Shown here: positions 1 to 64,000 of the stretch, piece after piece
Position numbering within the stretch: position 1 is the first letter of the stretch
How the letters are laid out: every line of letters starts with the position of its first letter
Assembly (NCBI GenBank): GCA_027531145.1
Contig: JAPZRF010000034.1
Coordinates: 1-64,000 of the forward strand
Source of the DNA: Brevundimonas sp.
GTDB lineage: Bacteria > Pseudomonadota > Alphaproteobacteria > Caulobacterales > Caulobacteraceae
Length of the DNA: 64,000 bases
Direction: 5' to 3'
Made by a program: the position numbers and the translations under genes
Notes under the pieces: generated by a model
Seen by the model: the letters and a program-made list of their open reading frames with translations, nothing else
Database searches by the model: none
Told to the model about the DNA's origin: nothing

Positions 1-1
1 C

Positions 2-109
2 GGCGTCGTCTCCCTCGACGGCCGCGGTGAAACCCAACTGGCCCGCGCCACCGCCGACGGCGTCCGCGAGCCCCTCAACCGTCGCGCCACCGTCGACATC
101 AACTTCTGA
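2..109 (+). CDS. OmpA-family protein, C-terminal fragment (5' truncated by window edge)
   Basis: Open frame from window start ending ...GVVSLDGRGETQLARATADGVREPLNRRATVDINF*, resembling the OmpA-domain C-terminus (N-R-R-x-x-V/I-x-I). Confidence 0.6.
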   Translation, partial: GVVSLDGRGETQLARATADGVREPLNRRATVDINF

Positions 110-118
110 TGACGACTG

Positions 119-143
119 CCCCGGAGCCACCGCGGCTCCGGGG
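119..143 (+). terminator. Rho-independent-like terminator hairpin
   Basis: CCCCGGAGCC-ACCGC-GGCTCCGGGG perfect 10-bp stem directly after the stop codon. Confidence 0.7.
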
Positions 144-293
144 CTTTGCCGCCACAGTCTCTCCCGGTCAACCAGCCCGTCGCGTTTGCGGGGTTGATGC
201 CGCCCGAGTCGTCCGTCTAGGCTCCCTGTTGCGGGGAACGCGTCGGTGCCAGGGGGACCCAGGCGTCGCCGGGTCGCAGGAGTCGGTCTCTAC

Positions 294-1628
294 ATGCTCA
301 CCCGATCGGATTTCAGCCGGGACACGTCGGCCGGCCCGGCCCCGGGCTGGACCGCTCGGCTCGTGCCGTCACAGGCCCCGGACGTCCCGGAAGCGGACAG
401 CGACCTGACCGGTCGCAGCTTCCTCATCGTGACCGCGCCGTTCGGGCGCTTCTCGCGCACCCTCGCGCGCGTCCTGAGGGCGCGCGGGGCCGAGGTGTCG
501 CGGATGATCTTCAACGCCGGCGACCTGTTCGACTGGCGCGACCGGGACCGTATCCCGTTCAACCTGCCCGCCGCCGCCTGGCCAGGACGCCTGCGTCGCC
601 TGGCTGATCGCTACACGGACATCCTCGTCTTTGGTGAGGGCGGGCCCTACAACCAGGGTGTGCTGGTCCAGGCCGAGGCGCTCGACGCCAGGGTGTGGGT
701 GCTCGAGAACGGCTACTTCCGTCCCGACTGGATCACTATCGAGCAGAACGGCGTCAACGCCCGGAGCGGCCTGCCCCGAGCGCCCGCCGGGTACCAGACG
801 CCCATGGCGCCGCCGGAGCCCCGCCACCGGGTCGGCCGCGTCCTGCCACACCATGTGCGCAACATCGTCGTCTATCACCTGCTGCAGATGCTCTGCCGGC
901 CGGGCTGGCGGCACTACTCCCGCCCCTATACGCACCCGGCCCTGTCCCAGGCGCTGGGTCACATCCGCCGCTTCATCCGGCTGAGGTTCGCCTCGCCGGC
1001 CCATGTCGACGCCGACGTACTGGCCGCCAAGGGGCCCTTCTTCCTCGCCTGCCTGCAGCGCGAGGGCGACGTCCAGCTGATCCGCTACTCGCGGTTCGCC
1101 GACAACACCGCCTTCCTGGCCGAGGTGATGTCGAGTTTCGCCCGGTCGGCCCCCGCCGACTGCCGGCTGGTGGTGAAGAATCACCCGCTCGATCCGGGCC
1201 TGATCAACCAGGCCAAGGTGGTTCGCTTCCTGGCCGTCGAACACGGCGTCGAAGCGCGCGTGGACTTCATCGACGGGGGCAACCTGGCGCAGCTGTGCCG
1301 GGCCTCGCGCGGCATGGTCGTCAACAACTCGAGCGCCGCCCTGTCGGCGCTGGGCTTCGGCACGCCGGTCAAGGTGCTGGGCAGCGCCTTTTTCGACTTC
1401 CCCGGCCTGACCGATCCGCAGCCGCTCGATGGTTTCTGGCGGGCGCCGAAGGCGGCGGACGCGAAGCTGTTCCAACGCTTCCGGGCCCATGTGATCGGCC
1501 GGTCCCAGGTCAACGGCAGCTTCCACGATCCGGCGCTGGTTGGCACCACGGCGGAGGGGCTGGCCGAGGTGTTCGCTACCCGGCGCACCACATCGGCCCG
1601 TCTCAAGGTCGTCGCCAAGGGCGGCTGA
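294..1628 (+). CDS. Capsular polysaccharide export/biosynthesis protein, KpsS-like
   Basis: ORF with FLIVTAPFGRFSRTLARVLRARGAEVSRMIFNAGD and VVNNSSAALSALGFGTPVKVLGSAFFDFPGLTD motifs; ATG at 294 chosen within the longer ORF. Confidence 0.75.
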   Translation: MLTRSDFSRDTSAGPAPGWTARLVPSQAPDVPEADSDLTGRSFLIVTAPFGRFSRTLARVLRARGAEVSRMIFNAGDLFDWRDRDRIPFNLPAAAWPGRLRRLADRYTDILVFGEGGPYNQGVLVQAEALDARVWVLENGYFRPDWITIEQNGVNARSGLPRAPAGYQTPMAPPEPRHRVGRVLPHHVRNIVVYHLLQMLCRPGWRHYSRPYTHPALSQALGHIRRFIRLRFASPAHVDADVLAAKGPFFLACLQREGDVQLIRYSRFADNTAFLAEVMSSFARSAPADCRLVVKNHPLDPGLINQAKVVRFLAVEHGVEARVDFIDGGNLAQLCRASRGMVVNNSSAALSALGFGTPVKVLGSAFFDFPGLTDPQPLDGFWRAPKAADAKLFQRFRAHVIGRSQVNGSFHDPALVGTTAEGLAEVFATRRTTSARLKVVAKGG

Positions 1629-1687
1629 AACCTCGACCGGACCGCCGCCGTATCTCCATCGAGGCGTTTCCGGCCAGGGACCAGACC

Positions 1688-2356
1688 ATGACATCGACCT
1701 TCGACAGTTCAGCCGCGGTTTCGGGCCTGTCGCGGCGCCGCCTCGTCCTGGCGCTGGCGCTGACGGCCCTCGCGGCCTGTTCGCCCGGCCAGCCGGAGGC
1801 GGCGCCCCAGGCGGCCGGGCCCGGCGACCGCGACAGCGGCCGACGCGAGACCGCCGTTTTCGCCGGAGGCTGCTTCTGGTCGGTGGAGGCGCACTTCGAG
1901 CGCATCCCCGGCGTGGTCTCCGCCGTGTCGGGCTTCACGGGCGGCCGGACGCGCAACCCGACCTACTACCAGGTGGTGCGGGGCGGTACGGGCCATGTCG
2001 AGGCGGTCGAGGTCACCTTCGACCCGGCGCGGGTCAGTTACCGCCAGCTGGTGGACGGCTTCTGGCGCACCATCGACCCGACCGACCCGGACGGCCAGTT
2101 CTGCGACCGGGGCGCGCCCTACGCCACGGCCGTGTTTGTCACCGCGGCCCAGCGACCGGCCGCCGAGGCATCGCAGCGGGCAGCGCAGGCGGCGCTCGTC
2201 GGGCGACCGTTTGTCACGCCCATGCGCGACGCTGTCCGGTTCTGGCGAGCGGAGGACGAGCACCAGAACTTCGCCCGCCGCAACCCGGTGCGCTACGGCG
2301 GCTACAGCCGCTTCTGCGGGCGAGACGCCCGGTTGCGCGAGGTCTGGGGGCGCTGA
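1688..2356 (+). CDS. msrA: Peptide-methionine (S)-S-oxide reductase MsrA with lipoprotein-type signal
   Basis: AVFAGGCFWSVEAHFERIPGVVSAVSGFTGG catalytic motif; N-terminal lipobox-like LTALAAC. Confidence 0.93.
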   Translation: MTSTFDSSAAVSGLSRRRLVLALALTALAACSPGQPEAAPQAAGPGDRDSGRRETAVFAGGCFWSVEAHFERIPGVVSAVSGFTGGRTRNPTYYQVVRGGTGHVEAVEVTFDPARVSYRQLVDGFWRTIDPTDPDGQFCDRGAPYATAVFVTAAQRPAAEASQRAAQAALVGRPFVTPMRDAVRFWRAEDEHQNFARRNPVRYGGYSRFCGRDARLREVWGR

Positions 2357-2541
2357 CTCCCCCCGCGAGCCCGGCAGGGTGTGGCGCATCGGCCACCCCG
2401 GGGCGCTGTCACACGACTGTCATCCCATCGTCGTCTCCGCTTCCAACTGCGGGGCTAAGGCGGCGGCATTGCTATCCGTCGCCCTCCGACTGACCGACGA
2501 CCGGTCATGGCTGGCGGCCGGGAACAGGGGATCTGACCGAC

Positions 2542-5500
2542 ATGCTGCGCAAGCTCGCCTACGGGGCCTCGGCCGCCGCCATCATGCTCACGGCCGCCTC
2601 GGCCGTGTACGCCCAGGAAACCACCGCCGCGGTGCGCGGGGAGGTGCTGGATGCGTCCGGCGCGCCGGTGTCCGGCGCCACGGTGACGCTGGTGCACCAG
2701 CCCTCGGGCACGACGACGAACACCGTGACGGGCGCGACCGGCGTGTTCGACGCCCGCGGCCTGCGCGTCGGCGGTCCCTACGTCATCCAGGTGTCGGCGC
2801 CGGGCTTCGGCGGTGAGTCGCTGGACGGCGTGTTCCTGGCGGTCGCCGACACCACCCGCGTGACCATCAATCTGGCCAGCGCCACGGTCGTGGACGAAAT
2901 CGTCGTTATCGGCCTGCGCGACGCCACCCGCGACAACTCCGGTGCCCAGCAGATCCTCGACCGCGAGGACGTCTCCAGCGTCGTGTCGGTCAACCGCGAC
3001 ATCCGCGACCTGGCCCGCCGCAACATCCTGGTGTCGCAGAACACCCGCGGCGACGGCGGCATATCGATCGCCGGCTCCAACCCGCGCACCAACCGCATCA
3101 CCATCGACGGCGTGCAGGCCCAGGACGACTTCGGCCTGAACACCGGCGGCACCCCGACCCGCCGCGGCCCGATCTCGCTGGACGCCATTGAGCAGTTCGC
3201 CGTCACGGCCGTGCCGGTTGACGTCGAGAACGGCGACTTCCAGGGCGGTGCCCTCGACGTGGTCCTGCGCTCCGGCAACAACAACTTCCAGGGCGCGGCC
3301 TTCGTCAACTACCTGAACGACGGCATGGTCGGCGACTCGATCCGCGGTCAGGACATCAACCAGAACATCACCCAGGAGAACTGGGGTGCCTTCTTCTCGG
3401 GCCCGATCATCCCGAACACCCTGTATTTCGCCCTGTCCTACGAGACCTACGAGACCCAGGACGGTACCGACCGCGGTCCGGCCGGCGCCGGCTTCGCCAA
3501 CGAGGTGCGTGGTCTGACCGAAGCGCAGATCACGGCGATCACCGACATCTTCCGCAACGGCTACGCCTCGGACTTCGAGCCGGGTACCATCGCCGCCAGC
3601 AAGCCGATCACGGACGAGAAGTACTCGGCCAAGATCGACTGGAACATCAACGACGATCACCGCCTGTCGCTGACCTACCGCTACGCCAACTCGGGCATCA
3701 TCTCGCGGACCAACCTCGGCCAGACGTCGGCCGGTCTGGACTCGCAGTGGTACCTCAACGGCGAGACCGACGAGTCCTACGCCGCCGAGCTGAACTCGCA
3801 GTGGACCTCGAACTTCAACACCCAGCTGCGCGTCTCGCTGCGCCAGTACGAGCGTCTGCAGGAGCCGCCGTCCGGCCAGGAGTTCGCCGACATCACCGTC
3901 TGCGCCGCGCCGACCAGCGTGAACTCGGGAGGCGATACCCTGACCAGCTGCGGCGCCACCTCGGTCGTTCGGTTCGGTCCGGACCAGTTCCGTCACGCCA
4001 ACTTCCTCGAAACCGAGAACCTGCAGATTCAGGCCAAGGGTGAGTACAGCTTCGGCGACAACCTGCTGAAGTTCGGCTACCAGGGCCAGTTCATCGACAT
4101 CTTCAACATCTTCGTGCCGAACAGCGACGGCACCTACTATTTCGACTCGGTCGCCGACTTCCAGGCCGGCCGCGCCAGCCGCCTGATCTATTCGAACGCC
4201 ATCACGGGCAACGCCAATGACGGCGCGGCGGACTTCGCTTACGCCCTGCACTCGGTGTTCGCCCAGAATGCCCTGCAGCTGACGCCGGACCTGACCCTGA
4301 CGGCCGGCGCCCGCTACGACTGGTACACCAGCGACGACAAGCCGGCGTTTAACCAGCCCTTCCGTGACCGCCGCGGCTTCGACAACCAGACCACCTACGC
4401 CGGGATCGGCATCCTCATGCCGCGCGCCGCGCTGGACTGGCGCGCGAGCGACTGGCTGCGGGTCCGCGCCGGTGCCGGCCTGTTCTCGGGCGGCATCCCG
4501 GACGTGTTCATCTCGAACAGCTTCTCGAACACGGGCGCCATCACCGCCGGCATCCAGATCGAGCGCAACGCGGACGGCACCTTCCGCGAGACGACGGGCA
4601 CTCCGGGCTTCACCCCGGCGATCGGCGCCGCGGCGCTGAACATCAACCGCGCCGATCCGCGCTTTGGCTACGACATCCCGGCCGCCGTCGCCGCCTTCCA
4701 GCAGGGCGCCACGGTCAATCCGACGTCGGAAACCAACGCCCTGATCCCGGGCTTCGACATCCCGTCGGACTGGAAGTACTTCCTGACCGCTACGGTTGAC
4801 CTGCCTGAGAACTGGGCCGGAGGCTTCCTGCCGGAGTACGGTGCCCGCTTCCTCGACAACTGGACGGTCAACTTCGACGCGGTCTTCACCCAGGTGAACG
4901 ATGGCCTCGCCTTCCGCGACTTCCGCGCCAGCCCGCTGGTGGTCAATGGCCAGGTGCAGCGCACGCCGGACGGCCGCATCCGCTACGACGGCATCGGCGG
5001 CACCGCTGCCCAGCGCGCCGCGGCCGGCATCACCTCGGTGAACCCCGGTTCGAACCGTGACATCGTCGCCTTCAACACCAAGGAAGGCGAGGGCTACACG
5101 TTGGCCCTGAGCGCCAACAAGTCGTTCGAGAACGGCCTGGATGTGCTGGTCGGCTACGCCCGCTCGAACATCGAGGACCGCGTGTCGGGGGCCCGCTTCG
5201 CCTCGACCGCCAGCTCGCTGTACGGGACCGGTGCCGCCGGCCTCGACCCCAACGAGGAAGCCTACGGCACCTCGTTCGAGCAGATCCAGAACCGCTGGAA
5301 GGCCGAGTTCAGCTATAGCCGGGAGTTCTTCCCGGAGCTGGAAACGCGCTTCAACCTGTTCGGCGAAATCCGCGACGGCCGTCCGATCAGCTTCGTGATG
5401 AATGACCCGGCGTCGGGCCGCGGCTCGACCTTCGGCGTGAACCGGGCCAACCACCTGTTCTACGTTCCGAACTTCGCGGCCGACCCGAACCCCAACGATC

Positions 5501-5943
5501 TGACGGTCGGTTTCGTCACCTTCGACAGCGCTGCGACCCGCGACAGCGTCCGGGCCTTCGTGGAGCAGTTCGGCCTCGAGCAAGGCACCATCGTCGGCAA
5601 GGGCCAGGGCTCGGATGATCAGCCGGAGATCTACCAGATCGACCTGCAGTTCAGCCAGGAGCTGCCGGCGCCCTTCCTGCCGGGTCGCTTCCGGCTGGTG
5701 GCCGACATCCAGAACGTCGCCAACCTGCTCAACGACGAATGGGGCATCGTGGAAGAGTTCTCGGACACGGTTCGCGTGGTCAGCGCCCAGTGCGCCGACG
5801 CCGCGGGTGTGGCGGCGACCGGCTCCAACCCGGTCTGCGCCGGCTACCGCTACTCGAACTACAACACCTCGGCCAACAACCTGAACCGGAACAACGACCG
5901 GTCGCTGTGGGCCATCCAGGTCGGCCTGCGCTACGAGTTCTAA
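2542..5943 (+). CDS. TonB-dependent receptor with N-terminal carboxypeptidase-regulatory-like domain (Oar type)
   Basis: 1133 aa; signal peptide, CarboxypepD_reg-like GEVLDASGAPVSGATVTL, plug domain, C-terminal aromatic WAIQVGLRYEF. Confidence 0.92.
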   Translation: MLRKLAYGASAAAIMLTAASAVYAQETTAAVRGEVLDASGAPVSGATVTLVHQPSGTTTNTVTGATGVFDARGLRVGGPYVIQVSAPGFGGESLDGVFLAVADTTRVTINLASATVVDEIVVIGLRDATRDNSGAQQILDREDVSSVVSVNRDIRDLARRNILVSQNTRGDGGISIAGSNPRTNRITIDGVQAQDDFGLNTGGTPTRRGPISLDAIEQFAVTAVPVDVENGDFQGGALDVVLRSGNNNFQGAAFVNYLNDGMVGDSIRGQDINQNITQENWGAFFSGPIIPNTLYFALSYETYETQDGTDRGPAGAGFANEVRGLTEAQITAITDIFRNGYASDFEPGTIAASKPITDEKYSAKIDWNINDDHRLSLTYRYANSGIISRTNLGQTSAGLDSQWYLNGETDESYAAELNSQWTSNFNTQLRVSLRQYERLQEPPSGQEFADITVCAAPTSVNSGGDTLTSCGATSVVRFGPDQFRHANFLETENLQIQAKGEYSFGDNLLKFGYQGQFIDIFNIFVPNSDGTYYFDSVADFQAGRASRLIYSNAITGNANDGAADFAYALHSVFAQNALQLTPDLTLTAGARYDWYTSDDKPAFNQPFRDRRGFDNQTTYAGIGILMPRAALDWRASDWLRVRAGAGLFSGGIPDVFISNSFSNTGAITAGIQIERNADGTFRETTGTPGFTPAIGAAALNINRADPRFGYDIPAAVAAFQQGATVNPTSETNALIPGFDIPSDWKYFLTATVDLPENWAGGFLPEYGARFLDNWTVNFDAVFTQVNDGLAFRDFRASPLVVNGQVQRTPDGRIRYDGIGGTAAQRAAAGITSVNPGSNRDIVAFNTKEGEGYTLALSANKSFENGLDVLVGYARSNIEDRVSGARFASTASSLYGTGAAGLDPNEEAYGTSFEQIQNRWKAEFSYSREFFPELETRFNLFGEIRDGRPISFVMNDPASGRGSTFGVNRANHLFYVPNFAADPNPNDLTVGFVTFDSAATRDSVRAFVEQFGLEQGTIVGKGQGSDDQPEIYQIDLQFSQELPAPFLPGRFRLVADIQNVANLLNDEWGIVEEFSDTVRVVSAQCADAAGVAATGSNPVCAGYRYSNYNTSANNLNRNNDRSLWAIQVGLRYEF

Positions 5944-5973
5944 GGCGCGGTCCCGGTCAGGGATTACGGGAAG

Positions 5974-6006
5974 GGGCGGTCCGGCGACGGGCCGCCCTTT
6001 CTCTTT
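5974..6006 (+). terminator. Rho-independent terminator after TonB receptor
   Basis: GGGCGGTCC-GGCGAC-GGGCCGCCC followed by TTTCTCTTT. Confidence 0.75.
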
Positions 6007-6127
6007 GTCCGCCGCCCTGTCTGGCCCCGTTTTCGCCGGCGACGGTTGAAGCCGGGCCCGGTCGTGGCTATCTGCGCCCGCTTCGTCCTTCGCCCGCGCG
6101 CCCGCGCCCCCGCCCAGGAAGCCGCCC

Positions 6128-7111
6128 ATGACCCTGCCCGTGCCCGCCGAATGGGCTCCGCACCGCGCCATGTGGGTCGGCTGGCCCAGCCATGCCGAGC
6201 TGTGGGAGGACGACCTGGACGCGGCCCGGGCCGAGGTCGAGGCGCTGGTGCGCGCCCTGGCCGGCCCCGGACGGGAGCGGGTCAGGCTGATGGTCGGCGC
6301 TCCGGAAGTGCTGGACGCCGCGCGCGCCCGCTTCGCCGGGGTCGAGGGGATCGAAGTGGTCGACGGCCGCTTCGGCGACATCTGGCTGCGCGACACCGGC
6401 CCGATCTTCGGCGCCGGCTCGGCCTCGGCCGCCGGCTTCCGCTTCAATGGCTGGGGCGGCAAGTACGCCCTTGAGCACGACGACACCGTGGCCGATCAGA
6501 TCGCCGCGGCCTCCGGCGTGCCCCTGACCCGCCACGACGTCATCCTCGAGGGCGGGGCGCTGGACCACGACGGGGAGGGGACGGTGCTGACCACGCGCCA
6601 GTGCCTGCTCAACCGCAACCGCAACCCGGGCTGGACCGAGGCGGCGGCCGAGGCGGCGCTGGCGGCGGCGCTGGGCGCGCACCGGGTGGTCTGGCTCGGC
6701 GACGGCCTGCTCAACGACCACACCGACGGCCATGTCGACAACCTGGCCCGCTTCGTCGGGCCGGGGCTGGTAGCCTGTCCGGTGGCCTGGGGGCGCAAGG
6801 ATCCGAACGCCGAGGTCTATGACGCCTGCGCCCGCGACCTGCTTGCGGCGGGCTTCAGGGTGCTGCGCGTGCCCTCGCCGGGTCTGGTGCTGGACGAGGA
6901 CGAGCGGCCGGTTCCCGCCAGCCACATGAACTTCCTGATCGCCAACGGGGGGGTCATCGTGCCGACCTATGGCGACGACCGCGCCGCCGGGCTGGCGGGC
7001 GAGGCGCTGAAGACCGCCTTCCCCGACCGGGAGATCATCCTTCTGCCCTCGCGCGCCATCCTCACGGGCGGCGGCTCCTTCCACTGCATCAGCCAGCAGG
7101 AGCCGGAATGA
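6128..7111 (+). CDS. aguA: Agmatine deiminase
   Basis: PVPAEWAPHRAMWVGWPSH, DIWLRDTGPIF, LNDHTDGHVDNLARF, GGSFHCISQQEP motifs. Confidence 0.93.
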   Translation: MTLPVPAEWAPHRAMWVGWPSHAELWEDDLDAARAEVEALVRALAGPGRERVRLMVGAPEVLDAARARFAGVEGIEVVDGRFGDIWLRDTGPIFGAGSASAAGFRFNGWGGKYALEHDDTVADQIAAASGVPLTRHDVILEGGALDHDGEGTVLTTRQCLLNRNRNPGWTEAAAEAALAAALGAHRVVWLGDGLLNDHTDGHVDNLARFVGPGLVACPVAWGRKDPNAEVYDACARDLLAAGFRVLRVPSPGLVLDEDERPVPASHMNFLIANGGVIVPTYGDDRAAGLAGEALKTAFPDREIILLPSRAILTGGGSFHCISQQEPE

Positions 7112-7513
7112 GTGAAGAGTGCTAGTGAGCAAGGCGTGAGCACGCCAACCAGCCATCGTGATCTCAAGGTCTGGCAGATCGGCGTCGATCTGACGGAGAC
7201 CTTCTATCGGCTGACGGCGACGTGGCCCAAGCACGAGCAATACGGGCTGGTGAACCAGATCAGGCGGGCTGCCGTCTCTGTTCCGGCCAACATCGCGGAG
7301 GGCGCGGGGCGAAGGACGACGGGAGAGTTCCGACATTTCGTCGGCGTAGCGCGCGGCTCGCTGGCGGAACTCGAGACGCTCCTGCTCGTCGCGCACAGGC
7401 TCGGCTACGTCGATCGGCCCACCTACGAGTCCGTCGCGGCCGACCTCTTCGAGTTGGGACGGATGGCGACCGGCCTGCTCAGATCCCTTGGCGATACGCC
7501 GTCCTCAAGCTGA
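7112..7513 (+). CDS. Four-helix-bundle protein (23S rRNA intervening-sequence protein / S23 family)
   Basis: SHRDLKVWQIGVDLTETFYRLTATWPKHEQYGLVNQIRRAAVSVPANIAEGAGR is the family signature; GTG start immediately follows the aguA stop. Confidence 0.9.
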   Translation: MKSASEQGVSTPTSHRDLKVWQIGVDLTETFYRLTATWPKHEQYGLVNQIRRAAVSVPANIAEGAGRRTTGEFRHFVGVARGSLAELETLLLVAHRLGYVDRPTYESVAADLFELGRMATGLLRSLGDTPSSS

Positions 7514-7567
7514 CCTGCTCACTTCTTGCTCACTAGCACTCTGCTCACCAGCACCAGCACTCTTCAC
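7112..7567. mobile_element. Putative S23/four-helix-bundle insertion element with terminal inverted repeats
   Basis: AGAGTGCTAGTGAGCAAG (7116-7133) is perfectly inverted at 7525-7542 (CTTGCTCACTAGCACTCT); outer GTGAAGAGTGCT (7112-7123) is inverted at 7556-7567; it splits aguA and aguB. Confidence 0.6.
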
Positions 7568-7576
7568 CGGACCCCC

Positions 7577-8446
7577 ATGACCCGAACCGTTTCCGTCGCC
7601 GCGATCCAGACCTCCTACGGGGAGGACATGTCGGCGAACATCAGGAAGACCGTCGAACTGATCCGCGAGGCGGCGGCGAAGGGCGCGCAGGTGATCCTGC
7701 CGTCGGAGCTGTTCCAGGGGCCGTACTTCTGCGTCTCGCAGGAGGAAAAGTGGTTCGGCGCAGCCTATCCGTGGGCGGAGCATCCCTGCGTGACCGCCCT
7801 GCAGCCGGTGGCGGCGGAGCTGGGCGTGGCCATCCCCGTATCGATCTTCGAGCGCGAGGGGCCGCACTACTTCAACTCGCTGGTCATGCTGGACGCGGAC
7901 GGCAAGGCGCTGGGCGTCTACCGCAAGAGCCACATTCCCGACGGGCCGGGCTACCAGGAGAAGTACTATTTCCGGCCCGGCGACACCGGCTTCAAGGTCT
8001 GGTCGACCCGGTTCGGGCGGATCGGCGTCGGCATCTGCTGGGACCAGTGGTACCCGGAGACCGCCCGGGCGATGATGCTGCAGGGGGCCGAGGTGCTGAT
8101 GTACCCGACCGCCATCGGCTCCGAGCCCCATGACAAGGAGCTCGACACCGCCGACCCCTGGCGGCGGGCCATGCAGGGGCACGCCGTGTCGAATGTCGTG
8201 CCGGTGGTCGGGGCCAACCGCATCGGCACGGAGCACGCCACGGCGACGGGCCAGACCTTCTACGGCTCCAGCTTCATCGCCGACCACCGCGGCGATCTGG
8301 TCGAGGCGTTCGGGCGCGACGAGGAGGGGGTGCTGGTGCGCACCTTCGATCTCGAGTTCCTGGATCGCCACCGCGCCGCTTGGGGTTTCTTCCGCGACCG
8401 GCGCACGGACCTCTACGGCGCGCTGACCGCCCCGCGCCCGGCCTGA
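7577..8446 (+). CDS. aguB: N-carbamoylputrescine amidase
   Basis: Nitrilase-fold protein; VSVAAIQTSYGEDM, LPSELFQGPYFC, YRKSHIPDGPGYQEKYYFRPGDTG, GVGICWDQWYPE. Confidence 0.93.
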   Translation: MTRTVSVAAIQTSYGEDMSANIRKTVELIREAAAKGAQVILPSELFQGPYFCVSQEEKWFGAAYPWAEHPCVTALQPVAAELGVAIPVSIFEREGPHYFNSLVMLDADGKALGVYRKSHIPDGPGYQEKYYFRPGDTGFKVWSTRFGRIGVGICWDQWYPETARAMMLQGAEVLMYPTAIGSEPHDKELDTADPWRRAMQGHAVSNVVPVVGANRIGTEHATATGQTFYGSSFIADHRGDLVEAFGRDEEGVLVRTFDLEFLDRHRAAWGFFRDRRTDLYGALTAPRPA

Positions 8447-8469
8447 GGTCGGGCCAGCCGGCGGCAGGC

Positions 8470-8976
8470 TCAGGGGGCGGTCGCCCCGCTCCAGCTCAGC
8501 TGCACGGAGGTGCGTGCGCCGTCGGGCGAGGCGACCACGGACAGGGTGGCTCCGGACTGCGGATGGGCGGCACCATAGGCTTGGGTGTCGCCCTGGGCCA
8601 TGGCCATGGTCGGGGCGAGGCCGGCCGCCTCGGCCCGGGCCCGATAGAAGGCGATGACCTCCTCCGCCGGGGCCTCCGTGGTGAACACCATCAGGCCGCC
8701 GGCGGCACCGTCGGCCTCGCTGAGGGTGGCCTGCTCGATCTCGGCGCCGGGGTAGGTCGCGGCGAAGGCCGGACCGGCGCTGTCCTCCGCCAGGGTGTCG
8801 GTGCCGGTGGGGGTTGCGGTCGTTACCGGGGCGGCGGTTGAGGCGGCCGGAGCAGCGGGCTCTGACATGGTGTCCGGTGCCCCCGCCGCCTCGGCGCGCG
8901 ACCCCGACTCGCTGCAGCCGGCGATCCCGAGGCTGACGAGCGCAAGACCGGCGGCGAGGGACGACAGGCGAGGCAT
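8470..8976 (-). CDS. Hypothetical lipoprotein
   Basis: MPRLSSLAAGLALVSLGIAGCSES lipobox; no further family recognised. Confidence 0.65.
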   Translation of the reverse strand: MPRLSSLAAGLALVSLGIAGCSESGSRAEAAGAPDTMSEPAAPAASTAAPVTTATPTGTDTLAEDSAGPAFAATYPGAEIEQATLSEADGAAGGLMVFTTEAPAEEVIAFYRARAEAAGLAPTMAMAQGDTQAYGAAHPQSGATLSVVASPDGARTSVQLSWSGATAP

Positions 8977-9229
8977 GAGCTTTCCTGACACGGGCGAGCC
9001 GCTGTCTTGGCGCCCGGCTGTGGCGCTCACAAGGCGCCCGCAAGGCGAGATGCCTCAGCCGGTGGGGGCCTCGACCTCGTGACCCCGGGCCGGGGGCCGT
9101 TCGGCGGGCTTTCCGGTCTGTGCGCCTGACGCCGCGTCACTTTGTCCTTCGGGGCGTCGGCCGCGGGAACGGCGCTCTCCTTAGCCCTGAAAGCCGGCGG
9201 ACCGCCGCACCGGTTCCCGAAAGGACGAA

Positions 9230-9257
9230 GGCCCGATCCGCAGGGGCGGACCGGGCC
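9230..9257 (-). terminator. Hairpin terminator after DHS-like gene
   Basis: On minus strand GGCCCGGTCCGC...GCGGATCGGGCC then TTCGTCCTTT. Confidence 0.6.
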
Positions 9258-9289
9258 AGACCGTGCTCAGGTGTCTTCAGACCGGAAGG

Positions 9290-10345
9290 TCAGGCCGTCT
9301 CGAACAGCGCCTGCCAGCGGCGCGGGGCGCGGCCCTTCCAGGCCCCGCGGTGGTAGGCGTCCGAGCCGATCAGCGGCACCACGGTCGTCGCCTCGGCGAA
9401 CACCATCTGCTCGTAGGTGGTCGAGACCTTGCCCCAGGAGGCGGCTTCCTTGAGCGTCGAGGACGAGCAGGCGCCGTCGCGCACGTCGGCCACGGTGATC
9501 TGCACCGCGTACTTGTGCATGTCGGCCTCGATGCCGAGGATCTCGGCGCAGACGACGGTGTCCTGGGCGAAGTTCTTCGGCACCCCGCCGCCGACCATGA
9601 ACAGGCCCGTCGTGCCGGCGGCGATCTTGATATCGGTCAGTTCGCGGAAGTCGGCGATGGCGTCGAGCATCATGTAGGGTTGGCCGGCGGCGGCCCGCTC
9701 CTTCTGGTGCTTGACCAGGCCGAAGCCGGCCGAGGAGTCGACGAAGGCCGGGCAGAAGATCGGCACGCCCAGTTCGTAGGCGGTCTGGATCAGGCTGCCT
9801 TCCTTCTTCGCGTTACCTTCCGACAGCCACTTGCCCATCTCCCGGATGAACTCGCGCGAGGAGTAGCCGCGCGGCTCAAGGCGGTTGGCGATCTCGTAGA
9901 TGGTGTGATCGCAGGCCTGGAGCTCTTCCTCGTCGATGTAGGTGTCGTAGATCCGGTCGATGTAGTTGTCGCGCAGGACGTTGTCGTCGACCGGGCCGGC
10001 GGCCTGGTAGTGCTTGAAGCCGAGGGCTTCAAAGAAATCCATGTCGACGATCGAGGCACCGGTGGCGACCACGGCGTCGATCATGCCGAACTTCACCATG
10101 TCCCGGTACACATGCATGCAGCCGCCGGCCGAGGTCGAGCCGGCGAGGATCAGCCACGGCGAGCAGTCCTTGTCCTCGATCGCCATGTTGAAGATGTCGG
10201 CGGCGCGCGCGGTGTCGCGGCTCGAGAACGACATCTTGCGCATCGAGTCGATGATCGGGCGGGCGTCGAAGGACGTGATGTCCACGTGCTCGACGGTGTT
10301 CTGAAGCAGCTGGGCCTTCATGTTCGATTGAACCGGAGCGTTCAT
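9290..10345 (-). CDS. Deoxyhypusine-synthase-like protein (bacterial DHS family; possible homospermidine synthase)
   Basis: WLILAGSTSAGGCMHVYRDMVKFGMIDAVVATGASIVDMDFFEALG and PIFCPAFVDSSAGFGL motifs. Confidence 0.88.
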   Translation of the reverse strand: MNAPVQSNMKAQLLQNTVEHVDITSFDARPIIDSMRKMSFSSRDTARAADIFNMAIEDKDCSPWLILAGSTSAGGCMHVYRDMVKFGMIDAVVATGASIVDMDFFEALGFKHYQAAGPVDDNVLRDNYIDRIYDTYIDEEELQACDHTIYEIANRLEPRGYSSREFIREMGKWLSEGNAKKEGSLIQTAYELGVPIFCPAFVDSSAGFGLVKHQKERAAAGQPYMMLDAIADFRELTDIKIAAGTTGLFMVGGGVPKNFAQDTVVCAEILGIEADMHKYAVQITVADVRDGACSSSTLKEAASWGKVSTTYEQMVFAEATTVVPLIGSDAYHRGAWKGRAPRRWQALFETA

Positions 10346-10389
10346 CTCGCGGGTTTCCCTTTGGGTTGAGCGCCCGTCGTCAGAAAGAA

Positions 10390-10421
10390 GCAGCGGCCCG
10401 GACGGAGCGACGGGCCGCTGC
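10390..10421 (-). terminator. Terminator between ODC and DHS-like gene
   Basis: On minus strand GCAGCGGCCCG-TCGCTCCGTC-CGGGCCGCTGC followed by TTCTTTCT. Confidence 0.75.
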
Positions 10422-10445
10422 GGATTACAACGCCTGAATGACGAT

Positions 10446-11711
10446 TCAGCGGCGACGCGACTTGCGCTGCCCCGCCTTGCCCTTCGGACGCGACAGGCGA
10501 ACCACCTTGCGAGCCTGCTCCTCCGCCGTGGTGCGCACGGTCGGGATGGAGCGCGGCGCGAGGCCGTAGAGCGAGGCCATGGGCGCGTCCTCGACCATGG
10601 CGATCTCGTGCTCGCCGTAGCCGTTGAAGCCCGTGGTCATGGCCACGCCATAGGCACCGAGCATGCCGATCTCGATGAAGTCGCCCTCACGCACATCGGC
10701 CGGCAGGTAGAACGGCCCCGGCATGTGGTCGATCGAGTCGCAGGTCGGCCCGTAGAAGCGGAACGGCTTCAGCTCGCTCGCGGCGTCGCCCTCACGCACC
10801 AGCTTGGTGGGGAAGGGCCAGCGCGAGTGGGTGGCGTCGAACAGGGCCCCGTAGGAGCCGTCGTTCAGGTACAGGGCGTCGCCCTTGCGCAGCTCGACGC
10901 ACGCCAGCACCGAGGAGCTCTCGGCCACGAGGGCTCGACCGGGCTCGCACCAGAGCTCGGTCGTTTCCGACACGGGCATCTCGGCGAAGCCGCGGTGAAT
11001 GGCGTCGGCGTACTCCCGCAGGTCCGGCGGGACCATGCCCGGATAGACCGACGGGAAGCCGCCGCCGACATCGACGATGTCGACGAACACGCCGGCCTTG
11101 CGGATGGCGCGTCCGACCTGGGCCATGGCCGCCTCATAGGCCGAGGGGCGCATGCACTGGCTGCCGACGTGGAAGCTTACGCCCATCAGCCCGTCCCTGA
11201 CCGCCTGGCGCGTGGCCAGCAGCAGGGCCGGGGCCTGGTCCACTGGGACGCCGAACTTGCCCGACAGGGTGTAGGCCGCGCCATCCGCCGAGACGGCCAC
11301 GCGCACGATCAGGTTCAGATCGGCGGCGCCGCCCGTGGCCTCGACGATCTTGGCCAGCTCTTGGACGCAGTCGAGCGAGAAGGTCCGGACGCCGTGGTCG
11401 AAATAGGCGCGGGTGATGGCCGTCCGGCTCTTGACCGGGTGCATGAAGGCGATGCGCGCCTCCGGCAGCACCGAGCGCGCCAGCTCGATCTCGGCGATCG
11501 AGGCGGCGTCAAAGCCGGTCACGCCCGCCTCGACCAGAGTCTCGATGACCCAGCGCGACGGGTTCGCCTTCACCGCATAGAAGACCTCGGCCTTCAGATT
11601 ATCCTGGAACCAGCGCGCCGCTACGGAAACGGAGCGCGGCCGCACAAGCGCGACGGGACGCTCCGGAGACCGCTCACGGACCAGGTCCAGGGGAAGCTGG
11701 TACGTGCGCAA
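10446..11711 (-). CDS. Type III PLP-dependent ornithine (lysine/ornithine) decarboxylase
   Basis: VFYAVKANPSRWVIETL, GGGFPSVYPGMVPPDL, WCEPGRALVAESSSV, YGPTCDSIDHMPGPF. Confidence 0.9.
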   Translation of the reverse strand: MRTYQLPLDLVRERSPERPVALVRPRSVSVAARWFQDNLKAEVFYAVKANPSRWVIETLVEAGVTGFDAASIAEIELARSVLPEARIAFMHPVKSRTAITRAYFDHGVRTFSLDCVQELAKIVEATGGAADLNLIVRVAVSADGAAYTLSGKFGVPVDQAPALLLATRQAVRDGLMGVSFHVGSQCMRPSAYEAAMAQVGRAIRKAGVFVDIVDVGGGFPSVYPGMVPPDLREYADAIHRGFAEMPVSETTELWCEPGRALVAESSSVLACVELRKGDALYLNDGSYGALFDATHSRWPFPTKLVREGDAASELKPFRFYGPTCDSIDHMPGPFYLPADVREGDFIEIGMLGAYGVAMTTGFNGYGEHEIAMVEDAPMASLYGLAPRSIPTVRTTAEEQARKVVRLSRPKGKAGQRKSRRR

Positions 11712-11944
11712 CTCACGTAACCCCCTGATAGTTGTTGAACCCAGACCCGGCGTTAGCGGCGCAGATTGGACCTACGGGGTCCGCCGGAAGCGGGCGATAT
11801 GAGGTCATCGGGCCGTCATGTAAAGCGGTAATTTCAGGGCGGAGCTTGCGTCGCGGCGGCTTGCTGCGGCGACATGGAGGTTATAGGTTAACGCTCCGCA
11901 AAAACGCTGCGACCCTGACGCGGCGCTGTCTCCGGGGAACGTCC

Positions 11945-14788
11945 ATGCGTCTGACCGCCAAAGCCATCACCCTCGCCGCCGCGCTCGCCATCGCCGCGCC
12001 GCATGCCGCGCCGGCCCTGGCCGCCTCGCCGGCGGTGCAGGTCGCCACCGGCCAGGAGCCGCAGGCGGCGCCGGTGTCGGAGCTGATCGCCGGAATCAAC
12101 ATCCCGTACGAGAGCTTCACCCTCGACAACGGCCTGCGCGTGATCGTGCACACCGACCGCTCCTCGCCGATCGTGGCGGTGTCGGTCTGGTACAACGTCG
12201 GCTCCAAGGACGAGCCGCAGGGCCGCACGGGCTTCGCCCACCTGTTCGAGCACCTGATGTTCTCCGGCTCGGAGAACGCCCCGGGCAGCTACCTCACCCG
12301 CCTCGTCGGCATGGGTGCCACCGACCTCAACGGCACCACCCACTTCGACCGCACCAACTACTTCCAGACCGTCGCCACCCCGGCGCTGGAGCAGGTGCTG
12401 TTCCTGGAGAGCGACCGCATGGGTCATCTGCTCGGAGCCCTGACCCAGGAGCAGCTCGATACCCAGCGAAGCGTGGTGCAGAACGAGAAGCGCCAGAACG
12501 ATAACCAGCCCTATGGTCTTGTGCAGTATGCCCGGCTGGAAGCGCTTTTCCCGGCGGGCCACCCCTACCGCCACTCCACCATCGGCTCGATGGCCGATCT
12601 GGGTGCCGCCTCGCTGGATGACGTCCGGACGTGGTTCATCGACAACTACGGCCCGAACAACGCCGTTCTGGTGCTGGCCGGCGACGTTGACGCCGCCACC
12701 GCGCGCACCCTGGTCGAGCGCCACTTCGGCCCGATCCCGCGCGGCCCGCAGAACATCCCGGCCCAGGCGGCCGTGCCGACCCTCGAGGCACCGGTCAGCC
12801 GGGTGATGCGCGACCGCGTCGCCAATGTCCGCGTCCAGCGCACCTGGACCGGCCCCGGCCTGCTGGACGCCGACGCCATTCCGCTCGCGGTCGGCGCTTC
12901 GGTGCTCGGCGGCCTCTTCAGCTCGCGCCTCGACAGCGCCCTGGTGCGGGGCGACCAGAGCGCCGTGTCGGTCTTTGCGTCGTACCAGACGTTCCAGCGC
13001 GTCGGCTTCTTTGACATCACCGTCATCGTGAAGCCGGGGCAGGACGCCGACGCCGTCGCCGTCCGGGCCGAACAGGTGCTGGCCGAGTTTCTCGCCGAAG
13101 GCCCGACCGAGGACGAGGTGCGGCGCGTCGCCATCCAGGAGGTGGCCCAGCGTCTGAACGGCCTGGAGCAGGTCGGCGGCTTCGGCGGCCGCGCCACGGT
13201 ACTGGCCGAGGGCACCCTCTATGCCGACGATCCGGCCTTCTACCAGCGCCAGCTGCGCGCCTACGCCGAGGTCACCCCGGCCCGGGTCCGTGAGGCCATG
13301 AACCGTTGGCTGAGCCGTCCGGTGTTCGCCCTCAAGGTCGAGCCGGGCGAGCGCGAGCCCTATGTCGAGGCCCAGGCCGCCCCGAGCGGCCAGCAGGCGG
13401 GCGCTGCGCCGCCGGATTATACCCCGACCGCCCGTCCGGCCATGCCGGGCCTCGGTTTGGTGGTCGATCTGGACTTCCCGGCGGTGGAGCGCGCCACCCT
13501 GTCGAACGGTATCAAGGTGGTGTTCAGCCAGGCGGCGGCGACCCCGACCACCCGCGTGGCGGTCGAGTTCAACGTCGGCTGGGCCGCCGACCCGGTCGAT
13601 CGTCTGGGTCTCCAGGCCCTGATGCTTGACGCCATGACCGAGAACGCGGGCGGGCTCGACGCCCTGGCTCTGGCCGAGACGCGCGAGCGTCTGGGCGCCA
13701 GCATCAACGCCGGCGCCTCGCTGGATCGCACCGTCGTCAGCCTGACGGCCCTGTCGCCGAACCTGGCCCCGTCGCTGGATCTGCTGGCCAGGGTCATCCG
13801 TCAGCCGGACTTCATCCCGGCCGAGGTCGACCGGCTGCGCGCCCAGCTACTGTCGCGAATCGCCGGCGAGATGTCCTCGCCCGGCGGGCTCGGCTCGCGC
13901 GCCCTGTGGGCGGCCCTCTACGGCGAGGGCTCGGCCTACGGCCGTCCGACCAGCGGTCTCGGCGAGGCGGATGACGTCCGCGCCCTCACGGTCAATGACC
14001 TGGAGGCCTTCCACCAGTCGTGGATCCGCCCGGACAATGCGACCATCTATGTGGTCTCGGACCGGCCGCTGGCCGAGATGACCGCGGCGCTGGAGGCGGA
14101 GTTCGGCGACTGGAACGCTCCGGCCGTCCCGCGCGGCGAGAAGGCCCGGGCGGCCCCGGCCCCGGTGACGTCGCGCATCATCCTCGTCGACCGGCCCCAG
14201 TCGCCGCAGTCGCTGATCCTCGGCGGCCAGGTGCTCGGCCTGACCGGCAGCGATGACCGCCTCGTGCTCAACGCCTCGCTCGAGGTGCTCGGCACCGGCT
14301 TCTCGTCGCGGATCAACACCGACCTGCGCGAGACGCGCGGCTGGTCCTACGGGGCCCGCAGCGCCGCGACCGGGGTCGAGGGACCGCTGCCCTATGTGAT
14401 CAATGCGCCGGTCCAGGCCGACCGAACGGGCGACTCAATCGCCTCCCTGATCGCCGTGCATCAGGCCTATCTCGGGACCGAAGGCGCGACGGAGCAGGAA
14501 CTGCAGCGCATCGCCGAGGCCGGTTCGCGCCGTCTCGCCGGCCAGTTCGAGACGGCCCAGGCCGTGCTCGACACCCTGCGCAGCAACGCCCTGTTCGGCC
14601 GTTCGGACACCTATTGGGAAGAGGCGGGGGCGCGCTTCCGCGGGCTGAGCCGCGAGGCGCTCGACGGGTCTGTGCGGGGCCGCATCGACCCGACCCGCTT
14701 CGTCTGGGTCGTGGTCGGCGACGCCCAGATCGTCCGTCCGCAGCTGGAGCAGCTCGGCCTGCCGGTCGAGGTCCGCTCGAACCGCTAA
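11945..14788 (+). CDS. Secreted M16 family (insulinase/pitrilysin) metallopeptidase, two-domain
   Basis: HLFEHLMFSGSENAPG (HxxEH) zinc motif; signal peptide MRLTAKAITLAAALAIAAPHAAPALAA; second M16 domain. Confidence 0.93.
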   Translation: MRLTAKAITLAAALAIAAPHAAPALAASPAVQVATGQEPQAAPVSELIAGINIPYESFTLDNGLRVIVHTDRSSPIVAVSVWYNVGSKDEPQGRTGFAHLFEHLMFSGSENAPGSYLTRLVGMGATDLNGTTHFDRTNYFQTVATPALEQVLFLESDRMGHLLGALTQEQLDTQRSVVQNEKRQNDNQPYGLVQYARLEALFPAGHPYRHSTIGSMADLGAASLDDVRTWFIDNYGPNNAVLVLAGDVDAATARTLVERHFGPIPRGPQNIPAQAAVPTLEAPVSRVMRDRVANVRVQRTWTGPGLLDADAIPLAVGASVLGGLFSSRLDSALVRGDQSAVSVFASYQTFQRVGFFDITVIVKPGQDADAVAVRAEQVLAEFLAEGPTEDEVRRVAIQEVAQRLNGLEQVGGFGGRATVLAEGTLYADDPAFYQRQLRAYAEVTPARVREAMNRWLSRPVFALKVEPGEREPYVEAQAAPSGQQAGAAPPDYTPTARPAMPGLGLVVDLDFPAVERATLSNGIKVVFSQAAATPTTRVAVEFNVGWAADPVDRLGLQALMLDAMTENAGGLDALALAETRERLGASINAGASLDRTVVSLTALSPNLAPSLDLLARVIRQPDFIPAEVDRLRAQLLSRIAGEMSSPGGLGSRALWAALYGEGSAYGRPTSGLGEADDVRALTVNDLEAFHQSWIRPDNATIYVVSDRPLAEMTAALEAEFGDWNAPAVPRGEKARAAPAPVTSRIILVDRPQSPQSLILGGQVLGLTGSDDRLVLNASLEVLGTGFSSRINTDLRETRGWSYGARSAATGVEGPLPYVINAPVQADRTGDSIASLIAVHQAYLGTEGATEQELQRIAEAGSRRLAGQFETAQAVLDTLRSNALFGRSDTYWEEAGARFRGLSREALDGSVRGRIDPTRFVWVVVGDAQIVRPQLEQLGLPVEVRSNR

Positions 14789-14912
14789 GCCTGACCGGTT
14801 GAGGTGGGTTCGCCCCGCGAATCCACCGGGGCCGTGACCCAGGTTCCCGCCTGAAACCGAACCGAGATCCGGGCCCGGCTGGACCTCGTCGAGGCCAACC
14901 GATTTCGGTCCG
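14786..14912. repeat. Dispersed intergenic repeat, copy 1
   Basis: TAAGCCTGACCGGTTGAGGTGGGTTCGC...GAAACCGAACCGAGATCCGGGCCCGGCTGGACCTCGTCGAGGCCAACCGATTTCGG aligns along its length with 31793-31919. Confidence 0.65.
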
Positions 14913-15036
14913 GGTTCCGCCGCCCGGCCGGGCGGCGCGCTGGACGCCGCCCGGCCGGGTGTGCGATTAGGGCTTGCCCGGAGGGGCCCTCCCGGGCCCG
15001 CCGGGCGCGCCCCGTCAACGGCCGAACGCGCGACTG

Positions 15037-15831
15037 ATGACCTCCTCTCCCGCCCTGGCGTCCGTCAGGGACGTCTCCAAGACCTTCGGCTCCCGCAAGG
15101 CCCTCGACGGTGTCTCCCTGGAGGTCGCCGCCGGAGAAATGGTGGCCCTGATCGGGCCCTCCGGGTCCGGCAAGTCGACCCTGCTGCGCTCGATCACCGG
15201 GCTGCAGACCATCGATGCAGGTGCCGGCGTGATCGAGGTGTTCGGCGAGGCCGTGCAGAAGAACGGCCGGCTGACCGGTCAGGCCCGCGCCGCGCGGCGC
15301 CGCGTCGGCATGATCTTCCAGCAGTTCAACCTGGTGGGACGACTCAGCCTGTTCACCAACGTCATGCTTGGCGCGCTCGGGCGCCTGCCGGCGTGGCGGG
15401 GCCTGCTGGGCCAGTGGCCAGGCGAGGATCGCCGTCGCGCCATGGCTGCCCTGCATCGGGTCGGCGTCTCCGACTATGCGGCGCAGCGGGCCAACACCCT
15501 CTCCGGCGGCCAGCAACAGCGAGGGGCCATCGCCCGGGCCCTCGTCCAGGGGGCCCGCGGCATCGTCGCCGACGAGCCGGTCGCCTCGCTGGACCCGGTG
15601 TCGGCGCGCCGCGTCATGGAGCTGCTGGTCGAGCTGAACCGGCGTGATGGTCTCGGGGTCATAGTCACCCTGCACCAGGTCGACTACGCCCTGCGCTACT
15701 GCGATCGCGTCGTGGCGCTGAAGGCGGGCAAGGTCGTGTACGACGGCCCCTCGACCCGCCTCGACACCCGCATCCTCATCGATATCTACGGCCCCGAATA
15801 CGAAGACGCCTTCTGGGAGACCAAGTCATGA
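15037..15831 (+). CDS. phnC: Phosphonate ABC transporter ATP-binding protein
   Basis: Walker A GPSGSGKST, LSGGQQQR signature, Walker B, PhnC-type VSKTFGSRKALDGVSL; followed by phnD and phnE. Confidence 0.9.
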   Translation: MTSSPALASVRDVSKTFGSRKALDGVSLEVAAGEMVALIGPSGSGKSTLLRSITGLQTIDAGAGVIEVFGEAVQKNGRLTGQARAARRRVGMIFQQFNLVGRLSLFTNVMLGALGRLPAWRGLLGQWPGEDRRRAMAALHRVGVSDYAAQRANTLSGGQQQRGAIARALVQGARGIVADEPVASLDPVSARRVMELLVELNRRDGLGVIVTLHQVDYALRYCDRVVALKAGKVVYDGPSTRLDTRILIDIYGPEYEDAFWETKS

Positions 15832-16832
15832 GCCGCCCGATCCTGTCCCGTCGTCTCCTTGGCGGCCTCGTCGGTGCCGCCCTGCTCGGCCTGGCCGGCT
15901 GTGGCCCGGCCGGCGAGCGCACGCCCGCCGGCGCGCCCGACAAGCTGGTGTTCTCGATCCTTTCGGCCGAAGGCCAGGCCTCGGCCGGCCCGATGTGGGC
16001 CCCGCTGCTGGAGGACATGTCCGAGGCCATCGGCGTGCCGGTCGAGCCCTACTTCGGCTCGAACTACACCATTCTGGTGGAAGCCATGCGCGGCGGTCAG
16101 ACCCATGTCGCCTGGTTCTCGGCCAAGCCGGCGATCGAAGCGATCGATCGCGCCGGGGCCGAGGTGGTGGCCCGCACGGTCGATCTGGAGGGTCGCGACA
16201 GCTACCGGTCAACCCTGATCGTCAAGGTCGGCTCGGGCATCACGCTCGACGACGTGCTGGCCTGCGGCAAGCGCCATGACTTCGGCATCGGCGACGCCCA
16301 GTCGACCTCGGGCACGCTCGCGCCGATGACCTTCCTGTTCAACCCGCGCGGCATCGACCCGAACCAGTGCTTCGCCACGGTGCGTGCAGCCAACCACCAG
16401 GCCAATGCCTTCTCCGTCGCCAACGGCCTGGTCGATGTGGCCACCTCCAACACGGTCAATACCGTCTTCCTCGAGCGCCAGAATCCGCAGATCGCGGCCC
16501 AGCTACAGGACATCTGGGAATCGCCGCCGATCCCCGAGTCCGGTATCCTCGTGCGCGGCGACCTCGATCCGGCCCTGAAGGCGCGCATTCGCACCTTCTT
16601 CATCACCTATGGCCAGGGCGAAGGTGCCGAGGCCGAGCGGCAGCGGGAGATCCTGCGCGGGCTGAACTACTCGCAATTCCGGGCCGCCGACGGCTCGTAC
16701 CTCGATCCGGTGCGCGAGATGGCGGCTGATCAGGCGCTGGTCGAGGCGCGGGCCGCTGGCGACACGGCCGCCGTGGCTGCCGCCGAGGCCGAACTGACCC
16801 GTCTGCGCGCCGGCCGAGAGGTCCAGCCTTGA
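15828..16832 (+). CDS. phnD: Phosphonate/phosphate-analogue ABC transporter substrate-binding lipoprotein
   Basis: PhnD-type LEDMSEAIGVPVEPYFGSNYTILVEAMRGGQTHVAWFSAKPAIEA; SAQSTSG-like DAQSTSGTLAP; overlaps phnC. Confidence 0.9.
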   Translation: MSRPILSRRLLGGLVGAALLGLAGCGPAGERTPAGAPDKLVFSILSAEGQASAGPMWAPLLEDMSEAIGVPVEPYFGSNYTILVEAMRGGQTHVAWFSAKPAIEAIDRAGAEVVARTVDLEGRDSYRSTLIVKVGSGITLDDVLACGKRHDFGIGDAQSTSGTLAPMTFLFNPRGIDPNQCFATVRAANHQANAFSVANGLVDVATSNTVNTVFLERQNPQIAAQLQDIWESPPIPESGILVRGDLDPALKARIRTFFITYGQGEGAEAERQREILRGLNYSQFRAADGSYLDPVREMAADQALVEARAAGDTAAVAAAEAELTRLRAGREVQP

Positions 16833-17647
16833 GTGCCGCTGCGGGCCCGATCCGCGACGCCGGCGTGCCGCCGCCGCCGCGCCGGGGCCTCGTCGCCTGG
16901 GCCATGGACGTCCTGATCTGGGGCGGCGTGGCGGCGCTGCTGGTCTGGAGCGTCGAGGCGGTCGATCTCGGCAACCTGAGCCGGCTGGTGACCAATTCGG
17001 CCAACATCCGGACCTTCGCCGCCGACCTGCTGCGCCCGGACTTCAGCGACTGGCGCCTGTTCGTCGAGAAGATGTGGGAGACGGTCCAGATCGCCCTGTG
17101 GGGCACCTTTCTGGCCGTCTTCCTCGGCATTCCGATGGGCCTGGCCGCCGCCCGCAACATCGCCCCCGTCTGGCTGGTACAGCCGGTGCGCTGGGTGATG
17201 AACCTGCTGCGCTCGGTACCTGACCTGGTGATGGGCCTGCTGTTCGTGGTCGCCGTCGGGCTCGGGCCGCTGGCCGGGGTGCTGGCGATCACCCTGAACA
17301 CGGCCGGCGTGCTGGCCAAGCTGTTCTCCGAAGCGGTCGAGTCGATCGACAAGGGGCCGGTCGAGGGTGTGCGCGCCACCGGCGGCTCGCGCCTACAGGA
17401 GATTGTCTGGGGGGTCATTCCCCAGGTGGCACCGCTGTGGACCAGCTTCGCCCTTTACCGCTTCGAGTCCAACAGCCGCTCGGCCACCGTGCTGGGCCTG
17501 ATCGGGGCCGGGGGGATCGGCCAGGTCCTGTTCGACCGTATGAATGCCTTTGATTTCCGCGCGGTATCGGCCGTGGTCATCGTCGTGGTGATCGCCGTGA
17601 CCCTGATCGATCTGCTGTCACAGGCCATGCGTAAACGTCTACTCTAA
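16829..17647 (+). CDS. phnE: Phosphonate ABC transporter permease
   Basis: Permease with RSVPDLVMGLLFVVAVGLGPLAGVLAITL and EAA-like loop SIDKGPVEGVRATGGSRLQEIVWGVIPQ. Confidence 0.9.
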   Translation: MSAAAGPIRDAGVPPPPRRGLVAWAMDVLIWGGVAALLVWSVEAVDLGNLSRLVTNSANIRTFAADLLRPDFSDWRLFVEKMWETVQIALWGTFLAVFLGIPMGLAAARNIAPVWLVQPVRWVMNLLRSVPDLVMGLLFVVAVGLGPLAGVLAITLNTAGVLAKLFSEAVESIDKGPVEGVRATGGSRLQEIVWGVIPQVAPLWTSFALYRFESNSRSATVLGLIGAGGIGQVLFDRMNAFDFRAVSAVVIVVVIAVTLIDLLSQAMRKRLL

Positions 17648-17682
17648 CAGGTCCAGCCTCTGGACGACCGGGAGATCCCATC

Positions 17683-18738
17683 ATGATCCGCACCCTGCTC
17701 GCCGCCGGCGCGGCGCTATGCACCCTGGCGCTCGCCGCCTGCGGCGACACCGGCGGCACCGGCCAGGCCCGCAACGGCGTCTGGGCCGCCGGCTCCTCGA
17801 CCGTGTTCCCCTTCACCACCCGGGTGGCCGAAACCTTCTCGCGCAACCAGGGCGGTGCCACCCCGCGCGTCGAGGCGCTGGGCACCGGCGGCGGCATCCA
17901 GGCCTTCTGCCAGGGCATCGGCCCGGCCACCCCGGACGTCGCCAACGCCTCGCGCCGCATGACGGCGTCAGAGTTCGACATGTGCGCGCAGAACGGCGTC
18001 ACCGAGATCATCGAGCTGCAGATCGGCTATGACGGGATCGTCGTGGCCACGGCGCGCAGCGGGGCCTCCTTCGACCTGCGCCTGCAGGACATGTACCTGG
18101 CCCTGGCGAAGGAGGTTCCGGTGAACGGTGCCCTGGCTGTCAATCCGGCGACCCAGTGGAGCCAGATCAACTCGGCCCTGCCGGCCCAGCGCATCCAGGT
18201 CTATGGCCCGCCGCCGACCTCGGGCACCCGCGACGCCTTCCTTGAGCTGGGCATGGGGCCGGGCGCCGAGCGCCTGCCGGAGCTGGCCGCGCTCAAGGCG
18301 TCGGACGAGGATCGCTTCGAGGCCGTCTCGCACACCCTGCGCGAGGATGGTCTTTGGATCGACGCCGGCGAGAACGACAACGCCATCCTACAGACCCTGA
18401 CCCGCACCCCGGGCGCGGTCGGCGTGTTCGGCTATTCCTTCCTCGAGCAGAACCGCGATGCGGTGAAGGCCGAGACCATCGACGGCATCGCCCCGTCGGT
18501 CGAGACCATCGCCGACGGCTCCTATCCGCTGGCGCGCAGCCTCTTCATCTATGTGAAGAAGGCCCACATCGGGGTGATCCCGGGCCTGCAGGAGTTCGTC
18601 AACGAGTTCGTCTCGGACGCCTCGGCTGGCCGTGGCGGCTATCTGGAAGATCGCGGCCTGATCCCGCTGCAGCCGGAGGAGCTGGTCCGTCAGCGCCAGA
18701 TCGCCCAGTCCGGCACGGCCATGGCCCGGCCCGAGTAA
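17683..18738 (+). CDS. PstS-like phosphate-binding protein
   Basis: WAAGSSTVFPFTTRVAETF, GTGGGIQAFCQGIG, PPTSGTRDAFLELGM, GVFGYSFLEQN. Confidence 0.88.
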   Translation: MIRTLLAAGAALCTLALAACGDTGGTGQARNGVWAAGSSTVFPFTTRVAETFSRNQGGATPRVEALGTGGGIQAFCQGIGPATPDVANASRRMTASEFDMCAQNGVTEIIELQIGYDGIVVATARSGASFDLRLQDMYLALAKEVPVNGALAVNPATQWSQINSALPAQRIQVYGPPPTSGTRDAFLELGMGPGAERLPELAALKASDEDRFEAVSHTLREDGLWIDAGENDNAILQTLTRTPGAVGVFGYSFLEQNRDAVKAETIDGIAPSVETIADGSYPLARSLFIYVKKAHIGVIPGLQEFVNEFVSDASAGRGGYLEDRGLIPLQPEELVRQRQIAQSGTAMARPE

Positions 18739-18746
18739 CCGGACCC

Positions 18747-18772
18747 GCCCGCCCCGGCGATCCGGGGCGGGC
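18747..18772. terminator. Bidirectional terminator hairpin between convergent genes
   Basis: GCCCGCCCCGG-CGAT-CCGGGGCGGGC. Confidence 0.55.
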
Positions 18773-18780
18773 CGCCGGCC

Positions 18781-20280
18781 TCACTCGTGATACATGCCCA
18801 TGGCATGGGCCATGACGTGATTGATCACGTGCTGTTCAATGACGCCGCCGAACAGGTGCGCCCACGGCCCGGCGGCGAGCACCGCCACGTCCTCGCCGCC
18901 GTGGGCGGCCGAGGGCAGGGGCGCAAGCGCCGGGTGGATGAAGCCCGGATCGTCGACATCGGCGTCTGACAGGTCCGCGCGCGGTCCCATCGCCCCGCCC
19001 GGGCCGTTGGCGTAGCTCAGCACCGTGGCCGGCTTGCCGTCAGCCAGCCGCATCGGTGCGCCGTCCGCGCCGGTCACAAGGCCGAGCACCGGCACCCCGC
19101 GCGGCGAATAGCCCGTGAGGGTCAGGTTGTGGCTGTGGTCGGCGGTGACGATCACCAGGGTGTCGCGCAGGTCGACCGCCTCGAGGGCGGCGCGCACGGC
19201 GGCGTCGAAGGCGAGGGTGTCCTGCAGGGCCGCGCCGGCCTGGCCGACATGGTGGGCGTGGTCGATGCGGGCACCCTCGACCATCAGCACATAGCCCTCG
19301 CCGCGGGTCTGCAGAACGGCGATCGCCTTGCGCGTCATCTCGGCCAGCGACGGCTCGTTCTCGCGGGCGTGGGCGAAGCGCATATGGTCCGGCTCGAACA
19401 GGCCGAGCAGGCGCGAGGTGCGGGTGGGGTCGACGGCGTCGAACCCGGCCTGGTCAATGACAAAGGCACCCGCCGGGTTGGCCGCGCGCCACTCGGCGAT
19501 CAGGTCGCGGCCGTCCTGGCGCAGGCCGTTGCGGGACGGCGTCTCGGGGTCGGGCTGGCCTTCAGGCATGAAGTAGACGCGGCCACCCCCCAGCACCACA
19601 TCGAGGCCGTCCCCGTACGGCCATTCGATCATCTGGCGGGCGATGTCGCGGCAGCCGGCGGCGACGGCGGCGGGGGGCAGCTGGCGATCACTCTCCCAGT
19701 TGCGGTCCGGGCTGTGGGCCCAGGCCGCCGCCGGGGTAGCGTGGGTGACGCGGGCGGTGGTGACCACGCCGGTCGACAGGCCAGCGCGCTCGGCCCGGGC
19801 GAACAGGGTGTCCAGCGGGGCGGCGAGGGCGGCGGCGCAGTCTCGCGCCGGGGCGGCGGCGGCGACGTTGAGGACGCCGTTGCGGGTCTTGGCACCGGCG
19901 ACCATGGCCGTGGCGGTCGCAGCCGAGTCGGCCACCATGGCGTCATGGGTATAGGTCCGGACGAGGGCGGCATGCGGCAGGCCGTCCATGGCTAGGGGGC
20001 GGCTGCTCCCCGCCTCACCTGCCTGTTCCGCGCCGAGCAGTCGGGCGGCGGTGATGGTCGACACGCCCATGCCGTCGCCGATGAACAGGATGACGTTGCG
20101 CGCCCGGCCCTCGATCGGCCGGACCGCCAGGCGCTGCGCCAGCACGGCGCGGCCGTCGGCGAACCAGGTATCCTCGACCGGCGCGGCCGGCGGCGGGGTC
20201 TGGGCGAAGGCGGGGCCGGCGACGGCCAGGGCCGCAGCCGCGGCGGACAGGCGCAGGGTGGCGCGGATCGACCGGAACAT
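18781..20280 (-). CDS. Alkaline phosphatase (PhoA family), secreted
   Basis: NVILFIGDGMGVSTITAARLLGAE, VADSAATATAMVAGAKTRNGVL, EGARIDHAHHVGQAG, VTADHSHNLTLTGYSPRG; signal peptide. Confidence 0.93.
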   Translation of the reverse strand: MFRSIRATLRLSAAAAALAVAGPAFAQTPPPAAPVEDTWFADGRAVLAQRLAVRPIEGRARNVILFIGDGMGVSTITAARLLGAEQAGEAGSSRPLAMDGLPHAALVRTYTHDAMVADSAATATAMVAGAKTRNGVLNVAAAAPARDCAAALAAPLDTLFARAERAGLSTGVVTTARVTHATPAAAWAHSPDRNWESDRQLPPAAVAAGCRDIARQMIEWPYGDGLDVVLGGGRVYFMPEGQPDPETPSRNGLRQDGRDLIAEWRAANPAGAFVIDQAGFDAVDPTRTSRLLGLFEPDHMRFAHARENEPSLAEMTRKAIAVLQTRGEGYVLMVEGARIDHAHHVGQAGAALQDTLAFDAAVRAALEAVDLRDTLVIVTADHSHNLTLTGYSPRGVPVLGLVTGADGAPMRLADGKPATVLSYANGPGGAMGPRADLSDADVDDPGFIHPALAPLPSAAHGGEDVAVLAAGPWAHLFGGVIEQHVINHVMAHAMGMYHE

Positions 20281-20347
20281 GGCGGGCCTCAGGGGTCGGG
20301 AAGCCGCCTGTCTAGACCGGATATGTGACGGTGCGGTCTCGCTCGCC

Positions 20348-21430
20348 TCAGGCGGCGCGGCCCCGCACCCGGGCCAGCCGCCGCAGCCGCCGCCAGAAGC
20401 GGCCGCGCTCGGGCTCCGGATAGGCCTGCAGGTTTCGCACGAACTCCTCGGCCGAGGCGCGCCAGCTGAATTTCTCGGCGTAGGCGCGCACGGTCTTCCG
20501 GTCGAGCTCCAGACAGGCCAGGCAGGCGACCCGCAGGTCATCGTCGATGGCCCCGGCGTCGGAGCCGGGGATGATGTCGATCGGGCCGTGCGCCGGGAAG
20601 GCCGCCACCGGGGTGCCCGTGGCCATGGCCTCGAGAATCACCAGACCGAAGGTGTCGGTCCAGCTGGGGAAGACGAAGACGTCGGCGTCGGCGAAGCAGC
20701 GCGCCAGCTCCTCGCCAAAGCGGGCGCCGAGGAATTTCGCCTCGGGGAAGCGGGTCTGCAGGTCCTCGCGCGCGGGGCCGTCGCCGACCACGATCTTGGT
20801 GCCCGGCAGGTCCAGCGTCAGGAAGGCCTCGATGTTCTTCTCCACAGCCACCCGGCCGACGTTGAGCCAGAAGGGGCGTGGCCAGTCGGCGCCGCCCAGC
20901 TCGGCGTAGATCGGTACCATGTCCGTGCGGAACAGCTCGGTGTCGACGCCCCGTGACCAGGGCGAGACATTGCGGAAGCCGTGCGCCACCAGCTCGTCGC
21001 GCAGGGTCGGGGTCGCGACCATCAGCCGGCCCGACGGCTTGTGGAACCACTTCATGTAGGCGTAGCCGACCTGCACGGGGATCGGGAACCGGGCCGAGAC
21101 ATACTCGGGGAACTTGGTGTGGTAGCTGGTGGTGAAGGGCAGCTTCCACTCGAGACAGATGCGCCGGGTGGCAATGCCGATCGGCCCCTCGGTGGCGACA
21201 TGCACCGCCTCGGGCTCGAAGGCGCGCAGCCGCTCGCGGATCTCCTCCTCGGCACCCAGCGCCAGTCGGATCTCCGGATAGGTGGGGCAGGGAATGGTCT
21301 TGAACTGGCTCGGCTCGACGACCTCGACCTCATGGCCCATGGCGCGGCACTCCGCGACCGTGCGGGTGAGGGTGCGGACGACGCCGTTGACCTGGGGCTC
21401 CCAAGCGTCAGTGGCCAGAACGATGCGCAT
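20348..21430 (-). CDS. Glycosyltransferase family 4 (GT-B)
   Basis: MRIVLATDAWEPQVNGVVRTLTRTVAECRAMGHEV, VFVFPSWTDTFGLVILEAMATGTPVAAFPAHGP. Confidence 0.9.
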   Translation of the reverse strand: MRIVLATDAWEPQVNGVVRTLTRTVAECRAMGHEVEVVEPSQFKTIPCPTYPEIRLALGAEEEIRERLRAFEPEAVHVATEGPIGIATRRICLEWKLPFTTSYHTKFPEYVSARFPIPVQVGYAYMKWFHKPSGRLMVATPTLRDELVAHGFRNVSPWSRGVDTELFRTDMVPIYAELGGADWPRPFWLNVGRVAVEKNIEAFLTLDLPGTKIVVGDGPAREDLQTRFPEAKFLGARFGEELARCFADADVFVFPSWTDTFGLVILEAMATGTPVAAFPAHGPIDIIPGSDAGAIDDDLRVACLACLELDRKTVRAYAEKFSWRASAEEFVRNLQAYPEPERGRFWRRLRRLARVRGRAA

Positions 21431-21501
21431 GCTCTCGGCGGACCCTGCCGTTTCACGAACCCGATCTTCTAGACAATCCGGCGGGGGAAGGCGAGACGGC
21501 G

Positions 21502-21963
21502 TCACAGCGGCAGCACCGTAGTCGACTTGACCTCTTCCAGCACGGCGTAGGTGCGGGTCTCGCGCACGCCGGGCATGCGCACCAGCACATCGCCCAGGAA
21601 CGCCCGGTAGGCGTCCATGTCGGCCACCCGGGCCTTGATCAGATAGTCGAAGCCGCCGGCCACCATGTGGCACTCCAGCACCTCCGGCTGGCGGCGGACG
21701 GATTCGGCAAAGGCCTCGAACACATCGCCGGTGGTCCGGTCCAGCAGCACCTCGACGAAGATCAGCAGGTCGCGGCCGACCAGGGCCGGATCGACCATGG
21801 CGGCGTAGCCGGTGATGACACCGCGCTCGCGCAGCCGCCGCACCCGCTCGAAACAGGCGGCGGCCGACAGGTTGCAGCGCCGGGCCAGCTCGGCGTTGGA
21901 GATGCGGGCGTCGGACTGCAGCACCCGGAGGAGGCGGCGGTCGACGGCGTCAATCTCGATCAT
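21502..21963 (-). CDS. Lrp/AsnC family regulator (candidate PutR, divergent from putA)
   Basis: DAVDRRLLRVLQSDARISNAELARRCNLSAAACFERVRRLRERGVI HTH. Confidence 0.92.
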   Translation of the reverse strand: MIEIDAVDRRLLRVLQSDARISNAELARRCNLSAAACFERVRRLRERGVITGYAAMVDPALVGRDLLIFVEVLLDRTTGDVFEAFAESVRRQPEVLECHMVAGGFDYLIKARVADMDAYRAFLGDVLVRMPGVRETRTYAVLEEVKSTTVLPL

Positions 21964-22072
21964 CGGAATTCGGGCCTTCAGGCGAACGATCTTCGGCCAT
22001 TAAGCCTAACATACGAAGCACCTTTGGCGAAACCGGGATTATCGAGCGGCAATATCCACGGGTCTGAACCGC

Positions 22073-25000
22073 ATGAGCGCCGCCGCTGCCCCTTCCGCCC
22101 TCGCCGCCTGGGATATGCTGGACCATGGCAAGCACGAGGACGAGCGCGCGGTGGTGGCGCGCAACCTGTCCGGTCTGTCGCTGGACGCCGCCGAACGCGC
22201 CGCCGTGGTCGGCGGGGCCATCGATCTGGTCGAGCGCGCCCGCCTGAGCCCGCAGCGGCAGGGGGTGGTCGAGAGCTTCCTGCAGGAGTTCAGCCTCGGC
22301 ACCCGCGAGGGTCTGGCCCTGATGTGCTTGGCCGAGGCGCTGCTGCGCACCCCGGATGACGACACCCGCGACCGGCTGATCGCCGAGAAGATCGGCTCGG
22401 CCGACTGGGCCAGCCACCTGGGCAAGTCGGACAGCCTGTTCGTTAACGCCTCGACCTGGGGGCTGATGCTGACCGGCAAGCTGGTCGATGTCGACGAGGA
22501 CGCGCGCCGCGACCTGTCGGGCTTCCTCAAGCGTGTCGCCGGGCGGCTGGGCGAGCCGGTGATCCGCCGCGCCGTGGCCCAGGCCGTGCGCATCATGGGC
22601 GAACAGTTCGTGGTTGGCCGCACCATCGATGCGGCCCTGAAGCGCTCGGCGCGCGAGGGCTGGCTGTGCAGCTTCGACATGCTGGGCGAGGGGGCCCGCA
22701 CCGAGGCCGACGCCGAGCGCTACGAGCGCATCTATGCGGTGGCCATCGAGGCGGTGGGCCAGACGGCGCGCGGGCAGGGGCCGCAGGCCGGGCACGGGGT
22801 CTCGGTCAAGCTGTCGGCCCTGTCGCCGCGCTATGAGGCGACTCACGAGGGGCGGGTCTGGGACGAGCTGTACCCGCGGGTGAAGCGTCTCGCCCTGATC
22901 GCCGCCCAGCACGACATCAACTTCACCATGGACGCCGAGGAGGCGGACCGGCTGGCCCTGTCGCTGAAGCTGCTGGACCGGCTGGCGCGCGAGCCGGAGC
23001 TGGGCGGCTGGACCGGGCTCGGCCTGGCGGTGCAGGCCTATCAGAAGCGCGGCCCCGAGACGGTGGCGCGGATCGTCGAGCTGGCGCGTGACAGCGGCCG
23101 GCGGCTGATGGTGCGTCTGGTCAAGGGTGCCTACTGGGACAGCGAGATCAAGCGCGCCCAGGTGCTGGGCCGGCCGGACTATCCGGTGTTCACCACCAAG
23201 GCGGCGACCGACCTGAATTACCTGGTGTGCGCCGACCTGCTGATCCGCGGCGCGCCGCACGTCTATTCGCAGTTCGCCACCCACAACGCCCACACCCTGG
23301 CGGCGGTCCAGCACATGGCGCGCCGGTCGGGTGTGAAGGTCGAGTTCCAGCGCCTGCACGGCATGGGCGAGGCCCTCTATGACGCCGTGGCCAAAGCCTT
23401 CCCGGACGGCCGGTCGATCACCGTGCGCGCCTATGCGCCCGTCGGCGGCCATGAGGAACTGCTGCCCTATCTGGTTCGCCGCCTGCTGGAGAACGGCGCC
23501 AACTCCTCCTTCGTCCACGCCCTGCTGGACGAGCGCGTGCCCGCGGCCGCTGTGGCCGCCGATCCTGTCACCCAGGTCGAGGCCCAGCCCGACCGCCACC
23601 CCCGGATTCCCGTGCCCCGCGACCTCTACGGTGACCGCCAGAACTCCCTCGGCCGCGACTATAGCCAGGCCGCCGAACGCGCCGCCCATGCCACCGTCTT
23701 GGCGAAGGTCGACGCCGAGACCCGGACCGCCGGGCCGATCGTCGGCGGCCGCCTGCTGGCCGGGGTCGACAGCCGGCCGGTGACCAGTCCGTTCGACCGG
23801 ACGCAGATGCTGGGCCATGCCTCCGAGGCGACGACCGCCGACGTCGATGCGGCGGCGGAACGGGCGGCGGCGGCCCAGATCGGCTGGGACCGCAAGGGCG
23901 GGGCCGGTCGCGCCCCGGTGCTGCGCGCGATGGCCGATGCGCTGGAGGCCGACCTCGACCGGCTGGTGGCCCTGCTGGCCCGCGAGGCGGGCAAGACCCT
24001 GAACGACGGCGTCGCCGAGGTGCGTGAGGCGGCGGACTTCTGCCGCTACTACGCGATGCTGGCCGAGCGCGACTTCGGCGGCGAGCAGCCCCTCAAGGGC
24101 CCCGTCGGCGAGACCAACGCCCTGGTGCTGCACGGCCGCGGCGTGTTCGCCTGCATCAGCCCGTGGAACTTCCCGTTGGCCATCTTCACCGGCCAGATCG
24201 CCGCGGCGCTCGCCGCCGGCAACGCCGTGCTGGCAAAGCCGGCCGAGCAGACGCCGCTGATCGCCGCCGAGGCGGTTCGCCTGTTCCACAAGGCCGGCCT
24301 CGACGCCGACCTTCTGGCCCTGCTGCCCGGACGCGGCGAAACGGTCGGCGCGGCGCTGGTCAATCACCCGGCCATCGACGGCGTGGCCTTCACCGGCGGC
24401 ACCGAGACGGCCTGGGCCATCAACCGGTCCCTCGCCGAACGGCGCGGGCCGATCATCCCCTTCATCGCCGAGACCGGCGGGCTGAACGGCATGTTCGTCG
24501 ACACCACGGCCCTGCGCGAACAGGTGATCGACGACGTCATCCTCTCGGCCTTCGGCTCCGCCGGGCAGCGCTGCTCGGCCCTGCGGGTGCTGTATGTGCC
24601 GAAGGACTCGGCCGACGCCCTGATCGAGGGGCTGAAGGGGGCGCTGGCGGTGCAGGTGCTGGGCGACCCCGCCGACCCGGCCACCGACATCGGCCCGGTC
24701 ATCGACGCCGAGAGCCGCCGGGCGCTGGAGGCCCATGTGGCCCGGCTGGAGACGGAGGCGAAGGTGATCGCCCGCGCGGCCCTGCCCGCCGGCGCCGACA
24801 AGGGCGACCTGTTCGCCCCGACCATCGCCGAGATCCCGACGCCGGACTTCCTCGAGCGCGAGGTGTTCGGCCCCATCCTGCACATTCACCGCTACGACCC
24901 GGCCGAGCTGAAGACCGTGGCCGGCAGGCTGGCGGCGCGCGGTTATGGCCTGACGCTCGGCGTGCACAGCCGCATCGAGGCCTTCGCCGAGGAGGTCATG

Positions 25001-25204
25001 CGCCTGGTCCCGGCCGGCAATGTCTACGTCAACCGCGGCATCACCGGTGCGGTGGTCGGGGTACAGCCGTTCGGGGGCGAGGGCCTGAGCGGCACCGGGC
25101 CCAAGGCCGGCGGCCCCCACAGCCTGATCCGCTACGCCGCCGAAAAGGCCATCAGCGTCAACATCGCCGCCCAGGGCGGCGACCCGGCGTTGCTGAACCT
25201 CTAG
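22073..25204 (+). CDS. putA: Bifunctional proline dehydrogenase / L-glutamate gamma-semialdehyde dehydrogenase
   Basis: PRODH motifs (SVKLSALSPRYEATH, LMVRLVKGAYWDSEIKRAQ) and ALDH motifs (ISPWNFPLAIFTGQIAAALAAGN, FGSAGQRCSALRVLYV). Confidence 0.96.
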   Translation: MSAAAAPSALAAWDMLDHGKHEDERAVVARNLSGLSLDAAERAAVVGGAIDLVERARLSPQRQGVVESFLQEFSLGTREGLALMCLAEALLRTPDDDTRDRLIAEKIGSADWASHLGKSDSLFVNASTWGLMLTGKLVDVDEDARRDLSGFLKRVAGRLGEPVIRRAVAQAVRIMGEQFVVGRTIDAALKRSAREGWLCSFDMLGEGARTEADAERYERIYAVAIEAVGQTARGQGPQAGHGVSVKLSALSPRYEATHEGRVWDELYPRVKRLALIAAQHDINFTMDAEEADRLALSLKLLDRLAREPELGGWTGLGLAVQAYQKRGPETVARIVELARDSGRRLMVRLVKGAYWDSEIKRAQVLGRPDYPVFTTKAATDLNYLVCADLLIRGAPHVYSQFATHNAHTLAAVQHMARRSGVKVEFQRLHGMGEALYDAVAKAFPDGRSITVRAYAPVGGHEELLPYLVRRLLENGANSSFVHALLDERVPAAAVAADPVTQVEAQPDRHPRIPVPRDLYGDRQNSLGRDYSQAAERAAHATVLAKVDAETRTAGPIVGGRLLAGVDSRPVTSPFDRTQMLGHASEATTADVDAAAERAAAAQIGWDRKGGAGRAPVLRAMADALEADLDRLVALLAREAGKTLNDGVAEVREAADFCRYYAMLAERDFGGEQPLKGPVGETNALVLHGRGVFACISPWNFPLAIFTGQIAAALAAGNAVLAKPAEQTPLIAAEAVRLFHKAGLDADLLALLPGRGETVGAALVNHPAIDGVAFTGGTETAWAINRSLAERRGPIIPFIAETGGLNGMFVDTTALREQVIDDVILSAFGSAGQRCSALRVLYVPKDSADALIEGLKGALAVQVLGDPADPATDIGPVIDAESRRALEAHVARLETEAKVIARAALPAGADKGDLFAPTIAEIPTPDFLEREVFGPILHIHRYDPAELKTVAGRLAARGYGLTLGVHSRIEAFAEEVMRLVPAGNVYVNRGITGAVVGVQPFGGEGLSGTGPKAGGPHSLIRYAAEKAISVNIAAQGGDPALLNL

Positions 25205-26454
25205 GCGGGGACATTGAGGCTGCCGAAAACGCTCAGGCCGTCGAGGGTTTCGATTGTCAGAAGGTAGGCCCCCGGCTTGAGCAGAAGTGTCACGGTCGTG
25301 CGCTCCGGGGCGACCGGCGTCTGGTCGGACGGGATGGCGCCGAGGCCCTCGTTCATCCGCACGGCCTGCGCGAGCGCGACGCCGGTCCGCGGCGGCAGGG
25401 TGACCGGTACGGCGCGCCGGGTCGGGTCGGCGTGCAGCCAGCCGGGCCGGTCGTCGGGCGAGGCGAGGCGCGGGTGGAACACCGACAGGTCGACCCGGTC
25501 GAGATAGGGATCGGTGGTCAGGGCCCGCCCTCCCGGCTCGAACACGGCCACGGGCGCCTCCGGCTGCAGTCGCTCCAGCACGGCCCTTGTGAGCGGCGGG
25601 TCGAAGGCCGGATCCAGCGCCGGATAGTTGCCCGACTGTTCAATCGTCAGAGGATCGATGCCGGTCAGTCGTTTCAGTCGGCTGGCGAACCACTCCAGCT
25701 CGTCGACCGGGCTCTCGATCAGATGGTTGAAGCCACACAGGACGAAGACCTTCTGGTCCGGATGCCGCTCCAGCACATTGGCGATGAAGTTGCGGGCCTG
25801 GGCCTCCTCGCGCCGGTTGATCCGCTCGCGCCGGTCGGCGTCCGGATCACGCTCGCCGACGTCCTCATAGCCTTCCAGCCGGTAGCCGAGGTCGAGCGCG
25901 GTCCTGACCGCCTCAGCGTAGACCGGGTCGAGGCTGTAGTAGCCGTGGATCGGTCGGAACGCTTCGCCGCGGCTCAGCGTATCGACAGAGCCCGGCGGGG
26001 CGTCCGGTCCCCACGAGAAGGTCTCGGCGGCGAAGACGCTGAAGCCGAGCGGTCGCAGGGCGGTCAGCACCTGTTCGGCGAAATGCCGGTGTCGTGAGAC
26101 ATGGTGCGCCTCGTTCAGGATGACGATGCGGGCGTCACGGGCCCGCTCGACGATGGTGGCGATGGCCGGCGCGCTCTCCAGCGGGGGCATGTCGCGCGGC
26201 GGCGAGCCGGGGAGCGGCGCGCGCGTGGCGAGACCCTCATCGCCCACCAGAGATGCATGCTGCGCCAGGCGGCCCAGTGCACGGGCGTCGCCCGCCTCAT
26301 AGGCAGCCTTCTGCTCAAGGTACTCCGGCAGATAGAGATTGGCGCGAAGGAAGCGGTTGCGTGCGTCCAGCGGCTCCTGCGTCCGGCCCGCGACGGGCCC
26401 TGCGAGGCTCGCTAGCCCGAGGCCGGCGACCACCCGCCTGCGTGAAAGTTGCAT
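25201..26454 (-). CDS. Tiki/ChaN/erythromycin-esterase-like fold protein, function unknown
   Basis: Signal sequence; RIVILNEAHHVSRHRHFAEQVL and KVFVLCGFNHL motifs. Confidence 0.55.
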   Translation of the reverse strand: MQLSRRRVVAGLGLASLAGPVAGRTQEPLDARNRFLRANLYLPEYLEQKAAYEAGDARALGRLAQHASLVGDEGLATRAPLPGSPPRDMPPLESAPAIATIVERARDARIVILNEAHHVSRHRHFAEQVLTALRPLGFSVFAAETFSWGPDAPPGSVDTLSRGEAFRPIHGYYSLDPVYAEAVRTALDLGYRLEGYEDVGERDPDADRRERINRREEAQARNFIANVLERHPDQKVFVLCGFNHLIESPVDELEWFASRLKRLTGIDPLTIEQSGNYPALDPAFDPPLTRAVLERLQPEAPVAVFEPGGRALTTDPYLDRVDLSVFHPRLASPDDRPGWLHADPTRRAVPVTLPPRTGVALAQAVRMNEGLGAIPSDQTPVAPERTTVTLLLKPGAYLLTIETLDGLSVFGSLNVPA

Positions 26455-26519
26455 GACTCATCCTCCCCTTGTGTCACGAGACGGGAGAAATCCGGCGAAA
26501 TCCGGGCCGTGCGACGCTT

Positions 26520-27491
26520 CTACTGCCCGACCTCCGCCACCGCCGCCTCGCCGTCCTCGTCGGCCCAGGCGACCTGCCGGCCGTCGGGGGAGAGGGCCAG
26601 GGCGGTGATGGCGGCGCCCTTGTCGGCGCGGACGAAGTCGAGGCCCTGGGCGGTCGGGTCGGCGACCCAGACGCGGCCGTCGTCGAGGCCGGCGACGAGC
26701 CGGCCGTGGGCCGGTCGGGCGGCCACCAGGGCGACCATGGCGGACTGGTCAAAGCCGATCTCGGTGGCCTCGCGCCCCATCGGACCATTGGCCCCGACGA
26801 AGGGCCACAGCACCGCCCCCTGGGCCCCCGGCGTGGCCAGCAGCTGGCCCTTCGACAGGAAGGCCATGTTGCGGATCTTCGACGGATAGCCGCCCATGCG
26901 CATGTCGCGCACGTCCTTGAGGCGCCAGCCGTGCAGCTGGTTGTCCTGCATGGCGGTGATCAGGAAGGCGCCGTCCGGCGACCAGGCCACGGCCGTGTGC
27001 GAGCCGCCCCACTTGTAGAGCGTCGGGCGCTGTTCGGCGATGCGGGCGAACCAGACCAGGGCCCCGCCATAGGTGGCGGCGGCGACGCGCCGGCCCTTCG
27101 GATCGAAGGCCACGGCGGCGAGGGTGCGCTCGGCGGCATGGTCGCGGCGGAAGGCGCGGTCGGCGGCGTCGAGCACGACCAGGCTGCGGCCGGCGGCGGC
27201 GGCGATCAGGCCCGTCTCCGGAGCCGTGGCAACCGAGTCGATCCAGCGGCCGGGGACCTCGGCCAGCACCTCTGTGCCGTCGCGCCGGCTCCAGACGATG
27301 CGGCCATCGTCCCCGCCGGTGACCAGCCCGTCGCCGGACGGGTGCACGGCCGCCGACAGCACCGCCCCGTCGTGGGCGTCCTGACGCTCGCCCGAGGCGA
27401 AGCGGACCGAGCCGTCGCCGAGGGCGAAGACAGCTCCGCCCGCGTCGAGGTCGGCGGCGGTGACCTGGGCGTCGAAGCTCCAGCGGCTCAT
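26520..27491 (-). CDS. WD40-repeat (beta-propeller) protein
   Basis: Repeated blades such as HTAVAWSPDGAFLITAMQDNQLHGWRLKDV and ALALSPDGRQVAWADEDG. Confidence 0.85.
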   Translation of the reverse strand: MSRWSFDAQVTAADLDAGGAVFALGDGSVRFASGERQDAHDGAVLSAAVHPSGDGLVTGGDDGRIVWSRRDGTEVLAEVPGRWIDSVATAPETGLIAAAAGRSLVVLDAADRAFRRDHAAERTLAAVAFDPKGRRVAAATYGGALVWFARIAEQRPTLYKWGGSHTAVAWSPDGAFLITAMQDNQLHGWRLKDVRDMRMGGYPSKIRNMAFLSKGQLLATPGAQGAVLWPFVGANGPMGREATEIGFDQSAMVALVAARPAHGRLVAGLDDGRVWVADPTAQGLDFVRADKGAAITALALSPDGRQVAWADEDGEAAVAEVGQ

Positions 27492-27928
27492 TCGGACTCT
27501 CCGAAGCCGGCGGCAGGCGTGCGTGGCGCGGTGCGGATCAGGCGCGAGTCCGCCACCGCCGCCTGCCGATGGATCACCGCGGTTCGGTACTCGGGGTCGC
27601 GCAGCATGTCTACGAAGGCCTGGCCGGTGGGATAGGCGGCGATGAAGGCCAGGGCCCAGCGCTCCTCCGCCGGCCCGATGACGGTCAGCTCCGGGACGCC
27701 CAGCCAGACCTGGCGGCCGCCGGCGCGGGCGAAGGGGCCTGCGGCGGCGCGGCCGTAGGCGGCGTAGGCTTCGGCGCCGGTGCGGCCGGCCCCGGCGTCC
27801 GCGTGATCGTCGGGATAGGCGGCGTGCGCGCGGAAGCGCAGCAGGTTGATCATGTGCACGGGCCGGTCCAGCGGCAGGTCCCGGAAGGCGGCCATGATCT
27901 CGCGGGTTGGATCCAGCCAGGCGGTCAC
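27488..27928 (-). CDS. DUF1330-like protein
   Basis: PVHMINLLRFRAHA...RTGAEAYAAYGRAA...MLRDPEYRTAVIHRQAAVADSRLI. Confidence 0.75.
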   Translation of the reverse strand: MTAWLDPTREIMAAFRDLPLDRPVHMINLLRFRAHAAYPDDHADAGAGRTGAEAYAAYGRAAAGPFARAGGRQVWLGVPELTVIGPAEERWALAFIAAYPTGQAFVDMLRDPEYRTAVIHRQAAVADSRLIRTAPRTPAAGFGESE

Positions 27929-28060
27929 GGTTGCGGCGCTCGCAGGCCGGGCGTGTTCAGATCAGTCACGAGGCTCTCCTTGACGAGCGGCGTTCCGCCG
28001 CCTTGTCGCGGGGCCGCGCCGGGGTAATCTGGACTCATAGGGACATCCGGGAGGTTTCGC

Positions 28061-28420
28061 ATGCGCTTTCGTTTCGGACCGGCCGCTCTGGCTTTCGCCG
28101 CCGCCGCCCTCGTCGCCACCGCCGCCGTCGCCCACCACGGCTGGAGCTCCTATGACGCCGAGCGCGTGATGCGGCCGACGGCCGAGGTGCTGGAGTCGAG
28201 CTGGGGCAGCCCGCACGGGGCCCTCGTCATCGCCATCGAGGGCCAGCGATGGGACGTGGTGCTCGCGCCGGTCTCGCGCATGCAGACGCGCGGCCTCGTC
28301 GAGGGCGACATCGCCGTCGGCCAGACCGTCACGGTCGAGGGCTACCCGCGCCGTGACGGCACGCGCGAGATGCGCGCCGAGCGGATCACCGCCGGCGGCA
28401 AGACGGTCGAACTGCGCTGA
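28061..28420 (+). CDS. Secreted DUF6152-like protein
   Basis: Signal peptide followed by AHHGWSSYDAERVM; 119 aa beta-rich. Confidence 0.7.
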   Translation: MRFRFGPAALAFAAAALVATAAVAHHGWSSYDAERVMRPTAEVLESSWGSPHGALVIAIEGQRWDVVLAPVSRMQTRGLVEGDIAVGQTVTVEGYPRRDGTREMRAERITAGGKTVELR

Positions 28421-28431
28421 TCCCGCTCGAG

Positions 28432-28884
28432 TTGATCGCGGCTATCGAGGCCTCGGCCCTGGCCGACTGGGCCGGGTCCGAGGCGCTGGTCTATCCGGTC
28501 GCCAACACCGCCCATGTGATCGGGGCGGTGCTTCTGGTCGGCGGCATCGGCCTGCTCGACCTGCGGCTGCTCGGCTACGGCCGGCGGCTGGCACCCCAGA
28601 CCCTGGCCGAGGTGGTGACGCCGCTGGCGCTGGCGGGGTTCGCCCTGATGGTGGTCAGCGGGGTGCTGATGTTCGCCGCCGACGCCCGGGCCATGGCCGC
28701 CTCGCCGCTGTTCGCCGCCAAGCTGGGCCTGATCGGTCTGGCGGGGGTCAACGCCGTGGCGTTCTGCAGCATGTTCCGGCGGCTGGACGGGGGCATCCCG
28801 CCCGGGGCCCGGATCCTCGCGGCGGTGTCGCTGGCCCTGTGGCTGGGCGTGGTCGTGCTGGGCCGGCTGGTCGCCTATTTCTGA
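28432..28884 (+). CDS. Integral membrane protein (DUF6644-like)
   Basis: Four predicted hydrophobic helices; YPVANTAHVIGAVLLVGGIGLLDLRLLG. Confidence 0.7.
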   Translation: MIAAIEASALADWAGSEALVYPVANTAHVIGAVLLVGGIGLLDLRLLGYGRRLAPQTLAEVVTPLALAGFALMVVSGVLMFAADARAMAASPLFAAKLGLIGLAGVNAVAFCSMFRRLDGGIPPGARILAAVSLALWLGVVVLGRLVAYF

Positions 28885-29285
28885 GGCGGCCCCGCCAGGG
28901 TGACCGGAATTCCAAGGTGCGCCAGATGCGCCGAGGCGGCCCGGTCGAACGTGACGAACATGTCCGCGCCCATCGCGATGCCTGACGCTGCGATCACCCC
29001 GTCGGCGAAGTCGCCCCCGGCCTCCAGCAAGCCCAGTCCGGCCGCGACGGCGTCGGTATCGGTCACGACGTTGGCGGCTCCCGTCAACGTGCGGATGGCG
29101 AGGGCGATCTCCCTGTTCGTCGCCCCGAAATAGCTCTTCAGCACCCATGCGGTTTCGCACAGGGCCGGGAGGGTGAGGACGATCGTTTCGGCATCCAGAA
29201 GCCACTGCCGGGCGATCGCGGCCTGGGCGGCGTCATCATTCATGACGGCCCGGACCAGGACATTGGTGTCCGGGGAGATCTTCAA
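28875..29285 (-). CDS. vapC: VapC-type PIN-domain toxin
   Basis: ISPDTNVLVRAVMNDDAAQAAIARQWL, FADGVIAASGIAMGADMFVTFDRAA. Confidence 0.9.
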   Translation of the reverse strand: MKISPDTNVLVRAVMNDDAAQAAIARQWLLDAETIVLTLPALCETAWVLKSYFGATNREIALAIRTLTGAANVVTDTDAVAAGLGLLEAGGDFADGVIAASGIAMGADMFVTFDRAASAHLAHLGIPVTLAGPPQK

Positions 29286-29551
29286 GAGCGTCGGGGCGCC
29301 TTGCCGGCCCAGCCCTCGGAGATCACCTCGTTCATCTCCTCGATGGTGAGAGCCGGCGTGCCGGACTTGACGGCCAGGATGCCGAAGGCGTCGGCGATGC
29401 TGCCGGTCCGCGGTCTGTGAGGCGCCAGCTCAACCCGGCCGTCGGGCCGCAACTGCGCCTCGACCTTGTCGCCCGCCTTGAGGCCGAGGTGCCGGACGAC
29501 CTCCTTGCGAAGGGTCAGCTGGTTCTTGGCGGTGAGGGTCAGGGTGACCAT
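29282..29551 (-). CDS. vapB: AbrB/VapB-type antitoxin
   Basis: MVTLTLTAKNQLTLRKEVVRHLGLKAGDKVEAQLRPDGRVEL; 4-nt overlap with vapC. Confidence 0.88.
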   Translation of the reverse strand: MVTLTLTAKNQLTLRKEVVRHLGLKAGDKVEAQLRPDGRVELAPHRPRTGSIADAFGILAVKSGTPALTIEEMNEVISEGWAGKAPRRS

Positions 29552-29593
29552 GCAAGCCTCCTGACCACAAGGTAAGGCAAAACTGCCTTACCC

Positions 29594-30676
29594 TCAAGCG
29601 AGACAGCCCTCGAAGCCGGCCTTCAGCGCCGTCTCGTCGAGGTCGCGGCCGATGAAGACGGCGCGGCTCCAGCGGCGTTCGTCCGCGCCCCACGGGCGCT
29701 GCAGGTCGCCCTCGAGGATCATGTGCACGGCCTGGAACACCAGCCGGCGGTCCTCGCCGGCGACATCGATGATGCCCTTGGCGCGCAGGATGTCCTGGCC
29801 CTTCGTGGCCAGAAGCTCGTCGATCCAGCGGGTGAACTTCTGGCCATCGAGGGGCCGGTCCAGCGACAGGGCCACGCCGCGGACGTCATCGTTGTGGGCG
29901 TGGCCGCGCGGCCCGTGGGCGTGGTCATGGGCGTGGTCGTGCCCGTGACCGTGGTGGTGGTCATGGTCGTGGTCGTGGCCGCAGTGCTCATCGTGGACGT
30001 GGCCCTCGGCCCCGTGGGGCGGATTGACGAAGTCCGGCCGCACCTCGACGACGCGCTCAAGGTCGAAGGCGCCGATGTCGAGGATCTGGTCCAGCGGCAC
30101 GGCGGCGCGTTCGGTGCGGAGGATGGGGGCGAGCGGGTTGAGGCTGCGCAGGCGCGCCTCGACCGCGTCCAGCTCGGCCGGGGTGGCCAGGTCCGTCTTG
30201 TTCAGCAGGATGCGGTCGGCGAAGGCCACCTGCTCGCGCGCCTCCCTCGAGTCGTCCAGCCGCGCCATGACGTGGCGGGCGTCGACCAGGGCGGTGACGC
30301 TGTCGAGCCGGGTCTTCGCCTTGACGTCCTCGTCGACGAAGAAGGTCTGGGCCACCGGGCCGGGGTCGGCCAGGCCCGTGGTCTCGACGATGATGGCGTC
30401 AAACGCGGGCTTGTCGGGTCGCTGGCGTTTCATCAGGCCCGAGACGACGCGGATCAGATCGCCGCGCACCGTGCAGCAGACGCAGCCGTTGTTCATCTCG
30501 AACACGTCCTCATCGGCGCCGACCACCAGGTCGTTGTCGATGCCGATCTCGCCGAACTCGTTGACGATCACGGCGTAGCGCTTGCCGTGGTCCCCGGTGA
30601 GGATGCGGTTCAGCAGGGTGGTCTTGCCGGCACCGAGGTAGCCGGTCAGCACGGTCACGGGGATCTTGTCGCTCAT
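29594..30676 (-). CDS. COG0523/CobW-family GTP-binding metallochaperone with His-rich loop
   Basis: [33 protein letters not shown] (CxCC), [28 protein letters not shown]. Confidence 0.92.
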
Positions 30677-30722
30677 GTCGCCCATCTAGGGTGGGCGGGC
30701 GACGATCGCCAGCGCCGGGAGA

Positions 30723-30796
30723 GTGAGGCGTGCCAGTGAGCGCAGGGGTGAGCAAGGGTGGGCGATGCTCACCCCTTGCTCACCAGCACATTTCAC
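30723..30796 (-). repeat. ORF-less relative of the 7112-7567 inverted-repeat element
   Basis: Minus strand GTGAAATGTGCTGGTGAGCAAGGGGTGAGCATCGCCCACC...TGCTCACCCCTGCGCTCACTGGCACGCCTCAC matches both ends of the 7112-7567 element; internal 12-bp stem GGTGAGCAAGGG/CCCTTGCTCACC. Confidence 0.65.
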
Positions 30797-30798
30797 AA

Positions 30799-31782
30799 TC
30801 AGCAGCCAGGACAGTCAGGCCCTTCTGTCGTCTCGAGCTGCAGGGTCGCATGGCCGACGCCGAAGTCGCGGACCAGGGCCTGGGCCTCGCGTAGCAGGGT
30901 GTCGGCGTCGGTGCGCTCGTGCACCAGATGCGCGGTCAGTGCGGTGCGGGTGGTCGACAGGGCCCAGACATGCAGGTCGTGCACGCGGCTGACACCCGGC
31001 AGGCTCTCGAGCGCGGCGCGCAGGGCGGACACGTCCACGCCGGCCGGGGCGGTGTCCAGCGCCAGGTCGACCGAGTCGCGCAGCAGCCCCCAGGTGCCGA
31101 GGAAGATCACGGCCACAATCACGAGGCTGGCGATCGGATCGAGCAGGGTCCAGCCGGTAAGCATTACCCCGGCACCGACGATGACCACCCCGATCGACAC
31201 ACCGGCGTCGGCCAGCATGTGCAGATAGGCACCGCGGGCGTTCAGGTCGGTGTGGCGGTCGCGCAGGAACAGCAGGGCCGTACCCAGATTGATGACGAAG
31301 CCGAGTCCGGCCACGGCCATGACGATGCCGGACTTCAACGGGCGCGGATCGGCCAGGCGCTCGATCGCCTCGAAGGCGATGAAGCCGCAGGCGGCCAGCA
31401 GCAGCAAGCCGTTGGCGAGGGCGGCCAGCACTGTCGCTTTGCCGAAGCCGTAGGTGCGCCGGGCGCTCGCGGCGCGTCTGGCCAGCCAGGCTGCTCCGCC
31501 GGCCATGGCCAGCCCCAGCACGTCGGACAGGTTGTGGCCGGCGTCGGCGAGCAGGGCAGCGGAACCGGCGATCAGGCCCGACGCCGCCTCGGCGATGACG
31601 AACACCAGATTGATCGACAGGCCGGCGAGGTAGCGCCAGTCGCCGGTGTCAGCCGGGGCGTGGTGAGGGTGTTGATGGCCGTGTCGATGCCCATGACCGT
31701 GCCCTTCCCCGTGGCCGTGTCCATGCCCATGGTGATGGCCTTGGGCGTGAATGTGTCCGGCGGGCTCGGCGTCGTGGGCCAT
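30799..31782 (-). CDS. Cation diffusion facilitator family transporter with His-rich N-terminus
   Basis: SAALLADAGHNLSDVLGLAMAGGAAWLA, LNARGAYLHMLADAGVSIGVV; N-terminal HHHGHGHGHGEGHGHGH. Confidence 0.92.
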   Translation of the reverse strand: MAHDAEPAGHIHAQGHHHGHGHGHGEGHGHGHRHGHQHPHHAPADTGDWRYLAGLSINLVFVIAEAASGLIAGSAALLADAGHNLSDVLGLAMAGGAAWLARRAASARRTYGFGKATVLAALANGLLLLAACGFIAFEAIERLADPRPLKSGIVMAVAGLGFVINLGTALLFLRDRHTDLNARGAYLHMLADAGVSIGVVIVGAGVMLTGWTLLDPIASLVIVAVIFLGTWGLLRDSVDLALDTAPAGVDVSALRAALESLPGVSRVHDLHVWALSTTRTALTAHLVHERTDADTLLREAQALVRDFGVGHATLQLETTEGPDCPGC

Positions 31783-31792
31783 GTGATCAGCC

Positions 31793-31919
31793 TAGAGCCT
31801 GATCGGTTGAGATGGAATCGCTTTGCGACTCTGTCGATGCCGTGAATCAGACTCTCAGTTTAAGCCGGACCGAAATCCGAGCCGAGTTGGACGGCGTCCA
31901 ACTCAACCGACTCGGGTTA
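31793..31919. repeat. Dispersed intergenic repeat, copy 2
   Basis: TAGAGCCTGATCGGTTGAGATGGAATCGC...CGAGTTGGACGGCGTCCAACTCAACCGACTCGGGTTAA; relative of 14786-14912; contains hairpin GAGTTGGAC-GGC-GTCCAACTC. Confidence 0.7.
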
Positions 31920-32579
31920 ATGGCCGCGCAGGGCGACGAAAAGGGCAAGGCCCAGCAGGGCGAGGCCCAGCAGCACCCGCTCGTAGCGGGCCCAGCGGTC
32001 GAGGCGCAGGGCCTGGGCCCCGGCGCGGGCCAGCAGCACCAGGCCGAGCATGCCGATCACCGTGCCCAGCGCCATGGCCAGGGTCAGGGCGACGATGACG
32101 CCGGCACCCTGGTCTGACGCGGTCAGGTAGAGTGGCAGCAGCACCTCGCCCGGCGAGAGGGCCAGCAAGGCGATGAGGCCAAGGGCGGCGGTTCTGTGGC
32201 CCGGCGCAGCAGGCGGTTCGCCGAGGGCTCCGGCCGCGCCCGCCAGCGCCGGGGCGCGCAGGCTGCGCAGGAGGTAGAACAGGCCGAGCAGGGCGAGGAA
32301 GACGGCGGCGAGGCGCGGCGCGAGGCCTTCGACCCAGGTCTCCAGCGCCAGGCCGGCCCCGACGATCAGCAGGCCGACGAGGGCGGTGGAGATGATATGG
32401 GCCAGGGCAGCGACGGTGGTCACCGCCGTCAGCCGGGTCGTGCGCCAGCCCTGAGCCTGGGCGACGAGCACGAACGGCAGCCAGTGCGTCGGCAGGGCCG
32501 CATGCAGCAGGGCCGTGGCGAAGCCGCCCCCTATGAGGGACAGGGCCAGGGGATCGGTGAGGGCAGGCACCATGACCAC
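31917..32579 (-). CDS. Polytopic membrane protein, possibly a metal permease of NicO/SafE-like type
   Basis: GGGFATALLHAALPTHWLPFVLVAQAQGW and LLALSPGEVLLPLYLTASDQGAGVIVALTLAMALGTVIGML; next to CDF and COG0523 genes. Confidence 0.6.
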   Translation of the reverse strand: MVMVPALTDPLALSLIGGGFATALLHAALPTHWLPFVLVAQAQGWRTTRLTAVTTVAALAHIISTALVGLLIVGAGLALETWVEGLAPRLAAVFLALLGLFYLLRSLRAPALAGAAGALGEPPAAPGHRTAALGLIALLALSPGEVLLPLYLTASDQGAGVIVALTLAMALGTVIGMLGLVLLARAGAQALRLDRWARYERVLLGLALLGLALFVALRGH

Positions 32580-32646
32580 CCCCTACAAAGTTACGGCGTA
32601 ACAATCGAGCCCTGTCGGCCCCTTCCGGCGGCATTCCAGCCGCCCG

Positions 32647-33111
32647 TCAGGCCGCGCGGGCCGCTGCCGCGTCGACCAACAGGGCCAGGATCTCGTCAGC
32701 GGAGCCGGCGGCGCGCAGCTGCTCCCGCCGCTCGGCGCTGCGCAGGAAGCGCGACACGGCGGCAAGGGCGCGCAGATGCTCGGCCCCCTCGCGGGGTGGG
32801 GCGAACAGGCCGAAGATCAGGTCGACCGGTCGCTCGTCGACCGAGGCCCAGGCGATTGGCTGGTCGAGGCGGATGAAAAGGCCGCAGACGCGCTCAAGGC
32901 CCTCGATCCGCGCATGGGCCACGGCGACGCCGCCGCCCAGCCCGGTCGAGCCCAGGGCTTCGCGCTCGAGCAGGGCCTCGACGGTGCGGGACTCCTCGAC
33001 GCCGAATTGCTCCGCCGCCAGGGTGGCGAGGGCGTTCAGGGCCTGACGTTTGGATGACACGCCGGTCCGCAGGACCACGCCGTCCTGGGCCAGCAACTCG
33101 ACAATATCCAT
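32647..33111 (-). CDS. ptsN: PTS IIA-like nitrogen regulatory protein
   Basis: SKRQALNALATLAAEQFGVEESRTVEALLEREALGSTGLGGGVAVAHARIEGL. Confidence 0.92.
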   Translation of the reverse strand: MDIVELLAQDGVVLRTGVSSKRQALNALATLAAEQFGVEESRTVEALLEREALGSTGLGGGVAVAHARIEGLERVCGLFIRLDQPIAWASVDERPVDLIFGLFAPPREGAEHLRALAAVSRFLRSAERREQLRAAGSADEILALLVDAAAARAA

Positions 33112-33194
33112 GACGCTGAGCCTGACTCTTGAGCGGACCCTGAGCGGGGCGGCGTCCCTTTATACGCGCCGCCCCGGTTTGCAAAGGGGGCCCG

Positions 33195-33839
33195 CTAGTG
33201 GCCGGCCCCGTTGGAGGGCCGGGTCCGTTCCGGATCGATCCAGCCGATGTTGCCGTCCGGTCGCCGGTAAACCACCGACAGGCCGCCATGCCCTGCGTTG
33301 CGGAACACCAGCACCGGATAGCCGGTGACGTCGAGCTCAAGCACCGCCTGGCCGACCGTCAAGGTGGTGATGCGCGCCTCGGTTTCGGCGATGACCATGG
33401 CCGCCGGCGGGCCTTCCTCCTCGCCGCCAGCGTCGCCGAAGTGATCATCCTCGACAGAGCCGGGGTCGCGCAGCACCAAGCTGCGGGCGACAGCGCGGGC
33501 GGCGTCCTCCTCCTTCTCCGGGGACAGGCCGCGCGGGCCGGCGTGGTGGTTCTTGAGGCGCCGCTTGTAGCGGCGGACGCGCTTCTCGAGCTTGTCGAGA
33601 CTCTCCGTGAAGGCCCCGTGGGCGTCGCCGCCGAGGCCCGTGGTGTAGAGGGTCTGGCCGGATGCGAGACGCACCCAGCAATCGACCTTGAACATGTGAC
33701 CGTCCTTGGTCACCACGACCTCGGCGTCCTGTCCGCCGCGCTCGAAGAACTTGCCGACTCCTTCGTTGAGTTCCTGGGTGATGCGCGAGCCTAACGCTTC
33801 GCCGACATCTACGTGCTTGCCACTGATCTGGACTTGCAT
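33195..33839 (-). CDS. hpf: Ribosome hibernation promoting factor, long form
   Basis: MQVQISGKHVDVGEALGSRITQELNEGVGKFF...; C-terminal dimerisation domain FRNAGHGGLSVVYRRPDGNIGWIDP. Confidence 0.93.
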   Translation of the reverse strand: MQVQISGKHVDVGEALGSRITQELNEGVGKFFERGGQDAEVVVTKDGHMFKVDCWVRLASGQTLYTTGLGGDAHGAFTESLDKLEKRVRRYKRRLKNHHAGPRGLSPEKEEDAARAVARSLVLRDPGSVEDDHFGDAGGEEEGPPAAMVIAETEARITTLTVGQAVLELDVTGYPVLVFRNAGHGGLSVVYRRPDGNIGWIDPERTRPSNGAGH

Positions 33840-34066
33840 GGGGATAGAACGCGACCGCCAGGCCCCGGTGTCAAGCCGATCACCGATTTGTGCGCGGACG
33901 GTGACAGAGGGCCTGTTCCGGAACGGGACAGACACCGCTTTTCCTCGCCATTTCCTGCACGAAACCCTATATCCGGAAGCTTCGCGACGGTCGGGATTCG
34001 CAGGGCTTCGGCCCTCCGCCGGCTGCGCTCGTCCGCCCGCCCGGGCCTGATCGAAATACGACCTGA

Positions 34067-36514
<2,448 letters not shown>

Positions 36515-36558
36515 GGGATGCGCCGGCGGCGCGGGGGGTAGGGGCCCAACCCGCCGTC

Positions 36559-36720
36559 CTCCCTCCCTTCCCCCTCGAGGGGGGAAGGGTCGGGGATGGG
36601 GGTGGGGGCGCGGCGTCTGGTGGAGAGACCGCTGGAGGCGGTCCCGCCTCATGCGCCTGCCGGAAAGCGCGTGAGTCCACCCCCACCCAAACCCTCCCCC
36701 CTCGAGGGGGAGGGCTTCTG
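36559..36720. repeat. Two-arm palindromic (BIME-like) repeat
   Basis: CCCTTCCCCCTCGAGGGGGGAAGGGTCGGGGATGGGGGTGGGGGCGCG ... CCACCCCCACCCAAACCCTCCCCCCTCGAGGGGGAGGG. Confidence 0.8.
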
Positions 36721-36767
36721 TCGCTCAACCGGGGCTACGCCCCATGGCATGGGGGAGGAGCGCCCTT

Positions 36768-38402
36768 TCAGCTGCCGCCCGTGCCCGGTTCGCGCGGAAC
36801 GGGGCGGAACTCGCGGACGAAGCGCTCGAGCAGGCGCACGCCGAAGCCCGCCGACCCGCCCGGGCGGGTCGCGTCGCCGCTGACATTGTCGACCCCGGCG
36901 ATGTCGAGGTGGGCCCAGGGCGTCTGTGGCCGCACGAAGAATCCGAGGAAGTGGGCCCCGGTGCCGGCCCCGGCCCCGCCGTCGCCGGTGTTCTTGATGT
37001 CGGCGATCGGCGAGGAGGTGTCGCGGGCGTAGGTCGGGTGCAGCGGCAGGCGCCACAGGTGCTCGCCTGTGGCCCGGCCGGCGGCGTCCAGCTGGTCGGC
37101 CAGGGCGTCGTGGCGGCTGAACAGGCCGGCGTAGTCATCGCCCAGCGCCGTGCCCACGGCCCCGGTCAGGGTGGCGACATCGACGATCGCCGCCGGGTTC
37201 ATCGTGGCGTCGGCCCAGGACATGGCGTCGGCCAGCACCAGCCGGCCCTCGGCGTCGGTGGAGATGATCTCGATGGTGCGGCCGTTGTAGGCGGTCAGCA
37301 CATCGGCCGGGCGGATGGCGCGGCCGTCGGGCATGTTCTCGGCCAGGGCGGCGATGGCCACCACATCCACCGGGGCCCCCGCGCGGGCCAGGGCCAGCAC
37401 GGCCCCGACCACCGATGCGGCACCGGACATGTCCATCTTCATCGCCCCCATGCCGGCGGACGGCTTGATAGAGATGCCGCCGCTGTCGAAGGTGATGCCC
37501 TTGCCGGCCAGCACGACCGGGCCGTCGCCGCCGGCGCCCGGACCGCGGTAGCGCACCGCCAGCATGCGGGGCGGACGCTCCGAGCCGCGGCCGACGCCGA
37601 GGATGGCGCCCATGCCCAGCCGCTCCATGTCGCGCTCGTCCAGCACGGTGATCTCGATCCCGCGAAGGCCCTCGAAGGCCGCCTCGGTGCGCTCCACGAA
37701 GGTCTCGGGATAGAGGATGTTGGCCGGCTCGTTCGACAGGTCGCGCGCGAAGTGCATGGCCGCGACCAGGGCCTCGCCGCGACGCCAGGCGGCGGCGGCC
37801 CCGGCGGCGTCGCCGGTGACCACGGTCAGGGGCGTCGCCGGCGCCGGGGCGCGGGTGGTGTTGTGCAGGTCGGGACGATAGGCGGCGATGCCGAAGCCGG
37901 TCGCCAGCTCGGCGGTGAGCGCCGCGTCGAGCCCCTGCGCCGCCAGGGTCACGGCCCCGGCCTCGCCGGCCAGGGCGCGCCCGGCCACGGCCCCGGCGGT
38001 GTAGGCGTCCAGCGCGCCCGAGCCCAGGCCGATCACCTGCAGCCGCTCGACGCTCTCCAGCCCGCGCACGGTCAGGGTGTCGCGCGCGCCATAGCCGAAG
38101 GCCGCCTGGGTCAGGGCCCGGGCCACGATGGCGCGGTCGGCGGCGCTGAGGCTGGCACCGCGCGTCTCCAGGTCCGCGGCCGAGGCCAGCGGCAGCACCA
38201 GGGTCCCGCCCGCCGGGGCCTCGGCGACGAAGCTCACCGCCCGCACCGTCGAGGCCGGGGCCATGGCCGTCAGGCCGGCGTTGCCGGGGTCGCGGCCACC
38301 CAGGTTGTTTGCAGAAGACTGGGCAAGAGCGGGAGAGGCGGCGCAGGCGAGGGCGAGCGCGAGCGGGGCGGCGGCGAGCGCCAGGCGGCGGGCGGGCGTC
38401 AT
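36768..38402 (-). CDS. M17 leucyl aminopeptidase family protein with N-terminal signal peptide
   Basis: VVLAGKGITFDSGGISIKPSAGMGAMKMDMSGAA, STDAEGRLVLADAMSWA; N-term MTPARRLALAAAPLALALACAASPALAQ. Confidence 0.93.
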   Translation of the reverse strand: MTPARRLALAAAPLALALACAASPALAQSSANNLGGRDPGNAGLTAMAPASTVRAVSFVAEAPAGGTLVLPLASAADLETRGASLSAADRAIVARALTQAAFGYGARDTLTVRGLESVERLQVIGLGSGALDAYTAGAVAGRALAGEAGAVTLAAQGLDAALTAELATGFGIAAYRPDLHNTTRAPAPATPLTVVTGDAAGAAAAWRRGEALVAAMHFARDLSNEPANILYPETFVERTEAAFEGLRGIEITVLDERDMERLGMGAILGVGRGSERPPRMLAVRYRGPGAGGDGPVVLAGKGITFDSGGISIKPSAGMGAMKMDMSGAASVVGAVLALARAGAPVDVVAIAALAENMPDGRAIRPADVLTAYNGRTIEIISTDAEGRLVLADAMSWADATMNPAAIVDVATLTGAVGTALGDDYAGLFSRHDALADQLDAAGRATGEHLWRLPLHPTYARDTSSPIADIKNTGDGGAGAGTGAHFLGFFVRPQTPWAHLDIAGVDNVSGDATRPGGSAGFGVRLLERFVREFRPVPREPGTGGS

Positions 38403-38503
38403 GCGGAACCTCGAATTGTTATGATGTCACAGTTCTTAGCCGGGCCGGCGGGCCGGCGGCAAAGGGGGTGCGACATTTCGTGCGGGGGGCGTCGAGCGAT
38501 CGA

Positions 38504-39004
38504 TCAAGGGATCACAACGGGCACAGCGAGGTCACGGCGGGCACAGCGGGACCTCTGCGCCGGCGCGCCGAAAGCCCTCCCCCTCGATGGGGGAGGGTTT
38601 GGGTGGGGGTGGGGGCGCGACACGGACAGGCAGGGCGATGGAGGCGCGCCCGCCCCTGGCGCCACATCTTCCAACGACCGTGTTCCCACCCCCAACCCCC
38701 CCCCCAACCCCCACCACGGGGGACGGCGCGGCCGTGGGGGCCCCGCGCCCCCGGTGAAACCCATAGCCACCGGGGCCGGGGACCACCAAGCCACCCCCCC
38801 CCCCCCCGCCCCCCCCCACCGGGGGGGGGGGGGGGGGGGGGGGGCGGCCCGGGGGCGCGCCCCGGACAGGCCGGGCGAGGGAGGCGCGCCCGCCCCGGGC
38901 GCCACATCTTCCAACGACCGTGTTCCCACCCCCATCCCCGACCCTTCCCCATCGAGGGGGAAGGGAGAGGCGTTGGCGCCTCTGCGCCCGTTGTGGTCCC
39001 TTGA
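38504..39004. repeat. Composite palindromic repeat bounded by inverted repeats, containing a corrupted 240-bp duplication
   Basis: TCAAGGGATCACAACGGGCACAG (38504-38526) inverted as CTGCGCCCGTTGTGGTCCCTTGA (38982-39004); 38611-38695 recurs at +240 nt; G24 homopolymer at 38821-38844. Confidence 0.7.
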
Positions 39005-39053
39005 CCCTGCGGGACGGGTACAGTCCAGTCTCCAGCCGCCCCCGGAGCCCCCC

Positions 39054-39728
39054 ATGACCGACGCCCCTCGCCCCCTGAGCATCGACTTCGTCTCGGACGT
39101 GGTCTGTCCCTGGTGCGTGGTGGGGCTGGGCGGGCTGGAAGCGGCGCTGGCGACGCTGCAGGCCGGGGGGATCACGGCCGAGGTGACCTTCCGCCCGTTC
39201 GAGCTGAACCCCGGCATGGCCCCGGAAGGCGAGACCATCGGCGCGCATATCGCCCGCAAGTATGGCTCCACGCCGGAGCAGTCGGCGGCCAACCGGGCCA
39301 TGATCACCGAACGGGCGGCCGAGGCCTGGCCCGGCTTCGAGATGCGGATGGGGCCGGACAGCCGCATCTGGAACACCTTCGACGCCCACCGCCTGCTGCA
39401 CTGGGCGCTGGAGACCGCCGGGCGGGACGGGCAGCGGGCGCTCAAGGAGGCGCTGTTCCGCACCCACTTCACCGACAACCGCGCGCTGGCGGCGGCGGAG
39501 GTGCTGGCCGACGCGGCCGCGGCCGCCGGGCTGGACCGGGCCGGGGCCCTGGCCGTGCTGGCCGACGGCCGCTACGCCGCGGAGGTGCGGGCGGAGGAAC
39601 AGCTGTGGCGCGCCCGGGGGATCAACGCGGTCCCGGCGGTGGTGGTGGAGGGCAAATACCTGATCACCGGCGGCCAGCCGGCGGCGGTGTTCGCGCAGGC
39701 GCTGCGGAAGGTGGCGGGGGAGGGGTAG
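39054..39728 (+). CDS. DsbA-family (FrnE-like) oxidoreductase
   Basis: IDFVSDVVCPWCVVGLGGLEAAL CPWC motif; FELNPGMAPEGE; GVNAVPAVV-like GINAVPAVVVEGKYLITGGQP. Confidence 0.93.
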   Translation: MTDAPRPLSIDFVSDVVCPWCVVGLGGLEAALATLQAGGITAEVTFRPFELNPGMAPEGETIGAHIARKYGSTPEQSAANRAMITERAAEAWPGFEMRMGPDSRIWNTFDAHRLLHWALETAGRDGQRALKEALFRTHFTDNRALAAAEVLADAAAAAGLDRAGALAVLADGRYAAEVRAEEQLWRARGINAVPAVVVEGKYLITGGQPAAVFAQALRKVAGEG

Positions 39729-39931
39729 GGGGTAGGCGGTAGGGCGTCTTCCTTCTCCCCTTGTGGGTGGAGGAGGATCGCATGCGATCCGACGACGGGT
39801 GTCATGCGGAGCATGACGGATGAGGGGGGCCAGCGCCGACGCCGGGCGGCTGTCCTTGCCGTCGACGGTTCATCACAGAGGGCACGGAGACAGACACAGA
39901 GGACCCAGAGGCGTCCCGCCCCGGCACCGCT

Positions 39932-40107
39932 CATTCCTCCCCCACAGGGGGAGGTGGCTCGCCGCATCGCGGCGAGACGGAGGGGGGAGACGCACCGCTG
40001 TCGCCGCGCGCCCCCTCTCCCGACGCCAGAAGAGAACCGCCTCTCTCCTCCCCCATAGCGCAGCGTAGGGGGGAGGGGGACCGCCGAAGGCGGTGGAGGG
40101 GGCGAGG
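39932..40107. repeat. Palindromic repeat pair (REP/BIME-like)
   Basis: ATTCCTCCCCCACAGGGGGAGGTGGCTCGCCGCATCGCGGCGAGACGGAGGGGGGA ... CTCCTCCCCCATAGCGCAGCGTAGGGGGGAGGGGGACCGCCGAAGGCGGTGGAGGGGGCGAGG. Confidence 0.75.
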
Positions 40108-40289
40108 TCAGGCGCGGCGCCGGCGGTCGCTCCCTCCACCGCGGAGCCTGTCTTCGGGCTCGCCTTCGGCGAGACCCGGGGGCGGTCCCCCTCCCCCGGC
40201 CCGCGGGGGAGGAGAGGCGCGCCCCGGCGCCCCGAGGCTGGACATCACCGGCCGTGGCTTCAGGATGACCTCATGGGGGAGGCTGATCC

Positions 40290-40517
40290 ATGTTGAGAAC
40301 CTGCGGCGTGATCCTCGCGGCGGTACTGGCGCTGGCAGGCTGCGGCGAGAACGACGGCGATCACCTCGCGCGCGAAGCCTATGCCGAGGCCCAGTTCGCC
40401 AGGGAGACGGACATCGACCTGGCCGTGCGCATCGACCGCATGCAGCGCGAGATCGACGATCTCAGGGGCCGGGTGGAGTATCTCGAGTCGGGGGCGCCGG
40501 CGGAGGCGGGGGCGTAG
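40290..40517 (+). CDS. Small lipoprotein with coiled-coil-like tail
   Basis: MLRTCGVILAAVLALAGCGEN lipobox; DRMQREIDDLRGRVEYLES. Confidence 0.7.
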   Translation: MLRTCGVILAAVLALAGCGENDGDHLAREAYAEAQFARETDIDLAVRIDRMQREIDDLRGRVEYLESGAPAEAGA

Positions 40518-40817
40518 CTACGGTTCTTGCGACGGACCCCGGCGCGCTCCCCAGTATATGCAGTAGGGGGGCCTGCGCAGCAGGGTGCAGCGCGATACGC
40601 TGCGCACGACGCTCTATCCTCGTCATAAGCCCGACGAGTGCAGTTCCGAATCCGAAAGCAACTCCCGGAGCGGTTTAGTCTCGGGGCTCGCGGTACGTCC
40701 GCGATATGCTGACTGGGGCGAGCACTCCGTTGTAGCACGTTGGGCAGTGCCCCCTCGTGGATGCTACTCTAGGATGCGAGTCGAACATCACATCGCAGCC
40801 GCAAAAGGAAACGATCA

Positions 40818-42047
40818 TTGAAGCGGCTTAGTCCTAAAGCCAAAAGGTGCCGCCTCCGCCATAACCGACGGAAGTGGCGGCGCATTCAGATGCGGCGAGC
40901 TACGAAGGCCGGGCGTGTACCTACGCTGCGTCAGCCAAAGCCAAATGCGGCACAGATCGAGCGGGATCAACAGAAGATATACGCCAGGGCGGCGCAGGCA
41001 AGGCTGGCGTTCGCCCGTGACGGACTGCCGTTGCCGATCGCAGAAAGGGGCCTGTTTCACAGCCCAGAGGCTCCCCCGAGGCGCGCTCTTCTTTTGAAGG
41101 CACCCAGCGTGCTCTCTCTTAAGGGCAACTACGATGAGTGCTTGGGCTTTCTTTACGATTACAGATGGCGTCGATTTGTCAATAACGACAGTGGACCAGG
41201 GCGTCCGCGCAGCCTCGTGATCGATATGTCCTCTGTGGACCAAATGTATCTCGATGCAGCTCTCGTTCTGGTTGCCGAGTATCATAGCGGCAACTTGGCC
41301 AGTCCCGACTTTCGGCCCGTTATTGATGATGCAAGCTGGCCGCTAGGTGTTCGGCGATCTCTGGAAATGCTGGGCTTCTACGATCTTGTCCAAGCTCAAG
41401 CGAGAACCTGCGACGAGGATGCGTTAGACCCTGACGGGCCCCGCTTCGTCCCCTTCGCTAGCGACACCGTCGTCGATGGCGCTCAAGTCGATCCGGTCAT
41501 TGAGCGCCTGAAGGCGATCGCTGGCGGCACCCCAAAGAGGGTAGCGCTTTACGGGGCCTTGATGGAGGCTGTCGCCAACGTTAAGGGTCACGCATATCCG
41601 GAAGTGATGCCACCTCGCGTTGAGCCGATTTCAAGGGATCGCTGGTGGGCGGCCGGTGCGTACTTTTCCCAAAGTGAGCAATTGGAGTATGCCGTCTACG
41701 ACCAAGGAGTGGGGATCGCCGAGACGCTTCCAAAGAAGCCGCTTTGGGAGGTCATCAGCAGGATCTGCCCGCCGGAGTTTGACGACGGTGACGTGATTGT
41801 GGGCGGCATTAAGTACGGCAGGACTTCCACCGGGCGCGCTGAGCGGGGCAACGGCCTCTGGAAAATCTGCAAGCTTGTGAGGGACATTCCAAATTCGTCG
41901 GTTCGGATCATGAGTGGCCGTGGGGACGTGACATACTTTGGACGCGGGAAGCCGTTTAAGAAAGTGAATCGTAATCCTTTCCCGGGTACGCTTGTTCATT
42001 GGACGTTGTCGTTGCCTGTTGAAGTCCCCAAGAGGCCGTTGGCGTGA
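40818..42047 (+). CDS. STAS-like plus GHKL/HATPase-domain protein with basic N-terminus
   Basis: STAS-like SLVIDMSSVDQMYLDAALVLVAEY; N-box ALYGALMEAVANVKGHAY; G1-box YAVYDQGVGIAE; G2-box GRAERGNGLWKI; terminal FPGTLVHWTLSLPV. TTG start with upstream AAGGAA. Confidence 0.7.
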   Translation: MKRLSPKAKRCRLRHNRRKWRRIQMRRATKAGRVPTLRQPKPNAAQIERDQQKIYARAAQARLAFARDGLPLPIAERGLFHSPEAPPRRALLLKAPSVLSLKGNYDECLGFLYDYRWRRFVNNDSGPGRPRSLVIDMSSVDQMYLDAALVLVAEYHSGNLASPDFRPVIDDASWPLGVRRSLEMLGFYDLVQAQARTCDEDALDPDGPRFVPFASDTVVDGAQVDPVIERLKAIAGGTPKRVALYGALMEAVANVKGHAYPEVMPPRVEPISRDRWWAAGAYFSQSEQLEYAVYDQGVGIAETLPKKPLWEVISRICPPEFDDGDVIVGGIKYGRTSTGRAERGNGLWKICKLVRDIPNSSVRIMSGRGDVTYFGRGKPFKKVNRNPFPGTLVHWTLSLPVEVPKRPLA

Positions 42048-42374
42048 TCGTTCATCTGGCAGAGAAATTTTCGCCTTTCCTGGGGGGAAGGTACCGAGAC
42101 GATGGCCCTTGGAGTGGGCAGGAGTTTCGGGAGGATTTTCTCATCCCCTGGCTCAGGGAGGCGATGTCCGGTCGGGAAGCGCTTGTCGTGGTGCTGGACG
42201 GCGTGGCAGGAGTGCCCAGCTCGTTTCTTGAAGAGGCATTTGGCGGCCTGTTTCGGACCACGGACTGGTCGGCCTCTGAGTTAAACTCAGCGCTGAAGCT
42301 CCGAGCAGACGACCCCGATTTGTGGCCTTACTTGAGTTTGGCGGCTCGCTTTATGAAGGAAGCAGCAGGGCGCC

Positions 42375-42391
<17 letters not shown>
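42044..42391 (+). CDS. STAS-like (DUF4325-type) small protein
   Basis: GRYRDDGPWSGQEFREDFLIPWL...EALVVVLDGVAGVPSSFLEEAFGGLFR; GTGA overlap with the preceding gene. Confidence 0.7.
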
Positions 42392-45022
<2,631 letters not shown>

Positions 45023-45254
45023 CGTCGACCCTACGCGGATGGCGCGGGCGGTCAAGCGCAAGCGAGGGGGGGCGGGGAGAAGGGGGAAGCGGCCCGGCGG
45101 TCTGTCGGGGGGGCGATATGCGCCGGGCCGCTTCGCGCGCCGCCGGGACGGGGGGATGACGTCGGCGGCGCATCGGGAGAACACCCGGGGGGCGGGACGG
45201 TTCCCGCGGCGGGCGAGACAGGGTGCGGGTCGCGGCGGGGCGGTCGTGTCGCGG

Positions 45255-45384
45255 AATTCCTCCCCCACAGGGGGAGGTGGCTCGCCGCCATGCGGCGAGA
45301 CGGAGGGGGGATGAGCGCTGCGGTTGCGGATCGCCCCCCTCCACCGCCTTCGGCGGTCCCCCTCCCCCTGCGGGGGAGGAAGGG
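45255..45384. repeat. Palindromic repeat pair (REP/BIME-like)
   Basis: ATTCCTCCCCCACAGGGGGAGGTGGCTCGCCGCCATGCGGCGAGACGGAGGGGGGA ... CCCCCCTCCACCGCCTTCGGCGGTCCCCCTCCCCCTGCGGGGGAGGAAGG. Confidence 0.8.
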
Positions 45385-45477
45385 CGCCGCATCCGTCCGG
45401 CCCCGCCGGCCTGTGCCCAATGGCGTCTTCTCCGGCGAGGGCAGACGGGATAAGCGCAGGGAAACCGGAGGCTCTCC

Positions 45478-46491
45478 ATGCATCTCGCCCGCTTTCCGCG
45501 CGTCCGACTGGCGCATCTGCCGACCCCGCTGGAGCCTGCGCCGCGCCTGTCGGACGCCCTGCGCGTCGATGTCTGGATCAAGCGCGACGATTGCACCGGC
45601 CTGGCCGGCGGCGGCAACAAGACGCGCAAGCTGGAGTTCCTGCTCGGCGCGGCGCTGGAGGCGGGGGCCGACACCCTGGTAACCCAGGGCGCGACCCAGT
45701 CCAACCATGTGCGCCAGACGGCGGCGGCGGCGGCGGCCCATGGGCTGGCCTGCGAGATCATCCTCGAGGACCGCACAGGCTTCACCTCGGCCGACTATGT
45801 GGAGAACGGCAACGTCCTGCTGGACCGGCTGTTCGGGGCCGCGATCCGCACCGTGCCGGGCGGCTCGGACATGACCGCCGAGCTGGAGATCACCGCCGAG
45901 GCGGTGCGCGCCCGCGGCGGCAACCCCTATGTCATCCCCGGCGGCGGCTCCAATCCCGTCGGCGCGCTCGGCTATGTCGACTGCGCCCGGGAGATCGTCA
46001 CCCAGGCCGACGAGATGGACTTGCAGATCGACCGGATCATCACCGCCACCGGCAGCGCCGGCACCCATGCCGGGCTGGTGGCCGGGCTGGCGGTGATGGG
46101 TGCGGACATCCCGGTGCTGGGCATCGGCGTGCGCGCCCCGAAGCCGAAGCAGGAGGAGAATGTCCTCAAGCTGGCGCGCGAGACCGCCGCCCTGCTGGGC
46201 CGTCCAGATGCGGTGACGCCGGAGATGGTGGTCGCCGACTGCGACTATGTCGGGGAGGGCTACGGCTTCATCGACGACAAGGTCATCGAGGCCCTGACCC
46301 TGGCGGCGCGCAGCGAGGGGCTGCTGCTGGATCCGGTCTATTCGGCCAAGGCCATGAAGGGGCTGATCGCCCTGTCGCGGCAGGGCCGCTTCGCCGACGA
46401 GACGGTGGTGTTCCTGCACACCGGCGGAGCCCAGGGGCTGGCCGGCTACCAGTCGCAGCTGACCGGCGCGCTGGATCATCCTCGGGCGTAA
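45478..46491 (+). CDS. D-cysteine desulfhydrase / ACC deaminase family PLP enzyme
   Basis: [61 protein letters not shown]. Confidence 0.9.
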
Positions 46492-46506
46492 GCTGGCGAA
46501 AGGGCC

Positions 46507-47289
46507 TCAGGCCGGCGGGGGCGGTCCGGGCAGGGGCGGGAAGTCGAGCGGGGCTACGCCCGCGCCCGGGGAGCCGGCGACCACGAAGTTGTAGAAGGCG
46601 AGGCCGAGTGGCGACCAGGTCACGGCTTCCACGGCGACGACCATCGCCGCCTGCACCCCGAACCCCCAGATCCACGCCGGGTGGATCCGTCCCGTCTTGC
46701 GCAGGTCGATGACCATCCCGATCAACGGGAAGAGCAGGGTGACGGCCGCCGTGGCTTCCCAGGCCCAGGGCATCAACAGCGGCATCGGCAACAGTCGCCC
46801 GACGCCAGGCCCCAGCAGGATCGCCATGGCCGAGTAATGCAGGCGGCTATGCCAGCCCGTCGACCGGCGCAGCATGACGGCGGCGAGGGTCAGGCCGACG
46901 AAGGTCACGAGCGACAGTGGGTCGAAGACAAGGAACTGCAGGGGGCGGAAGAAGAACGGTGCCTCGCCCCGGCGAACAAGGGCCTCCGTGACCAGCCATC
47001 CAAGCGCGAGCATTGGCAGCAACCACGCCGCCGCCAGCCACCCCAGCAGCCGATGCCAGCGCACCTGGCCGGTCGCGATCAGCAGGTTCTGGGTGAGGAA
47101 AATGACGAGCCAGCCCATAAAGACCACGGCGTGGGCATGGACCAACGGTGGCGCGTCGAAACTGGACCGTCCGCTCGCCAGCTGCAGCGAGAACCCCGCC
47201 ACCACCACGAGGACCATGACGACGGCCAGTCTGGGAAAGGCGTTCGTCGCCACGCCCGCCTGAACCGGCGCGCTGTTCGAGTTTGTCAT
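46507..47289 (-). CDS. Polytopic membrane protein of unknown function
   Basis: Multiple hydrophobic helices; VHAHAVVFMGWLVIFLTQNLLIATGQVRWHRLLGW. Confidence 0.65.
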   Translation of the reverse strand: MTNSNSAPVQAGVATNAFPRLAVVMVLVVVAGFSLQLASGRSSFDAPPLVHAHAVVFMGWLVIFLTQNLLIATGQVRWHRLLGWLAAAWLLPMLALGWLVTEALVRRGEAPFFFRPLQFLVFDPLSLVTFVGLTLAAVMLRRSTGWHSRLHYSAMAILLGPGVGRLLPMPLLMPWAWEATAAVTLLFPLIGMVIDLRKTGRIHPAWIWGFGVQAAMVVAVEAVTWSPLGLAFYNFVVAGSPGAGVAPLDFPPLPGPPPPA

Positions 47290-47499
47290 GACCACCCCCC
47301 GATGCCTGACTGCGACCATACGCCGCGGACCGGCGTTACGCAACGCCGGGGTCGCCGGTTTGCACGACGCCGGAACGCCGGCTGCGGCACGCCGTGCTGG
47401 TGCTGTCGGGCTTTTTCGGCTCACTGCCGCCTTGCATTTCCGGACGGTCCGGGCGCTGAGGGACGCCGGGGTCGCTGACGGCGGCGGGGCGACTGGCGA

Positions 47500-48159
47500 A
47501 TGAAGACTCTCGGCGTGCTGGGCGGTATGGGGCCGGCGGCGACGGTGGCCTTTCTGGCGCGGCTGCAGGCCCTGACCCCGGCGACCGGGGACGCGGACCA
47601 TATCCGGGTGCTGATGGACCTGAACCCGCATGTTCCGGACCGCAACACCCGGCCGGGCGAGGCGGAGGTGGAGCTGGGGGCCATGGCGAGGCGGCTGGCG
47701 GCGGCGGGGGCCGAGGTGCTGGCCATGCCCTGCAACACCGCCCACGCCCAGGCGGCCGGTATCCGCGCCGCGGGCCTGCCCTTCATCGACATGATCGCCG
47801 CGACCACGGCGGCGGCGAAGGCCACCGGGGCGGCCGCGATCGGGGTGCTGGCCACGGGCGGCGGGCGGGCGCTGTACGCCCCGGCGCTGACGGCGGCGGG
47901 GCTGATGCCGGTGCTGCTCAAGGAGGCTGACCAGGAGCGGTTCATGGCGCTGGTCTATGCGGTCAAGGCCGGAGATGTCGGGCCTGATCGAAGGGCGGAG
48001 ATGCGGGCGCTGGGGCAGGCGCTGCTGGACGCGGGGGCCGGAACGGTGATCGCCGGCTGCACCGAGGTGCCGCTGCTGCTGGGCCCGAACGACCTCGACG
48101 CGCCGCTGGCCGACAGCGCCGAGGTGCTGGCCCGGGCCTGTGTGGAGATGTGCCGGTAG
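47500..48159 (+). CDS. Aspartate/glutamate racemase family protein
   Basis: LGVLGGMGPAATVAFL, AMPCNTAHAQAAG, VIAGCTEVPLLL. Confidence 0.92.
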   Translation: MKTLGVLGGMGPAATVAFLARLQALTPATGDADHIRVLMDLNPHVPDRNTRPGEAEVELGAMARRLAAAGAEVLAMPCNTAHAQAAGIRAAGLPFIDMIAATTAAAKATGAAAIGVLATGGGRALYAPALTAAGLMPVLLKEADQERFMALVYAVKAGDVGPDRRAEMRALGQALLDAGAGTVIAGCTEVPLLLGPNDLDAPLADSAEVLARACVEMCR

Positions 48160-48198
48160 GTGAATCTCCTCCCCCTTAATGGGGGAGCAGAAGGAACG

Positions 48199-49494
48199 TC
48201 AGTGCCCGCCCGCCACGGCCCCCGCCTCGTGCCGGGCCTTGCTGCGGGCGGCGGCCAGGGCGAACGCGGTCAGGACGGCGTAGCCGACCAGCGGCACATA
48301 GAAGACCGGGTTAAGGGTGGCGGAGGCATCGGCCACCATGCCACCGAGGATCGGCAGGACCGCGCCGCCGACGATGGCGGTGCACAGCAGGCCCGAGGTG
48401 GCCGAGGCCGGGGCTCCCGAGCGCTCGAGCGTCAGGGTGAAGATGGTCGGGAACATGATCGAGTTGAAGAAGCCGATGCCGATGGCGGCGTAAGCTGCCG
48501 TCTCGCCGGAGGTCTGGGTGACCACCAGACACAGGGCGGCGGCGATCGCGGTGTTGATCGTCAGCAGTACTCCGGCGCGGACCCGGGTCATCAGCAGGGC
48601 ACCGATGAAACGGCCGACCATGGCCCCGCCCCAGTAGAGGCTGACCATGCGCCCGGCGTCCGCCTCCGGCAGACCGAGGATGGAGGGGCTGGCGAGGAAG
48701 TTGGTCAACAGGCCGCCGATCGTCACCTCCGATCCGACATAAACGAAGATGGCGAGGCCGCCGAACAGGGCCCAGGGCGAGGTGAAGGCCTTGAGCGGCG
48801 AGGCCATGCCCACGTCGCCGCCGGCGGCCGCGGCGGCCGCGTTGATCTTCCTGCGCGCCGTGAAGATGAAGACCGCGACCACGGCGAAGACGGCACCGAG
48901 GCCCAGGAAGGCCAGGTCGATGCTGCGCAGCGACTCCGCCCGGGTCGCGGCGGTGACCACGGCACCGGCGGCGAATACCCCGCCGGTCAGCAGCACGGTC
49001 GAGCCCAGCCACGGGCCGAGGGTGGTGCCGAGCGAGTTGAAGAACTGCGAGAAGTTGAGGCGCGCGTGGGCCGTCGTCGGCGCGCCCAGGGCGGCGACCA
49101 GCGGGTTGGCGGCCACCTGCAGCAGGGTCACCCCCGAGGCGATGATGAACAGGGACAGCAGCACGCCCGGATACCAGTCGACGATGGTCGCCACGGGCAC
49201 CAGCAGGCAGCCGACCACCATCACCGTCAGGGCGGCGATGATCGACCGGCTGTAGCCCAGCCGGCCCAGCAGGGCGGCGGCGGGCACCGAGACCACGGCA
49301 TAGGCGATGAACCAGGCCGAGGCGGTCAGGGTGGCTTCGGCGAAGCTGAGGTCGAACACCTTGCGCACCGCCGCGATCAGCGGATCGATCAGCGAGGTGG
49401 CGAAGCCCCAGGCGAAGAAGAGGGTGGTCACATAGGCGAAGGCGAGGCCGGAGCCCTTGATCGGAGGCGGCGGTGCGGCGGTGGCTTGGGTCAT
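48199..49494 (-). CDS. Sugar MFS transporter (fucose-permease/GluP-like)
   Basis: 12-TM protein; TTLFFAWGFATSLIDPLIAAVRKVFDLSFAEATLTASAWFIAYAVVSVPAA, VTLLQVAANPLVAALG. Confidence 0.88.
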   Translation of the reverse strand: MTQATAAPPPPIKGSGLAFAYVTTLFFAWGFATSLIDPLIAAVRKVFDLSFAEATLTASAWFIAYAVVSVPAAALLGRLGYSRSIIAALTVMVVGCLLVPVATIVDWYPGVLLSLFIIASGVTLLQVAANPLVAALGAPTTAHARLNFSQFFNSLGTTLGPWLGSTVLLTGGVFAAGAVVTAATRAESLRSIDLAFLGLGAVFAVVAVFIFTARRKINAAAAAAGGDVGMASPLKAFTSPWALFGGLAIFVYVGSEVTIGGLLTNFLASPSILGLPEADAGRMVSLYWGGAMVGRFIGALLMTRVRAGVLLTINTAIAAALCLVVTQTSGETAAYAAIGIGFFNSIMFPTIFTLTLERSGAPASATSGLLCTAIVGGAVLPILGGMVADASATLNPVFYVPLVGYAVLTAFALAAARSKARHEAGAVAGGH

Positions 49495-49685
49495 GAAAGG
49501 TCCTGCGCCGGGCGACCCGGCGGTGCTGCGGTTCCTGGGATGACGTCGGCCGTCCGGCTGTGCCGGTCCTGAGGGGCCGCGGGTTCGCTCGTTACGGTCA
49601 CGCCCGGGAGGGTGCGACCGGTCGACACGGATCTGTTGCCCGGACGTTGGCCCGAAGCGGCCCCGGCGCGCAATGAAAATTCGTT

Positions 49686-50414
49686 TCAGCCGTGCGGCCG
49701 GCCGCAGCCGGGGCAGACGGCGAGGGGGGCACCGTAGAGCGCGGCGAGGGCTGCCGGGGTCAGGATCTGCCCCGCCGGACCCGTCCGGGGCGGGTCGGTC
49801 AGCAGCAGCACCGCGTCCTGGCGGGCGGCGAGGGCCAGGTCATGGGTGGCGATCACGACCAGGGCACCCTCGCCGGCGAGGGCGTCGAGCGCCGCGGCGA
49901 CCCGGGCGGCGTGGACCGGGTCGAGGGTCGCGGTCGGCTCGTCGGCCAGTACCAGCGCCCCGCCCTGCGCAGCGGTACGGGCGATCAGCACCAGCTGGCG
50001 CTGGCCGGACGACAGGCGGTCGAACGGCCGGTCGGCGAGGTCGGCGACGCCCAGCCGGTCCAGCGCCGCCTCCGCCGCCGCCAGGTCGGCGCGCGACGGG
50101 CCGGGCGCGAACGGGCTGCGGCCGATGCGGCCCAGCGCCACCATATGCCGGACGGGAAAGGCCGCCTCGACCTCGCCGGGCGGCGGCAGAAGGGCCGCCG
50201 GGCGCGGGGCTGACAGGGTGCCGTCGAGGGCGGGCGTCAGCCCGGCGAGCGTGCGCAGCAGCGTGGACTTGCCGGCCCCGTTGGGCCCGAGCACCGCCAG
50301 ACGGCGGCCGGGAGGCAGGTCGAGCTCCAGCGGGCCGAGGCGGAACGCCCCGCGGCCGACCACCAGCCCCCGGGCGCGCATATGGGCGCGCATGTCGGCG
50401 CGCAGGCCGCTCAT
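49686..50414 (-). CDS. Iron-siderophore/B12-type ABC transporter ATP-binding protein
   Basis: LGPNGAGKSTLLRTLAGL Walker A; LSSGQRQLVLIARTAAQGGALVLADEPTATLD. Confidence 0.9.
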   Translation of the reverse strand: MSGLRADMRAHMRARGLVVGRGAFRLGPLELDLPPGRRLAVLGPNGAGKSTLLRTLAGLTPALDGTLSAPRPAALLPPPGEVEAAFPVRHMVALGRIGRSPFAPGPSRADLAAAEAALDRLGVADLADRPFDRLSSGQRQLVLIARTAAQGGALVLADEPTATLDPVHAARVAAALDALAGEGALVVIATHDLALAARQDAVLLLTDPPRTGPAGQILTPAALAALYGAPLAVCPGCGRPHG

Positions 50415-51406
50415 GGCCGTCGCCCCGCGCGGGAGATGAACAGGGCGAGGAAGGCCGGGGCCCCGACCAGGGCGGTGAGCAGGCCGACCGGGATCTCGGC
50501 CGGGCCGAAGGCGCGGGCCAGCTGGCCGACGATCAGGGCCACGGCGGCACCCAGAAGGGCGCTCATCGGAAGCAGCCGGGCGGCCGTCTCGCCGACCAGC
50601 AGCCGTGCGGCGTGTGGGGCCAGCAGGCCGATCCAGCCGACCAGGCCGCTGATCGACACCACCGCCGAGGTGGCGAGGGCCGCAGTGGCCAGCGCCAGCA
50701 GGCGCAGGGTCCGGGCTGGCAGGCCGAGAGCCCGCGCCTGGTCCTCGCCGAGCGCCAGGGCGTCGAGCCGCGCCCCCAGCGTCAGCAGGACGGCCGCGGC
50801 GGCCGAGGTCAGGCCGAGGGCGACGACCGCCTCGGCGAGGGTGGCGCGTGAGAAGGCCCCGAGCAGCCACCAGGTCAGGGTCGGCAGCTCCGTGTATGGA
50901 TCGGCAGCCAGCAAGGCGAGGCCGAGCAGGGCGGCGGCCAGCGCCCCGACCACCACGCCGCAAAGGATAAGGGCCAGTCGCGGATCCCCGCTCCGCACTG
51001 CGGCGGCGGCGGCGAGGGTCAGGGTGCCGGAGGCGATCCCGCCGAGGAAAGCGGCACCCTGCATCGCCCAGGGGGCGAGGCCGGCCAGCAGGGCGAGGGC
51101 GGCCCCGGCGGCGGCTCCCGAAGAAACGCCGAGCAGGTCGGGCGAGGCCAGCGGATTGCGGAACAGGGCCTGCAGCGTGGCACCGGCGAGCGCCAGTCCG
51201 GCACCGACGACGACGGCGGTCAGCACCGCCGGCAGGCGCAGCGACAGGGCCAGCTGCGCCGTGGAGTCGCCGGCACCGGCCGCCGCCGCCAGCAGGGCCG
51301 CGGGCGAGGTCGGCAGCGGCCCGAGCATGAGGGCACCCAGCGCCAGCCCTGTCACGGCGAGGAGGGCGGCGAAAAGCGGGACGACCGCCTTCAGCGCGCG
51401 GCTCAC
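50411..51406 (-). CDS. FecCD-family ABC transporter permease
   Basis: LRLPAVLTAVVVGAGLALAGATLQALFRNPLASPDLLGVSSGAAAGA; GLVGWIGLLAPHAARLLVG. Confidence 0.93.
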   Translation of the reverse strand: MSRALKAVVPLFAALLAVTGLALGALMLGPLPTSPAALLAAAAGAGDSTAQLALSLRLPAVLTAVVVGAGLALAGATLQALFRNPLASPDLLGVSSGAAAGAALALLAGLAPWAMQGAAFLGGIASGTLTLAAAAAVRSGDPRLALILCGVVVGALAAALLGLALLAADPYTELPTLTWWLLGAFSRATLAEAVVALGLTSAAAAVLLTLGARLDALALGEDQARALGLPARTLRLLALATAALATSAVVSISGLVGWIGLLAPHAARLLVGETAARLLPMSALLGAAVALIVGQLARAFGPAEIPVGLLTALVGAPAFLALFISRAGRRP

Positions 51407-52377
51407 GCGAGCACCCGGGGCAGCAGGCCGAGCATCTCCTCCGGCGTCGGGCGGCGATGGTAGAGGCGCTCATGCAACCCGGCCACGTTGGCGGCGAGGG
51501 CCGGATCGGGCGGGCCGAGCGGATCGCGCGATCCGAGCCAGGCCAGGCCGATCAGACGGTTGACCGACGGCGGCCCATCGATCCAGCCGAACGGCCGCGA
51601 CGCGAGCACAATGATCCGGCGCCGTGCGCCCGAGCGGCGGCGGCACCAGAGCGGCTGGTCGGCGGCCGCGGCGGCGAAGACGGCGTCCTGGGTGACAATG
51701 ACTTCCGGGTCCCAGGCCGCGAGCTGCTCCGCCGTGACGCGCCCCAGCCCGGCTCCGCCGACAGCGACGTTGCTCCAGCCGCCGGCCTCCAGCGCCTCGA
51801 CGGCGAGCGCCCCCGGGAAGGCGGTCTCGAGCCCGTCGCCGCTGCGGGCGAGGTAGAAGGACGGGCCGCCGGTGCGGGGCAGGGCCGCCAGCAGCTGTTC
51901 TGCGTCGGCGGCGCGGGCCTCGCCGAGCAGCTCGACCCCGAGCCGGCGTCCGGCCTCGCGGAAGGCGGCCGGACTCAGCGCCAGCCGGCCGTCGATCAGC
52001 TGGTAGGGCAGGTTCAGCGCGGCGCGGGTGCGGCGTGCAAGACCCTGGCTGTCGGCGTCGACATCGCCGTAGTCGAGCGCCAGCGTCGGGGCCAGCGCGG
52101 CCGCCGCCTCAAGATCGATCGGCCGTCCTCCCGAGGCCAGGGCTCCGACCTCGGGCCGGTCGGCGAGGGGCGAGAGCAGGGCCAGCGCTTCGGCCACCGG
52201 CCGGCGCGGCCAGCCGATCAGCCGCTCCGGGGCCAGGGTGAAGATCAGCAGGGCCGCCGGCTGGCCTGCGGCCAGAACCCCGCCGGCGCGAACCGGAGCC
52301 GGCGCGCGCTGACATCCGGCCAGGGCGGCGGGGCCAAGGGCGAGGGCGGTGGCGAGCAGGGCGCGGCGCGAGGGCAT
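51403..52377 (-). CDS. ABC transporter periplasmic substrate-binding protein (iron/B12 type)
   Basis: Signal-like N-terminus; EQLAAWDPEVIVTQDAVFAAAAADQP; adjacent permease and ATPase. Confidence 0.85.
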   Translation of the reverse strand: MPSRRALLATALALGPAALAGCQRAPAPVRAGGVLAAGQPAALLIFTLAPERLIGWPRRPVAEALALLSPLADRPEVGALASGGRPIDLEAAAALAPTLALDYGDVDADSQGLARRTRAALNLPYQLIDGRLALSPAAFREAGRRLGVELLGEARAADAEQLLAALPRTGGPSFYLARSGDGLETAFPGALAVEALEAGGWSNVAVGGAGLGRVTAEQLAAWDPEVIVTQDAVFAAAAADQPLWCRRRSGARRRIIVLASRPFGWIDGPPSVNRLIGLAWLGSRDPLGPPDPALAANVAGLHERLYHRRPTPEEMLGLLPRVLA

Positions 52378-52386
52378 GTCCGGGCT

Positions 52387-53523
52387 CTAGCCGTCCGCCC
52401 CGATCCGCACCACCTGGCGCACGGCCCGGCCCTCGGCGAGGCGGTCAAAGGCGGCGTTGAGGTCCTCCAGTCCGATCACGTCCGAGACCAGCCGGTCGAC
52501 CGGCAGCCGCCCCTCGCGGAACAGGCGGATGTAGCGGGGGATGTCGCGGGAGGGCACGCAGGTCCCGATATAGCTGCCCTTGAGGGTGCGCTCCTCGGCC
52601 ACCAGCGAGACGATGTTGACCGGCAGGGCGGCGTCGGGGGGCGGCAGGCCGGCTGTGACCGTCAGGCCGCCACGCCGGGTCATGCGCCAGGCCGCCTCCA
52701 GCGCTCGGGCCGCGCCGGCCATCTCGATCGCCACCTCGGCCCCGCCGCCGGTCAGGGCGCGCACCTGCTCGACGGCGTCCGGGGCGGCCGCATCGACGGT
52801 CTGGACCGGGCCAAGGGTGCGGGCGAGGGCCAGCTTGTCCGGCGACAGGTCGACGGCGACGACCGGGCTGGCCCCGGCAGCGAGCGCCCCCAGCACCGCG
52901 CCGAGACCGACCCCGCCCAAACCGACCACGACGACGCTCTGGCCCGGCCGCATGGCGGCGGTATTGACCACGGCACCGACGCCGGTGAGCACGGCGCAGC
53001 CGAACAGGGCGGCGTGCTCGAACGGCAGGTCCTGATCGACCCGCACCAGCGAGCGGCGCGACACCACCGCGTGTTCAGCGAAGACCGAGCAGCCGAGGTG
53101 GTGGTGCACGGGCGCGCCGTCGCAGGCCAGCCGCCGGCCGCCGGCCAGCAGCTCGCCGTTGCCGTTGGCCCTCGCGCCCGGTTCGCACAGGGCCGGCCGG
53201 CCCTCGGCGCAGGGGGCGCACGTCCCGCACGAGGGCATGAAGACGGTCACCACATGATCGCCCACGGCGAGATCCTCGACTCCGGGGCCAAGCGCCTCGA
53301 CCACCCCGGCCGCTTCGTGCCCGAGCGCCATGGGGACAGGTCGCGGCCGGTCGCCGTTGATCACCGACAGGTCGGAATGGCACAGGCCGGCGGCGCGCAC
53401 GGCGATCCGCACCTCGTCGCGGCCCGGCGGGTCGAGCTCGACCTCGGCGAGGGTCAGCGGGCGGCTCTCGCTGTAGGGCCGGCTGGCCCCCAAGGCGGTC
53501 AGGACGGCGGCGCGGGTCTTCAT
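52387..53523 (-). CDS. Zinc-dependent alcohol dehydrogenase (class III-like MDR)
   Basis: GLCHSDLSVINGDRPRPVPMALGHEAAGVVEALG, CGTCAPCAEGRPALC, VVVVGLGGVGLGAVLGALAAGA. Confidence 0.93.
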   Translation of the reverse strand: MKTRAAVLTALGASRPYSESRPLTLAEVELDPPGRDEVRIAVRAAGLCHSDLSVINGDRPRPVPMALGHEAAGVVEALGPGVEDLAVGDHVVTVFMPSCGTCAPCAEGRPALCEPGARANGNGELLAGGRRLACDGAPVHHHLGCSVFAEHAVVSRRSLVRVDQDLPFEHAALFGCAVLTGVGAVVNTAAMRPGQSVVVVGLGGVGLGAVLGALAAGASPVVAVDLSPDKLALARTLGPVQTVDAAAPDAVEQVRALTGGGAEVAIEMAGAARALEAAWRMTRRGGLTVTAGLPPPDAALPVNIVSLVAEERTLKGSYIGTCVPSRDIPRYIRLFREGRLPVDRLVSDVIGLEDLNAAFDRLAEGRAVRQVVRIGADG

Positions 53524-53582
53524 CACCGCACCCTAGGCTGCTGACGCGACCTCGGCCAAGATGCGGCGCAGCGGAGGCGTGG

Positions 53583-54032
53583 ATGAGCGAGACGACAGCG
53601 GCCAGACCGGGGCGGGCCCGACGGACGGACTATCGGGTATTCGAGACGCTGGACACCCGCTGGGGCGACAATGACGTCTACGGCCACGTCAACAACGTGG
53701 TCTGCTACGCCCTGTTCGATACGGCAGTGAACCGGCTGCTGATCGAGGCAGGGGTGCTGGACATCTTCGCCGGGCCGGTGATCGGCCTGGTGGTCGAGAC
53801 CGGCTGCCGTTTTCACGCCTCGCTGGCCTTCCCCGACCGGGTCACGGCCGGGGTGCGCGTGGCCCGGGTCGGCAACAGCAGCGTGCGCTACGAGATCGGC
53901 CTGTTCCGCGAGGACGAGGCCGAGGCGGCGGCCGAGGGCCTGTTCGTCCATGTCTATGTCGACCGTGCCAGCCGACGCCCGACGCCGCTGCCGGCCCCGC
54001 TGCGGGCGGTGGTGGAGGGGTGGGCCGGCTGA
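53583..54032 (+). CDS. Acyl-CoA thioesterase (4-hydroxybenzoyl-CoA thioesterase-like hotdog)
   Basis: RWGDNDVYGHVNNVVCYALFDTAVNRLL. Confidence 0.9.
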   Translation: MSETTAARPGRARRTDYRVFETLDTRWGDNDVYGHVNNVVCYALFDTAVNRLLIEAGVLDIFAGPVIGLVVETGCRFHASLAFPDRVTAGVRVARVGNSSVRYEIGLFREDEAEAAAEGLFVHVYVDRASRRPTPLPAPLRAVVEGWAG

Positions 54033-54079
54033 GCGCAGCGCCCTTGCTGGCAGGGCTGAGACGGAGCACAATCCAGTCG

Positions 54080-54253
54080 ATGAGCACCTCCAGCGAGACC
54101 GCACCGGGCAAGTCCGGCAAGGCCAGCGAACGGGTGGCCGGGCGCAGTGCGGCGACGGGCCGTTTTGTGCTGAGACCGGCGTCCAAGGGAAGCTCGATCA
54201 CGGTCCTGGAAGCGAGCAAGGCCGCCAAGGCCGTTCAGGGCAGAAACAGGTAG
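54080..54253 (+). CDS. Small basic protein, putative partner/antitoxin of downstream TIR-like protein
   Basis: MSTSSETAPGKSGKASERVAGRSAATGRFVLRPASKGSSITVLEASKAAKAVQGRNR; stop 3 nt before the next start. Confidence 0.55.
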   Translation: MSTSSETAPGKSGKASERVAGRSAATGRFVLRPASKGSSITVLEASKAAKAVQGRNR

Positions 54254-54256
54254 TCC

Positions 54257-54886
54257 TTGGTCTCCCGGCGGGCGACATCGGTCGATGACGTGTTCATCAA
54301 CTGCCCGTTCGACGTAAGTTACCAGCCGATTTTCCGTGCGATTGTGTTCGCGATCTATGCCAGCGGCTTTCGCCCGCGATCGGCCATGGAACTCGACGAC
54401 GGCGGCCAGACACGGATCGAGAAGCTGTATGGCCTCGTCGAGGAATGCCGGTTCGGCATCCACGACCTGTCGAGGACCGAGCTGGATCGTGTGCACGGGC
54501 TGCCTCGCTTCAACATGCCTCTTGAGCTGGGGCTGTTTCTTGGCGCGAAACGCTTCGGAGGGCCGCGGCAAGGCGTCAAGCGCCTTCTGATCCTGGATGT
54601 GGAGCGCTATCGCTACCAGAAGTTCATCTCGGATCTCGCCGGGATGGACATTCATGCCCACAACGGCGATGCGCTTTTGGCGCTGCGGGAAACGCGCGAC
54701 TGGCTGGCCAACGTCTCCAGGCGGCAGCTCCCGAGCGGTGATCGGGTGGCCCGGCTGTATCAGGCTTTCGCGGGCGACCTGCCAACCCTGGCCGCCGATC
54801 TCGAGTTTGACCCCGAAAACACGCCCTATGTGGATTTCGAGCGAATGGTGGTTGGGTGGCTGCTGGCAGCGGAAGCCAAAGTCTGA
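54257..54886 (+). CDS. TIR/nucleoside-deoxyribosyltransferase-like domain protein
   Basis: DDVFINCPFDVSYQPIFRAIVFAIYASGF, ECRFGIHDLSRTELD, RFNMPLELGLFLGAKRFG, analogous to TIR/NDT-like folds (FIS/NCPFD, D-L-T, N-x-x-x-ELG). Confidence 0.6.
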   Translation: MVSRRATSVDDVFINCPFDVSYQPIFRAIVFAIYASGFRPRSAMELDDGGQTRIEKLYGLVEECRFGIHDLSRTELDRVHGLPRFNMPLELGLFLGAKRFGGPRQGVKRLLILDVERYRYQKFISDLAGMDIHAHNGDALLALRETRDWLANVSRRQLPSGDRVARLYQAFAGDLPTLAADLEFDPENTPYVDFERMVVGWLLAAEAKV

Positions 54887-54993
54887 GCCGGCAGGATCAA
54901 ATTCACCTGCATCGGGCGGCGTGGCACGAAGACAAGCCAGGTCGTCAGGTTGCCCCGTCCCCCCCCCAGCCTGAACTCCCGGAGCCCCCTCGC

Positions 54994-55341
54994 ATGATCA
55001 CCCTCTACGGCATTCCGAACTGCGACACGGTCAAGAAGGCCCGCGCCTGGCTGACGGCGCAGGGCGTGGCGCATCGCTTCAATGATCACCGCGCCGACGG
55101 GCTGGACCCGGTGCAGTTGCGCGCGTGGGTCGGTGAGCTGGGCTGGGAGACGGTGCTGAACCGGGCCGGGACCACCTTCCGCAGCCTGCCGGAGGCGGAC
55201 CGTGCCGGCCTGGATGCCGACCGTGCCGTGGCGCTGATGCTGGCCCAGCCGGGCATGATCAAGCGACCGATCCTCGATCTGGGCGACCGCCGCCTGATCG
55301 GGTTCGGACCCGACGTCTGGGCGGCCGCTCTCGGTCGATAG
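54994..55341 (+). CDS. ArsC/Spx-family reductase (YffB-like)
   Basis: MITLYGIPNCDTVKKARAWLTAQGVAHRFNDHRADG; MIKRPILDLGD. Confidence 0.9.
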   Translation: MITLYGIPNCDTVKKARAWLTAQGVAHRFNDHRADGLDPVQLRAWVGELGWETVLNRAGTTFRSLPEADRAGLDADRAVALMLAQPGMIKRPILDLGDRRLIGFGPDVWAAALGR

Positions 55342-55684
55342 TGGCACCCGATCAGCCGCATGCGGCGCGATGGCCCGCACGCCCCCCGGCGCGGCAAGGC
55401 GACGGTAATTGTCGGTCGATGCGGTGACACGCGACCCAGCGGCAGTCGTTCTCGTTGTAAACCGGCCCCACTTGCGGCCTGGTGCGGCAGTTGTCCGACG
55501 CCGCAACGTCGACCGGGCAGGCCAGGTCTGCCGCGCGTCCGGTGCCGGCCGGCCCGCCGCATTACCAAGGTTTCATGCGCCGCCCTGCATCCGCAAACCC
55601 GGCTCACGGCCTCTTGTCGTCGAAGGGGCCCGGCGCGAGGCTGGGTCATCACGAAAGATCATTTAGGAAAGGGAGTTCGGGACG

Positions 55685-56071
55685 ATGGAAGAGTACATTG
55701 TTATCTTTGCTGTTTTCGCCGTGTTCGGATCGCTGGTGGCGATCGTTGTGGGGCCGGGTTTGATCAAGGCGCGTGAGCGGCGCGAGGTGCAGCTGACCGT
55801 GCGGACGGCGCTGGACAAGGGCCAGCCTCTGCCGCCGGAGGTGATCGAGACCCTGACCCGGGACATCGCCCAGAACCTGTCGTCAAGGACGAAGGACCTG
55901 CGCCGGGGAGTGCTGACCCTCGCCGCGGCGGCCGGCATCGCCCTGCTCGGCTATGCGATCGGCATGGAGGAAGACAAGACCCTCTATCCGATGCTTGGCG
56001 TGGCGGCGATCCCGGCCATGATCGGGCTGGCGTTCGTCGTCCTCAGCTTCTTCAACCCGAACCGCGACTGA
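55685..56071 (+). CDS. Small membrane protein (DUF6249-like)
   Basis: MEEYIVIFAVFAVFGSLVAIVVGPGLIKARERREVQLTVRTALDKGQPLPPEVIETL. Confidence 0.7.
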   Translation: MEEYIVIFAVFAVFGSLVAIVVGPGLIKARERREVQLTVRTALDKGQPLPPEVIETLTRDIAQNLSSRTKDLRRGVLTLAAAAGIALLGYAIGMEEDKTLYPMLGVAAIPAMIGLAFVVLSFFNPNRD

Positions 56072-56095
56072 CCGGGATCGGGGAGGACGATCGCC

Positions 56096-56650
56096 ATGGC
56101 CCGGGCCCTGACGCCCCTGCATGATGTCGAGCTGGTCGCCCTGGCGGCCGGCGGCGACCGCGGCGCCTTCGGCGAGCTGGTGCGCCGGCACGGCTCGGCG
56201 GTGCGGGTCACCCTGCGCCGCATGGGGGCCCAGCCGGCACTTGCCGACGACCTGGCCCAGGACGCCTTTCTGCAGGCCTTCGAGCGCTGCGCCGAGTTCC
56301 GCGGCGAGGGGGCCTTCGTCGGCTGGGTCAAGCGCATCGCCGCGCGGCTGTACCTCAAGCGCATCCGCCATAACGCCCGCTATGTGGCCGAGCTGGAGGG
56401 CGAGCCGGAACCGGGGGCATGGGGCGTCGACGCCGGCGGCCGACTGGATCTGGATGAGGCGTTGAAGGCCCTGCCGGAGGCGGAGCGGCTGTGCGTGTCC
56501 CTGTGCCACGGCGCGGGCCTCACGCACGCCGAGATCGCGACGACCCTGGGGCTTCCATTGGGCACGGTGAAATCTCATGTCAAACGTGGTCTGGATCGAC
56601 TTCGCGCCCGACTGGAGCCGCACCCGCAAGGAGCACGTCATGTCCGCTGA
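56096..56650 (+). CDS. ECF RNA polymerase sigma factor
   Basis: Region 2 AFGELVRRHGSAVRVTLRRMGAQPALADDLAQDAFLQAFE; region 4 HAEIATTLGLPLGTVKSHVKRGLDRLR. Confidence 0.92.
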   Translation: MARALTPLHDVELVALAAGGDRGAFGELVRRHGSAVRVTLRRMGAQPALADDLAQDAFLQAFERCAEFRGEGAFVGWVKRIAARLYLKRIRHNARYVAELEGEPEPGAWGVDAGGRLDLDEALKALPEAERLCVSLCHGAGLTHAEIATTLGLPLGTVKSHVKRGLDRLRARLEPHPQGARHVR

Positions 56651-57071
56651 CGAGTTCGACCCCGGCATCGAGCGGCTGTTCGCCGAGACGCCGCGGCTGC
56701 CCGACGCTGAGCTGTTCCATGCGGAGGTGCAGGCGCGGCTGGCGCGCGGCGGCCGGGTCCGGGCGGCGGTGCTCGCGGCAGCCGGGACGCTGGGCGGGCT
56801 GGTGGCCGTGCGCGAGCTGGCCGTGATCAATCTCCGCTTCGCCCCGAACAGCGCGACCCTTCAAGCCGGGGCGGGCCCGGACGGCGGCCTGACCGCCGTG
56901 GCCGGCCGCGCCGGGGTCGAGGCGACCCGGGCGCTGGAGCAGGCCGGTCTGGGCGGCGTGTTTGGCGATGCGATGTCCGGCAGCCTCGGTGGGGCCTCGG
57001 TCTTCATCGCCGCCGGCCTGGCCATCTCGCTGCTGGCGGTGGCGGCAATGCGGCTGCTGCAGGAAGCGTGA
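56640..57071 (+). CDS. Membrane protein coupled to ECF sigma factor (possible anti-sigma)
   Basis: Overlaps sigma gene; [34 protein letters not shown] then two hydrophobic segments. Confidence 0.65.
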
Positions 57072-57138
57072 CCCCGGCACGGCCGGGGTGACGCCCCCCG
57101 GCCGGAGCGCCTATGCTAGGGGTCAAGGAGTATCGCCC

Positions 57139-57981
57139 ATGTCCAGTCAGAAGCCCGAAACCGTCCGCCGTCTCGCCGCGCCGGACATCCGCGCCCGAAA
57201 GTCGAGCCGCGGCCAGGGCGAGGCGATCGTCTGTCTTACCGCCTATGATGCCCCGACGGCCGAGGTGCTGGACGCGCACTGCGACCTGCTGCTGGTGGGC
57301 GACAGCGTCGGCATGGTGGTGCATGGCCTGCCCAATACGGTCGGCGTCACCCTCGACATGATGATCCTGCACGGCCAGGCAGTGATGCGTGGCGCACGGC
57401 GGGCCATGGTCGTGGTCGACATGCCGTTCGGATCCTACGAGGGCGGCCGCGAGATCGCCTACGAGAACTGTGCCCGGGTGATGAAGGAGACCGGGGCCCA
57501 GGCGGTGAAGCTGGAAAGCGGTCCGACCGTTCCGGAGACCATCGCCTACCTCGTTCAGCGCGGCATTCCGGTGATGGGTCATGTCGGCCTGCGCCCCCAG
57601 GCGGTGCTGACCGACGGGGCCTTCAAGGCCAAGGGGCGAACCGACGCCGAGCGGCTCCGGGTGCTGGCCGAGGCCGAGGCCACGGCGGACGCCGGGGCCT
57701 TTGCCGTGGTGGTCGAGGGGGTGGCCGAGGGGCTGGCGCGGGAGATCACCGAGGCCATCGACGCCCCGACCATCGGCATCGGTGCCTCGGCCGCCTGCGA
57801 CGGGCAGATCCTCGTCACCCCCGACATGCTGGGCCTGTTTGACTGGACGCCCAGATTCGTCCGTCGCTACGGCAACCAGCGCGCGGACATCGACCGGGCC
57901 GTCGCCAGGTACGCTTCAGACGTGCGCGCCCGCCGTTTTCCTGCCGAAGTCGAGACCTACTTCTCGACGAACACCGCCTGA
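57139..57981 (+). CDS. panB: 3-methyl-2-oxobutanoate hydroxymethyltransferase
   Basis: [75 protein letters not shown]. Confidence 0.97.
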
Positions 57982-58080
57982 TCGAGCGGAAGACCGCAAC
58001 GCACGCGTTGCGGGGCGGCGGGCGAGCCACTAGGGTCGCGCGACTTTCAGGCTGACAGCGTATCAGGGGCGACGACATCC

Positions 58081-58833
58081 GTGACTGACGTCTTCGAAGA
58101 GGTCGAGGAGGAGCTGCGCTCCGAACGCTGGCAACGGCTGGCGAAGCGGTGGGGGCCGGTGATTGGTGCCGTTCTACTGGTCTGCCTCATTGCCGCCCTG
58201 GGCTATTGGGGCTGGGACAGCTGGCGCACCCGCCAGGCCGAAGCGGCCTCGGTCGACTATGACCGGGGCGTGCAGGCGCTGCAGCAGGGCGATCTCGCCG
58301 CGGCCGAGAGCGCCTTCAACACCGCTGCCGAGCGTGGCGGGGCCTATCGCGCCCTGGCGCTGAACCAGCGCGCGGGCATCGCCCTGCAGTCCAACCGCAC
58401 CGAGGACGCCCTCGCCCTGCTCGACGAGGCGGCCGAGGCCACGGGCGATCCGATCCTGCGCGACATGGCCGCCCTGAAGGCCGCCTTCCTCGTGCTCGAC
58501 ACGGCCCCGCTCGAGGACCTGACGGAGCGGCTGGAGCCGCTGACCGCCGACGGTCGTCCCTACGCCGCCTACGCCCGCGAGGCGCTGGCCCTGGCCCGGT
58601 TGCAGCACAACCAGCTGCCGGCCGCGCGCGAGACCTTCGTGCTGTTGTCGCTGGGGCAGGATGTCCCGGACAGTGTACGGCAGCGCGCCCAGGCGGCCAT
58701 CCAGGCGATTGACTCGGGCACGGCCTCGGCCATCCCCGCCATCGTCGCGGCCGCCTCGGCGGCGCCGACGCCCGCGGCTCCGGTGCCTGCTGCCGGCGAG
58801 TCCCCCGTTCCCGACCCGGCGCCTGCCGGGTGA
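58081..58833 (+). CDS. Tetratricopeptide-like membrane protein (YfgM/DUF2133-like)
   Basis: N-terminal cytosolic stretch and TM WGPVIGAVLLVCLIAALGYWGWDSW; TPR-like; directly upstream of bamB. Confidence 0.85.
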   Translation: MTDVFEEVEEELRSERWQRLAKRWGPVIGAVLLVCLIAALGYWGWDSWRTRQAEAASVDYDRGVQALQQGDLAAAESAFNTAAERGGAYRALALNQRAGIALQSNRTEDALALLDEAAEATGDPILRDMAALKAAFLVLDTAPLEDLTERLEPLTADGRPYAAYAREALALARLQHNQLPAARETFVLLSLGQDVPDSVRQRAQAAIQAIDSGTASAIPAIVAAASAAPTPAAPVPAAGESPVPDPAPAG

Positions 58834-58865
58834 TTCCGTCGCGTGACCCAACGAGAGCCGATCGC

Positions 58866-60263
58866 ATGATCATGTCCCGTTCCCTGACGGCCGACCGCGC
58901 CCTCAAGATCGCCCTGGTTTGCGGCGTGGCGCTGAGCCTTGCGGCCTGCGGCACGGTCCGGCGCGCCCTGCCGTTCGGCCTCGGCGGCGATGACGAGCCA
59001 ACGGCCACGGCCTCGGAAGGCCAACGCGTGTCGGTGCTGGAGTTCGAGCAGCAGCTTGCACCCTCGGCGGCGCTCGCCGGCCGCGACTTCTTCCTGCCCG
59101 GGCCGGTCGCCGCCACCAGCTGGGGCCAGCCGGGCCGCAACGCGGAGAACAACGTCGAGCACGTCATCGCGGCACCGAACTTCACCGTCGCCTGGCGCGC
59201 TAGCATCGGTGCCGGCTCATCCCGGCCGCGCCAGCTGATGGGCCCGCCGGTCGCCGACGGCGGCCGCATCTACACGATCGACGCGGATCGTAGCGTGCGG
59301 GCCACCGACGAGACGGGCCGCAGCGTGTGGCGGACCGACATCCGGCCGGAGGGGCGCGAGGACGGCGGTTTCGGCGGCGGCGTGGCCGTCAGCGGTGGCC
59401 GCGTGTTCGTGGCCTCGGGCCACCGGGTGGTGACGGCTCTGGACGCTGCGACCGGGGCGCAAGTCTGGCAGACGCGGGTCGATGTGCCGATCCACGGGGC
59501 CCCGACCGTGGCAGGCGGCCGCATCTATGTCGTCGACATCGACAACCTGCTCTACGCCTTCGACGCCCGGACCGGGCAGCAAGTGTGGACCTATCGCGGC
59601 ATCCCCGAGCCGGCGCGCCTGATGCGCGCCTCGAGTCCGGCGGTGCTGGCCGACACCGTCATCGCCCCGTTCGCCTCGGGCGAGGTCGTGGCGCTGCGCG
59701 CAAACAATGGCCAGCCGGTCTGGTCCGAGGTGCTGTCGCGCACCAGCCGGACCAGCGCCCTGTCCGAGATCCGCGACATCGCCGGTCGTCCGGTGATCAG
59801 CCGGGGGACGGTCTTCGCCGTCAGCCACTCGGGCGTCATCGCAGCCATGGACCAGCGCAGCGGCGCGCGCCGCTGGGAGCTGCCGATTGCCGGCGTGAAC
59901 GCCCCGCTGCCGGTCGGCGACGTGGTCTATGTGGTCTCCAAGACCGGCGAGCTGACTGTGGTCAACCGGGAGTCCGGCCAGGTCTACTGGACCCGCGACC
60001 TGAACGAGGGCCGGACGCGCCAGAAGGGCGGCTTCCTCGGCATCGGCGACCGTACCGTGCGCCCGCAGTGGACCGGTCCGATTCTCGCCTCCAACCGTCT
60101 GGTGCTGGGCAACTCGTTCGGCGACGTTGTCGCCTTCGATCCCAAGACCGGTCAGGAAGTCGCGGCCCTGCGCCTCGGCGATCCGATCCACGCCCCGCCC
60201 ATCGCCTACAACGGCCGTCTCTACGTCGTCACCGACGCAGGTCAGCTGGTGGCCATCAGCTGA
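58866..60263 (+). CDS. bamB: Outer membrane assembly lipoprotein BamB (PQQ-type propeller)
   Basis: VALSLAACGTVRR lipobox; repeated PQQ-like blades (ALDAATGAQVWQTRVDVPIHGAPTVAGGRIYVVD). Confidence 0.92.
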   Translation: MIMSRSLTADRALKIALVCGVALSLAACGTVRRALPFGLGGDDEPTATASEGQRVSVLEFEQQLAPSAALAGRDFFLPGPVAATSWGQPGRNAENNVEHVIAAPNFTVAWRASIGAGSSRPRQLMGPPVADGGRIYTIDADRSVRATDETGRSVWRTDIRPEGREDGGFGGGVAVSGGRVFVASGHRVVTALDAATGAQVWQTRVDVPIHGAPTVAGGRIYVVDIDNLLYAFDARTGQQVWTYRGIPEPARLMRASSPAVLADTVIAPFASGEVVALRANNGQPVWSEVLSRTSRTSALSEIRDIAGRPVISRGTVFAVSHSGVIAAMDQRSGARRWELPIAGVNAPLPVGDVVYVVSKTGELTVVNRESGQVYWTRDLNEGRTRQKGGFLGIGDRTVRPQWTGPILASNRLVLGNSFGDVVAFDPKTGQEVAALRLGDPIHAPPIAYNGRLYVVTDAGQLVAIS

Positions 60264-60281
60264 CATCCGGGTTGGACTGAC

Positions 60282-61922
60282 ATGGCCGTCAAGGTCGCCA
60301 TCGTCGGTCGCCCGAATGTGGGTAAGTCGACCCTCTTCAACCGGCTGGTCGGCAAGCGGCTGGCGCTGGTCGATGATCGCCCGGGGGTGACGCGCGACCG
60401 GCGCTATGCCGAAGGCCAGCTGGGTGATCTGGCCCTGACCCTGATCGACACAGCCGGCTACGAAGACGTCACCGACGAGAGCCTCGAGGCGCGCATGCGG
60501 GCCCAGACGGAGGCGGCCATCGAGGACGCCGACCTGATCCTGTTCATGGTCGATGCGCGCGAGGGGGTGACGCCGCTGGACCGGATCTTTGCCGACCGGC
60601 TGCGCAGGATCGAGACGCCGGTGGTGCTGCTGGCCAACAAGTCGGAAAGTCGCGAGTCCGGCGGCGGCGTCGGCGAAGCGCACAGCCTCGGCTTCGGCGA
60701 GCCGGTGGCCATCTCGGCCGAGCATGGCGAGGGCATGGCCGACCTCTACGCCGCCGTTGCCGCCGCCATCGGGGACCTTGAGGCTGAAGCCGCGGAGGAG
60801 GCCGACAAGCCGATCCGCATCGCCGTGATCGGCCGGCCCAATGCCGGCAAGTCGACCCTGATCAACCGGCTGCTGGGCGAGGACCGGCTTCTGACCGGGC
60901 CCGAGGCGGGCATCACCCGCGACTCCATCTCGGTAGACTGGACCTGGGAGGGCCGGGCCATCCGCCTGGTCGATACCGCCGGGCTGCGCCGCAAGGCGCG
61001 GGTGCAGGAGAAGCTGGAGAAGCTGTCGGTCGCCGACACCCTGCGGGCCATTACCTTCGCCGAGGTGGTGATCCTCGTGATGGACCGGGAAAACGCCTTC
61101 GACACCCAGGACCTGCAGCTGGCCGATCTGGTAGAACGCGAGGGCCGGGCGCTGGTCTACGCCATCGCCAAGTGGGACCTGGAGGACGAGCCGCAGGCCC
61201 GCCTGACCGCGCTCAAGGCCGAAGCCGAGCGTACCCTGCCGCAGCTGAAGGGCGCGCCCTTCGTGGCCCTGTCGGCCTTCTCCGGGCGCGGCGTCGAGCG
61301 GCTGATGCCGGCGGTGATCGAGGCCCACGACACCTGGTCGGCCAGGGTCAAGACGCGCGACCTCAACGACTGGCTGGCACTGGCGGTGCAGAGGCACCCG
61401 CCGCCCGCCGTCGACGGCAAGCGAGTCAAGCCCAAGTATGTGGCCCAGACCAAGGCCCGGCCGCCGACCTTCGTCATGTTCGCCAGCCGCGCCGCGGCCA
61501 TGCCGGATCACTACAAGCGCTATCTGGTCAACGGAATACGCGAGAGCTTCGACCTGTGGGGCACGCCGATCCGCCTGACCGTCAAGGCCGGGGCCAATCC
61601 CTATGCCGAGGGCGGCGAGAAGGCTGGGCTGGTCCGCGCTCGGGCGGCACGGCCGGTCTATCCGGTGGCCAGGAAGGTCAAGGCGCCGAAGGAGGAGAAG
61701 GCCCCCGGCCTGCCCGGCAAGGCGCTCCAGGCGAAAGCCGAAGCCGCGCCGAAGCCGCAGCCGGCCCCCAAGGTGCGGGTCAAGCCGCTGGCGGGGTTGA
61801 AGGCCAGCGCCTCGAAGAAAGCCGGCACCTCGGCGGTGCTGGGCAAGCGTGCTCGTGGCGGTGCCCGTCAGGTCTCCCGCTCCGGTCGGGTCCGCACCGG
61901 GGCCCCGAAGGGCAAGCGGTAG
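60282..61922 (+). CDS. der: Ribosome biogenesis GTPase Der (EngA), tandem G domains
   Basis: [38 protein letters not shown] and [35 protein letters not shown]. Confidence 0.98.
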
Positions 61923-61925
61923 AGC

Positions 61926-62768
61926 TCACCCGAACAGCTCCTGTCGCAAGTCAGCGGGCGTAACGCCGCGGTCGCGCAGGGCGGCGAGGGTCTCGGCCCT
62001 GTCGCGCTTGGACAGGCGCTTGCCGTCCGGGGCCAGCAGCAGCCGGTGGTGGCGGTAGACCGGTGTCGGCAGACCCAGCAGCGCCTGCAACACGCGCTGG
62101 ACCGAGGTGGTCTCGACCAGATCGACGCCGCGGATAACGTGGCTGACCCCCTGCGCCGCGTCGTCGATCACCGAGGCGATGACATAGCCGGCACCGATGT
62201 CCTTGCGGCCCAGCACCATGTCGCCGAGCGCCTCGGGCCGGGCAGTGTGGCGGCCGGGATCCTCGCCTTCCTCGATCCAGTCCAGATGGTCGAAGCCACC
62301 GAGGTGCGCGGCGGCGGCGGACAGGGACAGGCGCCAGGCGAAGGGCTGGCCCGCCGCCAGCCGTTCCGCCTCGTCCGCCGGATCGGGTGGCCCGCCGGCG
62401 AAGGCCCGGGCGTCGATCGGGTCGCCGGCTTGGGGCGCGACCCCGGCCAGGGCCATCAGCTCCTTGCGTGTGCGGAAACAGCGGTAGAGCACGCCCATCT
62501 CCCGCAGCTGCGCCAGCGCCGCGTCATAGTCGGCACGGTGCTGCGACTGGCGCCGGACGGGGCCGTCCCGGGTCAGGCCCAGCCAGGCGAGATCCTCGAG
62601 GATGGCGACCTCATGCTCTGTCCGGCAGCGGGTGAAGTCGGTGTCCTCGATGCGCAGCAGGAAGCGCCCGCCTGCCGCCCGCGCCGCGTCATGGGCCAGC
62701 ATGGCGGAGAAGGCGTGGCCCTTGTGCAGGCCGCCGGTCGGCGACGGCGCGAAGCGGGTGACGAACAT
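61926..62768 (-). CDS. gluQ: Glutamyl-Q tRNA(Asp) synthetase
   Basis: MFVTRFAPSPTGGLHKGHAFSAMLAHDAARAAGGRFLLRIEDTDFTRCR; LSKRDRAETLAALRDRG. Confidence 0.94.
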   Translation of the reverse strand: MFVTRFAPSPTGGLHKGHAFSAMLAHDAARAAGGRFLLRIEDTDFTRCRTEHEVAILEDLAWLGLTRDGPVRRQSQHRADYDAALAQLREMGVLYRCFRTRKELMALAGVAPQAGDPIDARAFAGGPPDPADEAERLAAGQPFAWRLSLSAAAAHLGGFDHLDWIEEGEDPGRHTARPEALGDMVLGRKDIGAGYVIASVIDDAAQGVSHVIRGVDLVETTSVQRVLQALLGLPTPVYRHHRLLLAPDGKRLSKRDRAETLAALRDRGVTPADLRQELFG

Positions 62769-62782
62769 GGGGCGAGTGTAGC

Positions 62783-62912
62783 GGAATCTCCTCCCCCATA
62801 GCGCAGCGTATGGGGAAGGGGGACCATGCGCAGCATGGTGGAGGTGGCGGGGCAAGCGCCGCGTTCTGTCCCTCGCCCCCTCCACCGCATGCGGGGGAGG
62901 AGGGGGAGGAGT
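62783..62912. repeat. Palindromic repeat pair (REP/BIME-like)
   Basis: AATCTCCTCCCCCATAGCGCAGCGTATGGGGAAGGGGGACCATGCGCAGCATGGTGGAGG ... CCCCCTCCACCGCATGCGGGGGAGGAGGGGGAGGAG. Confidence 0.75.
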
Positions 62913-62982
62913 CCCTCGCGCTTTCCGGACTCCGGCCTCCCGCCTGCCTTCCCTTGCGGGCGGGGTCCGGCATAGTCGCCCC

Positions 62983-63621
62983 ATGCCGTCCGCCCCGTCC
63001 CCCGACGCCCTGCACGCCGCCCGCGAGGCGCTGGCCGCCGCCGATCCGGCGCTGGCGCGCGCTCATGCGGCCCTGCCGCCTTTCGCATGGCGACTCCGCC
63101 CGGGCGGCTTTGAGGGGCTGTTCCGCATGATCGTGGAGCAGCAGGTGTCGGTCGCCGCCGCGGCCTCGATCTGGCGCCGGGTGGGCGCGGGGCTGGGCGA
63201 GGTGACGCCCGAGCGGCTGCTGGCGCACGCGCCGGAGACGTTGAGGAGCTTCGGCCTGTCGGGCCAGAAGGCGCGCTACGGCCGCGAGATCGCCCTCGCC
63301 CAGGTCGAGGGGCGGATCGACCTCAATGCGCTCGCTCACCTGGACGATGACGCGGCGGTGCAGGCCCTGACCGCCATCAAGGGCGTCGGACGCTGGACCG
63401 CGGAGACCTATCTGATGTTCTGCGAGGGCCGCGTCGACGTCTTTCCCGGCGGCGACGTGGCCCTGCAGGCGGCGATGGCGTGGCTGGACGGGCTGGAGGC
63501 CAGGCCGACCGAGAAGGCGGCCTATGTCCGGGCCGAGGCCTGGAGCCCACACCGCGGCGTTGCCGCCCACCTGCTATGGGCCTGGTACGGTGCGGTCAAG
63601 CGGGGGGAGGCGGCGGCGTAG
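62983..63621 (+). CDS. alkA: DNA-3-methyladenine glycosylase II (HhH-GPD)
   Basis: FRMIVEQQVSVAAAASIWRRV; ALTAIKGVGRWTAETYLMFCEGRVDVFPGGDVALQ. Confidence 0.92.
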   Translation: MPSAPSPDALHAAREALAAADPALARAHAALPPFAWRLRPGGFEGLFRMIVEQQVSVAAAASIWRRVGAGLGEVTPERLLAHAPETLRSFGLSGQKARYGREIALAQVEGRIDLNALAHLDDDAAVQALTAIKGVGRWTAETYLMFCEGRVDVFPGGDVALQAAMAWLDGLEARPTEKAAYVRAEAWSPHRGVAAHLLWAWYGAVKRGEAAA

Positions 63622-63691
63622 GCCCGGAGGGACTCGAACCCCCAACCAGACCGTTATGAGCGGTCGGCTCTAACCATTGAGCTACGGGCCC
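63619..63691 (-). tRNA. tRNA with CAT anticodon, probably tRNA-Ile2 (lysidine-modified) rather than elongator Met
   Basis: GGGCCCG-TA-GCTC-AATGGTTA-GAGC-C-GACCG-CTCATAA-CGGTC-TGGTT-GGGGG-TTCGAGT-CCCTC-CGGGCCT-A cloverleaf. Confidence 0.93.
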
Positions 63692-63877
63692 GCGCAGACG
63701 CGAGAGGCCCGGCCTAGCAGGGACCGGCGCGGCAGAAAAGCGGCGCGGGGTGAGCCCGATGTCATGCAGATGAACGGAACCTGCCATAGGGAGGCTTGCG
63801 TTCATTCAGCCGGCCAAGGTCAAGTTCGGCCTCTCGACTGGCGCGAAGGCCGGTGTCTGTTGGCAGGAGACTTCCGC

Positions 63878-64000
63878 ATGTCCCGTTCCGTTCTCGCCGC
63901 CGCGCTGGGTGCCGCGATGCTCGCCACAGTCGCCCCTGCGCCGGCGTTCGCCCAGGTGCAGCCGGAGCAGATGGTGCAGCCCGCGCCGTCGCTGAACCTG
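63878..64000 (+). CDS. Secreted protein, N-terminal fragment (truncated by window edge)
   Basis: MSRSVLAAALGAAMLATVAPAPAFAQVQPEQMVQPAPSLNL signal peptide. Confidence 0.6.
   Translation, partial: MSRSVLAAALGAAMLATVAPAPAFAQVQPEQMVQPAPSLNL

Follow-up and report, generated by a model that had tools for sequence, protein, structure and literature searches.

The window, that is, the whole stretch of 64,000 nucleotides of Brevundimonas sp. DNA that was analysed, contains an insert of ~0.45 kb between aguA and aguB, consisting of a single S23/IVP gene between two convergent arrays of ~7-nt units (Table 1). GTGAAGAGTGCTAGTGAGCAAG begins at position 7112, the first base after the aguA stop codon, and the left arm covers the beginning of the S23 reading frame, which has an alternative in-frame start (GTG 7136) and a conserved domain at 7157-7471. 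The right arm carries a partial duplication (7527-7539 and 7542-7554) and ends 9 nt upstream of the aguB ATG; a GGA(G)-containing leader was found at the corresponding spot in other filled sites and probably serves the downstream gene as its ribosome-binding site. The sequence-only reading had described an 18-nt perfect inverted copy and an outer inverted copy enclosing an S23 gene directly behind aguA; its coordinates and sequences, both copies, and the interior gene proved correct, and the inverted repeat is longer than claimed (32 nt).

Table 1. Features of the aguA-aguB insert, its neighbouring genes, and a related gene-less hairpin (window coordinates)
Feature	Position	Strand	Remarks
aguA-like agmatine deiminase gene (PF04371)	6128..7111	+	Upstream neighbour; stop codon TGA
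Left arm, GTG-rich degenerate ~7-nt repeat array (GTGAAGA-GTGCTA-GTGAGCA-AGGCGTGAGCA)	7112..7147	+	
S23/IVP four-helix-bundle gene (PF05635/TIGR02436)	7112..7513	+	133 codons from GTG 7112
Right arm, inner copy	7511..7542	+	Pairs with 7116-7147 (main inverted repeat, 32 nt, 88% complementary), including the perfect 18-nt pair 7116-7133/7525-7542
Right arm, second (outer) partial copy	7542..7567	+	7552-7567 pairs with 7112-7127 (outer inverted pair, 16 nt, 94%)
Short leader CGGACCCCC between right arm and aguB ATG	7568..7576	+	
aguB, N-carbamoylputrescine amidase (TIGR03381 above cut-off)	7577..8446	+	Downstream neighbour; ATG at 7577
Solo hairpin of the window's repeat family, GTGAGGCGTGCCAGTGAGCGCAGGGGTGAGCA ... 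TGCTCACCCCTTGCTCACCAGCACATTTCAC	30723..30796	.	Gene-less

The S23 protein matched PF05635 with an E-value of 3.5e-36 and 124.1 bits (cut-off 33.8) and TIGR02436 with 117.8 bits (cut-off 24), and the aguA-aguB copy is the only PF05635 gene in the 2.85-Mb genome to which the window belongs. Profile searches recognised no transposase or recombinase inside the arms, only S23, and PADLOC returned no match. There was no Rfam match within 6900-7800, and the insert lies between aguA and aguB, not inside 23S rRNA.

A search with the arm 18-mer, allowing up to three mismatches, gave 3 matches in the window against 0.04 expected; thus, the inverted repeat is not a chance occurrence. Extended to the whole genome, as the sequence-only reading had proposed for the termini, the same search showed that the 18-mer recurs (13 occurrences), mostly as gene-less hairpins outside the element, several of them ~70 bp long and frequently located right behind a stop codon. 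The solo hairpin in the window has GTG(C)AGTGAGC-type arms like those of the S23 element and lies 23 kb from it. Across the genus, AGGCAGT showed a mean of 17.3 matches outside elements in genomes with an S23 gene of the same unit versus 1.7 in genomes without (Mann-Whitney p = 6e-9), and AGTGCTAGTGAGCAAG showed 5.8 versus 0.6 (Mann-Whitney p = 2e-7), with both tests counting each genome as an independent observation although the species are related. Exceptions were observed, as some genomes hold solo hairpins without a matching S23 gene; G019, for example, has 16 matches but lacks S23.

PF05635 genes were detected in 68 of the 131 congeneric genomes, with multiple copies in some. We extracted 111 loci and ran arm controls on the 107 with full flanks. 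Terminal inverted repeats were found well beyond the window copy, and nearly all of the loci fetched were bracketed by convergent arrays of ~7-nt units, including AGGCAGT, AGGGATT, GAGTGGC, GTGATTA, GGGTGTG, AGGTTCT, GGGCTTA, GTGCTAGTGAGCA, and others. The two arms of a locus had a mean local inverted-match score of 21.9 (107 loci), compared with 8.4 for right arms swapped from loci of the same genome, 7.5 for shuffled arms, and 7.2 for arms in the same orientation; a score of at least 14 was reached by 92% of own arm pairs versus 4% of same-genome swaps. Since own arms match and same-genome swaps do not, the unit is locus-specific and common to both arms. The S23 gene is under purifying selection, with median dN/dS values of 0.06-0.19 by class (unsaturated pairs only). 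Calling neighbour genes by codon-position GC, which makes the orientation counts approximate, we found the upstream gene to point the same way as S23 at 17 of 23 callable sites, its stop usually lying no more than ~12 nt from the start of the arm; downstream-gene orientation was mixed, and some elements were antisense to their neighbours. Co-transcription is expected where an element lies directly behind the stop of a same-strand gene.

Placing the repeat-unit classes on the S23 protein tree gave 9 changes for 9 states across ~25 genomic sites, after three rare variants had been merged into the nearest class and one armless locus omitted. Class 0 occurred at seven sites, class 1 at seven, and class 2 at five, and mixed sites were also found, with three classes at the aguAB junction and two each at two other sites. 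The unit class tracks the S23 protein clade, not the insertion site, and at one site the unit drifts jointly in both arms (AGGCAGT, AGGCAGC, AGGCAAC). This co-variation is the expectation for a gene and its arms forming one unit; it is not proof of arm binding by the protein. The sequence-only reading had not included these traits of the arms, i.e., tandem ~7-nt units that are locus-specific, matched within the locus, and co-varying with the S23 clade.

Comparison of 126 aguA-aguB junctions within the genus revealed that 28 contained an S23 element, belonging to three repeat classes, and that about 94 had no insert at all. A stop/start overlap (gap of -1 or -4) was found at 90 junctions, 65 of the TGATG/TAATG type and 25 of the ATGA type, and four junctions had gaps of 0-11. 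The remaining category comprised four junctions with an unrelated 367-bp coding insert (VTLFRPVGEAEL...) without S23 (L060, L163, L161, and L165, in genomes G035, G042, G108, and G025). aguB was universal in the genus and S23 patchy; empty junctions at a second S23 site showed a TAATG/TGATG overlap, too. In class-4 (GAGTGGC) elements, the S23 start lies within the aguA stop overlap, aguB has gained a new ATGA start in which S23 stops, and an N-terminal extension of aguB (MTSLATRHSPLATP) is encoded by the right arm. The heptad arm has apparently turned into aguB coding sequence at class-4 loci L002, L004, L005, L007, L009, L010, L014, L075, L085, L101, and L111.

On the aguB tree, aguAB occupancy showed 25 changes, about the random level, with at least 19 forced by well-supported branches. 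Reading these changes as many gains is tempered by the correlation of S23 and aguB divergence within repeat classes (r = 0.63-0.75, Mantel p about 0.001, in the two larger classes): much of the patchiness there may go back to a small number of old insertions, with S23 later lost or replaced when empty alleles recombined in. The tree and the repeat classes hinted at three or more separate insertions at aguAB, but a single origin was not quite rejected (AU p = 0.066). In our reading, a small number of old insertions at aguAB were later lost or exchanged for empty alleles, and newer insertions may have been added; the spread over ~25 sites is firmer evidence of mobility than the patchiness at aguAB. 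The sequence-only reading had offered either a mobile element or an RNA-stem insertion. Because the junction comparison that it called for found empty sites, so that S23 is not a fixed operon member in all relatives, and because inverted repeats were present, not absent, at almost every other four-helix-bundle locus in the genus, the insertion or mobile-element half of that proposal is supported.

Several individual junctions showed further rearrangement-like structures. G121 (L173) lacks S23 and has GGAATGAGTG joined to aguB, with flanks 95-97% identical to those of the S23-filled G079 (L101); this join may be a scar of element loss. The aguA-aguB junction of G091 (L024) holds a 630-bp composite, with GTGATTA-type repeats at the left and GTGCTAGTGAGCA arms, that looks like one element inserted into the remains of another. 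Some elements have a GGAGCCC..ATGA-like stretch at both sides, and a ~13-bp target-site duplication (GGAGCCCGCATGA-like) was considered for G051/G047. As GGA leaders follow the right arm of another class at another site, selection for a ribosome-binding and start sequence explains the stretch equally well, and we do not claim a duplication.

Beyond the genus, we analysed 79 loci from about twenty phyla other than Pseudomonadota (Bacteroidota, Cyanobacteria, Clostridia, Planctomycetes, Acidobacteria, Chloroflexi, Patescibacteria, and others) and 45 loci from Pseudomonadota, with flank windows measured from the end of the S23 domain in both sets. Among the 79 loci, 59 beat 95% of swapped flanks (5% expected) and 48 beat all 100 first-order random controls, with a period of 7 in 41 of the 48; among the 45 Pseudomonadota loci, the corresponding counts were 28 and 24. 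Arms were weak or undetected at 20 of the 79 and 17 of the 45 loci; thus, arms are typical of the S23 family and not universal. Many of the Pseudomonadota failures belonged to an S23 subfamily of the ERLEVW...CRD/CKD type (L378-L386 and L388), which is mostly without detectable arms and may have a different role; no rRNA context was found for the armless S23 genes. All 14 plasmid S23 genes inspected had matching arms, with hosts (Nostoc, Calothrix, Anabaena, Pseudanabaena, Geminocystis, Stanieria, Trichormus, Picosynechococcus, Gemmatirosa, Riemerella, and Azospirillum) that include cyanobacteria, Gemmatimonadota, and Bacteroidota, and the phage records gave no S23 match.

GGGAATC triple repeats were found in 3 of 399 Pseudomonadota genomes, two of which carry S23 between accB and accC. 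These accB-accC elements (L394 and L418) have convergent GGGATTC or GGGAATC arrays, and in one of them the S23 gene is frame-disrupted; they tie the Xanthomonas-type heptads (PMC4692102) to S23 elements. The S23 frame of L394 runs into the right arm. Occupation of accB-accC in two genomes of different families (L418 and L394) suggests another recurrent insertion site. In cyanobacteria, S23 genes with matched arms were found between cas6 and cas4 in Anabaena sp. 90 and Pseudanabaena galeata and between cas10 and cmr3 in Picosynechococcus PCC 7003 (CRISPR loci L230, L232, and L240). A published survey lists the 23S rRNA IVP among CRISPR-linked domains (PMC10910872); given S23 with matched arms inside cas loci, this association may reflect insertion.

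Several known systems share parts of this anatomy. Intervening sequences of 23S rRNA with an S23 ORF, 428-444 nt in length, occur in Coxiella and Leptospira; they have base-paired termini, are cleaved by RNase III, and have long been suspected to be mobile elements (PMC4990558). The present element resembles them in its PF05635 protein, its similar size (~450 nt), and an ORF enclosed by complementary termini, but differs in its position between protein-coding genes, its dispersed gene-less copies, the strong purifying selection on its S23 gene, and perhaps its tandem ~7-nt arms. The link to the rRNA intervening sequence is one of protein family and general anatomy only, and a separate class of element, apart from the S23 intervening sequences, is possible. 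G-rich heptameric tandem repeats are known from Xanthomonas (GGGAATC) and Nostoc (GGGGA(C/T)T) and have been discussed as G-quadruplex formers, in a text that makes no mention of S23 or a helix bundle (PMC4692102). They are likewise intergenic with ~7-nt units, and convergent pairs are frequent in Xanthomonas and usual in the S23 element class, whereas the window's own unit is degenerate and not G4-like. The elements also resemble REPINs, REP palindromes, and MITEs in that short palindromes are dispersed and have the same ends as a copy with a gene, but unlike in REPIN/RAYT systems, S23 is the sole gene, the arms are tandem arrays with a lineage-specific unit, and the window genome has no Y1 transposase. 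The S23 protein family, its rRNA inserts, and heptameric repeats have each been described before; the open-licence PMC text searched contained no statement of heptad arrays bracketing non-rRNA S23 genes or of co-variation between unit and S23.

The RNA-level alternative, in which the insert is the protein-gene counterpart of a 23S rRNA intervening sequence, so that pairing of the arms in the aguA-S23-aguB transcript would let RNase III cut the stem and free the S23 segment, is unlikely in our view but deserves serious weight. The arms are paired in the predicted RNA fold of 7100-7590 (z = -3.85), the elements are mostly in sense orientation behind a same-strand gene, and S23-carrying rRNA inserts with base-paired termini are cut by RNase III (PMC4990558). 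On the other hand, some elements are antisense to their neighbours, and arm mismatches on the sense strand showed 116 G-U versus 102 A-C in the genus and 55 versus 85, an A-C excess, elsewhere (pooled, 171 versus 187, p = 0.43). Without a G-U excess, there is no sign that an RNA stem is under selection, and complementarity looks to be kept at the DNA level. We favour arms that act at the DNA level or stay alike through copying, with which RNA cleavage is compatible. It is improbable that the locus is instead a host regulatory cassette without mobility of its own, in which S23 binds the flanking repeats and controls its operon. Purifying selection on S23, protein-repeat co-variation, and the preferred position between co-transcribed genes would all suit such a cassette, but S23 is patchy while aguB is universal, the neighbour genes at the ~25 sites are unrelated, and a single unit and clade occupies several sites, with multiple copies per genome. 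An ordinary, vertically inherited operon gene with flanking repeats by chance is scarcely credible: the within-class correlation of S23 and aguB divergence agrees with it, but it is refuted by the matched arms at nearly all loci and by the empty aguA-aguB junctions, with the occupancy changes forced on the aguB tree adding to the case.

Among candidate movers, a RAYT/IS200-type Y1 transposase acting on REP-like palindromes, with S23 as a passenger, is very unlikely. The gene-less hairpins are about the size of REP/REPIN elements and are similarly placed; yet Y1 transposases were found in only 4 of the 131 genomes, none of them the window genome, against S23 elements in 68, and the repeat class follows the S23 clade, which largely refutes this mover within the genus. 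By analogy with Avd of diversity-generating retroelements, S23 elements might move through a reverse transcriptase supplied in trans, and we consider this quite improbable. S23 and Avd belong to a homologous fold family, their homology having been stated previously (PMC10053308): S23 scored 22 bits against PF22296 (cut-off 40) and 26 bits against NF033474 (cut-off 80), below the Pfam and NCBIfam cut-offs for Avd, and its sole PHROG match was Avd (PHROG 3206, E = 4.5e-10). The sense-orientation bias of the elements would also agree with retro-mobility, but reverse transcriptase showed no association with S23, RVT_1 being found in 17 of 68 genomes with S23 versus 18 of 63 without.

We consider the aguA-aguB feature to be a copy of a minimal mobile element in which the S23 protein would recognise the element's own arms, a reading to which we assign a probability of roughly 70%; for this recognition, S23 itself would be the best remaining candidate. 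The solved structure of the S23 relative Xcc0516 (2gsc) is an assembly of five four-helix bundles, according to the title of a reference cited in PMC10053308. An S23 multimer may bind the tandem units of its own arms, and S23 on the arms, together with host enzymes, could bring about copying or insertion, including that of gene-less arm pairs in trans. The element would be tolerated at aguA-aguB because the aguA stop codon is preserved and aguB is again provided with a ribosome-binding site and a start. The recurrence of gene plus arms across about twenty phyla suggests that a type of mobile DNA of very small size has been overlooked. More tentatively, and short of what we would call probable, S23 elements may form a distinct class of mobile DNA across these ~20 phyla, of which many heptameric repeats of Xanthomonas, Nostoc, and other genomes would be arms or gene-less derivatives and the rRNA S23 inserts landed copies; in such a class, an S23 multimer without a known catalytic domain would be the sole protein, with recognition via lineage-specific ~7-nt flanking arrays.

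To our knowledge, S23/IVP has been a family without an assigned function since its discovery in rRNA inserts. If the gene and its ~7-nt arrays are one element, the family gains a testable role in binding its own arms, and one class of unexplained heptameric repeats gains a likely origin. S23 genes beside other systems, such as the three cyanobacterial CRISPR loci, could then be re-read as insertions, and the element would be an unusual mobile one, containing nothing recognisable as a transposase, a recombinase, or a reverse transcriptase.
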